Made by a program: the position numbers and the translations under genes. A DNA stretch of 64,000 bases from positions 54,578,291 through 54,642,290 of the forward strand of contig OX419755.1 of the NCBI GenBank assembly GCA_948567375.1. The letters run 5' to 3'. The stretch comes from Lunularia cruciata (taxonomy: Eukaryota > Streptophyta > Marchantiopsida > Lunulariales > Lunulariaceae). Positions within the stretch are counted from its first letter, which is position 1; every line of letters begins with the position of its first letter. Of this stretch, positions 1-64,000 are shown piece after piece. The notes below the pieces were generated by a model. The model had not been told where the DNA came from and did no database searches. It saw only the letters and a list, made by a program, of their open reading frames with translations.

Positions 1-1027
1 GATAGCCCATGGCCAACCAAGGTAATTGGAGATCCTAATCTCCCAAGTGGCCTCTTTGCAAACCATACTTTTGCAATCCTCTCTTCACCGTCTAAACCAC
101 TCTCTTTGCTAAGCCATCTGCCTCAGGGTGATCTCGGGATGTAGTACGATGATCAATCAAAGCCTTGTCACACAAGACCTGAAACTCCCCCAAGAACTTT
201 GTACCCTAATCAGTCAAAACCTCAGCTGGTGCACCAAAATGACTAAGAACTCGATCCAGGAACGAGTAAGTTGTCCCTTCACTAGACTTGTCAGGAAGTG
301 CCACCAACTCAATCCACTTGGAGAAGTGCTCCACCATCACCAAAACATACCAATGATGTCTCACAGTCAATGGTAAAGGTCCGGCGAAGTCCAAACTCCA
401 ACGGTAACCCAATCCCATGATAGGTAATGGGTGTAATTGTGGCGTAGGAGCATTGAATGATGCTCTAACTCAATCACAAACCATACATCTGGCAACAAAA
501 TGTTGTACCTCAGTCTGCATACCGCGCCACCAATAATGACTCTGAAGTAAGCTATACGTACGCTTTACTCCAAAATGTCCTAGCTCCTCATGAGCATGAC
601 GGACCAACTGTTTTCTCTATGCTAGAAGTGGTACTACCCGCACTCTACCATCCTCCCATACACGCAAAAGGTGTCTACCCTCCAATCTGAACAGTCTGGC
701 TCGCTGAAGAACACGGTCTCTCTCCTTGGCCCCAACTGTGCCACCCACAACACCAGTGCAAAGATAGTCCATCACTAAAACATCATCATGAATGTCTTGC
801 TGAACTATACCGATATCTTCACTCTCTAGATCTGTGACCTCAATAACTCCTCTTGTATGCGCTGAGAGAGATACCACCAATGCCTTTGCAAATATACACA
901 GAAAGGCCGATGCATGCCAACCAGGCACCATCCCCTCATTTGTCTCACCATGCCAACGTGCTCCGGTCTGATCCTGCTGGTTGGGACATGGGTTCCTACT
1001 CAACCCATCTGCATCACGGTTCACCAC
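1..1027 (-). pseudogene. RNase H end, integrase zinc domain and integrase core (partial), Gypsy element
   Basis: The frame 1,027-617 begins with VNRDADGLSRNP, the end of the RNase H/connection region, and then a spacer. Around 560-470, HYWWRGM..VQHFVARCMVCD gives part of the HHCC integrase zinc-binding domain, followed by a TGA at 472-470. The frame 418-206 is integrase core: YRWSLDFAGPLP includes the first catalytic Asp (D,D-35-E), and FGAPAEVLTD holds the second. It ends in a TAG at 208-206, and further stops follow toward base 1. The glutamate and C-terminal domain are degraded or off-window. Confidence 0.85.
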
Positions 1028-2358
1028 TCTAGGTCTATGAACAACCGTGAAATCATACTCCTATAAAGCAGAGCCCATCGTGCAAGCTTCCCTGAAAGCT
1101 TGTTGGACTCCATCAACCACTTTAGCGGCTGATGATCAGTGATGAGAGTGAAGGGGTTACCAAATAGGTAACATCGGAAATGTGCTACTGCCCAAACTGC
1201 TGCCAAGCACTCTCCCTCATATGAACTATACTTCGCCTCTGCTGAATTGTTGGAGCGACTAGCATAGGCCACCACAAACTCCTTCTCCTCATCATCATGC
1301 TGGGTGAGCACCGCTCCAAGCCCCAACATACTCCAATCAATGTGAACCTGAAATGGTTGTCCCCTGATCGGTCTCCTCAAAATAGGAGCAGATGTCAACC
1401 TCTCCTTGAGCTCTACAAAAGCTCTCTCCTGCTCATCTCCCCAACACCACTCTTGTGTAAGCTTGGTCAGCTTCATCAAGGCCTTGGCAATGGCACTAAA
1501 TCCTCTAACATAGCGGCGATAGAAGTTTGCCAACCCAAGGAATGCTCGCACTCTACTCACATCCGTAGGCCGAGGAATACGTGCAATAGCCTCCACCTTG
1601 GTCTGTTGAACACCAAGTCCTCTGAGGTAGATAGTGTGACCCAAATACTCAACCTGCTCATGGAAGAACCTACACTTCCCAGGATGTAATTTGAGTCCAT
1701 GAGGTCTCAACCTCTCAAACACCTCCAACAACTGTCTCTCATGCTCCTCCACAGTAGTGCTATAAACCAAAATGTCATCAATATAGCACCGAGCAAAATC
1801 CAATCCAGCTAGGATCCTATCCATGACCCTCTGGAACTCAGCAGGAGCGTTCTTCAACCCAAATGGTAAGAACCTCCACTGATATAACACATCCTTACCG
1901 TGAGGATCAATAGCCCAAAATGTTGTCTTGGACTTATCCTCCTCCCTGATCGGCAACTGATGATATCCCGCTTGAAGATCCAAAGTACTGAAGACCTTTG
2001 CATGCCCAATCACATCAAAAATCTCCTCCGGTGTAGGCATGGCATACCGATCAGCCTTGGTCTGTCGGTTGATAGGACGGTAATCTCCACACATCCGCCT
2101 ATCTGTATAGTTGCCATGCATATCCTTCTTGGCTGGCATCGTTGTCGCTAATGCATACTCTCCATGTGAAATCTCCACCAAACCAGCCTCAAAAAGGTCA
2201 CTACTCCAGCTCTGAATCAATGTCTTCTCCATATCACTATATTGATAAGGACGTCGAAAAACATGTGTGTTGCTAGTCAGCTCAATCCATATACCATGTC
2301 CCTTCAGAGCACCCAAATCCTTCATACTGAAGGCAAAACAACTCGTGTGACTCCTCAA
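1021..2358 (-). pseudogene. Reverse transcriptase and RNase H, Gypsy element
   Basis: This would copy element RNA into DNA in the virus-like particle. In order, the 445 residues show CGDYRPIN (about 90-97), the LDLQAGYHQL motif (about 127-136), LPFGLKNAPAEFQRVMD (about 164-180), the catalytic YIDDILVYS (YIDD at 1,785-1,774), YLGHTI, and FLGLANFYRRYV. The RNase H domain follows, with HIDWS..GLGAVL, EGECLAAVWA and TDHQPLKWLM. All catalytic landmarks are visible. Shortly after KLARWALL the frame slips at about 1,062, and the correct frame shows a TAG at 1,063-1,061, so RNase H is cut from the integrase part. This is the best preserved stretch of the element. Confidence 0.92.
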
Positions 2359-2778
2359 GAACCTCCAAACCCTCCGTCTCTCCTCTCCAGTACGCTTGGG
2401 TCCAAGATTTGGCTCCCAAGTATCCTCTGTAACTGTAGTAGGAGTGGAAGACGTACTGGCTGCTACACTAGGCCCTTGGGAGCAATAGTGTCCTGCTCCC
2501 GACCACTAGAGGTCCCAACCTCTGTGCAAAAAACTCCCTCCACTTTAGCTGCAAGCTCCACACATCCTCTAGCTGCATCCCATGTGGACCAAGGGTGTAA
2601 TCCAAGTAGCCCACTTTCACCTCGATAGACTCCAAGTAGACCACTCTCCCTAGTAGCTACTGGATGTGTCCCAAGAATACCATGTCCACTCGGTCCATTG
2701 CCCCCAGCATGTGCCTGAATTGTCTCGATAGGCACAGGGCTCACAAGTGTCCGAGTGGTGATGCCTATCAAGCGCATC
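2359..2778 (-). other. Spacer between methyltransferase and reverse transcriptase in the Gypsy element
   Basis: The minus-strand frame continues from the methyltransferase tail into low-complexity Gly/Ser/Pro-rich sequence with a repeated ESGLLG-type motif (around 2,600-2,660). No domain recognised. It ends before the start of the conserved reverse transcriptase frame. Confidence 0.45.
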
Positions 2779-3406
2779 CTACGCTGCTCTGCCAAGCCAA
2801 GCCTCACAATCCAGGTCAAACAGTTCAGGTCCATAGCTTGACCTAACACCTGACGCTTGGATGCCTCTGACACTGCTGGAACAGTGGTAATACCGGTGCA
2901 AAAACCCATCACCCGCTCTCTCTCTCATCAGCGTTGGGCTCCACCAACTGCTGTAACTTCGAGTCCCAAACAAGTCCAGGTCCTCCCTCTCAAAAAGCAT
3001 GAGAGCCTGGGAAACTCATGAGTGTGGGAAATGCAGCTCTAGGCTGTCCAACTAGGTTCACCACTGTCATAGGTGACCTATCAGCCACTACCATTGTCTT
3101 AGACTGATGCCCAACATCCAAGATATCATCAACAGGAATGTGGTCCAGTCGCTGAATCCCATCATAAGCACGTTGTAGAACCTCTCTGGGTAAGAAGTTC
3201 GTCCACCAAAGACGAAGACAATGAGCCCGTGATCCCACTCTAACTGCATCTAACAATATAGCAGGTCCCATCCAAGAATGGACCTGATGTGTACTCGCTA
3301 CCACTCTAGTGCGAGAATCACCCATCAATAGAACGTTCTCCAAAAGGTAAGCTGGAGAAACAGACTGATGAACCTGGAGATGTCGTGTATCCGTAACATC
3401 TCCCAA
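2779..3406 (-). pseudogene. C-terminal half of the element-encoded cytosine-C5 methyltransferase
   Basis: The first frame (3,406-2,990) carries motif VI LLENV (ENV at 3,340-3,332), then HCLRLWWTNF, matching motif VIII, and a segment likely to be target-recognition sequence. It stops at a TGA (2,992-2,990) that looks like a mutated CGA. The alignment continues through a GA-rich slip near 2,920 into the frame beginning at 2,912, with GFCTGITTVPAVSEAS followed by LGQAMDLNCLTWIV (from about 2,846), the position expected for motifs IX-X. Together with the upstream half, most of a C5-methyltransferase fold is represented, about 320 residues, but it is broken in at least three places. Confidence 0.75.
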
Positions 3407-3412
3407 AACACA

Positions 3413-4468
3413 CTAGAACGAGGATCCTGAAGACCCAAACCGCGGCCTGCACGTGTATGTCCCTAACATAGCCATCCAGAAATCACCAAGTGAAATAGGC
3501 CCATGTCTCTCTAGGTCATGCGCCCCCAATAAGGAAATGTCTCCTGGTAAGGCCTTCTGGTAACCTCTGATTGCTGACATCGGTAATAACTCCGGATACC
3601 GATAGGCCAAGTGTGCCACATGATCTAGAGAGACTCGCCTAGCAGTCTCATCTCTCTCTACATACAAGTACCTCTGTACTCGGATACCCGCCTGTAACAC
3701 CGCAACTAGTCCGGTGCTGATCCCACCAAACAACTCCAATAGGCATATCCCCTCTACTGGATACTGCCAAGCAATGAGTGTGGTATCTAGAGGTGTCAAA
3801 GCAATCGCCTCTGGAGGCTCATCCTCACACTCATCCCCTAATGGTACAAAGGCTCCACTCCAAGCCTGTTGCACCAACTGATCTGCATGTTGCTGCAATG
3901 CCTCCTCTGAACTCCACAATGGAACATCCAAGGTGGATGGAACAATCCCACTTGTACTCCAAAGCCGAGTGATCTCCTCTGGTACTGGAGTATCCTCTGC
4001 ATGGGCGTTCCCCTCCAACAAGTCACCAGGCCAAGTAACTGCACCGCTGAAAGCCAAAACTGATGCTGCCATGGTCCCGGACTGTAGTGAGCCAAGACTG
4101 CCACTATTGAAGCGTACTGGTAGGCGACATACCCGTCCCTCACCAGACTGCCAACCAGGTCTATAAGAGGCTGTCTCCTCCCAATAGTCAATGCTGAAAC
4201 CCATAGGGTATAACACTGCTCCCCCAACTAGCACATCATATGACTCAGCTATCGTCGCAATAGCCTGAGCTCTCACCACCGAGCTATCAGTCGGATGACC
4301 AGGCTGAACCTGGACAACCAGCTCTCCACGTGTGATGTACTGTGTCGAACCACCACCTAGAGATGTCTGGATCTGAAATGGACACCTCTCCACATCGGTC
4401 TTCCGTAACTCCAGACCGACAACTGCAGCTTTCCCCAACATAAGGGGCTGTGCACTAGAGTCTAACAA
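3413..4468 (-). pseudogene. Retroviral-type aspartic protease fused to N-terminal half of a DNMT-like cytosine-C5 methyltransferase
   Basis: The N-terminal ~120 residues look like a retropepsin-like protease: LLDSSAQPLMLG is at the catalytic Asp site (4,462-4,454), where Gly of the D-S/T-G triad reads Ser, and YDVLVGGAVLYPMGF matches the second hydrophobic strand. After an acidic linker (about 150-235), the frame becomes a SAM-dependent C5-cytosine methyltransferase: motif I LELFGGISTG at residues 244-253 (3,739-3,710), motif II-like YVERDETARRV, then HDLERHGPI before motif IV. The frame then shifts. In the neighbouring frame the motif IV Cys codon survives (3,468-3,466), but the Pro before it reads Leu and a TAG follows at 3,465-3,463. 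The motif order is the non-permuted type (DNMT3/DNMT1-like, unlike plant DRM). Confidence 0.8.
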
Positions 4469-4615
4469 GACTCTCTATGGTGTATATACCTTCCTTGAAG
4501 GTCCCACCAAACAAAAAATCCCCCTTTGGTTATCCAATAGGACAACACCAGGTGTAAACCGCGCTCTCTCAAAAGCCGGTCTAGATGGCAACTCCTCCAG
4601 TCTAGCCGTTGCTGC

Positions 4616-5344
4616 CTACCATAAACCACTGGTCGCTGAACGGATCCCATGCTCCTCAACCAAGTCAGCTCCACTACCAACCACCTTTGCTCTAGTAGTA
4701 GGAACTGCACCATCCCTACTCTCACACAACGTGGCAGCCAACAGGAATACTAGGGCTGGGTCAACTCCCAATGTAAACATGTCACTGGCTGAAAATGAAG
4801 GATGCCGCATAATCAGCTGAGCCGCCTCCAACATCATGCTAGACTCAATCTGTGTAGTAGTAGGTGGCTGACTAGCAAGTAGTCCATCATGTACTCCATC
4901 ACCACCTACCACACCTGCACTAGGACGTCTAGGAACCATGGATGCCGTTTGCAATGCCTCAGATAGCGTGAAAGACTGGGGAAGTCTGACCTATCTCCCA
5001 ACCTCTCCTCTCTATGGGTCCAACTACACTGATGCTCCTCTAGGCTCTGGAGCACGTACTGCACTCCTAGTCACTGGTGCAAATGCATCCATCTATGCTG
5101 CTCTGCACATGAAGTCCAAAGCATCTCTATCACCAGCATATGAGGTGGAAGCCTTAGCACCCGAATCTGATCTCCTCTGAGCAATAGCCATACTAGCCAA
5201 TCTCTGCTCCAACTGCTCAATCCGAGTAGCCATAGTTGTGTCAGAAGTAAGGGCAGGTACTGCACCCCTACTAGGTGTAGATCGTCTACCACTACCTCTA
5301 CAACCTCGTCCTCCATGAACTAGAGCTCCTCTACTACCTGCCAT
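4616..5344 (-). pseudogene. gag-protease linker region, Gypsy element
   Basis: Two overlapping minus-strand frames (5,344-5,093 and 4,954-4,616) follow the zinc knuckles. The first contains a heptad-like stretch (ATRIEQLEQRLASMAIAQRR) that could form a short coiled coil. The second is alanine- and serine-rich and I do not recognise it. They lie between gag and protease in the element and are probably the C-terminal gag tail or a linker. Frames are broken in several places. Confidence 0.5.
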
Positions 5345-5359
5345 AGCAGCCCTACCACT

Positions 5360-6646
5360 CTATAACTCCGGATGTAGGTCAAAACACCGGTCACTAGTGT
5401 GACCAAATCTGTGGCAATGCTCACACTGCCTCTGTGCTGGCTGTGATGCACTAGAGGTATCAGGTCCGCTGCCCTGAGTACACTCTCTCCTATGGTGAGG
5501 TCCACCACAAGTCCAACAAGCAACACCACCACTCACTGGCTGCTGCTGACCCGAAAATGAGGGTAAGGGTCTAACTCCACTAGGCCCTCCACTCGCTTCA
5601 TAGGATCTGGGCTGTCCACCTTGTTCTCGAAAACCAACTGGGCGTGGTGCACTCTGCTGCACTCTAGAAGAAGTCACAGCCGTGGATGAGGCCTCCCTAC
5701 CAAATCCAGATGTCACCACTCTCTCCTCCACCATATTGAGCTCAATACGCTCAGCCAAACCAAAGACTACTGCCAAAGAGGGCGAAGTAGCCTGCAGCAA
5801 CGTAGCATCATGAACTCTACATCGCAACTCCCTATCTAGTATCCCATACCAAAACTGGACTGCCTGGGCCCCAGTAACTCCCTGAGTGAAACTGATCAGC
5901 CGCCTCATGCGAGTATATGCCTCGCTTAGGCTCTCTCCAGCCTTCCGCTGAAACTCCTGCAAGCTCCTCAGCTTGTCAGTCGGTACTCCCTGGTAGTTCT
6001 ACCTCAAACACAGGAAGAACTCCACCATGAGGTTAAACCCCAATACTACACCACCTCCTGTAGTGGTACCTCCACTTGTAGTAGGACTATCTCCAGCTAG
6101 TGCACCTCCACTAGCTCCACCCACACTACTTGAGCTAGAACTCGTAGGTACAGCCGATCTACTCTTGGCCACCGAGCCTGAAGTGATGGAGATATAGTGT
6201 GGAGACCAATACTGCCTCCATAACTCAATCTCCTCCAAATGAGCTCTCCTGAACTCATGGTAGTCATCCATCGGCGGACCCTCCAGATGCTGAAACAACC
6301 CCTTCCATGCCATGAAGGGTGTGAACAAAGTCGGGTTCCGTATCTGCTGCATATCACACCAACTATTGAACTCTTGGATAAAGTCATCCAACTCAATGGT
6401 ACCCACTGTACCAGAGTAACGCCTTGGGCCTTTGGAGGCCCCATAAATCTCGTCCATGTCCCATAACAACGGTGCGGACACACCAAGTGCACTCTCAACT
6501 GAATCAGATCCTATGTCAAACTCCAACTCACAGTCAATCTCCTCCCTCATTGGGACCTGAGATACAGGCTGATACCAAGCACCACTCCAAGTAAACCCCC
6601 TGCATACTGCAGGGCTAACTCCTCTGGAATCTCCAAAGAACTCCAT
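5360..6646 (-). pseudogene. gag (capsid and nucleocapsid), Gypsy element
   Basis: Gag would form the virus-like particle and bind element RNA. The first reading frame has its first good ATG at 6,646 and ends at 5,999. It carries an aromatic, acidic region with a tryptophan-rich stretch typical of retrotransposon gag, then a serine/glycine-rich linker. A frameshift near 5,980 leads into the next frame (5,962-5,360), which continues the capsid (QEFQRKAGESLSEAYTRM, about residues 2-19) and ends with two zinc knuckles: CWTC..H..C at about residues 149-161, and a perfect C-x2-C-x4-H-x4-C at residues 180-193. Stop codons and the frameshift make it non-functional. Confidence 0.8.
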
Positions 6647-7064
6647 CGTGACAAAATAACCGCAACAGCAAACCCGAACCACCAACTGCAACCGCAAGTC
6701 GCAACCGCAAGTACCCCACCAAAGTGCCAACACCACCACGTGCCAACACCAACTAAACACCACCCACTAATGTAACTCTAACCGAGATAACTACACTAGG
6801 GGAAGGGCAACCTGTAACCTGCCATCATAACATGCACTGTCACGGTCTGCAGGTCATCACTTCCTGCCTCACCGGAGAGAAACAAAGGTAGTCTGACTGG
6901 TCATCACTCCAGCCTCACCACCGAGAGCACACTAGAGCACCAACGCTCAAAAGTTAGGGCATCTCACACAAATGTGGTGCACAAACAGGAAGTAGAGAAT
7001 GGAGGGGATCCAATCACAAGAAACCTAAACAAAACCCTCCATCTCATAACACAACACGGGACTG

Positions 7065-7076
7065 ACTCTGCCACCA
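7065..7076 (-). other. Primer binding site of the Gypsy element
   Basis: On the minus strand the sequence TGGTGGCAGAGT lies just inside the LTR. It resembles the initiator-Met-tRNA type site (TGGTATCAGAGC) used by many plant LTR elements, with several differences. Its position between the LTR end and the gag leader supports the call. Confidence 0.6.
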
Positions 7077-7078
7077 TT

Positions 7079-8443
7079 TGGCATTTGACATAAGAGTAGT
7101 TTGTATCTAAGTCCTAAGCTACCAGGATCACCAAGAATGGGATCAAACTGCCTCTCCTAGCCAAAGCTACATGTGTATAGATAACAGTGGTGTAGTCACT
7201 AGGACAACAAGTGAGGGTGGACCAGTTGGCTAGGGCACTAGTCTAGGAACAAGAGATCTAGGGGTCAAACCCTATTGCGCACAATCTAGCCGGAAAGGCA
7301 GATTTTGCCAACCAATGACCAAGATCTACTCTAAACTAGCTAGCCTCACGCCAGCAAGCTGGCTTGCTGGCCCTTCTGGGCCTTTGTAGCCTCTCATAGC
7401 CCACAGCCCTATGCCTCAAAACGCCAAAATTCAGCCAAATGAGGCCTTTCTTGTTGCCACTTTGAACCTCCTCCAAAATTAGCAAAACTTCTCCAAATCT
7501 ACAAAAGTCCTCCAAACTAGCGGAACTCCTCCAAATCTGGCCAAAATCTGACATAAATCCCAACCAAAATCTGACGTAAAATCTGACATAAACCCTAAAG
7601 ATGGCTGTCCACAAATCCCCCGCTAACTTTCCACTCAAGCCAAATTGACAAAACGGGTTTTTCCAAATCACAATTTCATGAGAAGAGCTTCCCAACTCCA
7701 CCTTCAATTTGACTTTCTGAGCCCAACTCGCAGCAAATTGGTCCTGCCTTCACCTCTTGAGCTCAAAATCACAACACTGCTCAAAAATTGCTCCTTCTTT
7801 GCTCAAAATTTGGCCAATGCTTCCGCACACCGTCCGCCTAACTGCCAAATCTACATCACTTGAACGAGCTTCTGCACACTAGGGAAACACAGAACTTGAA
7901 TCAAGCTACCACGATCCACCGAGCTTGGAGATACCACCAACACTCAACGTTCCTGCACCCGATTTCCCCCTAACTTCACTTCTCTGATGTAATTAGATTG
8001 CTTAACACTCTCAACTCAACTCAACTCAACTCAGATTAGTACTTGATCTCTCACTCTATAAACTGCCAACAACTGGGCACTGGTTACAGTCAAGTCATAC
8101 CCACTCAAGCATAGAGAATCCAGGTGACGCTCGCCGGCCTCTGTCCACCATAGCCAGGAACTCGAAGGCTCAACATCAGAGAAGTGAGCTCTCAAGAGCT
8201 CACTTCAAAACTATACCACCTGGACTCGAGCTAGCACTGGAACCCTAATGGTCTCGCTGACGGCACACTCGACGGTGCGAACGGTGCAAAGTGATGGTGG
8301 GCCCCACCGTGAAGTCAGTACCCCGAACACAAAATCTAACCATCGGAAAGTAGTCCTTGAGAAACTACTAGAATAACTCTAACTACTATCACTGGAACTC
8401 CAGTGTCCGAGCAGCTAGATGCGGAACTACAAATGGCGTGACA
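7079..8443 (-). repeat. 5' LTR of the Gypsy element
   Basis: On the minus strand it starts TGTCACGCC at 8,443 and ends in CCA at 7,079, two bases before a tRNA-like primer site, giving about 1,365 bp. The segment 8,020-8,443 is clearly similar to 62,412-62,830, which lies next to a second integrase fragment in the same orientation; that recurrence supports calling it an LTR. It includes a short (AACTC)n run at about 8,014-8,034. The 7,079 boundary is inferred from the primer site and could be off by a few bases. Confidence 0.7.
7217..7275 (+). other. tRNA-like Pol III promoter remnant inside the LTR (tentative)
   Basis: On the plus strand, ACCAGTTGGCTAGGGCAC resembles a Pol III A box, and about 40 bases on GGGGTCAAACCCT resembles a B box. 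This spacing is typical of tRNAs and tRNA-derived SINEs. No cloverleaf could be closed by eye, so it is not called as a tRNA gene. It may be a SINE scrap within the LTR or chance. Confidence 0.25.
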
Positions 8444-9957
8444 CTTCCTCCATTATCCTATCAAGCTTTCATGGCCTAATCTCCCCTTCCACTCAATCTT
8501 TTGGGGATTACACTCTCCTTTCTCTCTCTCCCCTGCAATCTTCTAATCTTTAGACACTTTACTCTATCTTGCATATAATCTTGTGAAGTAAAGAATTGCC
8601 CAAAATTTGTTTGATAGATCATTTGTTCTTGGTTCCAATGAAACTTCAAAGTACATCTTCTTTGCAAACCTCTTGACTTCAAGCCAAAGAGTCTCTATCC
8701 AATGCAATAATTTCCCCCAATTCTTATTAGTTGACTTTTTTACTTCTAATTTGCTTCTTATGATCCACTTTTATCCTACGTATGTGAAGTGATTCTAGTT
8801 GGCTATCTACTTTGTACATACATTTTTTACCTCATGCAAATTGATGTGCTCTCCCCTTCTTGGCATTCACTTCAGATTTAGAATTGGTTGGGATTTGGTT
8901 GGCATATGGTATCGACTCATATTCTCTTGAGTGCCCAAAGTCAAATTTCAAAAAAGTTGTTGATATGGTTAAGGATGGTTTAAGATATTGTTACCATCCT
9001 TAACCCTTTGATGATTCTAAGTAGGCTTCACAGGTTTAGAAAGGTTGGTTTAATGAAAAAAAAATTCCTACTTATCTTTCACTTGAGTCTAATTCCTTGG
9101 TCTTCCAAATTAGGTATGCAATAAATGGGACCATGTTGAGTAGTAAAAGTCTATGATAATGTGTCCTTGCAATAAGCAAGTCTGGAGGAGAACTAGTTTT
9201 CTATTTGAGTAAATGGTTGGTGGGTCCAAAATTATTATGCTCAGGTCTAAATGGGAGGACAATCCTTGTGTTTGCATTTTGGAGGAATGGGATGTGGTGC
9301 ACACTTTTTTGCATAAGATGAATTTTTGTATTTTCTTTCTTTCTTTTTCATAAGTATATGGTAGGGTAATGGCTTTTTCAAGAAGGAAAGCCTCTTAGTT
9401 GAGTTATCTTTGGGGTTATGTCCATACATGCAAAGGTATAAAGAGAACAAGTACAAAGGAAAGTGCACTCTAAGAGAATGATTCTAAAGGCATCAAGTCT
9501 AAAGGGTGGAGAAAGGCAAGTGTTCAAGTACAAAGCCCTTTGGACTTGAAGATTGTACACCACTATAAACAAGCCGCCACCTAGATAAAGAACTACCACT
9601 AAGGACAATTGGTATCCATCAAAGGCCGTGCATGTGCAAATAATGATTGTTGATTGAAGGATGATAACTAAAAAATCAAGTTGTAAAACCAAGTACACAT
9701 TGATGAATTTCACTTTTTGTTGATTGATTTTAGTTTCATATCCAAAGTAATCTCAAAGATTTCAAGTCTTAGCAAGTCTTCATAGTTTGTTATTGCCTTT
9801 GTAGGTATACAACATCTGCTTTTTTACCCATACCATCTTCAATAGGAAACATGGTATTCACAACTACATAGAGGAAGAAGGTCCTTGATGTCATCCTTCA
9901 TACCCTAACAATTAATAAGTGGACATTGTATTGTAAAACTAAGCTAATCTCAAGCAA
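8444..9957. other. Intergenic, no gene recognised
   Basis: AT-rich DNA beyond the outer edge of the Gypsy LTR. Short open frames occur on both strands, none with a recognisable motif. The left flank of the insertion carries a CT-rich run at about 8,508-8,540. Confidence 0.5.
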
Positions 9958-11182
9958 GTGCCTCACTTCTTGCTCCGGAATTCGGAATTGAGATATGCTC
10001 TTATTATCCAAGAGAAGGACCCAAGAGAACTCCAAGGAAATTTATTTGCATGGATAGAGGAGAATTGTAGGAATTTTCTTGGTCCAAACAATTCACAACC
10101 TATGGTAATGACTATTAATATGAATTGTAGTAGGCTAGACGATGCACTAGACAAGATCCTTAGCACTTCCTTCAACAAACCTAGGACAAAAAATGGATAG
10201 AGGGTAGGTAGTTACAAGTATCTACTCCATAGAGAAATGGTAGAGGCAATTATAAAGCTATTTAAGCCAAATAGAACAACCTACTTTAACAAGAATAGAG
10301 CCATTTTCTTCAAATATATGTATTTGAAGCTTACTCAAAGAGTTGGAACATGGTGGAGCAAACTATCTTGCATCCTTTTCCATCCACTTCTATATAGGGT
10401 TAAACCTTATGACTAAGGCAAAGAGAAAGAAGTTCCATAGTCTTTGGCATCCAATGGATTAATTCTCTTTGCAACCCAAAGGTAAGGCACTCATCCAAAA
10501 ATATCACCTTGCATATGAGGAGGATAAGAAAATAGAGAAATTCATGCCAATAGATGAAGTGGGAACAAACATGGTGAAAAAAAATAAGTTGATACCTACA
10601 AGATCATAAGGACCAACAAAGAGACCAAAGAAGAACTCACAAGTCATCAATTCATCTTTGGAAGAGGAAGCCAAAGATATGGCCAGTGAAGAGGCATAAG
10701 AAGAGAACTCCCTCACCCTACAATAGTCAAAATCCAGGTCCAAGGGAGCAGATCAATATGAAGATGTATAGTCTGCTCCAAATAAGGAAGCAATGAGTGC
10801 ACAAGATGAAAAGACAACCAAAGATCCAGAGCAGCAAGAAGGTTTTTGTACCAAAGGAATGACTAACTTTGGAAGTACACTACAAGCCAAATGACACCAT
10901 AGCTATGACCAAGAAGTAGTGCCCTTTGGAACTAAGGCTAGGAATGAACAGGAGGGCAAAGAAGAAGAGCCCAAGCAATCCAAAGGTCAAGGAGAAGATA
11001 AGATAGACATCAAAGATGAGGAAGAAGAAAGTTTGGGAGCAATACAAGTAGCAATGAGTATGAGCTTGTTCCAAGAATGCAAAGCCATGATAATTGAGGG
11101 ATCCAAGTTTGTCATACATTTGGGAGGTTGGTCTTGGAGCAGATGTAGAAGATCTTCCCATGAGCTAAAACTACAATTCTAG
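9958..11182 (+). pseudogene. Decayed reading frame, unrecognised
   Basis: A plus-strand frame (9,958-10,200) reads ALIIQEKDPRELQGNLFAWI and continues after a stop with YLLHREMVEAIIKLFKPN and GTWWSKLSCILFHPL in nearby frames, protein-like rather than random. From 10,520 the sequence becomes lysine- and glutamate-rich, ending with a frame (10,919-11,182) containing KDEEEESLGAIQVAMSMSL. I do not recognise the family. Multiple stops and frame changes indicate decay. It could be part of a transposable element or a dead gene; a TATA-like ACATATAAAG lies downstream at about 11,558. Confidence 0.35.
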
Positions 11183-12446
11183 AGGCTAAAAGAGAAGAAG
11201 TACAATGATGAGTAGTTGGATCAATAGGCAATTTGACTCTACGAGCACTTGGACAGGAAATTCATGGAGTTGTGTGATACTTTAACATTACAAATAGTTT
11301 ACTACAAGGAGATTGATACATTGATTAAACACTTAAAGGACAAGGTAGTTCTTGGTAGTAGAACTTTTGGCTAAAGACACTTCATTGCAAGAAGTTCTTT
11401 GTAGTTCTAGGATCTTTTGAGTAGGGAGCCATCCAAAGGCATTTGTAGATGTACATCTTTCTAGTTGAAGGGCCTTTGCATATGTAACCTTTGTGGTTGT
11501 ACTAAAGGGTTAGAATTTCAAATTGTCTTTGTGGAAGACTTGATGCCTTCCCTAACACATATAAAGCCCTTGATTAACCTACATGTAATTAGGATAGAAT
11601 AGGATAAGAATCAAAATGTATAGTGTACATGTAGATTAGAAATCTTTGGAGTACTTCCACCATTAGATCTCTTTGGGATTGAGCAAAAATAATTATTTAA
11701 GGCTTCAAACCCAATGTAAATTGAGTTCATTCTTTTCTAATCAGAGTTTGCAAAAGAGTTCTAAATTCTTTGTAGCTATTTGAGTGCATCTTGAGTTATG
11801 GTGAATGTCTTTGTTGAGTTTTGGTGAGGAACTTCATAGTAGAAACACAAGTGCTAGAGTGTACAAAAACTAATTTGTGCTTGATCAAAGTGAGTGATTT
11901 CTAAGGATTTTGAAGGAGCAAAGCAATGCCTTGATAGATTAGAAATAGTTCTAGTGTTGAAAGTACCAAGGAATCAAAAAAGCAAAGACATTTGGCCAAA
12001 GCAAAGATGCCTTTAGAGGTATGCCTTTTAAGCAAGGTAGCATTCAACCTTTGGAGTTGAATTCTTTGGGATGAAGTGACCTTCAAAGTTGAATGAGCCA
12101 TCATCTTCAAGAATTAGTTGGAATTAATTTGTAGCAAAAGTGACCTTTTAGTTTTCCATTTGCTGTAGAGCGCCAAAAGAGGTGACACTACACTCTTATA
12201 GGAGTGGTTCCTACCCAAGAGGTTAAATATATAGTATAAATGAAGTGCAAGATAATGATACTTCTTTTCAATTCTAGTCATTTCCAACTCAATGAAACAA
12301 CCTATTACTTATCAATATACACTTTTTGGTAGACATTAGGTCTTCACACTTTCCTTCCTTTTGGCACGTAGTGCATATATATATAATGTAACTTGAGGTA
12401 TCCCTTGGGTGAGAGATAGGCTTGGTACATTTTTTGTGTATATCTT
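11183..12446. other. Intergenic, no gene recognised
   Basis: AT-rich, with no coding signature. 11,400-11,900 has short TTTGNAG-type motifs and a TATA-like site, so it could be an LTR remnant, but no second copy is in the window. Confidence 0.4.
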
Positions 12447-12815
12447 AGCTCAATAGTGTACTAGTGCATTTCAATTAATACCAAATAGTTTCTCTAGAAT
12501 AATGAGGTTCCATCTAGGTTTTGTACACCCATTTATATCTTCATAACTTGCATGTGAGTGTGGTGACAAGGATCTATATGATATGTTGTCCTTTTGAAGA
12601 ACAAATATATTTGCACACAATATCATCACAAATATGATGTTTGCACTAGCACAAGAAGTGGATATTTACTCAAAGGAAGTGCTTATATGTGTTGCAAACA
12701 ATACAAGTTAGGGCAAAGCTCAGTATTTTTGTTTAGGATTGGCCAAGAGCTTACCATATTAGATAATAAGAGGTATCATTTTCACTTTCTTATTTTATAG
12801 CTTGCTTTAGATAAT
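12447..12815 (+). mobile_element. Non-LTR (R2-like) retrotransposon, decayed internal fragment
   Basis: This segment aligns by eye with the 3' half of the copies at 16.36-16.93 kb and 49.8-50.35 kb. TAATGAGGTTCCATCTAGGT matches the sequence just upstream of the CCHC knuckle, GCATGTGAGTGTGG matches the knuckle itself, and AGAGCTTACCATATTAGA matches the C-terminal tail. An internal stretch is missing. All frames are broken. Confidence 0.7.
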
Positions 12816-15782
12816 GGTTTATTTATTTTTGTACAAAGAGGACTAGTTCTTGTAATCATAAGCAAAAAAATGCATAAGGTGATACTTATTTGGATGCTCT
12901 TGTAGGATGTAGAAGTTGGACTTACATTCAATATTCTAGGTGCAAAATGAAATATTTTCATTTTGGTGCTATTGAAGCTTAGACCTATTTACCACATTGA
13001 TTTTATCTTTGTTTAGCTTGATGGAGTCTTCTTGTCCTTGTTATTATCCTAGGCATATTTTTTTAATATAAAAAAGGCTCATAGAGAGAAACATCTAAGA
13101 TTCAAGGCATGTGAAATCATTATAAATGGCATTTAAATTGCTTTTGTGATTTGGTGGTTCATATATTTCCATTTCTAGCTCCATATTTCTATGTTATTTT
13201 TGCAAAGATTGCTAAAAACAATTGTAAGAGAAAGGTGTGATTTCAGTTTGGACCAAGTTACTTTCTAAGATTATGTACACTCTATATACTTCGATGGGAA
13301 CATTATCTCATATGCCTATATAGTTTAACTTTCTTTGATATGGATCGGAATCTTTAATGTCTTCTAAGTTCCATGGTTTCTTTTATATGTAAATTCTTGC
13401 ATCTTAAGAACATATTAATTCAGATTGTTATTTAAATTTTTCAAATAAGAATGAAATAGTTATGTCACCTTGAATATATGTACCAAACTTTGAACTAGAT
13501 TGATTGCTTTAAACACCTATATAAGCAAGTAGGGAAGTAAATCAGCTATAAACACCTAACTTGGTTAATTAGTTTATAAACTAGCATCTTAAACACCTTA
13601 ATTCTTCCATGTCTTCACATCCAAATCTACCTTTATCCATATCCATATGAAATGATATAATAACATGTAAATTCATATGCTAATTAGTCCTTTGTGTGAT
13701 TTTAATATTTTGAATGGACTTTAGTTATGGTTACTATATTTATCTTTGTCTAATTAGACATTGACCAATATTTCTTTGCCAAATCGTTCCTTTATTTTTT
13801 AATCTTATTAATGACTCAATGAACTCAAAGCATATAAACTAACACCAAAATTTGTATGAGGTTCCAATAGAACTCTATTTCCATATTCATCCTTCTACTA
13901 TTTACAATCAACTATAGATTAACATTTGAATTGTCTTATACTTCTTGCTTCAAACAGTTTATAACTTAAAATATAATCTTATATCAAATATCTTTATATA
14001 AATTTAAGTATCAAATAAACCTAAGATTTGAATTTCAATCATAACTAATGATTCCTTTTATTTCAAAAATTTCATATTTTATATTTTATAATTTTAGATA
14101 TAAAAACGAAAATTAAGCACATTGAAATGGATTGAAATGAAATTGAAATTTAAGTGAATTGAAATGAAAATGATATTATTATATATTAATGAATTTAATC
14201 TCATAAATTTTTCAAATAAAGATAAATGAGGAGTCTTGATCTCAAATATAGATTAGTATTTAGCATGTTACTCCAGATAAATTTTAATATATTGATTGGT
14301 TTTTCAGCCCAAATATGTATAACCAATATTAACATGCCTATGGGTTTTGAATTCTCACTATGGTAGTTCCTTATTTTAGGAATAATTGGATACTCCAAAA
14401 TGGTTAAGTAATTGCTTGTTCTCTTTAGGTGAAATTTTGAAGTGAATTCTTAGACTTCTGCAAAATGAATTTGAATAGAAGGTCCCCGTATATGATTGGT
14501 ATCAGAAGCTACAAAGCAATACTCAAAAAGGAGAATTTGATTCAAGATTGATTTGCATATTGGATGACTTTATAACTTCAATTTAAGAAGTCTATAGGAG
14601 CATACAAGATATCTGTATTTGCTATATACAAATATAGCAATAAAAAAATTTATGAAAAAATTCTGAAATTGTGGTACTTGCATGCACTTGAGCCTCTCAA
14701 AACAGGTATGGATTTGAATTATAAGTCTAAACCTAGAATTTACAACTAGTTGTTGAAACTCAAACTATGAATTATCATAAAATGTATGTAGAGAGATGTA
14801 CTTTGAATGAGTATCCAAGAATGATTACAAGACGAGCTCATTTTTTAAATAGAAATGACACCATCAAAAGTGGATTATTTATAAGAACTCATATATTTGG
14901 AATGGATAAATAAACATTTGAGAAGATTGATATCAATATGTTATATTATGATGGTTTTACGAGTGATTTATAAAAATATGGCTATAATAGATAATTTTTA
15001 ATACAAAATGAATATGCCTGTAGTCATTTGATGCATAAATATAACTGATTAATGAGAAAAGATCTCTATTCAAGGATGTATATTATGAGAACTTCTGATT
15101 GATATCCTTATGTAGATATTTATGTTATTTGGAAAAAAAAACCATGAAATATGCATGTAAATATAAATTTATTTAAATTTATTACTGTATTATAGATTCT
15201 AAAATCAAACTTACAAATTGTAATGCTTCAGATTCTTTAGACTTTAAAACTATTGGTTCAATCTATATTAATCTAAACTTATGAGATTGTGATGATTTAA
15301 AAATCCGCTCTTCCTCTTCATGAGATTTTCTAGAAAAAATTTTATTAAAAAAAAAATTCAACAAGAGCCTTGAATACTTTTATCTCAAAAGTTATGAAAA
15401 AAAAAATTCATAACATTCCAACATATTTAAAGGAGTTTGATACTTTTATGTTCATAAAAGTTATCCATCCAATTTTAATCTATTTAATCAAAGAAAGTCT
15501 AGATATCTATCTTTATTTTCAAATTTTACTTTAGTTGAGATCATTAACAAGTTTAATCAATGAGATCACTAACAAAAATAAATTATTGAAATTATCCACC
15601 ATAAGTATTGTATAGTATTTTATTGCATCTAACATCTCAAACTTCCCATGTGTATAAATTATCATTATTAAAGAGTAACTTTTTAAAGCACAAAGTAAGA
15701 AAATAAACTCATAAAAATAATAATATTATTATTGAAGTTTCCAATGATTAGACCCACTTTAAGTAAATAGTATTACCTCTAG
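12816..15782. other. AT-rich intergenic DNA
   Basis: Very AT-rich with poly-A/T runs and degenerate GAAATTGAAAT repeats near 14,110-14,175. No coding frame longer than about 65 codons and no recognisable motif. Confidence 0.5.
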
Positions 15783-17214
15783 TATTACTTGTCGACCGCC
15801 TTACCTTCTCTGCTAGGTTCTCCCTTCCTTGACTTTCCTATCACATCTAAGAGCTTTTGATAGGAGGATTATGAGAGTCTTTGGTAATATCATCGGACTA
15901 GGGAAAATTGACTAGGGACATTTGGGATGGGGTGTTTAGCACATAGATAGACATCTCTACCTATCTCGTGTGGAGGTGTAGACCTATTATCTATGGAGGA
16001 GATGGCACTTATAGCATTTTTGGGTAGTTGTGCTCTCTCAGTATCCCTACTTTCTTCCCTTTTTGTGGTTGTTGATAGGCCAATTTTGGAGACTTATGTG
16101 ACCAAGGTGGAGGAGAGATCCTTCTCGTTAGGTGTTATTGCAGCGGACGAGGGATGGTCTACCTCCATAAGCATGGGAGGACCTTCCATCCTTTGCTTCA
16201 CTACCGTCAGATTGGACCAAAGGTTTGTAGTCTTCTTTGATGGAGCAATAGTGTCAACATATGCTACATTCTTTCTTAGTTGACTCATTCATTCCTTGGG
16301 CCACTAGAGCACATCTTTGCTCTTGCTCCAGCAAGGGTGCATGCTCTTGGATCTTAGCTCAATTGTGCCTTAGGGCATTCCGACTCGCACCAACCACTTT
16401 CTTTGTAGTGATGAGGTTCCGCCTAGGTTTGGTCCACCTGTCTACATCTTTGTTACTCACATGTGAGTGTGGTTCTTCACTAGATGCAACAACGGTCCAT
16501 ATGACACAATGTTCTAATGGAGGCAAAGGATAGCTACCCATGATGCCATCAAGGATATAGTGTTTGCTATGGCACGAGAGAGTGGATACCTTGCTTGGAG
16601 GGAGCATTTGCATTCTTTGCATACAACATGTGTCAAAGTAAACTTATACTTGGTCCAAGATGATCAAGTGATAGTGGAAGATGTTGTGTTTACAAACTCT
16701 ACATGTGATGCAATTTTGGAGGGATTGATTACACATCCTCTTGGATAGTCAGCTAGCGGAGTAACAGCACGCAAGGTTTCCAAGTTTAGGCGTATGCAGG
16801 GTCACTTCTTTGTTCCTCTAGCCTTGGAGTTATATGGAGCAACAAACATGGCATTTAACACATTTGTCAAGGAGTGCACTAGGGCTTATCATATTAGACA
16901 CCAAGGGGTACCACTCTCACTCTCATACTTTGTAGCATACTTTAGACAACAAGTGTCTATTGCACTACAAAGAGCATTGGTTGGTGTAATCCATAGGACA
17001 GCTATCACTCTAGATGATGCTTCTTCAGATTCTCTAGTAGTTTGTAGACCTTACAACTTGCATAGCTTAAATATCTTAGGTGCGGTAGGGCAGATTTCTC
17101 ATGTCTATAATATTGGGGCCTAGTCCCATTTTACCTTGGTCTCTCCCTTGTATGGCTTTATGGGGTTGGTCTTCCCATCCTTCTTGCATTCTATGTGGTT
17201 GCCTTCTTTCTTCT
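15783..17214 (+). mobile_element. Non-LTR (R2-like) retrotransposon, 5'-truncated copy
   Basis: It starts abruptly at TTGTCGACCGCC, which matches the middle of the longer copy at about 49,222, and runs to the shared 3' end (GCCTTCTTTCTT). Frame 15,993-16,283 is the end of the reverse transcriptase region (MEEMALIAFLGSCAL). Frame 16,261-16,533 carries LLTCECGSSLDATTVHMTQC, a C-x-C-x8-H-x3-C knuckle. Frame 16,560-16,748 has CVKVNLYLVQDDQVIVEDVV, where the nuclease motif Asp appears as Asn. Frame 16,794-17,123 is the C-terminal tail. Frameshifts separate these frames. 5' truncation with an intact 3' end is the usual product of target-primed reverse transcription. Confidence 0.85.
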
Positions 17215-18759
17215 TCAAGTAACTCACACCACTTACATGATATTTTGGAGGACTCTATAAGATTGATGTTTTCTTAATGACTCTTCATACACATGTTGTA
17301 TTATCCAATGCACTCCAACTTAAATAGGACCAAAGATTAAGCCACTTTGTATTAATTTCCAAAATTTCAAGAATTTGAAATACTTTGAGGAGAAAATTGT
17401 ATTCTTAATCCTTTGAATGAGAACTTAGAAAAATACACTTTGGTATAGAAAAATTTGGAAAGTAATAGCTCATGGATTAAGAATGTAAGGTAGATATGGT
17501 AAGCATGATAAGTAAGTCCTTGTTAAGATTATACAATCAAGTATGATACTAGAATGATTGAAAGAGATGATCTCAATGGTTGAAAGAAATGATATCAATA
17601 TAGCCATATAAGCATTAGTCATAGAAGCTTCTCATGGTTTATGTAGTTTAATGCTTTACAATATTGTAAAGCATTAAATATGCGCTCAAAACTTTCAAAC
17701 TCTAGATCATGTTGCATAGATAATAATTCAAAATCATTTAATATGGCACTTCAAAAAAGTGCACTAAAATATCAAATTATCAACCTCTGGATGCTTATAA
17801 AGGGATCAAAGGTTACTTGGAAGTTAATTAACATATTTAGAGTGTTCATGTACATGGACAGTTAAGTATCTTAATGGAGAAATTAACAAAAATCTCCAGA
17901 CTTTTACATGTGAGAAAGTTGACTTTTACATACAAATTTGCTTGCAATTTGAAATTAATGAATAGTGTCATATGCAAGCAATAAAGCTATTTTAAATTTG
18001 TAAAATTAAATGAACTATTATTTGATATGGTGTAATTTAAAAACAGTTTTTCTCATTTTCTTAACTAGATATGAATGCACTACCTATCATAGTCATGAGC
18101 TAAAGATATATTGATGTCAAACCGGCCTTCGGTTTAACGAAGATATAGTTGGACCAATTACATCCAAGGTTAGAATTCATATTATAAACTTAATTGGTAG
18201 GAAGTGCGTCTTAGTTGAAGTGGTGATAATTAATTTTGATTCTATTGTTAACATTGTTACTTTATTTTTAGAAAGTATTTATTGATACAGGAGAAGCCAG
18301 CTCTTACACTTCAAATTAAAGATGTAGTAGTGGCAAACCCGAAGTGAATAAGTCTCTTACACCACAACCACATAGAGTCGTAACTACTGTTACTAATAAA
18401 ATGAATGATGACAAGTATACTTCACAAGAAGGTTTGATGCATTTGTACCTCTTGTACTTTTGAGTAGTTTTGATACCTGAATCTAAGAGGATAATCCCGA
18501 GAGGCTTTTGGGGGTTTACTACACCAGAGAGGAACCATGGAAATTCTATAGGCCACCCTTAGATCATACTTTTTTACAGTTGTGGTCATTGGAAGGTTTA
18601 CATAGAAAGAGAATGGGAATCTGAACTCCCACTTAAGCAATTAAGATACTCATCCCATACTTTTACTTTTATCTGATATACCCATAAAGGATATTTCAAC
18701 ATGGCTCATTATGTAGCTTTTATTGGGATTCTTGGGTGTTTTTGTATATATATATATAC
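17215..18759. other. AT-rich intergenic DNA with a perfect palindrome
   Basis: No coding frame is recognised. The only structured item is the palindrome at 17,647-17,678. The phrase CCGGCCTTCGGTTTAACG near 18,122 stands out as GC-rich but has no partner. Confidence 0.4.
17647..17678. repeat. Perfect 32-bp palindrome
   Basis: The half-site TTTAATGCTTTACAAT is followed immediately by its exact reverse complement with no spacer. The symmetry stops sharply at both ends. Confidence 0.9.
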
Positions 18760-18852
18760 AATGGCCCCATTTTACCTTTTTTGTCTCCCCTTGTACGGCT
18801 TGATGGGGTCTTCCCATCCTTCGTTTTCTCTAAGCGGTCGCCTTCTTCATTA
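18760..18852 (+). mobile_element. Non-LTR (R2-like) retrotransposon, 3'-end fragment
   Basis: GGCCCCATTTTACC, then TTGTACGGCTTGATGGGGTC, then CTAAGCGGTCGCCTTCTTC match the 3' untranslated end of the copies at 17.1 and 50.55 kb. It is extremely 5'-truncated, with no coding part left. Confidence 0.75.
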
Positions 18853-19494
18853 TAATTATTTTTCTTGGGGATTTACCATCCCTAGTTCTTTGTTCCTTTA
18901 TCTTTTTGCACGTTGTGCTTATTTTTTCCTCTTTTATTATTATTATTTGGTAGTGCCTTTATATCTAGTTAAAAGAATGAGACAGACTTACTTACCTTTA
19001 TCTTCTCTTAGACTAGCACTTGTATGTGCACTTTGAAGCAAAAGAAGATAATGGTCACTGACTTGATTATGAGTAAAACGGGAATTACCAGCATGAGTAA
19101 AACGATTGATGCGTGACTTGACTTGACAGAAGATTCAAATGTCATATTTAAGGAACGAAAAGGATATCATGGGTGACATAGGATCATGGCTCATAAGGGG
19201 ATAATTCAAAACACAAAGCACACGGTTTTCAATTACGGCTTGTAATAAGGCGATTAAATGAATGAAATGTCTGTGTTAATCTTGTGGGTTTGTAATAAGG
19301 CGAGTACGAATGAAATGTTTGATGTTAATCCTGTGGGTGTGATTGAACCGTAAGTGAAAATGCTTGGAATCTTCAGAATGGAAGTGATTCTGTACTAGCC
19401 ATCTGTCTCGGAGAACGACTGCCTCGACCATTATCGTTACAAGTTGCGCCAGTGGGTGGTGTTTCAATTGTCCTTCTTTTCAGCCATTCCTCTC

Positions 19495-19666
19495 ATCTCC
19501 GGTCCCGAAGGACAAGTAGGAAGTGCAGGAACTCAGGTCGGAAGTCCAAGAATACGAAGGTATTGTCCGCTTTTTTCATTAGCTCTTTCAATTCTCGTTC
19601 TTCTCGTCACCTTCTCGTGAATTATCGTATCTCCGGTCTCGAAGGACACGCAGGAAGTGTAGGAAC
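19495..19666 (+). repeat. 38-bp direct duplication upstream of the Alfin-like gene
   Basis: Copies at 19,495-19,532 and 19,629-19,666 (134 bp apart) share ATCTCCGGTC-CGAAGGACA followed by AGGAAGTG-AGGAAC, with only a few changes. The intervening DNA is pyrimidine-rich (TTCTCGTTCTTCTCG). The location, a few hundred bases before the gene start, suggests a promoter or 5' leader duplication. Confidence 0.8.
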
Positions 19667-20023
19667 AAGGAGGGAAGAAATGCAGGAACGTAGAAGCATC
19701 GATCGTTTTGTTTTGGTTAGTTTTTCTTCTCCAATCGAGAACACTAGCAGGAAATTATTATCAACAGACTGCGGTTTTGAGACTTCCGATTTCACAAGTT
19801 AAATCGAATTAAACCCCACGTGTAGATTGTCATGCGCTTAAGTTCGTTTTATCTCGGTCTGCGGCTGATCGGTTCTTCTGCAAAAAGTTGAATACAAGTG
19901 CTTGTTAGGTCTTCCTTTGGTATTTTACTATTGAATTGCGTTACTTTTATTTTGACTGGAGCGTACTTGAGTCATTTTGCTTTTACAGAGACCATACCGG
20001 TGTTTCCTGAGAGAACACACAAC

Positions 20024-20908
20024 ATGGAGACGTCGGAGAGCCCTCCCACAACATGCTCAAACGCCAATGTGGAAAGTACTGGAGACTCGGAGGGTCCTGG
20101 GACCAGTCGCGTATCTAAAGACTGCCACCGGGTAGTTTTGGCCACTCGAGCTAAACGTTCGAATGCCAATATGGCAATCATCTATGACAAGTTCATGACT
20201 CGACGAGCAGGAGTTAGCAAAGCACTGACCGTCGAGTTTGAAAAGTTCTTCCTGGCATGCGATTCGGAAAAGGAGTTGTCTTTGCACGGGTTAGAGAATG
20301 GAGGGTGGAGGCTTGTCCCTCCAGTTCCGGAAGTTCCGAATGACCTTCCTGAGCCGAGTATCGGGATCAATTATGTACGAGATGAAATGACAAAGCGCGA
20401 ATGGTTGGAGCTTGTCGCCAGACACAGCGATGCTTGGTTGTTTGCACTGCTGTCATATTGGAGTGTAATTCTCACCAAGGAACAGAGGCAGAAGCTGTTT
20501 GAGGATGTATGCGAGTTGCCACCGGTGGTTGAGGTTGTCGAGAATTACAAACCGCATCTGTTGCAGGTTCCCGAGGGGGTTAAGCAAGGGATGGTAACAA
20601 GCCCACTCCAGCCCGATATATTTCAGAAAGATATGCTTGTTGAAAATGAGCCGGTCGAAGATGACGACTCCCTCTGTGGACTTTGTCATGGAGAATGCAT
20701 CACAGGGAAAAGGATGACATTCTGGATTTGGTGTGACTGTTGTAAGCACTGGTATCATGGCCACTGTGTGGGCGTGACACGAGCGAAAGCTAAAAAGATT
20801 GGACTTTATGAATGTCCAATTTGCTGCAGCATAAGAGAGACTGCAACTGATGAGGTTACATGTGTAATTCGTGGAATGAAGATAACCAAGAATTCAGACG
20901 ACTCATAG
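20024..20908 (+). CDS. AL: Alfin-like PHD-finger protein (single exon)
   Basis: Predicted nuclear chromatin reader; Alfin-like PHD fingers bind histone H3 methylated at Lys4. The 294-residue protein has an N-terminal Alfin domain (about residues 48-178; landmarks IIYDKFMTRRAGVSKALT, LPEPSIGINYVRDEM, WLELVARHSDAWL, ELPPVVEVVE), a variable linker (179-215), and a complete C4HC3 PHD finger: Cys218/221, Cys237/240, His245/Cys248, Cys264/267, with FWIWCD giving the reader aromatic. The ATG at 20,024 is the first in frame; the upstream open stretch to 19,898 starts at GTG, and a TTGCTTTTACAG acceptor-like site ends at 19,988, so a 5'-leader intron is possible. Oddities: no intron in the coding region, whereas family members usually have several, and a 47-residue N-terminal extension. 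It is either a retrocopy or a divergent paralogue. Confidence 0.85.
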   Translation: METSESPPTTCSNANVESTGDSEGPGTSRVSKDCHRVVLATRAKRSNANMAIIYDKFMTRRAGVSKALTVEFEKFFLACDSEKELSLHGLENGGWRLVPPVPEVPNDLPEPSIGINYVRDEMTKREWLELVARHSDAWLFALLSYWSVILTKEQRQKLFEDVCELPPVVEVVENYKPHLLQVPEGVKQGMVTSPLQPDIFQKDMLVENEPVEDDDSLCGLCHGECITGKRMTFWIWCDCCKHWYHGHCVGVTRAKAKKIGLYECPICCSIRETATDEVTCVIRGMKITKNSDDS

Positions 20909-22644
20909 AATATTGGAAATCGCGGACGTCATTTTGCGGGGATATCGTGGTGCATTATTTGCAGCCCAACCGGATGAGATTCAGTGTAGTTAGATGGGAA
21001 TTCGTAGTTCAAGTAAGACGCTTGTTCCTTTCAGTTTTAGTGTCGTCAGCAATGTGAATATATATGTGTAGAAGACAGTTATAGATGGAGGCCCGAACAG
21101 AATGTCGAGTTCCGGTTGTACGTCAAATAAGTTCTGATTGAGAGGTTGAGAAGATTATAAGATGACCTGGAGGTACCTACGGATCCGGAGAAACAGTGGA
21201 GCAAGACAGAGTACGACTAATCCCAGGCTTAGGACAATATATCACTATACGACTAGGCCTCATGTTAGAAACTATTTTAGAAGAAAGTCGCTAGCTTGTT
21301 TGGAAATGTGCCAACCCATCCACGACATAAATCTGCTAGTTAATGAATCGAACCATGCTTACTTCAACCAGATAGACGTCTCATTAAAGCATTAAACTAT
21401 GCATTCTCGTTTGTGTCATGTGCGTTCGTTGTAGAGAGGATTGACAACTCTGATGCGGGGTTCGGCCTTCCATCAATTTAGTAATTAATAAGACTTTGGT
21501 CTGACAATACGTGTAAGTGTCAAGCGAACCGCCTTAACGGACAGCCGCTCGCTGGAAATCTCATGCACTTAATTTTTCGGCGGCACACTTGACGAGAGAA
21601 AAGCGTGTCTTGTGCAGGCGATGACAATCCCGAACTCCTATCGCGTCCGTATCCATGCTGATAGCTGCTCTATCTTATCAGGCTTTGGGACTACATGTCT
21701 GTATCCTCGCCTGATTGCGGCAGTCTTCGGCCGATGTATCAGAACTGGTTATGAAACTGTTCGGAAAGTGCCATCCACTACATCATCATCTGCATCTGCA
21801 TCATCCTATGTGCATTATGGAAGAGCTGGAAGGTAAATTCGTGATACAAGCTCAGCACAATCATGATGGTTTCCTCAATAGTAAGAAGAGTTTGATCATC
21901 CACAGTCCCAGAAAGCGGATCATTCTTGAGAGCGAAGGCCTCAACGAGAAGGTGAAGAATGTGTTATTTCTTCGATGACCAATCGAAATCATCCTTCATA
22001 TTCTCTATCCGGCAACTGCTATCTGGGGATCTCTCGGTAGATCCGAAGGTAAAAGTAGAAATAGAAGCGAAATGTCGCTCCGTCGGGGTCGAGAGATAAA
22101 GTATTGCTAGAACACATGTCTTTTTATCAAGGCCAAACCCATTTCTTGTATCAGGAGTCACGTTGGATCATCGAGTTACTTGCCAGGGCACCCCCGCGTG
22201 AAATTGCAGGAGGCCCTCCCCTTCTCGTTATACTTTGTTTTGTCGTGTCCATTGACGGAATCAATTGCTTGTGTTCCTGAGGTTCTTTTCTGATTGATTT
22301 CCATGCATATTTTGAGATACAAAATAATGATATTCGATACTGGTTATGATGTCGAACCAAACTAGTAGCTGCAATGTCAGTTCTTTAACTTGGATCCACG
22401 GACTGAAAATGTACATGTGCATGTTGATACGACATATTGACACGATCTGAGGCTTATGTATTCTGGCAACTTTAAGCATTATTGGTGACTTGCACACAAC
22501 ATCATAGAGTTTCCTCTTGGCCCACAAAGACTTTCCAGTATGTGAGCACTGCAAGCAATCAAGCATAGTTCTGTCTGGCTACCAGTTCCAATTGAAATCG
22601 ATCGTCCTTCATCAATTTCATATCGTGAGTAATTGATCCCTATG
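20909..22644. other. Downstream of the Alfin-like gene, no gene recognised
   Basis: Composition is less AT-rich than the rest of the window, and short frames on both strands look mildly protein-like (for example 21,612-21,836), but none carries a known motif. The first few hundred bases are probably the 3' untranslated region. A TCATCATCTGCATCTGCATCA microsatellite-like run lies near 21,783-21,810. Confidence 0.4.
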
Positions 22645-22848
22645 TATTGCATTAGAATCAATGGGTTTCAAAAGCAGAATTTAAGGAAATTTTACTAATA
22701 ATGGGTCGCCCTCGTAAAATATTTAACGGGACCCTTCAAGAAAACTATGTGTTGTGATATTGCATTACAATCAAGGAGGGTTTCAAGATTAAATTTTACA
22801 AAACTTTTACGGTAATGGGTCCCTCTCGTCAAATATTATGCGGGACCG
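22645..22848 (+). repeat. Two ~90-bp imperfect tandem copies, 114-bp period
   Basis: Copy A is 22,645-22,734 and copy B 22,759-22,848. Both read TATTGCATTA-AATCAA, then GGGTTTCAA, AATTTTAC, AATGGGTC, CTCGT-AAATATT and CGGGACC in the same order. No function inferred. Confidence 0.7.
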
Positions 22849-23875
22849 TAACGACAACTGGGGAATTATTACGGCCCTTTCCATCTTTTAGAAATTAAAT
22901 GAGGGTAGAAGATAGGTTAAATGAAACTTTTGAGTAATTGTATTTTTTGTTATCGAATGGGTGAGTGTTCCATTATGTGCCCGTGTGTTCAAAACGGAAC
23001 GGATAACGAACTGTGGCACATGTTAACCGGATTTCAAATTCAATTTGTAATTAATTTTACAGAAGATCCCGTAACTAAGAACGACGTAACTACTAAAACG
23101 ACGAGTCACCTTTTTCACATTCTCTAAACTTTTACGAGTAGGAACATTTTCCGTATAACCATTTCGCATACCACTCACCCCCCCGTAATGGTTTCCGGGA
23201 CCTATAATCTTTACGGGATCTTAAGGGAAGTGAAAAAGGTACTTTCTGAAATCCTCAATTATTCCCAACCTTAAAGGTGATTGGTTGCAATTGGAATTGG
23301 CCTGCTAGAGTGTAAGAGGCCGGGGTTGCGAAAACAATTGACTCCATTATTTTCACAGCGCAAGGGGGATTTCAGGTATAGTTTTATTGGTAATGAACTC
23401 GGGGCGAGTGCATTAAAGGTCCCGTATCCGTAAAATGCTATGGGTTATCTAAAAGGTGATCCGTGGCTCTTTATTGCTAACGGGGTTTCGCCTGTAAAAT
23501 ATTCCAATTTTCCCCATAATATTTCATGGGTACCTTCCAATCGATAAGTGAAACTCGTATTGTCTAGGGGTTGACGAAGGTATTCGTTGAGGCGGTATAC
23601 TGCTTTGAAAGACAGCAAATAACTGGAGATTTGTTTTGTGCTGCAGGTATATGGCTGTCTACTTTCACAGTAACCTATGAAACCAAGATTAGGAGATTTT
23701 TCAATTCGCAATCTACTCTAAATCTTGCCCTTGATGATCAGCTTCTGGAGACTAGACAATCACGAGCCTAGAAACTTATATTGCACGGGTACAGAATTTA
23801 GGGATGAATTTGAATGTGAGCAACAATGTTGTTGTTCAATGAAAATTTTAGGACAAGCAATAGATGACCCTAAAC
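22849..23875. other. Intergenic, degraded sequence with recurring GGGACC/TTACGG words
   Basis: Words such as TTTACGGGATC, CGGGACC and GTAAAATAT recur through about 23,550, suggesting further decayed copies of the repeat at 22,645-22,848. No gene recognised. Confidence 0.35.
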
Positions 23876-23962
23876 TATTGGGGCTTAGCTCCATTTTAGC
23901 CACTGTCTTTCCCTTGACCGGCTTCATGGAAAAGCTTCCCATCCCACACGCGGTTGCCTTCT
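23876..23962 (+). mobile_element. Non-LTR (R2-like) retrotransposon, 3'-end fragment
   Basis: TATTGGGGCTTAGCTCCATT through CTTCCCATCC and GCGGTTGCCTTCT match the 3' end shared by the copies at 17.1, 18.8 and 50.6 kb. Somewhat more diverged; no coding part. Confidence 0.7.
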
Positions 23963-24130
23963 ATCATAGGTGACAGTGTGGTTAGCAGTTTTTGGCCTTG
24001 AACTCTGGTACATGCATGTACAGAAGTTTTGGTCAGAGCTTTTATGTGAGCTTTCTCCAAGTATTAGGGCATTTCGATATGTGTGGTTAGAGTCATGTCT
24101 TAACTGTAACATCAAAGAAGGATTGCTCGG

Positions 24131-24661
24131 TTGAGAGATGTCCGTTCTACTAATTGCTACTTTGAGCCGGACAGATTTCTTGCTCCTACTGTAGACGTTA
24201 ACGCCCCTTCTTCTTACACTCCGAAGGTCGCGGCAAACGTAGATAGATTACTCTTCCAGGAACATGGCGACAACTCGGATGGTCCGCAGATCCAGCGCAC
24301 GAACTCTGGCCCATGGATTGCCTTCTTGAGAACTTTCCATCTGCACGAATTCTAGCAAGACGGCATGATCATGATTCTGATTTACTACATGTGAGCAAGC
24401 CGCAGGGCGGATCGACCTTCAAGGGCAGCAGAAAGTATGCAATCTGGTCTCCTTCATGCAGAGGCGGGCAAATCTAAGAGGTTTACGGACCGCCCCACCT
24501 GAGTTATTCTGAATCCGAAGTACTGGTTAGAGCGATGGAAACACCTCCAATTCCTGCAGCTGTGGCGTTGAAGGCGTAGGAAGGAAATGATCCCGTGAAG
24601 CGGTTTCAAGCGCTCGCAATTCTGTCATTGATGAAACACAATTACTCCAATTTCGTGTGAG
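24131..24661 (+). pseudogene. Dead exon-like reading frame, family unrecognised
   Basis: An open stretch at 24,131-24,355 (RDVRSTNCYFEPDRF..VAANVDRLLFQEHGD) shifts frame near 24,310 into a second one: LENFPSARILARRHDHDSD, then SKPQGGSTFKGSRKYAIWS, a TAA, EVYGPPHLSYSESEVL, VRAMETPPIPAAVALKA, a TAG, then NDPVKRFQALAILSLMKHNY to a TGA at 24,659-24,661. Proline-, serine- and charge-rich text over about 115 codons in one frame with just two stops is what a former coding exon looks like. Its higher GC than its surroundings also fits a gene-derived piece. I cannot name the parent protein. Confidence 0.5.
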
Positions 24662-24771
24662 TGAAACTCGAGTTAATAAGGATGTTCAATTGATCATGGA
24701 ACTTACTAGGTTTTCCGTTGTGAAATCAGCATTGCTTTAGTTTATTGAGAGTTATCTATTCGTTTCTAGTT

Positions 24772-24828
24772 TTTATATAAACTCAAACAGTTCATCCAGT
24801 TTCATATAAACTCAAACAGCTCATCCAG
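24772..24828 (+). repeat. 28-bp tandem duplication
   Basis: ATATAAACTCAAACAG-TCATCCAG occurs twice (24,772-24,799 and 24,801-24,828) with two differences. Confidence 0.85.
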
Positions 24829-25010
24829 GAGATTTGTTCACATTACAAATTTCAAGCCAAATTCGAAAATATTGAGCTTACTTGAGCCAAACTAAGTTTG
24901 CTTGAAAACACTAGGCCTCCAAAATCTCTTTTCAAATTTGTTTAAAATTTCATTGTTTTGCACCATCAAAGCAACAATTAGATCCCATAGAATGACTAAC
25001 ATAAGTACTC

Positions 25011-25110
25011 CGCTAGCGTAAAGTGGACATTACTTTTGTCCGTTGAAGAGGGTGATTAATATAATTACCCGTTAGTGTAAAGTGGACATTACTTTTGTCG
25101 GTTGAAGAGG
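25011..25110 (+). repeat. ~41-bp direct repeat, two copies
   Basis: GTAAAGTGGACATTACTTTT followed by GTTGAAGAGG occurs at about 25,011-25,051 and 25,070-25,110, nearly identical. Confidence 0.85.
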
Positions 25111-25622
25111 AGTGGTGGCATCCATCATGGGCAGAGCCATGTAGGTTGCATTGGTTTAAATTTTATTGAAAAATATCGTACGGGTCGCTAGTGGGGTATT
25201 TATGCAGATCACTCTATGGGATTTGAAATTGGTGCTTTGAATGGGAAAATAAAGTAAATCTGAAGCAAATCTGAAAAGAGACTTTGATAAGGTAAGTTTG
25301 CTTTGCTCAAGTAAGTTATATGATTCAAAATTTGGTTTCAACATAACAAAGTTACTAAATTTGGTGGTGTTACAGTTTGAGTTCACATGAAACTAATATC
25401 ACTTGGATATCTTTCAAGAAGCTAAAGAAATATTGATTTCACTACGGAGGACCTAAGGAAAATAGGACAAGAGCCAGTGAAATTGAAATTGGATGGGTTT
25501 GCTAGTACATGGAAGGTTTAAGGTAAATTGCAATACCATATAGGATGTGGATTTATAATGACTTGAAGCATATGAAAAATTAGATGCATATTCCAAGTGC
25601 GAATTAGCGAGCAGTTAGTTTG

Positions 25623-25845
25623 CGGATGGGTCGATTAGCAAGCAATACGAGAGGCAATAAATAGTCTCATGAGTGAGGAAGCGTTTAGGGTTTTAGATAC
25701 CGGATGGGTGGATTGGTAAGCAACCCGAGAGGTAATAAATAGACCCACGGGGATTGAGTGAAAAATGGTTTAGGGTTTTAAATAGCATAAGGGTGGATTA
25801 GGAAACAATCGGAAAAGCAATATAGTGGCCCATGGGTAGGTTAAC
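25623..25845 (+). repeat. ~78-bp tandem repeat, three copies, with telobox words
   Basis: Units start at 25,623, 25,701 and 25,786 with GGATGGGT-GATT or its variant; units 1 and 2 end in GTTTAGGGTTTTA, which contains a telomere-type TTTAGGG. The third unit is shorter and more diverged. Confidence 0.75.
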
Positions 25846-26070
25846 ACATTTAATTTAATCCTGGGCCCGCTCAATAACATATCTAGGGGAAAACATTCTA
25901 TTTGTATTTTGAGTTTCCTATTGTTTTGTGAAAAAAATAATAAATTTGTTGAATTTTGCAGGCACCGAGGCTATGTTTTAGGTCATCTCATAGTCTACAT
26001 TTCTCAAGATCAAGCTTTTAGATTGATTTCAAATCAACCCTAAGAACTCAAAAAATAACTTGGTATATCA

Positions 26071-28165
26071 CAATGTCTTCCGAGCAAGGCCACCTTGATG
26101 CAATCTCTTAGCAGCTTGTGAAGACGCAGAAATTGTTTGCCATTATGCCATTTTAGAAGAAACTCTTGAAAAAATTCAATCTTGAAGGCAAGGTCATTAG
26201 AAGGAGCTATACTTGTTGCTCATTGTCAGTTTTGTGTTGCTTTTGGGTGTGAAAATAATTGCATTTAAACCTCTTGGATTTTCTAGGGGCTTCTGTTTGT
26301 CTCCTTGTAATGCAAACAACATAGGACTTCACATTATCATGAACAATACAAGCTCCTAAAGACTGAACAAGAGTAAGAGGAATTCTTCAAGACAACAACT
26401 GAGGCAATTGTATTCTTTGTCAAGTGAGATTTGAAGCAACTTATTTTCCATATTGAAAAGACTATCATTGATGTATTATTAGCAAAACACTCTAGAATGT
26501 AGAAGATATTGGAGGTAAAACTCATGCCAATGTTATATCCCTATTCAAGTTGGATCCGGCTTCTTATGTCTATTCAACAAGGCCAAGTTGTTCCAATTGT
26601 ATGTCCGCTTTGTTAGTTGTGGAATGTCTTCCCGAATGGCAATTGGTGCTATTCAAGATGCAAAAGATAATATAGAATGTGCACAATTAGTTGGCTACAA
26701 TGACTACTTCATTAAATATTATTTGTGTTGCTTGTGATACTTCATTTTAGCATATTGCCGAGTTGGTAAAGATTCAATGTGCATTCTCTTTGGCAATTGA
26801 TAGATCTTGCTATGGAAATACTTCCTATATGTTGATGTGTGGTTGTGGTTCTATGAGAATGGTTCAATTCAAAACCTTTATATAATTGGTGTTCCTTTGA
26901 GTGCTAGCCATATTGGCGATGCAATGTTCAAGATGTTGGTCCAATTGTTTGATTGCCTCTACCCTCATGGAAGAACAAACTCATGGCATGTTTGACTAAT
27001 GGTGTTATGAATATGACATATCATAATCGTAGAGTTGTCACACAATTGAACTCAATTGTGCTTCCTAACTTTATAAGAATTTGGTGTGCTTTTCATCAAG
27101 TTAATCTTGTAATGTATAATCTTTATAAGAATATTGATTCCATATTGTTTTAAAAGACACTAATTGGCACAATAAGCAACCTACATTGCCAAAAAAACAC
27201 TCATTGATTGAATGTGATGTACTTGCCTAACACTTTTTGGTACTTGTTAGGTGTTGATGTCCTATGTGACCTCTTTTTTCATTGAGAATCATGCCATCTT
27301 ATTTGATCATTTTGACTTAGTCAACAGTCCAACTTTGTTCTCTTCTCTTGATTTGTGGATTACAATGGCAATTGTGAACATGATTTCTATGGAATTCAAC
27401 TTGGTTGTTCAATGTCTCTAAGGAAAGGAAGCACTTATTGGACAAAAAAATCAAGAAGTGTTGGATCTTCTAGACCAATTTTGCCGGAAATTGTTGAAGA
27501 TGTTTTGTTGGAGAGTGTTAACACCACCATTACTACCAATAGCAATACGTTGATTTGAATTTTCTGTTTGAAAAGCAAGAAATATTAGGTGTAATTTATG
27601 ATCAAGGACTGTTTGTCATTCAAACTTTGTGGCAAGGTGAGGTTGAGATAGATTGTCTTGTTTGTTCTGTTGCCAAAATGTTTGTAAGATTGTTTGAAGG
27701 TTTAGGAGCTATATAAGCAAAATGAGATCAAAAGAAATGGCATTGCAACAACAGATTGCTTCCCATGTCTACCACAAGAATTGTTAGACCTTTGAGGTTG
27801 CAACTTTGCTAACCTTATCAATTGATATATTGAAAGACTCTCATTGAGCTAGCCTCACAAGAAGATCAATTGTTTAAGCTTGTAACATTCAAGTTTATGA
27901 GATGCCTCAAACAAAAATGCCCATCTTTGTTTGAAAATTATGTGTTATGCTACAACTTCAACATTGGATGAGGCAAGGTCTCAAGAAAGTGAAAGTGGAA
28001 GTGATCTCAAGAACTGATTTTCAAAACTTTGTGCTATTGTGGGAGGATTACCTTCTACCTTTCCTAACACAAACTTTGTTGAATCAGATTTCTCGTCTTT
28101 AGAGTGGGAAAAAGATAAGTTTTCTTTGTCTTTGATAGATTTTTCACTTGAAGGCATATTGCAAT
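26071..28165 (+). pseudogene. Decayed ZBED/hAT-like transposase
   Basis: A cut-and-paste transposase remnant. Scattered plus-strand frames give AFSLAIDRSCYGNTSY (about 26,780), DVWLWFYENGSIQNLYIIG and GVPLSASHIGDAMFKMLVQL (26,807-26,995), then KNKLMACLTNGVMNMTYHNR and FIRIWCAFHQVNLVMYNLYK (26,953-27,153), the pattern of the RNase H-like core of ZBED/hAT-type transposases (T-D-G-x-x-x-M-T, then W-C-x-x-H-Q). Near the end, LLWEDYLLPFLTQTLLNQIS is in frame. Every segment is separated by stops or frame changes, and the catalytic Asp region reads TNG. No terminal inverted repeats were found by eye. Confidence 0.55.
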
Positions 28166-31100
28166 AATATCATCTATATAGATTTTCAAGTTGATTTTGT
28201 TTGAAAATTATTGTTTTTTGGAATAAATGATATATTTTGGTTGAGATGCAATACCATTTTTGGGATTTTATATGAAATGACATATCCTTGGAGACCTACC
28301 CATGGGGTTTGACTGAGGAAGGTTGTAGGGTTTTAAAGTGCTATGAGTTACAAGATGAGCTATAGGAAGATGAGTAAATGGCTTGTTGCTTGATCTATTG
28401 CCAATCTAGGAGCTTCCATTGATTCAAGGAAAGAAGACAAGAAGTCCGGGTAGTACTCTTGAGATAAAATTTAAAGATAGATAGCAACTTAGTGATCATA
28501 ACAAGAAGTTTTTTAATTTCATTTTTCCTTAGAGTTGAGTTAGGGGTCAAAAGTGAGCCCCAAATTTGCAAATCTCATCAGAATGGCTATAAGAGTTGTG
28601 AGAGATGTACAATGGGATGTAGATTGGACTTGATTATGGAGCCAAGTCTAGATAGGATCAAATAGGATCTTGTTATATTGCTTTTTTTTTCCTTTTTTTT
28701 ACCTCTTTTTGTTAATCATGCAAACAAGGAGTAAATTCTATCATCCAATTTTTTAACATACATCTATAACTGGTCAAATTTTATCTAAATGGAACCCTTC
28801 TAATCTCCACATCATGTTTTTTTGCCTATGCTAGTGAAGGATTTCCACATTGGTTTATTCTCTAATGTAAGATCTCACCTCTTTAATGACATCCATTCTT
28901 GATCTCCCTACCATGGCCTAACCCCTTAGCTCTTCCAACCCATAACCACATGATATTCTTCTACTTGTGCCCTTACCAAGTCTCTACATATTGCTTCATC
29001 AATAATCCATACAATCTTGTGTGTATTCTTTGGAGAAAGGGATTGCCTTAGTATAGCATTGAGGGAGATCTAGATGCTTATAGATGAAAGCAAAGGCCAC
29101 TTCTTTTCCTACCTCCTTAAACACTCTTTGTACACTTGTTATAACTATTTAGGCTCCACCACGCTCATACTCATAAATATGCACACTTGATCCTATTCAA
29201 GTATTTTTACTTGGTTTATGTATGTGTATTATAATCCTTATAGCTTTATGTTACCTAGTGTACTCCATGCTCATCTTACTACTATGAGTTATATTTGGCA
29301 AATGACTAAGGGAGAGATGTCTCTTTATGAGATTGTACGTTATTAATCTTCTTCCATAATGAATTTTACTCCTTCCAATCCACAAGGTGTATCATGACAT
29401 TGAGAGACAACATCTAGGGTTTAAAGGTTTTTTCAAAAGGATTTATTAGCCCTATAGGATTAGTATACCATATGGGCACAAGTAACAAGGAGGATTATAG
29501 AGTCCACTATTATCTCTCACTCTAACTGCAAAGCATCAATGTCTTTGTTGTTCCTTGGTGTTAGGTCATGTGGATGATTATATATATACAACCTATGCGT
29601 TATGACTCTTTAGTCTAGCACCCTTCTCAATTGATACTTTATTTGCCTTACAAACTCTCAATCCACTTGCCATGTATGACCTTCCTTTTTTCCTCCATAC
29701 CTATCACCTAAATCATCTAATAAGGAACTATAGCTTATGAAGTCCTTCTATGCTCATGCTTTATTCCATTTCTTATATTTTCTAATGGTTGTACCATCTA
29801 GATTAGTTTTTGAGAATCTATGTGACTATTTAGCACTAAACACACTAGATTTAAGGTTTTTTCTTCTCTTTGCTTTTTGTCAATGCATTGCCTTAGGTTT
29901 GGTTCCTCTTGGCGCTACTCATTTTTTGGTGTATCTTGTTTTCTTGCTCTTTTAGTGGAGATATCACATATTCACCCCATTAATATTTATTAAAAAAATT
30001 TATTTAATCTCACACACTAAGTTTTTAGAACTTTGGTACTCCTTTTCATACTTTTGTTTTCACATCAATATGCCATAGTTTTTTCGGGAAGTTCCAAGAC
30101 AATTATTGCTAGCATTAAAGTTTCTTTGGATAATTACATTAATGGATGGTTATCCAATTCTAAGCTCAAATACTTTAATTATTATTTTGTGCCCTTCTTT
30201 GCTCAACAAGGGATTGGATCTACTCCTTGATCCCATTGTTATATACTAAACCCAACATCCTCATTCATGCACCTTCACTTGATAAAGCTGGATTCTCTCT
30301 TGTGAAAGTATAGGCTTTGGAGCTTTACTCCATCTTTTCCTTTTGATTGAAGATTTTTTTCATGTAGAAGGAGTTTACTATAACACTCTACTTGTGTTTG
30401 GGTTATATCTAGCACTTCTAAGGTTATGAAACCAATAGGTTTGTGGATCTCCATATAACAACATGGCATATATATTTTTATGGTTTACTTTAGGTGAAGA
30501 AACTATTAAATTTGTGATGTTATCCAAAATACAATACCACATATCTTAAGATCTACATTGTCCCAAGTACATATTGAATGGTGATTAGATCTACTTAGAT
30601 CACCTCTTGGGCTTGGTAGAGTGGATATAGTCACCTTCAAAAATAAATAAAATACCCTCTTTAATGTGGTGGTTACAAACCTCTTTTGAGAATAGACATT
30701 AGCACAAAGTTGATATGCAAGCAAGAGCAACAACAATCATTGTTAATAATACAGAGACTATTATCCACCATGGTTATACTCTAATACCTTCATACTCTTG
30801 GTTGTATAGATTTTTGGGGATTTTCATCACTATTTTGATAAACTGTCTTCTTTGAGATGCAATAAAAGGTTCTTTGTAGAGTAGATGAACTATGTTATCT
30901 CTTCAACCATGATTTCCTTCTATTTTAGACAAAATCCCCATCACTTTATAATGCTCTCAAGCATTGGATCTTCATTAAAAAAATAATGGTAATTGGAACT
31001 CCCATCAAGTCTAAGATCTTCTCACGTCATTTACTATATATATCTTTTGAAGAATACAAAGCTTATGTATCTTAATCTTAATCTTATGGTATACTTTATG

Positions 31101-31707
31101 TATTTTAATCTTGGAGACAGAAGTAGATATTTAAAAGCTACAATTTGGATAAGGAAAGGGTTAAGTGCTCTATAAGGAGCACTTGACTTAAAAACTGTTT
31201 GACTCCATGAGGACTAAGATGAAGGTCAAACATAAGTTTGTGGAAGTAGAGGAACACGACTCAAAGGCTTAAGATAATCAATTTCCTTCTAATATTGTTT
31301 ACTTTGAAATAACCCAAGTCCATCCAATGTAATTGCAACCGATTATAAGCTTCTCATGTCCACTTAGGATATTAAGTATAATAAGGTGTTTCAATAATGA
31401 TTTTATGAATTCTTTATGGTTAAGGTAGTGCTACACATAAAATGTTCATCCACTACTCATAAACATATTTATAAAATATGTTATGAATATCCAACTACTC
31501 TATGAAGCTGCTTCTATTTCTTGTATATGGAAAGATTTATGTGCCATAATCAAGATCAACCTACCACATGAATTAATTATCAAGGATTGCTTTGAATTCA
31601 CTCTTGGTACAATAATTATTATTTCTTATAGTTATTACCCCATAAGCAACAACATTGCACATCTTTTTATAGTGATATGGTTCTTCATGTAACAACACCT
31701 TGCACTT
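28166..31707. other. AT-rich intergenic DNA
   Basis: No recognisable gene. Minus-strand text around 28,900-29,130 (VFKEVGKEVAFAFIYKHLDL) looks protein-like but is short and unassigned. An 8-bp inverted repeat AAGTGCTC/GAGCACTT with a 6-base loop lies at 31,163-31,184. Confidence 0.4.
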
Positions 31708-32090
31708 AGTACAAGTTTTACACTAGAAAAATAGGGGGGTATTTTACACTCAATACAAATCTTCAGGTAGAGAAATATTGATATACTATTCATTGAATAC
31801 AAGTTTTTAGTTAAAAAAATATGGATATACTTTTCACTCAATACAAGTTTTCAACTAGAGAAATATGAATATACCATTCACTCATTAATATTTTCCAGCT
31901 AGAAAAATATGGATATACCTATCACTTAGCACAAGTTTTTAGCTAATAAAATATAGATATACCATTAATTCATTAATAGTTTTCAAGTAGAAAAAATGAT
32001 ATACCAATATTTCATTAATAATTTCTAACTTAGAGAAATATGGATCTGCCATTCATTTAATATAAGTTTTACATTAGAGAAATATATATT
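31708..32090 (+). repeat. 44-bp minisatellite, about nine copies
   Basis: Units of 42-46 bp follow the pattern A-TACAAGTTTT, CTAGAGAAATATGGATATAC, CATTCACTCA. Nine can be laid out end to end, with variation increasing toward both ends. Confidence 0.85.
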
Positions 32091-34317
32091 TATAGTAATT
32101 CTAAATTATAAAATTTCTAAACTTTTTCAATTAATGTTTTAATTTTTTAAGTTTTTTGGTTTAAATATATTTAAGTACACCTTGTTTCTATTACATATAC
32201 TAATATATTATATCTATATATTATTTTAGTATAAATACTAATATCTTTATTTCATATAATTAACATAAATTTCATTATGTAGAGAAAAAAAATCAATATC
32301 AACATTTACAAACAACATATATACAAGTTTAATGTTTTTTTTAAATAGAATGTCATTATTATATAAATTTCAAAATCACAACTAATCTAATATAATTAAT
32401 TTTCAAAATGAATCAAACTTGAAAGATTCAAGATATTATTTTGTCAAGTAAGGTATATATATATTACTATTATCATGTAAAACATGTATTTACTATTACT
32501 ATGTATGTAAGTCATGTATTTATTATTATTGTCAATATTTCTTCTATCATGAATATGATTTCTTGTCAAAGAGATATTAGTTATATAGACATCTATTTCT
32601 TTCTCTAAACATTCATCCTCTTCTTTCCACATGTTTATATCATTATCACTATCATATTTAACTCACTTTGTCAGTCCAAGAGTTTACTTTGCATACATCT
32701 TTTGATTTCACTATTGAATTCTTTCTATAAACTGACTTGTGCCATATAGATAATCTTAAGCTCATGACCTAAGAGAGCTCTGCTTGATAGTGCAGGAGAG
32801 CACCTCATCTCAATAGCATTAAGAACACTATCTCTTGATAAAATTTAACCACCAAAGAGCATAGCCTCTCATAATTGCAATGTTGCCACCCATTAAGTAA
32901 AAATGTACTTTATCATGGATAATTCAATCTCTTCTCTTCCTTGACACTCTTCTTTCCTGTTTGACACTCCACACTTCTCTCTCTCTTTCGGCCACCTTCA
33001 ATCCTATTCTAATCGTGATACTCCTCTCTTTGATACTTTTTTCCTCCACATCACTCTCTTGCTCATCTTTGTTCTATCATTTTTTTGAATTTTTCTTTCA
33101 CTTTTCATTAATATAAATTTTCCATTAAACTAAATTCTTCATAACAAGCACCATTAGAAATTTTCTATGAATTGGAAGATTTTTTACATCACAAGATTCT
33201 ACAGTCTCTCCCGTTCAACTTATGAAGTCTTATCTCATTGCCTTCCCTTTGCATTTGAGTTGAGTTCTCTTGCATCCTTCTCTTTGCAATCAAGCTGATC
33301 CATGAGATCAATAGGTACCAAAAACATGTTAAACCATGTTCTCTTTTTTATAATTTTCTATCATTGATTCAATTTCCCTTAGTTAGATAGTAGAATTCAA
33401 ATTGCCTTAATCTTGCATTAAAGTAACTTCTCCATAATTAATTCATAATCCTTTGTAATTAATATTTATAAAAGTGTTCATGATCCATATAAACCTATGG
33501 GTCATAATTTGGAGTACCCATAAATATTTTACAAATATTGGCCTTTGTCAATAAAAATCTCTAGTACCTCCTCACTCATCACTTGTATAAAATATTATAA
33601 TAATGGATTTCAAAAATAAGTTTACAAAAATAGTATGGGAGTTGCACAAAAAGTATATTTGGGTAGATTATGGAGATCCATCCAAGTTCCTTCTCTTTAA
33701 CAAACTCCAAATAGATGGTTTGTAGGAAATAAGGAATATGGAGTTTGCATTGTAACACCGTAAAGCATTAATTGTAATTTAGAGATATTAATAGATTTTC
33801 TAATTTTAACTTTATTTAAATGGTTCAAGAGAAAATCCAAGGAAGGTCTCAAGAAGGTGTTGGAAGATGTCAAGAGGTGCTAGAAGGTACTCAAGGATGC
33901 CGGCCTTTCATTTCAGTGAGGTAGGCATTGTCTTACGTCTCACTTGTTCTTAAGAGTACAATTTTATTTCTTTTTCTCTTTTTGTGAGAAAAGAAGTCCA
34001 TACTATTATGGTTAGGTAAAAAAACCAATCAATGTTGTATTATTGAACTTGATCCTTGTATACACCAAAGTACAAAAGGGGTGGCCTCGATAATCTTTGT
34101 TGTCATCAATCTTCAACTTGGAAGTCATTTTTGAAGAGTAATTTTTCTACACACACTTTGGAATTTATATCTCTATAGTTAATTGTTCAAATGGATAGAT
34201 TTTTATCTTATTAGAAGCATATTTACAAGTGCTTTCTATTGATATCAAAATCATAACATTTAGAAATCTATAGCAAAAGTTATTACCATATTAAGTATCA
34301 ACTATATGGATATTGAG
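32091..34317. other. AT-rich intergenic DNA
   Basis: Dominated by A/T runs up to 32,600, then TC-rich sequence to about 33,300. No gene recognised. Confidence 0.45.
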
Positions 34318-34740
34318 CTCACATCTTGTAACCTTGTGTTTCTTTTATCATACGTAACCTTAAACTTTTTTCTTGTACATAACCTAGTACTTTGTTTCTT
34401 GTATGAATTTCAAATTTATTTTTTATTTCTAATATTATATTTATTTCTTGTTCATAGTGTAATACTTTCTTTTTTATTTGTCACCTCAGACTTTATTTCT
34501 CATTTGTAACCTCATATTTATTTTTTGTTTGTGGCCTCGTACTAGTCTCATACTAAGACCTCATACTTTATATATAATATGCATACCTTGTATTCATCTC
34601 CGACTCACATCTCACATCTCATACCTTGTATTTGTAATAAGACCTAATACTCATGTCTTCTATTCTACCTCGAAATACTTATCTTGTATCTACATTTTGT
34701 ATTTGTATTTGATCTCTAGTCTTATATAATTTGTTTTTGT
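34318..34740 (+). repeat. Degenerate tandem array of ~30-bp units
   Basis: Words such as TTATTTCTTGT, GTAACCTCATACTT and CCTTGTATT recur every 28-35 bases through the segment. Units are too diverged to delimit one by one. Confidence 0.5.
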
Positions 34741-35095
34741 ATTTAAATTCAATTTTTAATTTTTATTTCTTTTTTAATATCTCATATCTCATATCTTATA
34801 TTAGATAATCTTGCATACAAGTTATGCCATTAATAACTTCATACAAAATGAGCAACATCAAACTTTGTCACAAATTACCATAGCTATTTTGTAAATACAA
34901 CAAGGTAATTTTCTAGTTATATTACATGATATTTTATATTTGTACATATTTCATATATAGTAATTAGGTTATAATACAAAGATCTTGTATTATATATTTA
35001 ACTTGGACATGATAGTGGTAGATGATAAATTAAGTGGTAGGTGTAGGCGATGACATTGACTATATTTACTTAAGATTATGTTTAGAGTTAGATAA

Positions 35096-35834
35096 TGTAA
35101 TGTTCCAAGAACAAGAGAAGAGAGAAAATACAGATTACACATTCAATATTTGGTGTCCCAAGAGAACACACATTCTCTTTATTATATAAACAAAGAGGAT
35201 CTCTTCCAAGGAAGCTCCACCATAGTATTAGACACACATATAAGTGACATGTCAGCAAGCTCCACCCTTGGATTACTTACTTGGATGGGTGACATGTCGG
35301 TCTAGGTCCTATCTAGTTGCTCAAACAAGCTTTGATTGAAGAGAATCTTTTAGAGAATCTTCTTGTAGGAGTCTAAGAATCACATGTGTAAGGTACTATT
35401 GGAAAACTCTAGATGAAACAAACCAATGAGAAGAGAAAACCAGCCTTTCCTCTATTGTGGGAGGAGATAGTTGCACATTTTCAAGGTCTAATTCATCCGT
35501 TTAAATCTCCAAAATTGCCTTCAAAGATTTCAAGCATTTTGGTTCCTACTCTATTAGTAGAAGTCCCCTTTTGGTGATACCTCTTTCTGATCTGTTTAGT
35601 CCATCATGTTTAACATCCTTTCAGATGTTACCAAACCAATTCTCACCTTTAAATAATTTGTTTAGCTATTGGTTCTAAGGTTCTCAAGTCTATTTTGGTT
35701 TATGCTCTATTAGTAAAAGTACTTTTTGGTGATACTTCTATCTGATCTATTTTGATCATCATGTATAATATCATTCTAGATATTACCAAACCGAATTTCA
35801 CATCTAGATCATATGGCTAGTTCTTGGTATTACA
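35096..35834. mobile_element. Solo LTR with perfect 5-bp target duplication
   Basis: The 739-bp unit starts TGTAATGTTCCAAGAAC and ends GTTCTTGGTATTACA, giving TG...CA ends and an imperfect terminal inverted repeat of about 17 bp. It is flanked on both sides by GATAA (35,091-35,095 and 35,835-35,839), a perfect target duplication of the length made by LTR-retrotransposon integrases. A TATA-like ATTATATAAAC lies at about 35,179. There is no internal coding sequence. Part of the same family is present in reverse at 63,855-64,000. The orientation of transcription is not certain. Confidence 0.8.
35540..35810 (+). repeat. ~110-bp duplication inside the solo LTR
   Basis: CTCTATTAGTA-AAGT, TTTTTGGTGATAC, TCTGATCT, CATCATGT, ATATTACCAAACCAATT-type sequence occurs at about 35,549-35,650 and again at about 35,707-35,810. 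The copy at the right edge of the window (reverse) matches both. Confidence 0.75.
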
Positions 35835-35839
35835 GATAA

Positions 35840-38800
35840 GTAGATAAACTGTGATTAGCACTAAGCGGCATAAATGTAATTAGTGATTATTAGTACATTG
35901 TAACCATTAGATTTCTATCCATTAGATTTCTATGGCTGTTAAGTAATATTGTATATAAAACTTAGACATAATGTCATAGTGTTCATTTTGTATATCTTTT
36001 CATTGTAATAAAAAGTTTTATATCATCAAGTTGATGTATGTGTATTAGTCTACACTTTGTATGAGTGATTGCATGTTGGATTGAGTGGAAGGAACAAATC
36101 TTGACGCATGAGCAAAAGCACTTGAGTGAGAGAAGAAATCTATAAAGAACTAGTTGTATCACTCTATGAGCTCTACAAATGTCAAGAATGATACAAATAT
36201 AGATCATCGTACACCTGGAATATCATAAAGTAACATCAACCTATCAAATCAATAACATAATCATTCAAGACCTTTGTGATATTATACATTTTTAGAAACA
36301 TGAAATGGTATATCATAATCGTAATTGTTACAATGATTGGATTCTTGAGAGATCTTACTTTTTGTTATTTATAGTGTTCTACGATATTATTCATGACACC
36401 TTAATACTATTGATTTGATACGGTTTGAATATCAGGATATGAATGTAAATCATAGTATTTATGATTGTTTCAATGATAATTATCAAAATTTTAATCAAAT
36501 AACAAGGTGGAAAATGTATAAATTCTAAGGTGAAATCATATTCATCGAGTTAACAAAAAAGTCATATTCAATGAATCATCATAATATTTAATCCATTAGA
36601 ATAAATTTAATAGATTAAATATAATATGAGTGTGATTATTGGTAAAAAAATTTTGGCATTAAAGATAGTGACTATATCTTTTTTTAAATGGTTTTTTGCA
36701 CAAAAAATTAAATTTAAGAATAGATTACTTATGACCTTATGATATTTTATATTTATTTTTAATAATCTTCAATTCATAGCCTGAAGAGAACAAATTTTTT
36801 TTACTATTTATATTATAGTAAATGGACATTGAATCACCATAGTTTGTTGGTTTCAATTGATACCCGTGTACATTCATTGGTGTTTGTTATTGTTTATTAT
36901 TATAAGTCTTATGATAATTCAATTTGTTATTCAGTTCACTTATTTAGTTTAATATTTATTTCATTGCAATACACTTAAACATCAATAAGTGAAAGATTGA
37001 TTTTTTTAAATGAATAGAAATTAAATTATTTTATTTTAAAATAAATTATAATATATTCAATTATTAATTCATTAATGAATTATAAAATTCATTAAAAAAA
37101 TATGATGAAATTTATTATTTATCCCATAGATAATAGTCAAAATTATTTTCGAAACCCCGAATTATCCTTACCAAATTATATAGTATATTTAGGGGAAATC
37201 ATAAAATAAATATTCAAATATTCAAATATATTTATTTCAATTTCTATGTTATATTTATGGAAATCTTTCAAATATTTGCACTTTTTTTTAAATATTTAAA
37301 TTAGGATTAAAATTAAAATTATTTTAAAATTAACAAATTTAATTAAATTAAAATTATTATATTTATAGAAATTTAAAAATATATCAAGAATTAAAAATTA
37401 AAATAAATTTATTACTAATATATATTTTACATATTAAATATAAAAATTATTTTACACTTATCAAATATAATTTCTTACAATTACTTTTAAATTTTTTAGT
37501 AAAAATATTATAATTCTATTAAACTTGAAAAGAGTCTATTTCTTTTATATGTATTAATTAAAAAATTTAATATCAAAGTATTATTTTTTGAAAAGTTGCA
37601 CGCCATCCAACTAGGATAGTATATTATTAAACCGAAGATAAGGCGCAAGGAAGAGCTCGGAAGCAGAGCGGACAGAGTCGGAAACACCCACCAATTTGTC
37701 GTTTTCATGATATTATAGTTTGAGATGGATTTATCAGAGTAAAATTTAAGATAAGTTTGACCAATCAACTTCCTTCTCTCGCTCTCCAAAATTTTGGTTT
37801 TGTCTAGTCATCAGCACATGCTCTACATATATAGACACGGATCTTCGAATGGATTCCCATGTACGGGAGCTTTAAGATGGATCATGACATCTCTCTTTGT
37901 GTCAGCCAAGGACTCGAAATAGCACCTATGTATGGTTGGTTCACTTTACTGAACATATTATTCAGTCAGAGCTACTGTCAGAAAGAAAAGAGCCAAAAAT
38001 AAAAGGACAATGACTCTATAAGATAGACATGTAATGACTATCTACCAAACTTGGAATAAAAATAGAAGTTTAATAACAGTTTTCTTATTTTATGAGTTTA
38101 CGATTATGATTAAAATTTAAATTTACAAACTGAATTTGTAGATTTTTCATTTATTTATTTCATATCGAACTTTTCTTCAGTTTGATTTTACTCCAGGAGA
38201 AGACCCGAGAAGGCTTGTTACGTAAGCATATTTTAACCATCTTGGTCTTGCATTCTCGGAAACAGTGAGTTGAATAAATCTTTTTGTTATCGGATATATT
38301 ATTATAATACATAAAATGTAAATATTTCACATCAGCATATCAAGTAGAAAAGAAACCTCGGCGACAGAATTTTTATCATATTTAGTGTCATGTTCTAAGG
38401 ATACGATTGAAAACATTTTACAGTCAAAAGTTGGAAACGGCATAATTGAGTAATTTTTTTTTAATGAATGCTTTTCGTTCCAATGTATATTTGTAGAAAG
38501 CTTGTAACTCTTTGATTTATTCTGGTAAGTATATTATTCTAAATAATAAATCTAGATCATCGTATCCCATAGATTGGTTTAGGTGAGTGAAATCTGAGCT
38601 AAACTTTATCACAAAATTTAATATTAGTTATGTATTTAATTTGATGAACTTGAATGGATTCAACTATTCCAATTGCATCAAATGTAAGTTTAAACATCGA
38701 GATCAACTTATAACCTAGTCCTTTGCACGGAGTGTCCAAAGGGTCCAATTTTTACATTTAAATGGATCACGGTGTGAATGTTGAGCATAAGCATGGGAAA

Positions 38801-40650
38801 TTTTAGATAGGAATTGAGATTTAGATATAAAGCTTCCTCCTCGCATGATATTATTGAGACAATCTCTATATATATATACAAGGACAACTTTGAATGTAAG
38901 CATAGTTTCTATATCAGGAACAAAGTTTTTATGCCTGCCAAACTTTCATAAAATTTAAGAAGGCTTTCTCTTTTATACGAGGGGATTTCTTGAGAAACCT
39001 TTCATATATACAAGTGTTTTTCCATTTCAATTATAAGGAAAGGTGATTATTCTACCAAAATTTTTTATAAAGAATGATGATTATTCTACAAATATTTTTA
39101 TGCATATCTTAAATAAAATCTCTGGTGAGAAAGCATCATAAAGTAGTAGCAAAGAAGACAATAGATTCTAATATCAAGACAGTCTATAACCAAATTCTGG
39201 AGAGTACGGTTTCTTGGACGGGAATAATATTATAAGTTTTTTAGGAGGAAAAAGGTTATCTGTATTATTGATTAAGCTTTAAAATATTACCTAAGAAAAA
39301 TAAATGGTTACTTTAAACGAACAATTATAATATTTCAATATTAAATTTTTTCTAATAGGTTCCACATTTAACCTAAGCACAATAAGAATAAATTGTATGA
39401 AATTGATATATAATATATAAGAAATAATTTTATTATATTTTCACCTCACAATAATCTCACTCAGCCAAAATGGAACAAAGTACTATAATGTTGACTTTCG
39501 AGCTATCTTGAAGTTAGAAATTTTGTCCTTTTTTCTTCGAAAATATGACAAACTGTTGTTGGGAGTAGTTATGATAATGAGCTGGTTTTAGCTTTCAGCG
39601 GTTGAGTCCTTAAAATGTTGAAAATTTAAATTTAAAGATATTAGGAATCTGGAGTTATAAAATTCATATTTTGGAAAGTAAAAATCTCACGATTTCAATA
39701 TTTTCTTTATATGAAGCGTAATATATAGATATACGACCAGTTATGTTCATTTTTTACTTATTACCATCATTTATAAGGTGCTATATTTTAAGTATCGATC
39801 AAACACAATTTTATACTTTGATCTCTCCTTTTAGATTGTAATTTGATCTGTGGAAAACAGTTCAAAAATTAAATTTTACTGTAATAGAATAAGAGAGATA
39901 GAAGTCCTATAACTTTTTGAATAAAGGGTAAAAAATGTATCAAAAGTATGTAAAACCATTAAAAAAAGATTATCATATTAAAGGTATGTAACAGAAAAAT
40001 TCAAAGATAATTATTTCTTGGACACGGTTCATTTATCTTATTTATTTTATAATAATTTAGTCTTATTTTAAACAAGGCAGTTAATGTAGTGAAGACTCGA
40101 TATCTAAGAAGTAATGGTTGTATCTAGTCTTTATAAATACACCAAAAATACACTGTTGAACCAATTCAATATAGATAAGTATGTTGCACGGTTGAAGAAT
40201 TATCCAACTTATCGAAAGGAGTCGTTACTTATTTATAACTGAATAAATATAAAATATTTTACATCTATGTAATTATTGAATTAATTGCAAAATTCAATTT
40301 GACTTTAATGATTTGAGAAATCTAGATATAAACTCCAAATGAAGAACTTAACTATTGCTGCAGTTTCTATACATTTGCTTAAGTTAGAGCCTAAAATTTG
40401 AAAAAACATCATCACAGCACAAATGCATGTATTGAACTTAGATTCTCTAAAATGCTTCAGAACACCCCTCAATTTGGCAATTAAAGTATCATCTTCGGAT
40501 ATTTAACCTCGTAGAACTCACGGGCTCATGCCCGTATTTCATCTTACTCTACTGAGGCTTCTTTTCTCTTAATTAAAACCGTTAACCGTTGGGCTTAGAC
40601 GAGTAGAAAAACTTTCGGAGTTGTAAACTCCATGTGAATGGCATACATTT
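35840..40650. other. Very AT-rich intergenic DNA
   Basis: Long poly-A/T and TATTA-type low-complexity sequence, especially 36,500-37,560. No coding frame with any recognised motif and no further LTR pair found. 37,600-37,800 is slightly less AT-rich but has no gene signature. Confidence 0.5.
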
Positions 40651-40831
40651 ATCATATTCGAAGACTTGTTATTAAAAGAAAGTCACTCTTCATTAGCAAA
40701 AGCGCAATTAGGGTGGAGCAGTGACACCAAAGGCTTATCCCCAGTATCACGCATGTATGGTGGGTGTCGGGAGCAGACGGAGCATAGACCATTTCGTCGG
40801 TCCGCGGTGTCCAGTGGCGGTGGAAAGAGCC

Positions 40832-40847
40832 CAAGATCTAGATCTTG
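40832..40847. repeat. Perfect 16-bp palindrome in the ELF4 upstream region
   Basis: CAAGATCTAGATCTTG is its own reverse complement. It lies about 55 bp before the ACGT-core element. A regulatory role is possible but not shown. Confidence 0.6.
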
Positions 40848-40886
40848 CGGTGGGTGTTTCCGGGAAAAGGAGAATCGATCCCGCAA

Positions 40887-40897
40887 CACGTGACGTG
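40887..40897. promoter_or_regulatory. Tandem G-box / ACGT-core element upstream of ELF4
   Basis: CACGTGACGTG holds a palindromic G-box overlapping a second ACGTG core, and a further GACGTGAC follows about 10 bases later (about 40,903-40,910). bZIP (HY5-type) and bHLH (PIF-type) factors bind such sites. HY5 binding to ACGT elements activates ELF4 in Arabidopsis; the link here is inference from position, about 1 kb before the start codon and upstream of a likely 5' leader. Confidence 0.55.
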
Positions 40898-41324
40898 TAA
40901 CAGACGTGACTGCGCTGGGTGGGATGGGACGGGACGAGGATATTCTTATTCTTCCCTTCCTCTAAGTCTGTTGCTTTTCCTCAGGCAAGCACTGCGGGAG
41001 GTGAGAGTACGCACAAGTGAGAGGAGCGTTGCGCTCAGTATCCTTTTGGTGAGGAAGAATCAGCTTGTGTCGGAAAAATCCTCGTTCGTTGGTTGGATCA
41101 GTGGCTGTATTCGGAAGAATGGGGGGTCTCGAAGGTCGGTAGACGAATTGGATCGGAAGAATTTCAGAATGTTTTTGAACAAAGGACGACGGATGCTCAA
41201 GGGATGATTGGAGTGGGGCAGCGGAACTGCAGTCTCTTAGTGAGAGAGTGGGGGATCTTGTTGTATACTCAGCTTCTGGAAATTTTCTGGAAGTTCTCTT
41301 CGGATTGAGCTCTTCCATTTGAAG

Positions 41325-41809
41325 GTATGGTTCGTTGTTTTATAGTTTCTTTGAGCTTTCAGTGTGTCCGTTGTTTGAGCTGTGTTGTTTTGCTGGCCTT
41401 CTAGGGCTTGGAGTGGTCCGTGGGAAGGCGGAAGACGTTTTTGGATTCTCTTGGAGCTTCTGTGAGCTTACTGTAGATATGAATCACATCTGTTGTTACT
41501 TGCTATTAAACAACGATGCCCTTGTTTCCTCGGGCCACAATACACTAATTTATTTGGGGACAGTTTGGGACAGTACTTGTATAAATTTCACTTGTCTTCT
41601 TATCTTTGCAATCGTCTGTTTATCGTAGTTCCTGCATTCTTGGGCTTTGCTGGGAGCTACGCAGGTGGATTTAAAGTTATCCGGTTGCTTCATTCTATGT
41701 ACCACGGATACCATAGCTACAGGGCTACTACAGACGCGTCTTTAGATTTGGTTTAAAATTGGGATAGGAGCAGCTGGTTTCTGCGTTGTGTGTTCCCACC
41801 GTGCAGGTT
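41325..41809 (+). other. Possible 5'-leader intron of the ELF4-family gene
   Basis: A donor-like GAAG/GTATGG at 41,324-41,330 and an acceptor-like CACCGTGCAG at about 41,800-41,809 could bound an intron in the leader. Alternative acceptors TACTCAG (about 41,843) and GCAGCAG (about 41,864) are nearby. Inferred from splice consensus only. Confidence 0.35.
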
Positions 41810-41888
41810 CTGATGGTGAGTTTCGTTCTTGTGGGTTACTCAGAAAAGCGAATTGACGCAGCAGAAGGATTTGGCGTCAATCGGAGAA

Positions 41889-42275
41889 ATGGACGCCGAT
41901 GCTTCTTCAGCTCCTCCTGCAGCAAAGGCCGGACCGCAAATGGATACGAAAATCTGGGCCGGGTTTCACCAAAATTTTAGTCAAGTCCAATACCTTTTAG
42001 ATCACAACCGACTCCTTATCAATGAAATTAATCAGAATCATGAATCTAAGATACCAGAAAGTCTGGCTCGCAATGTTCTACTGATAAGAGAGCTCAACAA
42101 TAATATATCTAAAGTTGTGGACTTGTATGAAAGTCTCTCTGTCTCATTTGTAAAGCTATTTGACAACTCGTCAGAAGACGATACTACTAGAGCCTCATCC
42201 AAACCAGGTGAAGCTATGGGAGCTATGAAACCCCCTCCTGCATCTCAAGGCATGAAGAATGTCCGTCATGAATAG
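41889..42275 (+). CDS. ELF4: ELF4 / ELF4-like circadian clock protein
   Basis: ELF4 joins ELF3 and LUX in the evening complex, a nuclear repressor of clock and growth genes. The 128-residue product has an Ala/Pro-rich N-terminus (about 1-19), then the ELF4 domain (about 20-92): KIWAGFHQNFSQVQYLLDHN, RLLINEINQNHESK, LARNVLLIRELNNNISKVVD and LYESLSVSF, which form the family's helical hairpin. The tail is low-complexity. Start choice: 41,889 is the first in-frame ATG; the open frame upstream to 41,829 begins only with TTG. The coding region is a single exon, as in Arabidopsis ELF4, and shows no stop or frameshift. Promoter element at 40,887. It could be ELF4 or an ELF4-like paralogue; these cannot be separated by eye. 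Confidence 0.92.
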   Translation: MDADASSAPPAAKAGPQMDTKIWAGFHQNFSQVQYLLDHNRLLINEINQNHESKIPESLARNVLLIRELNNNISKVVDLYESLSVSFVKLFDNSSEDDTTRASSKPGEAMGAMKPPPASQGMKNVRHE

Positions 42276-45133
42276 CTGTCATGAATGTCTCTTATTCTCG
42301 ATCAGTCTTAGTTGTGCTATTTTACTAGTCCTGTAACCCAGAGATAGTTAGAGTCACTCTAGAACATGTACAAAAGGGTGGCAGGGTGGAGCCGTGGATT
42401 TTTTTTCTTCAGTACAAGTGACTGGATAATGCTCCTTATTGATGTGGACATTGGCCATGAGCATCTCGGATGCTCAGGCCAGGCTGTTAGAATCGACTTT
42501 TTTGTCTCTAAACAGCTGCAGCTGAGCGACAATTCAATTCAGGCTGGACACCGTTGCACGTCCGTCGGTCGCTGAAAGATCATACAAATCATGCAACTCT
42601 TGACTGGAATGTTTTTTTTTCCCGACATTTCAGTGAACCAAAGCCACCATCCTAATTTATTATCTGGTATATGAAATCAGAGCAGTTTAGACGAATTTTT
42701 GACGTTTGAGTTTCCACTGTATGATTATACTTTGCTTCAAAGTCTCTTGAAGTTCCCTTGAACGTCCAAACTGATCTTTTTCAGATACTTAAGTCCAAGG
42801 ACTCGGTTGCAGTGAGTATATTACCAGAGGATGCCATACTCTAAGTTGGTTTCTCATGTCCAACTATGCTTGCTAGATTGCTCATTCTGGTAGCGGAGCA
42901 CGTCAGCAAGCAAGCATGCATGCGCTTTACTCGTATTTGCACCTAAGTACTTCTGTTACTCATACTCTCTAAGTTCTTCTGGAAGTGGGTTTTCTTCCGG
43001 TTGTAGCATCCTGGGCGTTATGGATGCTTTGCGTTTATGGATGCTTTATGCTCTAAAGTGCCGAGCGGGTGCAGAGGTTTGGATTTTGATGTCTTTAACG
43101 ATACAAATCAATCATGTCCTCTGATGACTGCACAGATGTTTGTGTCTCTTATGATGTCGTAACTTCGCAGAGTTTTCTCGTCAAAGGCAGGAGACTGTGA
43201 CACAATCGATACAAGGTGAGCATCAGCTCCCCGTTGGTGTTTAGATGAGATCAATGGAGCAGGAATTGATGGCGTCAATATGAGGGAATTTAAAGCCGTT
43301 CGAACTTCAGAGCAACATTGATCTCTGGAGTGAAGTGAAGCTTTGAGTCAAACTGTGGAGGTGCAGAAGACTCACCGCTTGATTCTAGCTGTCAGTCCTC
43401 CACATGTCCGTCGAAAAGCGTGGTTGCTCTATACTTGCAGGCTCTGGGTTACGCTATCAGATTTACCAGGCTGAAATTCAAAGTTAGACAGACTTGTGTA
43501 AGAATGTGCTTGCAGGAAAGTGGGAGTAAGAGCTTACTTGCGGACTTGGTTCTTGTGGTTCCAGATTTAAGTTGGACACGGTAGTTTGGTCTCATCGTTG
43601 GGAAAGGTATACTCACTCCCCCTCTTGTAATCTGGTTATGCAGCCAAACCCTTCTGCCTAGGTAGTCCCCTATTCTTATACTGGACTCCAGATATGCACG
43701 TCATCAGGAGTGGTGGGTATTAAGAAAGTAAAGATCCATGAGAAATCTGAGTCTCGATTTAACACAGGCAAAAAGTCCCCACAAACACTGCACTGAGTGA
43801 CACCTGGCGCTTACCACTGATTGCATAGAAGAGGAAACTGCACCGAGGTGCAGCTGATTACAACACTGTATTTCCACGTAGACTCTGCAGATGAATCAGA
43901 TGTTGCTGGAGTGCGATTGCTAAGAGTTTTCGGTCCGCAGTGAAGGACAAACGTGTGACTTCTGATGACTCAGGAACCCGGCAAGCGAATATATGAGTTG
44001 CTTACTGATTCCAGCACTAAAGCGTCAACCGCCTAAGGTCTGGGAGCCGACGAGGGTAGCCTACTTGCTCACAGACGAATAACTTTTCCGGGGGAATGCT
44101 AGTCTTGTGGTAGATTCTGATGGTCTCGGTGAAGTTCCAAACACACAGCATATCAACAAGGGTACCATGTCTTCACACCCAGGCTCTGAAAACTATATAC
44201 ACCGTGGTACTAATTTTGTGAAGTCCAAAGTTTCAAAGTTTTGAGGATCGGGAGTACTTACTAGAAAGAAAGTAATTGACAGAACACCTACAAGGAGTGG
44301 GTTAGCTCAGTTGACCCAGCATGTAGAGTATTCGAAGCTTCAATCGAGCAATTTTGTTGTCCAAATTCTGATCCTATTGAGGATGGACGCAGTTCCCCTA
44401 AAAGCTCGCACATCCCATCACTTAATTTGACTAACGACACAAATTGAGCATATGACAATGTGAGAAATAAACTACACTACACTTTTTGGATCCTCGTAAG
44501 ATGAGTTGAGTTCTCGTGCACGGAGGATATTGAGAACGCAAGATCACAATATTGGTAACAGCATAGTAACCTTTTGAATATCTTTTAGTGAACTTGATTG
44601 TTTGTAATTTAGTGTGCTATGGAGTGTTTGTCGAAAATGTTCGTGTTCTGGAAGTAAATCATCGAGTCTCGAATGCGTTTATTATGGGTATAAAACACAG
44701 CGTCAAGGTCGATTATCTGAAGCTTGTAAATTTCTCATCACTAGACATTGAATTAGTAATTTGGAATACATTGTTTTACGTTACATGTATCTTCTTTCAA
44801 GTCTAGTGGACCTTCCACCTCCACCAAATAGTCCCACAAAACGTTATCCAATCTGGACCACGGCTGTGCTCTGAAGGCCTGCAACTGCAACTGGTACCTT
44901 AATATAGACGGTAAACAATAGGGGGTTTCAGAAATAGTTTTAGGAAGTTCTGTATATTATCATATAGGTTTTTATAAAGCGTGGACTAAATCTGTATGGG
45001 GAGGAAGAAAAGGACCCACTACGTTCAAGTTCCTTGTTATTACCAAACTCCATAACAGATGTAAACTCTGCCCGGTGTAATGTGATAATTTAGTAATGTG
45101 TTAATTGAGGATTAAATGGGATTATGCGTGTCA
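42276..45133. other. Downstream of ELF4, no gene recognised
   Basis: Moderate GC to about 44,500. The first few hundred bases are probably the 3' untranslated region. Short frames on both strands lack motifs. GGGTTAGCTCAGTTGACCCA at about 44,299 resembles a tRNA A-box region but no tRNA closes around it. Confidence 0.45.
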
Positions 45134-45209
45134 CCGCTTGATGGTGCCCGTAGCCCCTTGGAGCTGTCTGTAGCCGCTTGATGGTGCCTGTAGCCACTTG
45201 ATAGCGCAC
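45134..45209 (+). repeat. 20-bp tandem repeat, about four copies
   Basis: CCGCTTGATGGTGCCYGTAG at 45,134, a diverged copy at 45,154, a close copy at 45,174 and a partial one at 45,194. Confidence 0.85.
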
Positions 45210-45655
45210 TTTTGCACCTATTGGTTCTGCATCCATATGTGAGCCTGCACTGCAATCAGGTTCTTGATCTCTCATTGCTAAATTTTTGTTACCCTTTTGG
45301 ATTAAAATTCCTTGAACTTCATTCAATTTCTTGGTTTTGCAATGCAATACGGATCATTTTTCATAATCATGCTATCTCCCTTACCACACTTGTCTATGGA
45401 AATGAACCACCACACCAATGTGAAACTACAAAATCAGTCGGTTTAGTTTACTAACAAGAGCATTTGCACATAGATATAGATGGTGAATTTGAATTTGAAT
45501 AGTTGATTGAAAAAAAATTCATAAATCTCACTTTAAGAATCACACATCCAAAAAATGAATCATTTATTTCAATATTAATCTTAATCATATGTAATCTAGC
45601 GTCTGATTTTTTTAATGAATGCAACTTATACTAGATACATCGTAACACAGTTTAT

Positions 45656-45817
45656 GGAGCGTTCATTTATTAACACCTCATCTCTTTATAGAGTTCACTA
45701 AAAATAATAACGAAGTTTGTTATTTGTCTTGTATACGGAGCATTCATTTATTAACACCTCATCTCTTTATAGAGTTCACTAAAAATAATTACGAAGTTTG
45801 TTCTCTGTCTTGTAGGC
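45656..45817 (+). repeat. 81-bp tandem duplication
   Basis: 45,656-45,736 and 45,737-45,817 are nearly identical (GGAGC-TTCATTTATTAACAC through ACGAAGTTTGTT), with only a handful of differences, so it is recent. Confidence 0.92.
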
Positions 45818-46112
45818 GTAGACATCTGTCAAAACTGTTTCTAAAACCCCCTAATGCAGGACTATTACCATATCCTAAGGACCTTGCAGGGTTATATAGT
45901 CAAGTTTTATAACGCCCAGCGCTGTATTCTTTCTTGCAACTTGGATCATTGAGTAAGCTGAAGATGACGGGATGTTCAAATTTGAATGCGCGGCCGTCGC
46001 CAGATCCAGAATCTATCGTGCAAAAAGATCTTTGAGGACAGAGAACTGCCATAGTTTGAGTTGAGTTCCCTCCCTAAGCCCTTAGGCACTTACGAGCTCG
46101 AAAATTTTTCAC

Positions 46113-46332
46113 TTTAGATCGTTGTGCAAGTCTAAAGTGTTCACTGGAGAGCATATTGGGACTTGAATCATTTAAGTAGCTAAGGTGAGATCATTACACG
46201 AATTCAAAGTGTTCAGATCTGAAGAGTATAGGTGGACTTGGATCGCTTAAACAGCTAAGGGTAGATCATTGTACGAATTTCAAGTGTTTCCCGCACAGTA
46301 CAGGAGGACTTGGAGCTTTTTCAACGGCTAAT
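46113..46332 (+). repeat. ~74-bp tandem repeat, three copies
   Basis: AGATC-TT-Y-CGAATT, AAGTGTT, GGGACTTG-ATC, TTAA-AGCTAAGG recur from 46,116, 46,188 and 46,263. Confidence 0.75.
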
Positions 46333-46420
46333 GTTAGTGCCGTCAGCCACTGTCGAGCTTTAAGATGTACCTGAGAGTGAAAGTCAACAAACAGAGAGAA
46401 AGAGCGACTGCGTAGAAAAC

Positions 46421-46520
46421 ACAAAGGATGGGAAGACTCCACAAAGGATGGGAAGACTCCATCAAGCCGAACAGAGAGAGACAGTGCGATTCCAAAAGAC
46501 ACAAAGGATAAGAAGATTTC
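46421..46520 (+). repeat. 20-bp tandem duplication plus a third diverged copy
   Basis: ACAAAGGATGGGAAGACTCC is exactly repeated at 46,421-46,440 and 46,441-46,460; ACAAAGGATAAGAAGATTTC is at 46,501-46,520. Confidence 0.9.
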
Positions 46521-46544
46521 ATCAAATCCTACAAAGGTGAGACA

Positions 46545-46840
46545 AAATAAATAAAATAAAATAAAATTCCAATATAATCTATATAAGAAGTATGAGGTCT
46601 AAATAAAATGGAATTAAATTCTAATATAGTCTATATGAAAAATCTGAGCTATGCAAATCAAGTCGAGACAAAATAAATAAAATTAAATAAAATTCTTATA
46701 TAGTTTATATGAGAAATCTGAGTTATAAATAAGAGAAATTAAATTCCAATATAGTCTGTATGAGAAATCTGAGCTATAAATAGAAGGAAATTGAATTCCC
46801 ATATAGTCTATATGAAAAATCTGAGCTATGCAAATCACGA
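46545..46840 (+). repeat. ~50-70-bp tandem array, five copies
   Basis: AATTCYAATATAGTCTATAT followed by GAGAAATCTGAGCTAT recurs at about 46,565, 46,617, 46,690, 46,743 and 46,793, with alternate units carrying GACAAAATAAATAAAAT between them, hinting at a two-unit higher-order repeat. Confidence 0.75.
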
Positions 46841-47399
46841 GGTTTACAAATAACCGGACCATCTCAAGAACCATTAATGTGATTACTCTTCCATATTCGA
46901 TAGTATTGCTGCGGGAGAGTGTGGAGACTGGAGAGTGTGGAGACGGGAGAAGAGAGCGAGTGACATGAGAAGACATCTATAATTCCTGAGTGCTCTTTAG
47001 CATATAGCGCTCGAGGGAATAGTCTACTTTTTATTTTTTTTCAATTTCGGTTCCATTGGTACCTAGATTGAAGACTATGGAGAATGGAGTAGAAAATTAT
47101 GAGAATTTTTAGCTTTTTTAGGGTTTTGAGTGATCATTACACATTGAGAGTGATGGGTCGAGAGTTTTCATTTCTAATCTCTTGGTTTTTTATGATTAAG
47201 TTCCATGGGAATTTAGTTTGAAAATTTTGGAGATGAAAACTGAAAGTTATGAGAGTTTATAGATTTTAGGGTTTGGAGAGATTGTTTTCTTATGTGAGTT
47301 TAGATGTGAGGGGTTGTGGTTTTGCAGATATGGGGAGATATGGAGAGGAGCATCATGAGTTACTATCATTATTCTTGTGCTAGCCATGGCTACACCTTC
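46841..47399. other. Between tandem arrays and the non-LTR element
   Basis: Contains a GGAGAGTGTGGAGAC duplication near 46,915-46,945. The non-LTR element may begin somewhere in the second half, as its 5' end could not be located. Confidence 0.4.
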
Positions 47400-47436
47400 C
47401 CATGTGGGGTTGCCTAGAGCGGCTCGGGATACACCA

Positions 47437-47499
47437 TGCATGGTGTGTCACAGATACTTTACCTCGTAAGGGGTAAAGACCCATGTAGGAAAGATGCAC
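47437..47499 (+). pseudogene. N-terminal C2H2 zinc finger of the non-LTR element
   Basis: CMVCHRYFTS then GVKTHVGKMH gives C-x2-C-x12-H-x4-H, a DNA-binding finger of the kind found at the N-terminus of R2-type elements, where it helps target-site recognition. A TAA at 47,467-47,469 interrupts it, consistent with a CAA mutated by C-to-T. Confidence 0.6.
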
Positions 47500-48528
47500 A
47501 AGGACTATGATTTGACCACTTGGGATGCCCATGTGAGACGAGCAACCACATTGATAGCATTGACACTCGAGATTACGCACGCTTCTTCTATCCCTTTGTT
47601 GATTGTTCCAGGGATACCAATCGAGTAGTGGGAGTGGTTAGCTTCTCAGGCAGGTTGCATTTTGGGTTTATCATGAGACTAGTCCTCCATGTCCACGTCT
47701 ATTCCATAGGCTACCCCGCACACTCCATGATGAGGCTAGACATGCTTTCCGCCTACCACTTGATTGTTTGGCACGTGATCCCTTGGACGAGTTAGCATGG
47801 TTCATATTCCTCCTACTCCCTCAATGGTATCTTTGTTATGCTAGAGGAGGACGTGTGAGGCATAGAGAGGTGGCTGCTAGATGTTTTCAATTTTGAGCGG
47901 GGGATTGGGTGGCCCTTCAGGTGGAGTCTGTTAGGGCTACACAATTTAGAAGACAAGCATTGCCACAGGATACCACAAAGTCCACTTGATTATAATGGTG
48001 TAGGACATTGGATCAAGTGGGAGAATTTAGTAGAGCGGCATGAGCGCTACACCTTTTGTCTATGGCAAGTCCTACTGATGAGACTATCTATTCCCTACGC
48101 TCACTACATCCTATAGCAATAGAGCGACTATAACTAGAGGTCTTAGATTATCAGCCTGAGCAGCCTTTATGTCTTGATAGGTTGCTATTTGCATAAGCAT
48201 TGTGCATTGCACCTTGCCTTTCATGAAGAGGCTTGTCAGGGATAGTTTATGAGCACCTTAGAGATTGCTTCCTAGCATATGATCCTTCTAGTGGTTTTAC
48301 CAAGTTGTTTCAGGTGGCTACAAAAGTAGCAAGAGGAGACATTCCTATGTCAGTTAGTTGGGTGTTAGGTGCTAGTCAACTTCTCATGATGGAGAAGGAC
48401 ATAGGGGGGCATTAGACCGATTGCTATTGGAGAGATCTTTTTGCATTTGATCAGTCATACCATTGTCCTTCAACATCATTCTCACTTTTGACAACACCTC
48501 AGTCCACATCAGTTTGGAGTAGCTACAC

Positions 48529-49598
48529 TTGGAGGATGTGAGGCTAATATCTCTAGGCATTAGAGCACTCCTAGATACCCATCCAGAGTGGGTCGTCCTA
48601 CAGGTGGATGTTGAGAACACTTTTAATAGCATCTCATGGGCATCCATCTTTAGAGAGCTTAGGGAGGCTGGTGGATCCTTGGCAAGTCTCATTCCTTTTG
48701 TGCAGTCTTTTTATGGCTCTCATGCTTCCCTTTACTACCAGCATGGTGGTTCATAGGAGGGAGTCACCGTCTTGGAGTCAACTGTTGGTACATGTCAGGG
48801 AGTTCCTTTGGGAGGGCCCTTATTTACCATAGTTCACTTTAGAGCTCTCTTATCTACTACTTTGGCCATACCAGGTTGTGTATTTCACTCCTTGGCAGAT
48901 GATACACACATTGTAAGCCCTGTAGATCAGATTAGGCAGGCCTTTGACTACTTGATTACCGAGCTACATCTAGTAGGCTTGAAAGTCAAGGTGTCAAAGT
49001 GTAGAGCATGGTCCCTTCAGGTATCCCTCCCTACCTTGAGCTTCTAGAGGGATGTATCACATCCACAAATAGACTTTGTGTTCTTGAAGTGCTAGTAGGA
49101 TTGGAGGATTTTGTCACACGCTTCTTAGATGCTGCCCTTGCAGAGGATGTTCTCCATGTAGATGACCTTCCATTACTAGGAGATCTGCAGGTGGCATTTG
49201 GTATACTCTCCTCCAGTATTTCTTGTCGACCATCCTACCTCATCCGTATAGTTCCTCACTCATCGTCCTTCCTATCCTGTCCGAGAGCATTTGATAGGAG
49301 GATTATGGGAGTCTTTGGTGATATTATTGGACCAGGGACTTTTGAGTGTGTGACAAGGGATTTGACACGTAGACATACAACTCTGCCAATCTCATGTGGT
49401 GGGGTTGGCTTGCTATCTATGGAGGAGATGGCACCTATAGTGTTTTTGGGTAGCTGGGCTCTCTTGGCACCCCTACTTTCCTCTCATTTTGTGGTTACTA
49501 ATAGGCCGGTTTTGGAGACTTATGTGACAGAGGTGGAGGGAGGATCCTTTTCTCTCCAAGTGTTATTGCGGCAAACAAGAGATAGTCTATCTCCATGA
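48529..49598 (+). pseudogene. Reverse transcriptase region of the non-LTR element
   Basis: Consecutive frames read VVLQVDVENTFNSISWASIF (first catalytic Asp), SLIPFVQSFYGS, GTCQGVPLGGPLF, then FHSLADDTHIVSPVDQ, the LADD form of the F/YxDD catalytic motif, then GLKVKVSKCRAWS. The frame continuing from 49,008 gives the thumb and linker (DLPLLGDLQVAFGILSSSIS, RIMGVFGDIIGPGTFE, LPISCGGVGLLSMEEMAPI). At least three frame changes are needed to read through. A minus-strand frame over 48,384-48,692 is a shadow. Confidence 0.8.
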
Positions 49599-49829
49599 GC
49601 ACAAGAGGATTTTCCACCTTTTGCTTTGTGATCGTCAGATTGGACTAGAGGTTTACAATCTTCCTTGATGGAGTGGTCGTGTGAGCATATGCTACATTCT
49701 CTCTTAGTCGACTCGTCCATTCCTTAGGCTACTAGAGCAAGTCTTTGCTCTTGCTCTGGCAAGGGTGCAGGCTCTTGGGTCCTAGCTTGACCATGCATTA
49801 GGGCATTCCGACTCGCACCAGCTACTTCC

Positions 49830-50540
49830 TTGACTACGATGAATTTTTGCCTAGGTTTGGTCCACCCATCTGCATCTTCATTACTCACTTGTGAGTGTGG
49901 TTCTACACTAGATGCAGTAGTGGTCCACATGACGCGGTGTCCTTTTGGAGTACAGAGGATAGGTACCCATGATGCCATTAGGGACATAGTGTTTGCTATG
50001 GCACAAGAGAGTGGATACTTGGCTTGGAGGGAGCGTTCGTATGCTTTGTAGATGACATGTGTTAGGGCAGACTTATACTTGGTCCGAGATGATCAGGTGA
50101 CAGTAGCAAATGTCATGGTTATGGACCTTGTGAAGGATTCAATTTCAGAGGGAGTGATTACCCATCCCCTTGGATGGGCGGCGAGTGCAGCAGCAGGTTG
50201 CAAGGTCTCAAAGTATAGGGGCATGTAGTAAGTTTACCTCTTTGTTCCTCTAGCCTTGGAGTTATATGGAGCGATGGACATGACATTTGACACATTTGTC
50301 AGGGAGTGCACGAGAGCTTATCATGTTAGGCGTCAGGGGGTACCACTCTCACTCTCATACTTTGTAGCATATTTTAGACAGCGTGTGTACATTGCTTTAT
50401 AGAGGGCAATGGCTGGTGCAATCCATAGGAGAGCAATCACATTAGGTGATGTTTCTTTGGATGCTCTAGTTGTGTGTAGACCATACGACTTGCATAGCTT
50501 GGATATCTTAGGTGTGATAGGGCAGATTTCTCATATAAAC
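49830..50540 (+). pseudogene. CCHC knuckle and restriction-like endonuclease region of the non-LTR element
   Basis: CECGSTLDAVVVHMTRC (49,890-49,940) is a C-x-C-x8-H-x3-C knuckle, followed by GTHDAIRDIVFAMAQESGY. Then CVRADLYLVRDDQVTVANVM (from 50,058) places an Asp after Arg-Ala and a V-x-V pattern 10-15 residues later, as in the R/K-P-D...D-V of restriction-like endonucleases. The homologous residues at 16.63 kb read VNLYLVQDDQVIVEDV, so between the two copies both acidic positions are represented. Ends with PLSLSYFVAYFRQRV and SLDILGVIGQISH. Several stops. Confidence 0.65.
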
Positions 50541-50763
50541 TCTATTGGGGGTTAGCTCCATGTTACTTGTTTTGTCTCTCCCTTGTACGGCTTGATGGGG
50601 TCTTCACATCCTTCATTTTTCCTATGCGGTTGCCTTCTTTCTTCCATGGATTGTAAATCAACTAACTACGGGAAACTATGCATATAGCATATTCACGTAC
50701 GAGTGCAACTTCATGTAAAAACATATCCATTGGAGGCACACAAATTGAATCACTTCAAGGCTG

Positions 50764-50832
50764 GACCATGTGTGAAAATAATCCATAACCGCAAGCACCC
50801 AGCTGAGGTTATGGATTATTTCACACGTGGTC
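50764..50832. repeat. 26-bp inverted repeat forming a hairpin
   Basis: GACCATGTGTGAAA-ATAATC, then CATAACC (50,764-50,790) pairs with GGTTATGGATTATTTCACAC, then GTGGTC (50,807-50,832); one mismatch and one unpaired base, with a 16-base loop. It lies about 120 bp past the 3' end of the non-LTR element. Confidence 0.9.
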
Positions 50833-52739
50833 TTGTCTTCACACACGATCGCTCTTTTTTGGATTATTTTTAGGACAGCTAAACCGATTGAAAGGAGTAC
50901 AAAATACACAAAGGAGAATTACACGAGTGCATGCCCAAGTCATTTGGCTCTAACTTCACTTTGAATGTTCAAAATGGAGAATCATGACAGATTTGCAAGA
51001 CTTCCTTAGTCATCGGGATTACTAGTTTCACTACAAACGGTGAAAGTGGATAATTACAGAAGATTTAAAAGACTTTCTTACTGATTGAGGTTACTGAGTT
51101 CACCTTGAACATTGAAAGTAGTGCACTACAAGAGATTTGGTAGATTTCCCCAACCATTAAGACCATTAACTTCACTTCCAAAGTTGAAAGTGGAGACGTG
51201 CAAGAGATTCCATAGACTTGAACAAAGAATATTTTTTATTTTAGAAATGTAAAAAATATATTAAAAAATAAAAAATATAGAAATATTTTGCATTTAGTAG
51301 AGGATTATTCTTTTCAAATTTTTTTGATAATGAGAGATTTTTTTCCCGTGACTTTGTTAAGGACTTGTTTTTGCCAAATGTTCTCTCTTGTCATTATCGT
51401 TATTTCTTGGTGAAAACCTTTTTCTGCAATTTTATTTTCTGTAGTAAAATCAAATTTTTATTCACTCAGATTTCAAAATAAATCCTTCTAGGAAAGCACA
51501 ATATTTTTCTAAACTAAGTAAAATTGAATCCAAATTCAATCTATCTGCACCAGAGTAGATATTCCTATATTTGAATTAGATAGAGATAAAAAATGATTCG
51601 GTTTCATTCTATCCACCAAACTTCAAGTGAATATATGAAACCCTTCCCACAAATTTACAAAATTATAGCACGTGTTTTTACGAAAGAGGCCTTGTATTAA
51701 TCTTATACTGCATAATATATTTGTGGAATGAGAGCAGAAGCCGTTCGAATATCCGGAACGGGGTATTTAGAATCCGCTAGGTATGAAATCAGAGAATGTA
51801 CATATGAAATCCATGTATATTCGTGTGTAAATCTAAATTAAACGAATCTAACATCAAGAAGATAAGCGAAAGTTAGGATTTAATCGATACATGTCATATA
51901 GCTCTTATAGAGAACTAGTATATATCATGCAATAAAAACAAACACACAACAGATAAAACAGCTCAAATTAAAATAAGAGAATACCATCAAGAGAGAGAAA
52001 CATTATCTTTAGTTGAGGATGGGTGGAATACAGCAAAGTGGGAGAGGAGTGGATATATGTTGTGGAGGGTGTGTTAATGTTTGTGGACTTTAATGAAGTA
52101 TTAGTCAAGTTTTAGATATAATAATAGGAGTAAGTATTACTATTGAGTCACACATGAGTCCTAAAAGCAAGTAGAAGAACCATCATGGTGGGGGTTTTCA
52201 GATTTAGAGCCCAATGAAATTTGTGGGCAATGGAACCAAGTCCGTAATTTTTTAATGGGTGCCCTTAGAAAATGTGAGTGCTTTTGTAAACCGAGAGGGT
52301 GACAAAAACAGGTTACGGGAGCTTGGAGGTTTAATTTAGACATTTTACTCCCCCTAAGTAGTTAAAAATTTGGCTGTACATTAGTGATAAGAAGAACAAT
52401 GGGTTAGTAATAGTGATCCATGTATTGACACACATTGCAATAGGGATCTTAATCTATGAGCCTATACACACGTAAAAATACAACAAAAGAGGGAGAGAGG
52501 AGCTTTTTTGAAAATTTTCCCTCCCCACCATTGCATTGCAAGCTTGTGAGTTGATTGCACTAACACAAAAAGCACACAATGGAGAAGTAATAGAGTGTGG
52601 AGCCAAGTGTGAGTTCAATTTAAAATTATTACTATTTGAAAATTTGGAAAGCAATGGAAGAAGTTCTCTTGAATGCAATCTTCTTTCACAATTGGGTGCT
52701 TTCATCCTAGACTAAACCGCTCACGCTCTATTTATTCAG
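50833..52739. other. AT-rich intergenic DNA
   Basis: 50,940-51,215 contains three loosely repeated blocks built on AAGTGGA-ATTACA-GAGATTT-AGACTT-ACC (about 50,975, 51,050, 51,120). Otherwise no gene or element recognised. Confidence 0.45.
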
Positions 52740-54009
52740 TTGATGAATATGGTTTTAGCAAGTCCTCATGTGCCACACAAAGGGAAGGGTGGTGAGGAAG
52801 ATGGATCCATGATGATTTACTATCATTATGCACAATTTTTGAATTATCTGGAAAAGCTTGAGCATTTTGGTCAAAATCATAGTGTTGGCAATTGCAAGAA
52901 GCCTTTCCAAAAAATTCAACATTTATTTATATGGCCATTTGACATGGGAAATGATTCTACATCCTATGAATGTAGACAAGCTCTACAAAAAGTGTGTAAG
53001 GTACTTGAAATCATACAAAGAAACTCAAGATTGAAAAAACAAGAATATAGATGAAGGTCTTATTGACAAAGAGCATAAGTGGGGATGGAGTACTATGGAA
53101 GATAAATAAATCACATGTTTCCTCACTTTGATACGATAGATTCAATATTTGTTGGTTGTTCAAATATAAGTACTCTTGCATAGTAAGTATTGGGATAGGT
53201 GACAAAGTTGATTATCAATTTGATGTATTAGAGAAGAGGTTCATGGGGTTTAGTTGGGGTTAGAGACTAGTATAATGCCTTTGAAGATGGTGCAGTGGAT
53301 AATGAAAATGAAGGTATCCAAGCATTTAAAGAGGATTCTCTTGTGCCTCCTTTGTCACAAGGAATTCCTCTTAGTGTTCCTAACACCCAAGGGCAAGAGT
53401 ATTTTGAGGAGGAGAGTCAGGTAAATGTAATTAGACTATGTTTCACCAATAAATGAGGATTTTACATTGGTGAATGTTCCATCTATAAGTGTTCCATCAT
53501 GCATGAATGAAGATGTTATTCCTTTATATAGGAGTATAGGAGAGCCACAAGAATAATGGATGAAATACTATCCTCGGATACCAAAGAAGCCAAAACAAAG
53601 ACAAACAAGTTGCAAGAAAGTAGAGTAGAAGCGGAAATACAAGAAGGTAAGAGAAAATCAGGGAAGAAGAAGAGGAGAATATCCAAAGAAAATTTGAAAA
53701 TGACACCAGATATTACAAATTTGTTGCACAACTTAGCAAACTATAGTAAATGGAAAAGCAAGACAATAGAAGTCTAAGAAAGATGCAAAATGGCTAAATA
53801 AAGGCTCAAAAGATTGTAAAGCTAGAGAGCATAGATATCTTATTGAGGCAAAGAAGATTGAAGCAGAGGCTGAGCACAAATTGAGATCCAAGAAAATTTT
53901 GAGTAAAGTAGAGAAACTTTGTATTAAGGAGGAAAATGAAGAATTCACATACTTCTACTCTATGACTCTTGAACTAGCAAAGAAAAGAAAAAATCCTAAG
54001 GAAATTTAG
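52740..54009 (+). pseudogene. Decayed lysine-rich reading frame, unrecognised
   Basis: Frame 52,740-53,054 reads MIYYHYAQFLNYLEKLEHFG and FQKIQHLFIWPFDMGND. After several breaks, frame 53,556-53,777 is very basic (KEAKTKTNKLQESRVEAEIQ, GKRKSGKKKRRISKEN) and is followed by RYLIEAKKIEAEAEHKLRSK and EENEEFTYFYSMTLELAKKR to a TAG at 54,007-54,009. The periodic charge suggests helical or coiled-coil protein. No family recognised; it ends 850 bp before the Copia element. Confidence 0.35.
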
Positions 54010-54862
54010 AGCATCATTACTACATTCTTTGATATATATTCAGAACACCATGCTTCTTAAAATAGTTATAAAAGCCATAGAGTAGATCCTAAGTTTCTTG
54101 TGCTTGACCCCACAGAAATGAGGACAAAAATGATGATTATGACATGTAAGTTTTTTATAAAATTTGGAGCAAATGGCTTTTTTTTCACATCATGAGGAAT
54201 ATCTTTGCAATTGGTATCCAATCAGTGTTTAGTTATGTGATTTTAAAAATATAATCATGTAATCAAGAACAAGAATCTGAATGATAATGGGATTTTTGTT
54301 TTTTGAATCTGAGTGAATTTGAATGACAATGGATTTTTGTCTATGGAAGCTGAATGAGTATGAGAGTAAGTTGATGGATGTTGTGCAAGAATTACAAGGA
54401 GCTCACATTATAACTTGCAAAAAACCTGGAGAGCTCCACATACCAAGTAGCCCACATATACCAAGGATCTAGCGCACATTGAGGATCCCATACATACCGC
54501 ACATATGATATGTGTGGGATCCTTAAGGATTTAGTTGGGATGGAATGCATGGCAATTTAGATGCATGGAAATATAGATTTGGGTGTGTTATGTTGAAAAT
54601 TTCAATCAAGAGTGGGAATAAAATCAATCAAGATTTTCATTAAAGAGTGAGATTTTGTATGGACTTCCAAGTGGTTGGAGATATTGGATAGCAATGGCTA
54701 TTTTCAAACCCATTGCATCCAAATCAGATTCTTAAATTTTTTTTGCAATAATTTTGATTTGGTCTTGGTCCTTCCAGCGTTACCTGATGTAGGTCATATA
54801 ATTGGCTATAATGTGATAGTTAATCATCCAAGGTCCTTCTTGCGTATTTTCCATGTGATCAT
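54010..54862. other. Spacer before the Copia element
   Basis: No gene recognised. A few short repeats of CACATAYACCAAGGAT type near 54,440-54,510. Confidence 0.4.
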
Positions 54863-55124
54863 TGTTGAGAAATAGACTCTCTTGATAGTAGAACAAGCTT
54901 GTTAGTAGTTGTTCATTAGTTACTTTGGTACAAGAATAGTACCTTGTATATATAATGTTACCTTTGAGCATTCTGTTAACTCTTGTGTTCTTATTTGTCA
55001 TATGATCACAAAGTGCTACTCCTAATCAAGGTTGAGTACATATTATCCTGGTACTTCTCTTATGTTCTATAGATCCAATGTGTGTATGTATAATGTGTGT
55101 ATGTATGCAATCAGTTTCTGAACA
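54863..55124 (+). repeat. 5' LTR of the Copia element
   Basis: 262 bp, TG...CA ends, with TATATATAATG at about 54,948 as a TATA candidate and a GTGTGTATGTAT duplication near its 3' end. Confidence 0.9.
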
Positions 55125-55136
55125 TGGTATCATAGC
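55125..55136 (+). other. Primer binding site of the Copia element
   Basis: TGGTATCATAGC matches the initiator-Met-tRNA complement typical of plant Copia elements with one change, starting on the base after the LTR. Confidence 0.88.
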
Positions 55137-55659
55137 ATAGTTGATAATATAGAGAGCAAGGAGAGATTGCTTGATGTGAGAAGAGATGATAAAGCAAAGC
55201 AGATTTCAGATGTAGTAATAAAGAGAGTTACTTAGATGTAGAGGATTCTATTCTATGCACATTCTATTCTATTCTATTCTATATCTCAGATAAGTAAGAG
55301 TCTTGTAACTTATTTTGTGCTGTAGATCTCAATTATTGAGATAAATGAGTGAGAGTATAATTTTTAAGGATTTTTGTTTATACAACCCTTTACTTTTATA
55401 GCTGCAACTTTTGCCTTGCATGTTTGTTTGAAGTGAAGTTTGGCATCATTGCAGGTGTATCAGTTAAAGTTACTTGTGTTTAAAGACCTTGTTCTTTGAA
55501 CAAATTTTTGCTGCTATTTTGAGGTAGTCTGAGTCATCAAATCTCAAGTTTTTGGCAAAGTATAGTATAAATTTTGCAGTTTGGCAAAGTATGATTGATA
55601 GATCAAGGGCAATTTTGGATCAAAATCAAGAAGTCTATCTTATGTAGAATTATGTGTCT

Positions 55660-56700
55660 TTTCATTAGCTTGCATTCAGACCAAGATCAGAGAAAAATGG
55701 AGCAACACATGCATTATTACAAACTCTTTGGCACAATTTTAGCAATGGTGGATTTTCTAGTTTTTGCTCAATAGAGTATCAAGAGTTGATTGATGACAAA
55801 ACCTATGTCTATCATTATAAGAGATAAGCTAGATTGCAACAATACCTTACATGGAAGTACAAAATCAAGAACTATCTCATGAGTCAAGAGATGTGGGAGA
55901 TTTTTACTGGCAGTGAGCTAAAGCTCATAAATATGGACACTTATGATTCTATTTGTGTGTGGAATAAGAAATGTCATGCATTTATGCACATAATTTCTAT
56001 CAAGTATCAAAAGCCACGATGATGCATATAAAAAATGCAAAGACCAAAAAGGAAGCTTGGGATGCATTGGCAAGCTACTTCAAGTCATCTACTAGAGCTC
56101 ATAAGTTATAGCTCAAGCAACAATTAAGTGAGACAAAGAAGGGCATCATGAATGTGATAGGTTTAATACACAAAGATAAGATAGTTTGTAGATCAATTAA
56201 GTAGTATTGAAGTGAATGTAGATGAGGAAAATCTACTTCAACATACATTGAATGGACTTGGTAAGGAGAACAAGCTGTTCTATACATATATTGTTGTTAG
56301 GGAGTGATTCCCTTCTTTTCTAGAGTTGTTACCATTGCTTGTAAGCAAGGAGATGCAACTAGGTACTTCTAGTTCATTTTTGAATGCAAGAGCAAGTGTT
56401 GTATTCCTTTGGAGGTTGAGGTCAAGGTGGAAGAAATTATAACAAAGGAGAAAAAGTGGTCAAGGGAGAGGCTAGAATCTGGAGAGTAGTAGAATCAACA
56501 ATATCAAGGTTCTACATAAAACTAACATAGAATTGGTCATGGTAGAGGTAAAAGGGGAGCTAGTTCCTCAAGTTAGTGGCATGGAGATTGCAACTACTGA
56601 AAGAAATTGGGACCTTTGGCAAAGGACTATTACACAAAGCAGAATGACATTTTTAATGGAATGATTCCTCAACAGAATTATGCAGCTACAAATTAGTAGC
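55660..56700 (+). pseudogene. gag of the Copia element
   Basis: Frame 55,834-56,022 gives YLTWKYKIKNYLMSQEMWEI and DSICVWNKKCHAFMHIISIK, the Copia gag (UBN2-type) core. A degenerate zinc knuckle near 56,590 (CNY-stop-KKLGPLAKDYYTK) has lost one Cys to a stop, the His to Pro and the last Cys to Tyr. Many stops. Confidence 0.75.
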
Positions 56701-57159
56701 AGCAAGGAAATCAACAAATCCAAGGGAAATCACTATCTTTTGCATCATATGAGGACAATAACACATGTTTAGTTAGGAAATTCATTTATTGATTCAAGTG
56801 TATCAAATGATATGACATCACACTAAGAGTGGTTTACTATAATGGATTTGCTCAAGACAACAGAATTGTCATTACTGGTAATGATACCCATCAATCAATC
56901 ACACATATGGGTAAAGTTAGTAGAAAATTCTTTGAAATTTGTAAAAACCATTGGTGATGTTTGTGTGTTTTGAATATCACTACAAATCTGATTTTAGTAG
57001 GTTAGATGGTGGAGAAAGGCTATCAAGTTAGATCAATAGAGATGGTTGCTTTGTTGAGAGTTTGGCAGATAAGAAGCTTGTGGCCAAGGGTGAACATTGT
57101 TCGAAGGACAGTAGGTAGGATTTTTACCTTGAAAGTGACTGCGTAGAAATCAGGCAACA

Positions 57160-58130
57160 TTTGTTGGTGAGGCTAGTACAAGCTCAAGTACAATAGATTC
57201 AAACATTGAATTATGACATAAGAGAGTTGTTCATATGATCTCTTAGGGATTCAAAGCTCTACAAACAACATACTTAGTCACATGATTGGACTCATTTAAG
57301 AATATTATGATTTCAAAAGTTTGTTTAGCATGTCAGTTTGGCAAGCAACATCAACAACCCTTTGTAGCTCAAGGGAAGAAGTCTTCATGGATTCTTGAGT
57401 TGATTCACATAACTATATAGATAGCATCAACAACTACCTTAGGTGGTTGTATGTACTTTAATTTTTTCATTGAGTGATATTTGTACAAAAACTTGGATTT
57501 ATACTCTCAAGCATAGGTTAGAAGCTTTTCATGCCTTTAAAGTGTTCAAAAGCTTGGTAGAGAAGTAGTAATGTTTTTTAATCCAGCAATTGAGATATTA
57601 TGGAGGTTAAGACTAGTTTTTGGGAGAGTTTATTGAGTAATTGTAGGAGCAAGGAATCAAGAAAGAGACTACTTGCAAATATATTCCTCAATAGAATGGA
57701 GTAGCAAAGTAGAAGAATCATCATATTGCAGAAACAATGTGAGCTATGTTGAATGAAATGTATATGCCTAGTAGTTCTTGGGCATGCATAGAAGCAATTA
57801 TGTACATGGTGTATTTGATGAATAACACTCCTATAGCAACGGTCCATAGTACGACACCTGTAGAGATCTTTTCTAGCCAAAAACCAGACTTCACTTTGTT
57901 TAAGGTGTTTAGTTGTATTTTTTATGTTCATGCTACGGATGAGCTTCACAAGAAGCTTGATCCAAAATCACAAAAGTGTATCTTTTGGCTATGTTGCAAA
58001 GTACAAGGACTATAGATGTTATAACCCTTCTAGTAAGAATTTTTTTTGTAGTAGAGATGTAGTGTTTGACAAGTGGAAGTCATGGTACCTATAGCCAACT
58101 TTGTAGGGTCCTACTCTAGTGCGGCCAATA
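57160..58130 (+). pseudogene. Integrase of the Copia element
   Basis: HKRVVHMIS and CLACQFGKQHQQPFV (about 57,200-57,365) are the pre-integrase zinc domain. Frame 57,746-58,015 gives WACIEAIMYMVYLMNNTPIA, TPVEIFSSQKPDFTLFKVFS, KLDPKSQKCIF, the C-terminal part of the integrase core region. The catalytic residues between them are not readable. Confidence 0.8.
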
Positions 58131-58629
58131 CATACTAGTGAGGTTCAAAATTTTAAAATTGATTCATCCTTTAGAGTTATTTTTGTGTGACAACTACTGC
58201 ATCAGATCAAGGGGGAGTCACATCAACATCAAATTCTTCTCCATGGTCTAGAAAACAAAGAATTGATGGCAGTTCATCATCCATATCAACAATATTGTCT
58301 CACATCAATGATGCATAGTCTGCAAGATAGGAGGAACGTTTGGATATTACCAATGTGTCAAATCTTCATAGATTTGATAGAGTTTGCCATCTAGTACAAA
58401 TGCTTATGCATGAAGGTTTTACTGTAGCTCATCATGCAAACAAGATGAATATGTTTCAAGAGGTTGAGCCTACATCTGTTGAAGGCATCTCTTTTTTCAA
58501 ATTGGGTTCAAGAGATGGAAGAAGAGCTTAGTTCTCTTGAATATTAAAAAACATGGATTTTGGTTGATATTCCTCATAGTAATAATAAAGGTGGTTGCAA
58601 GAGGGTGTATAAGATTAAGCATAATGTAG

Positions 58630-59960
58630 ATAGGTAAAATCAATAGATACAAGGCTAGGCTTGTTGCTAAGGGTTATGCATGAGTAAGGCCTTGACTACA
58701 AGGAGACATTTAGTCCAATGGCCAAGATGGCTACTATTTGTGTTGTTTTAACCATTATAGTTCATTGAGGATAAAAGCTACATCAGATGGATTTTTTCTA
58801 ATGCCTTCCTTAATGAAGATTTGATTGAGGAATTTTACATGATGCAGCCTCTAGGTTATGAGAGTACACACTTTCCTAGTCAAGTGTGTAAACTTGATAA
58901 AGCTCTTTATGGCTTGAAACAAGCACAAAGAGCATGATACCAAAAGATTACTGGTTTTTTTTGGAGCATTTGGGCTTGATCATATGTACATCTGATTCAT
59001 TATTGTATATTTTACAACATGGTTGTCATATCATCTTGCTAACATTGCATGTTGATGACTTGATCCTTCTGAGCAGATTGTATAAGAGATGAAGCTTGCT
59101 TTGCAAGCTGAATCCAAGATGAAGACATGGGAACTCAATACTCTCTTGCTGTTGAGTATATTTGGTGTAGCGATGGGTTGTGGTTGCTACAAAGTCAATA
59201 TGATATAGATTTTTTTCTAGGTTTGGCATGACTTAATGCAAACCAACAAAGACTCCTCTTGAGCAGAATTTGAGGCCTACACCAAAAACCAAGGAGTTAA
59301 TTGCAGATACCAATATGTATAGGAAGATGGTTGGAAGTTTGATCTATTTGACTATCACTAGACCAGATTTGAGTTATTCAGTTAGGGAAGTCAGTCAATT
59401 TATGCAGTCTCCCAAGAAAACTCATCTTGATGCAGTACATAGGATTTTGAGGTATATAAACAAAACCACCATGTTTGGTCCTCAATTTTCTTTGGCTTCA
59501 AAATTTGATTTACATGGGTATACAAATGCAGATTGGTCAGGCAGTACTTATGATAGAAAATCTACATTAGTATATGAATTCAAGTTTGGTGACACAATTG
59601 TGAGTTGGGCTTGAAAGAAGTAACCAATAGTGGTATTATCTTCAACAAAGGTTGAGTACAGAGGTGCTACTATGACAGCATGTGAGTAAGTTTGGTTATG
59701 TAGTTTGCCGACCTCTTTAGGTTTTATATCTTCTGATGCAATGGTGATGTATGGAGATAACATAAGCATCATTCACTTGGCAAATAATCCAATTTTCATG
59801 CCAAAACAAAGCACATCAAAGTACATTATCATTTCATTTGAGAGAAAGTGTTGGCAAGGGAGATTGACTATGTTTATGGTCCAACAAGGGAACAAATTGC
59901 TAACATCTTTTCCAAGAGCCTACCTAGAGATAAACTAGAGAAGTTTAGATTTGATCTAGG
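58630..59960 (+). pseudogene. Reverse transcriptase and RNase H of the Copia element
   Basis: RYKARLVAKGYA (about 58,640), [53 protein letters not shown] and LHVDDLILL-like text (about 59,045) are the Copia reverse transcriptase landmarks. Frame 59,270-59,614 gives MYRKMVGSLIYLTITRPDLS and LHGYTNADWSGSTYDRKSTL, then KKQPIVVLSSTKVEYRGATM and GDNISIIHLANNPIF of RNase H, ending near a PREQIANIF-type stretch. Numerous stops and frame changes. Confidence 0.85.
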
Positions 59961-59984
59961 TATAACATATTTATGCTTGAGCTT

Positions 59985-59993
59985 GAAGGGGAG
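59985..59993 (+). other. Polypurine tract of the Copia element
   Basis: GAAGGGGAG directly abuts the 3' LTR start, the expected second-strand primer. Confidence 0.88.
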
Positions 59994-60239
59994 TGTTGAG
60001 AAATAGACTCTCTTGATAATAGAACAAGCTTGTTAGTAGTTGGTCATTAATTACCTTGGTACAAGAACAATACCTTGTTTATATAGTGTTACCTTTGAGC
60101 ATTGTGTTAAATCCTATATTCTCATTCTTCATATGATCACATAGTGTGACTCCCAATCAGGGCTCATCACATATTATTTTGGTACTACTTTATGTTCTCT
60201 AGATGCATGATCTGGGCATATGCATTTAATATATTAACA
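59994..60239 (+). repeat. 3' LTR of the Copia element
   Basis: 246 bp, same start and order as the 5' LTR; slightly shorter, lacking the GTGTGTATGTAT duplication. Confidence 0.9.
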
Positions 60240-62291
60240 ATCCTCCTCCACCACTCCAGGATAATCATTGTCTTTTAGAACTTGGGTTTTTAGTCTGCTC
60301 AGCTTTCCTTCTCCTATTTTCTTGTTCTTCTCTCTTCATTGATTCCTCAAATGAAAAAGATTTTTTCTTTCTCTTGCTCTCTCCCTCCTCACAATTTTGT
60401 AAAACCCAATTTCACATGTCAATTCCACATGCTTCTTCTTCTTTGCTCTTCTATGACTACTACATGCAAACATTTGTCTTTATTCTTTCTCCTCACTACC
60501 AAGAATGGCCTTCAAATGCTCTTCTTCCTTGCAATAACAGATAATTCTTTGAACTCCCTCCCTTTCATTCTCCTTGTAAAGTCTAACTTCATATCTCTTC
60601 TAGACTCATTTCCTTTAGCAATCAAATTCCCGCTTCTCCTCTGGACTTCCTTCCTTTGACTCCCCTACAAAAATTAGTTTTTGCCCTTAAACACTAAACC
60701 ATTAAACCTACTACTACTATTTCAATTATTCTATCAATTCTTTTGTCAAGTCGAGTTTTAGATCTTCAATTTATAATGAATTTATACTTTCATTGATGTA
60801 TGAAATACCTCCATGAATCCATACATAACAATATTATTGGTTTTTGTTACCAATGGCACCTTTTTGCCAAACATTCAATATTGACACCTCTTTGACTAAG
60901 CTATACATTCCTTTGGCCTTCAAATTAGTGCATCTATGTTTCCAAGCACTTTGGATTCTTTGAATTATTACCACTTGGAAATAGTTAAAATTTTGAATGT
61001 TTTGGCAGAATGCACTCATGCATCATGCATCATCTCATACTTGGGTCAGTCTTGTCTTTCCAAGTTTTGGGTCTAGTGTTGTGAAGAAATTCTTGCATTC
61101 CACAAAGATTCTTACATTCCACAAGACTAAAATGCTATCCATATGGAGATAGGACTATACATGCATGCATATACAATGTATACCAAATTCCACATCTTAC
61201 TGATTTAAAATGTATTTTAATCAATTATTATCCTTTCAATAATCATACATCAATTGCAAGGCAAAGCAAAAAAGATGCAAATTGAGCAACTAAGATTAAG
61301 GCAAATAAGATGCAATAAAAAATAATTTGTATTCATTTGATAAAAATAACATGCTTTGATGATAAGATTATGGTCTTGGATTTAATAAGCCACTTGGTTG
61401 GCAGTTGAATGCAAGCATTGGTAAAAAATAGAAGTCCTAGTTTTTTCTCTCAAATCTTATGTGGCTCAAAAATAGGAGCATTAAGCATATCAAAATCCAC
61501 CTTTCTACAAAGTCACCATCCTCTTGGATCCATATGTTGGCACTATTAATCAGAAAGTTATGTGATACAAATAGTGATCCACTTCACTACAAAAGCATTT
61601 CTAAATGGATCATTCAATTGTACTTGAGTTTCTTTGAGAGAATGAAACTTTGCTTTCAAAATGCCTAAGCAGTGTTTGTTTACTACTTGGGTGCATGCAA
61701 CACATTGGTTGATCCACTTTGTCTTGTGAGCATACTTGCTTGAAAGAGGGTAGCAAGTGGCACATTGGAACTTAACTTGAATCACCTTATAAATATTGAG
61801 TGTTGTTAAAAAATTTAGAATGACCTAAGTGATTTAGCTCACTTCATAGCAGAGACCTCTTCAAGCATACCAGATCACATCATGATCTCAACATCTTTGC
61901 ATAAAGTCAAACTCAAAATTGAATGAATTCAAATAAATGGAACAAGAAAAATGACTATGCATTCAATCAGATGGCACATGAACTTTAGTACTCTATCTTG
62001 GCTCATATACCAATGAAACATGACAAATCATGCACAACTCCCCTTACCTCCAGCAAAGTGAATTATTCTCCTCTTGTTATCACATACTACTTGTCCATTT
62101 ATGGATTATAATGGATTTAATGGATTTCCCCTATCAATGGTTGGTCTTTGAGCCAAGGAAAATAGTGTACAATCAACTAATCCGACTTACCTAAGAAAAT
62201 CTTTCTTGGCAAATATAGATGAACTCAGCTCTCTTTCTTCTTGCTTGGGATATTTCACTTCTTTCCCAAATATTGATATCATGCGTATATA
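60240..62291. other. Intergenic, no gene recognised
   Basis: CT-rich from 60,290 to 60,660, with a long but motif-less open frame, then AT-rich. CATGCATG words near 61,020 and 61,160. No element or gene recognised. Confidence 0.45.
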
Positions 62292-62922
62292 CACCACTAC
62301 ACAACATAAATCACTATCAAAATCATACACTATAGAGGCACAAATCACATATCAATCATACATGGACTGTAAAGTGCCAAAATAATCAATTTGTTCTCAG
62401 CTTGAATCACATTCAATCAAATCAGTACTTGATCTATCACTCAACAATCTGCCAACAATTGGGCATTGATTATAGTCAAGCCACACCTACTCTAGCTAAG
62501 AGACTCCAAGTGATGCTTGTCAACCTCTGTCCACCATAGCCAAAAACTCAAAGGCTCAACATTAAAGAAGTGAGCTCTCTGGAACTGCACTTCAAAAGTA
62601 TACCCCCTAATCTTGACCTAAGTCTCCAATCCTAATGGTCTCATTGATGGTACACCTAATGGTGCAAATAGTGCAAGTGATGGTGGGCCTGACCATGTAG
62701 TCAATACCCTAAACAAAATATTTGATCGTCAATAAGTAGTCTATGAGTAACTACCAAAATATTTATGACTACCAACATTACTACTCCAGCATTCAAGCAA
62801 TCTAGGTGCAATGCTACAAATGGCATGACAATTGCTACATAATATACATTGTTTTCAACATCATACACTATAGAAGCACAACTCACACATAAGTTATATC
62901 ATACATGGAATCTAATGTGCCA
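62292..62922 (+). repeat. ~88-bp direct repeats bracketing the LTR fragment
   Basis: 62,292-62,379 and 62,833-62,922 share CATACACTATAGA-GCACAA, then TCATACATGGA and GTGCCA in the same order, 541 bp apart. Between them lies the LTR fragment of the second Gypsy copy. Confidence 0.75.
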
Positions 62923-63043
62923 TAACTGCCTCCCTAGTTGGCGGTTAGGTCCCTCCAACTCTAGATAACCATCTACTCCAAGTATGTGGTATCTCCTGTG
63001 GTGGGTAAAAGATCAAGGGGTCGGGTGCTATTGAGCCCCATTG

Positions 63044-63420
63044 TTAGTAGCTTGTTTGCAAACTATACCATATAAAGGATGAATTAGCTATAGATTGAGT
63101 ACATTTAGGACATAACCATTGTCCATGAGCAACTACTGTGAGAAGAGGAGTCAAACATGCCATATGCCATCCTCTCAAAGAACTATCACACACTAATATA
63201 GTAGCAACTCCACCAGAAGAGCCGTATAACATACATCACAAGTGCCAAGCTTGGATCCATAGTACCATTGATGTTTGGGAGGTGGCATGGCACATAATTG
63301 CATACATGATCCTCCTAAAAAACACCATCACACCCTTCCAACACAAGGACTCCAAATGGCAAGACCTCACGCACTTTCAAGATAATGCAGCCTGTAGAAA
63401 CATCAAGTGTTGTTGATGTT
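63044..63420 (-). pseudogene. Integrase C-terminus with PHD-type zinc finger, Gypsy copy 2
   Basis: Reading on the minus strand, text around 63,400-63,260 (ILKVREVLPFGVLVLEG, then NYVPCHLPNINGTMDPSLA) looks like a Gypsy integrase C-terminal domain followed by a linker. It leads to CDVCYT and then, in frame 63,232-63,044, ILVCDSSLRGWHMACLTPLL and GQWLCPKC. This is the PHD pattern C-x2-C ... C-D-x-C-x4-W-H-x2-C ... W-x-C-P-x-C, with the fourth Cys reading Ser and one frameshift after the first Cys pair. A PHD finger could tether the integrase to modified chromatin. All parts are decayed. Confidence 0.7.
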
Positions 63421-63599
63421 GTTTATTATAAATATACATAGTCACTTGGATGAAATTGAAAAATCAAGGGTCTTTAAATGGTAGCATAGCATAAGGTATT
63501 CTTATGTTGAGCAATCACCAAGTTCTCAAAGGCCATTGACATCACCCTCTGAAAGATCTCTACTTGTTGAGAACATGCACTCACCCATACTTCTATATA

Positions 63600-63854
63600 T
63601 CAACAATAAAGGTCTAGTGAAGTCCAAACTCCAATGGTAACCCAATCCCATGATAAGTAATGGGTGTAACTATGGCATAAGATCATTATATGATGCTCTA
63701 ACTTGGTCACAAACCACATATCTACCAAAAAATTGTTGTACATTGGTCTGCATATCACACCACCAATAAGGATTCTAGAGTAAACTATATGGCTACTTTA
63801 CTCCAAAATGTCCTAGCTTTTCATGAGCATGACGGACCAACTATGGTCTCTAAG
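63600..63854 (-). pseudogene. Integrase zinc-binding domain, Gypsy copy 2
   Basis: Nucleotide similarity to 368-620 runs through the whole segment (for example CCAATCCCATGATA-GTAATG and TTTACTCCAAAATGTCCTAG). Translated frames are broken; the interest is its position next to the PHD-bearing tail. Confidence 0.8.
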
Positions 63855-64000
63855 TGTAATACCAATAGTTAGATAGATGATTAGAGATGAAATTTGGTTT
63901 GGTAACATCTGGAAGGATGTTATACATGACGGACAAAGTAGATAAGCTCTCAAAGGTATTACCAAAAGAGTACTTCTACTAATATGCCAAAAACCAAACA
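63855..64000. mobile_element. LTR fragment nested in Gypsy copy 2 (runs off window)
   Basis: Starts TGTAATACCAATAG at 63,855 and is, in reverse orientation, similar to 35,700-35,834 of the solo LTR (GGTTTGGTAACATCT, TATACATGA, AGTACTTCTACTAATA). The abrupt change from integrase-like sequence at 63,854 marks the insertion point. Confidence 0.75.

What the first reader, a model, noticed from the sequence alone, without database searches (positions are those of the whole stretch)
2779..4468. A DNA cytosine-C5 methyltransferase built into a plant Ty3/Gypsy polyprotein
Seen: between the protease and the reverse transcriptase of the minus-strand Gypsy element lie motif I (LELFGGISTG, 3,739-3,710), a motif II-like YVERDETARRV, a degenerate motif IV with its Cys codon still present (3,468-3,466), motif VI LLENV (3,340), HCLRLWWTN at motif VIII, and a terminal LGQAMDLNCLTWIV block at motifs IX-X. 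Known: retroelement-borne DNMTs have been reported from charophyte algae and dinoflagellates; land-plant cases are, as far as I know, little described. Inference: the element once methylated DNA itself, perhaps to hide new copies as silent chromatin, or to change its own regulation. The non-permuted motif order separates it from plant DRM enzymes.
Basis: partly seen in the sequence, partly recalled or inferred. Interest (0 to 1): 0.92.

Follow-up and report, generated by a model that had tools for sequence, protein, structure and literature searches.

The report
Liverwort jumping gene carrying DNA methyltransferase
A family of retrotransposons (jumping genes) in a liverwort carries its own DNMT3-like DNA-methylating enzyme, placed so that it is probably made together with the particle protein, which suggests that the element marks its own new DNA copies; a similar element was reported from an alga in 2018, and this extends the story to land plants.

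Summary
Confirmed, and larger than claimed. The window copy is decayed, but its genome (566 Mb; host probably a complex thalloid liverwort, ELF4 gene 91% identical to Marchantia paleacea) holds over 100 relatives: 66 of 111 scored matches have no stop inside the enzyme. All 20 copies fetched keep one order: (gag in 19) protease, methyltransferase, stop, reverse transcriptase, RNase H, integrase, PHD finger. The enzyme is DNMT3-like by profile and predicted fold, with unpermuted motifs; relatives occur in Marchantia polymorpha, Calypogeia and Sphagnum. Two features were not in the finding. (1) The stop after the methyltransferase is UAG followed by CARYYA, the tobamovirus leaky-stop context, in 39 of 41 junctions and in a relative 50% diverged, where pol continues in frame. 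The enzyme would then be made at Gag level and RT-integrase by readthrough. (2) The ends are not ordinary LTRs but split direct repeats A...B-A-B, with TG...CA termini and 4-base target duplications. A 2018 paper describes a DNMT3 domain and DIRS-like repeats in a Gypsy element of the alga Klebsormidium; this is most likely a land-plant variant of that kind. Self-methylation of new cDNA is inferred, not shown.

The parts
7990..8443 (-). A1 repeat: 5' terminus of the element (starts TGTCACGCC at 8443)
   Evidence: 93.6% identical over 454 bases to repeat A of copy L016; A recurs as A2 between two B repeats at the 3' end
6647..7989 (-). leader, presumed untranslated, with a primer-site-like TGGTGGCAGAGTC near 7076
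   Evidence: motif; its role is not tested
5360..6646 (-). gag, with two zinc knuckles recognised by eye (5518-5477 and 5425-5363), broken here
   Evidence: in copies L011 and L012 it is in one frame with protease and methyltransferase
4080..4474 (-). retropepsin-like protease (LLDSSAQPLMLG; reads DSG in most aligned relatives); lower boundary approximate
   Evidence: alignment; two relatives (P0122, L031 ORF1) reach weak Asp_protease_2 matches below the Pfam cut-off
2800..3760 (-). DNMT3-like cytosine-C5 methyltransferase domain, motifs in unpermuted order, frame broken in this copy; boundaries approximate
   Evidence: motif positions; relatives PF00145; PDB profile search; fold search
2463..2465 (-). 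TAG stop that ends gag-pro-methyltransferase, followed by CAGCCA (2462-2457), a CARYYA leaky-stop context
   Evidence: same position and context in 39 of 41 junctions including this one, and in L031
1021..2456 (-). reverse transcriptase and RNase H, Ty3/Gypsy type
   Evidence: RVT_1 1.6e-31, RT_RNaseH 2.3e-33; copy L016 matches Ty3 Gag-Pol of PDB 7q5b at 5e-90
1..1060 (-). integrase, running off the window; outside it follow a PHD finger and repeats B-A-B
   Evidence: rve 3.9e-8 at 469-206; continuation read in L080

Best explanation
This is a decayed copy of a multi-copy, recently active Ty3/Gypsy-type retroelement of a liverwort that encodes its own DNMT3-like DNA methyltransferase. ORF1 is gag-protease-methyltransferase and ends in a leaky UAG-CARYYA stop; ORF2 (RT, RNase H, integrase, PHD finger) follows in the same frame and would be made by readthrough. 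The enzyme would thus be made, and packaged, in amounts like Gag rather than like RT, and would methylate cytosines in the element's cDNA inside the particle or after nuclear entry, so that new copies arrive already marked. The integrase's PHD finger would read a histone H3 tail and steer insertion. Shown: domain order, family membership, copy number, repeat structure, target duplications, stop context. Inferred: readthrough itself, packaging, enzyme activity, target sequence, benefit to the element.
For: 20 of 20 copies have protease-methyltransferase-RT-RNase H-integrase in the same order, and the PHD finger (in L025 cut by the stretch end). The best 111 scored matches in the genome cover nearly the whole methyltransferase, 66 of them without a stop (my count of its rows). 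Relatives named from Marchantia polymorpha, Calypogeia and Sphagnum; the P and C of motif IV are kept in 38 of 38 rows of A4, E and N of ENV in 36 of 38. DNMT3A/B/C are the 29 best PDB sequences (1e-19 to 6e-15; next DRM-type 1e-8, HaeIII 2.5e-8), and all 50 fold matches shown are DNMT3 structures. 17 retroelement domains form one clade (99/98) on the DNMT3/DRM side against 5 prokaryotic-type ones (98/95). Between L012 and L031 the methyltransferase (51-54%) is better kept than the protease (42%) or spacers (27%). pN/pS among 20 copies: methyltransferase 0.37, RT-RNase H 0.34, spacers 0.55-0.58. Leaky stop: with the motif documented in PMC5382211 (passages). PHD.
Against: The window copy is dead, and none of the 20 copies fetched whole is free of breaks in both ORFs: L011 and L012 have an open ORF1 with a broken ORF2, L015 and L016 the reverse. 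No activity, transcript, particle or methylome was seen. CpG is not more depleted in the element than around it (0.41-0.61 against 0.41 observed/expected), so no trace of self-methylation shows that way. The 20 copies were picked mainly for long open frames, which favours intact domains. Readthrough is read from context alone. The model is of modest quality (pLDDT 70.8, residues 249-310 below 50), so the stretch between motifs VIII and IX is poorly covered. The tree does not place the domain closer to DNMT3 than to DRM.
Confidence: 0.6

Rival explanations
1. The methyltransferase acts, but not to mark cDNA: it methylates host DNA in trans or the element's RNA, changing host silencing or the element's own expression.
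For: The 2018 paper says that the tested SymbioLINE-Dnmt did not methylate DNA in yeast and suggests RNA as a substrate (PMC5890265, section 11). A free Gag-level product could leave the particle (inference).
Against: The domain is DNMT3-like by sequence and fold, a DNA methyltransferase family; the same paper reports that a DNMT3-type retroelement enzyme methylates CG de novo.
Confidence: 0.25
2. The domain is a passenger: a one-time capture kept in Gag as a structural or nucleic-acid-binding piece without catalysis.
For: The window copy is broken in the domain, and 45 of 111 scored copies have a stop in it.
Against: The PC of motif IV is kept in 38 of 38 rows and the domain is the best conserved part of ORF1 at about 50% divergence.
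Confidence: 0.1
3. ORF2 is expressed not by readthrough of UAG but by reinitiation or a separate transcript; the CARYYA context is chance or descent.
For: Within the liverwort family the shared context could be plain descent; two of 41 junctions deviate at the last base.
Against: L031 has TAG CAA TCA where the liverwort has TAG CAG CCA: the fixed letters of CARYYA are kept while R and one Y differ, and the surrounding codons are unrelated. Chance for these six letters after TAG is 1 in 512 (arithmetic, equal bases). Pol continues in the same frame in both.
Confidence: 0.15
4. A nested or accidental insertion of a host DNMT3 gene into one Gypsy copy.
For: Host DNMT3-like genes exist in this genome (L003, with L006 judged by its likeness to it).
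Against: All 20 copies carry the domain at one place, and so do relatives in other bryophytes; the domain lies in one uninterrupted frame in many copies and forms its own clade apart from the host genes.
Confidence: 0.01

Closest known systems
KnitGypsy-Dnmt3 of the charophyte Klebsormidium nitens (de Mendoza et al. 2018, PMC5890265)
   Same: Gypsy domain composition, unpermuted DNMT3-related domain, multi-copy, repeats said in the Fig. 4 legend to be arranged as in DIRS elements, purifying selection on the domain.
   Different: Host is a land plant here. The paper places the domain in the 'Pol polyprotein ORF'; here it is at the end of the gag-protease ORF before a probably leaky stop. The main text mentions neither PHD nor readthrough; its figures could not be seen, so these may be unreported rather than different. 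No K. nitens sequence was fetched for direct comparison.
SymbioDIRS-Dnmt3 and SymbioLINE-Dnmt of dinoflagellates (same paper)
   Same: Retroelement-borne cytosine methyltransferases; the DIRS ones are DNMT3-type with A-coding-B-A-B repeats.
   Different: They use a tyrosine recombinase or LINE machinery; this element has a DDE integrase and a Ty3-like RT.
PAT (DIRS group) and Ngaro elements (PMC4157794, passages read)
   Same: Split direct repeats A1-B1-A2-B2.
   Different: No tyrosine recombinase family in the Pfam scans; 4-base target duplications and TG...CA ends instead.
Plant DNMT3 and DRM genes
   Same: Catalytic fold and motifs of DNMT3; the host DNMT3-like gene L003 also has PCQ in motif IV.
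   Different: No ADD or PWWP domain found in ORF1 of L012 or L031 by Pfam; DRM is permuted, this is not.

Membership tests
DNMT3-carrying Gypsy retroelements (KnitGypsy-Dnmt3 kind) | Gypsy RT, RNase H and DDE integrase | tested here: met
DNMT3-carrying Gypsy retroelements (KnitGypsy-Dnmt3 kind) | unpermuted DNMT3-related domain inside the element's coding region | tested here: met
   20 of 20 copies
DNMT3-carrying Gypsy retroelements (KnitGypsy-Dnmt3 kind) | repeat structure like that of DIRS elements | tested here: met
   B-A-B at the 3' end in 17 of 18 copies whose 3' end was fetched and in the window copy
DNMT3-carrying Gypsy retroelements (KnitGypsy-Dnmt3 kind) | domain in the Pol ORF, as the 2018 text puts it | tested here: not met
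   a TAG separates it from RT in 41 of 41 junctions and in L031. For this reason it is called a variant of the kind, not a plain member; the K. nitens layout itself was not seen
DNMT3-carrying Gypsy retroelements (KnitGypsy-Dnmt3 kind) | direct kinship with K. nitens sequences | not tested
   no row named Klebsormidium among those listed (120 of 129 and 120 of 271)
DNMT3 (catalytic domain) | closest solved relatives by profile and by fold are DNMT3 | tested here: met
DNMT3 (catalytic domain) | forms one clade with DNMT3 to the exclusion of DRM | tested here: inconclusive
   order among DNMT3A, host DNMT3, DRM and the retroelement clade is unresolved; retro plus DNMT3 as one clade is not rejected, p-AU 0.388
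DNMT3 (full protein) | ADD or PWWP domain | tested here: not met
   Pfam scan of ORF1 of L012 and L031 at E<=0.05 shows none
DRM | permuted motif order | tested here: not met
   motifs I, IV, VI, VIII, X in order against host DRM L004
canonical LTR retrotransposon | identical LTRs at both ends | tested here: not met
   5' end A, 3' end B-A-B
canonical LTR retrotransposon | TG...CA termini with a short target duplication | tested here: met
   exact 4-base duplication in 13 of 15 fetched copies with both ends readable; the window copy matches at 3 of 4 bases
DIRS/PAT | tyrosine recombinase | tested here: not met
   ORF2 of L015, L016 and L031 ends in integrase core and PHD; no such family in the Pfam scans
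TMV-type leaky stop (type I) | UAG CARYYA and an open frame beyond it | tested here: met
   39 of 41 junctions and L031; open ORF2 in L015, L016, L031
TMV-type leaky stop (type I) | measured readthrough | not testable with these tools
   needs a reporter or ribosome profiling

The most novel reading that the evidence does not exclude
A Ty3-like element has given up ordinary LTRs for split repeats and integrates from a form in which its ends are fused: the internal B-A junction, CACGACA-GC-TGTCACG, the same 16 bases in the liverwort family (its palindromic core exact in 13 of 20 fetched copies) and in the 50%-diverged L031, is a palindrome that a DDE integrase could cut after each CA to give processed ends directly. 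At the same time a DNMT3 enzyme made at Gag level marks the new DNA before integration, and a PHD finger on the integrase chooses chromatin. The element would thus carry a methylation writer and a histone reader and pass on its own silent state with each new copy.
Probability: 0.2. Interest if true: 0.85.

Novelty: new variant of a known kind. Interest (0 to 1): 0.66.

Why it matters
It moves retroelement-borne DNMT3 from one alga into land plants, with relatives in the model liverwort Marchantia polymorpha, where the puzzle of why a transposon would methylate itself can be tested directly. The leaky stop gives a concrete hypothesis about dose and place of action, and the repeat structure gives Ty3-like elements an unusual replication problem to solve. 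Such copies are also easily miscounted as host or bacterial DNMT genes in annotations: several rows are named as plain cytosine methylases.

Tried and rejected
Pfam on the window pieces alone: 0 of 3 hits, so relatives were needed. A first reading of the ends as ~1.39 kb LTRs with a primer site at their end, and the 262-base comparison made under it, were wrong in their boundaries: the six 3' stretches did not contain such an LTR end, and longer stretches showed repeats A (449) and B (107). The identities (0.954 to 1.0 for 15 copies, 0.858 for L015) are therefore of the first part of A1 against A2, and are used only to say that most of these copies are young. Viral contigs: 2 loci, both distant matches (28% and 39% over short stretches). 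Genome contigs: 5 loci, one useful (L031), four from Streptomyces. CpG depletion as a trace of self-methylation: no difference from the surroundings. A second methyltransferase clade (P0135 type) in this genome: the 74 scored matches are all 45-47% identical, so none seen among them.

Dropped rows: for target duplications, L012 and L018 (no 5' A found), L026 (no second B found), L019 and L025 (3' end not fetched) were left out of the 15. In pN/pS the gag value (0.60) is distorted by L019, whose gag region is foreign, and is not used. The tree used 17 of the many retroelement domains, cut to motifs I-VIII, and 5 prokaryotic-type rows (four Streptomyces, one viral contig, L001); L002 was left out because its methylase frame was not found.

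Full report
What was checked. The window pieces do not reach any Pfam family by themselves (0 of 3), but a protein search with the first piece finds 129 proteins at E<=0.001 (120 listed), best 2.3e-105, with names from Marchantia polymorpha, Sphagnum jensenii, Sphagnum troendelagicum and Calypogeia fissa, and many unnamed or metagenome proteins. PF00145 is found in 11 of 15 members of alignment A1 and in 9 of 10 longer relatives. A second search with an alignment finds 271 (120 listed).

Host. The window lies in a 565.8 Mb assembly. The ELF4 gene at 41820-42275 is 91% identical to Marchantia paleacea and 76-80% to two Riccia species, next 60% to Calypogeia. The host is therefore most likely a complex thalloid liverwort; the species is unknown to me.

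Copies. A PF00145 search of the genome scored 123 matches of 2161 first-look candidates, some of them host genes. A search with the full domain P0070 scored 111 of 13362, all covering nearly the whole domain at 72-74% identity, 66 of 111 without an internal stop by my count of the rows. Both are lower bounds. Twenty copies were fetched, most of them chosen for long open frames. All 20 show protease, methyltransferase, RT, RNase H and integrase in the window's order; L025 has an insertion of about 0.7 kb in pol; gag is found in 19, the exception being L019, whose 5' part is foreign. The PHD finger is found in 20 of 20, in L025 cut by the end of the stretch. L011 and L012 have an uninterrupted ORF1 of 1428 codons; L015 and L016 have an uninterrupted ORF2 of 1037 codons; no copy of the 20 is uninterrupted in both. 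The RT region of L016 matches the Ty3 Gag-Pol structure at 5e-90. A neighbouring element in L019, only 32% identical in pol, shows that another such family exists in this genome; whether it carries a methyltransferase was not examined.

The enzyme. A profile of 13 relatives finds DNMT3A/B/C as the 29 best PDB sequences (1e-19 to 6e-15), then DRM-type (1e-8), HaeIII (2.5e-8) and HhaI (3e-7). An AlphaFold model of P0070 (pLDDT 70.8, pTM 0.77) matches DNMT3 structures in all 50 rows shown. Among host genes, a DNMT3-like gene (L003), a second judged by its likeness to it (L006) and a DRM gene (L004, permuted; 1.6e-103 to DRM2) were identified. In a tree of 27 rows the 17 retroelement domains are one clade (99/98), on the DNMT3/DRM side against 5 prokaryotic-type methylases (98/95); the order among DNMT3, DRM and the retroelement clade is open, and the program warns of long branches. 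The P and C of motif IV are kept in 38 of 38 rows of A4, Q in 37, E and N of ENV in 36, the second R of motif VIII in 32 with 4 gaps.

Selection. Between the liverwort ORF1 (L012) and L031 the methyltransferase is 51-54% identical, the protease 42%, spacers 27%, the C-terminal tail 17%; the four other comparisons (P0124, P0122, P0125, P0121) also rank the methyltransferase above protease and spacers. Among the 20 copies pN/pS is 0.37 for the methyltransferase, 0.35 protease, 0.34 RT-RNase H, 0.44 integrase, 0.37 PHD, 0.55 and 0.58 for the spacer and the C-terminal tail. The copies are young and partly dead, so the spacers serve as the yardstick rather than 1.

The stop. In copies with open frames ORF1 ends just after the methyltransferase tail and ORF2 continues in the same frame. 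The junction reads TAG-CAG-CCA in 36 of 41 sequences examined (20 fetched copies, 20 further copies that are the first 20 rows, the window), fits TAG-CARYYA in 39 of 41, and starts TAG in 41 of 41. L031, a contig filed under a cyanobacterial MAG but carrying this retroelement at 50% identity in the enzyme, has TAG-CAA-TCA at the same place and an ORF2 of 1047 codons in the same frame. UAG-CARYYA is the type I readthrough signal of plant viruses (PMC5382211, passages read). Seven database proteins (P0122, P0124, P0125, P0148, P0160, P0192, P0198) end 70-126 residues after the LGQAxDLN motif, against 119 in L012 and 108 in L031; their DNA was not seen, so some may end for other reasons. No listed row or 27 combines PF00145 with an RT family, though the search's length limit would miss a full fusion.

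The other end. ORF2 ends in a PHD finger above Pfam's cut-off in L015, L016, L031 and Marchantia P0015 and in the window copy outside the window (96% to L016). Its nearest solved relatives include CHD4, KMT2D, KDM5B, DPF and PHF21A fingers; that several of these read unmodified H3K4 is recalled, not tested.

The ends of the element. The 5' end is repeat A (449 bases); the 3' end is B-A-B with B of 107 bases, in 17 of 18 copies with the 3' end fetched (L026 is the exception) and in the window copy. The integrated form begins TGTCAC (TGTCAT in L029 and L030) and ends CGACA in most copies. Exact 4-base target duplications flank it in 13 of 15 copies with both ends readable; L015 and L022 have none, and the window copy matches at 3 of 4 bases. 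The internal B-A junction keeps two further bases between CA and TG, forming the palindrome GACAGCTGTC, exact in 13 of 20 copies (of the other seven, five are changed at one or more bases and L019 and L025 lack it there); the 16 bases CACGACAGCTGTCACG occur also in L031. That an integrase could use this fused junction is my inference.

Known and new. The closest published system is KnitGypsy-Dnmt3 of Klebsormidium nitens (PMC5890265; parts 1-2 of 7 and sections 9 and 11 read, passages searched): Gypsy domains, an unpermuted DNMT3-type domain, repeats 'the same as that of a DIRS retrotransposon'. Its main text has no mention of Marchantia, Sphagnum, liverwort, PHD or readthrough; its figures and supplements were not seen. 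A 2025 paper says that some DNMT3 members are embedded in LTR Copia and DIRS retrotransposons, as reported in streptophytes and dinoflagellates (PMC12344493, passages). Five full-text searches that bear on DNMT-carrying retroelements in plants (listings seen) and one on PHD in Gypsy elements of an open-access library listed no paper whose title or abstract start describes such elements in land plants; subscription papers are not covered. Because the 2018 text puts the domain in the Pol ORF and here it is not, I call this a new variant of that kind; the Gag-side position, leaky stop, PHD-tailed integrase and fused-end junction are details that I have not seen described.

What is shown and what is not. 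Shown: sequence, order, kinship, copy number, repeats, stop context. Not shown: activity, readthrough, packaging, what is methylated, and why. The CpG test gave no support.

Noticed in passing
window 19892-20908 +: Alfin-type gene exon with a PHD match below cut-off (PF12165 1.2e-37, PHD 0.0016); unrelated to the element as far as seen.
   Followed up: partly
window 41820-42275 +: ELF4 gene (PF07011 3.5e-35), used to place the host.
   Followed up: yes
window 15951-16283 + and 49005-49598 +: Two stretches encode similar peptides (SLPISCGGV.LLSMEEMA..., seen by eye), probably fragments of one unrecognised repeat family; no Pfam hit.
   Followed up: partly
window 59237-59614 +: Looks by eye like a Copia RT/RNase H fragment (NADWSGSTYDRKST); no Pfam hit at E 0.01.
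   Followed up: partly
L015 oriented 34-312: A second, more divergent methyltransferase fragment (63% to P0070, 73% to the window piece) lies just upstream. L015's A1 is 98.7% and its A2 88.6% like the reference, and it has no target duplication: possibly a recombinant.
   Followed up: no
L031 (CADCWO010000201.1): A retroelement contig of eukaryotic type is filed in a cyanobacterial MAG; the contig's two ends overlap by 48 bases, as if assembled as a circle. P0192 is likewise named as a methylase of a bacterial MAG.
   Followed up: partly
protein rows: Several metagenome pieces of this retroelement are named 'site-specific DNA-cytosine methylase' or 'DNA (cytosine-5-)-methyltransferase': a trap for counts of host or bacterial DNMT genes.
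   Followed up: no
L011-L030, leader end, e.g. L011 oriented 1674: TGGTGGCAGAGTCAGTC, shaped like a tRNA primer site, lies about 0.9 kb behind the end of A and some 0.3 kb before gag, not next to the repeat; its role is unexplained.
   Followed up: no
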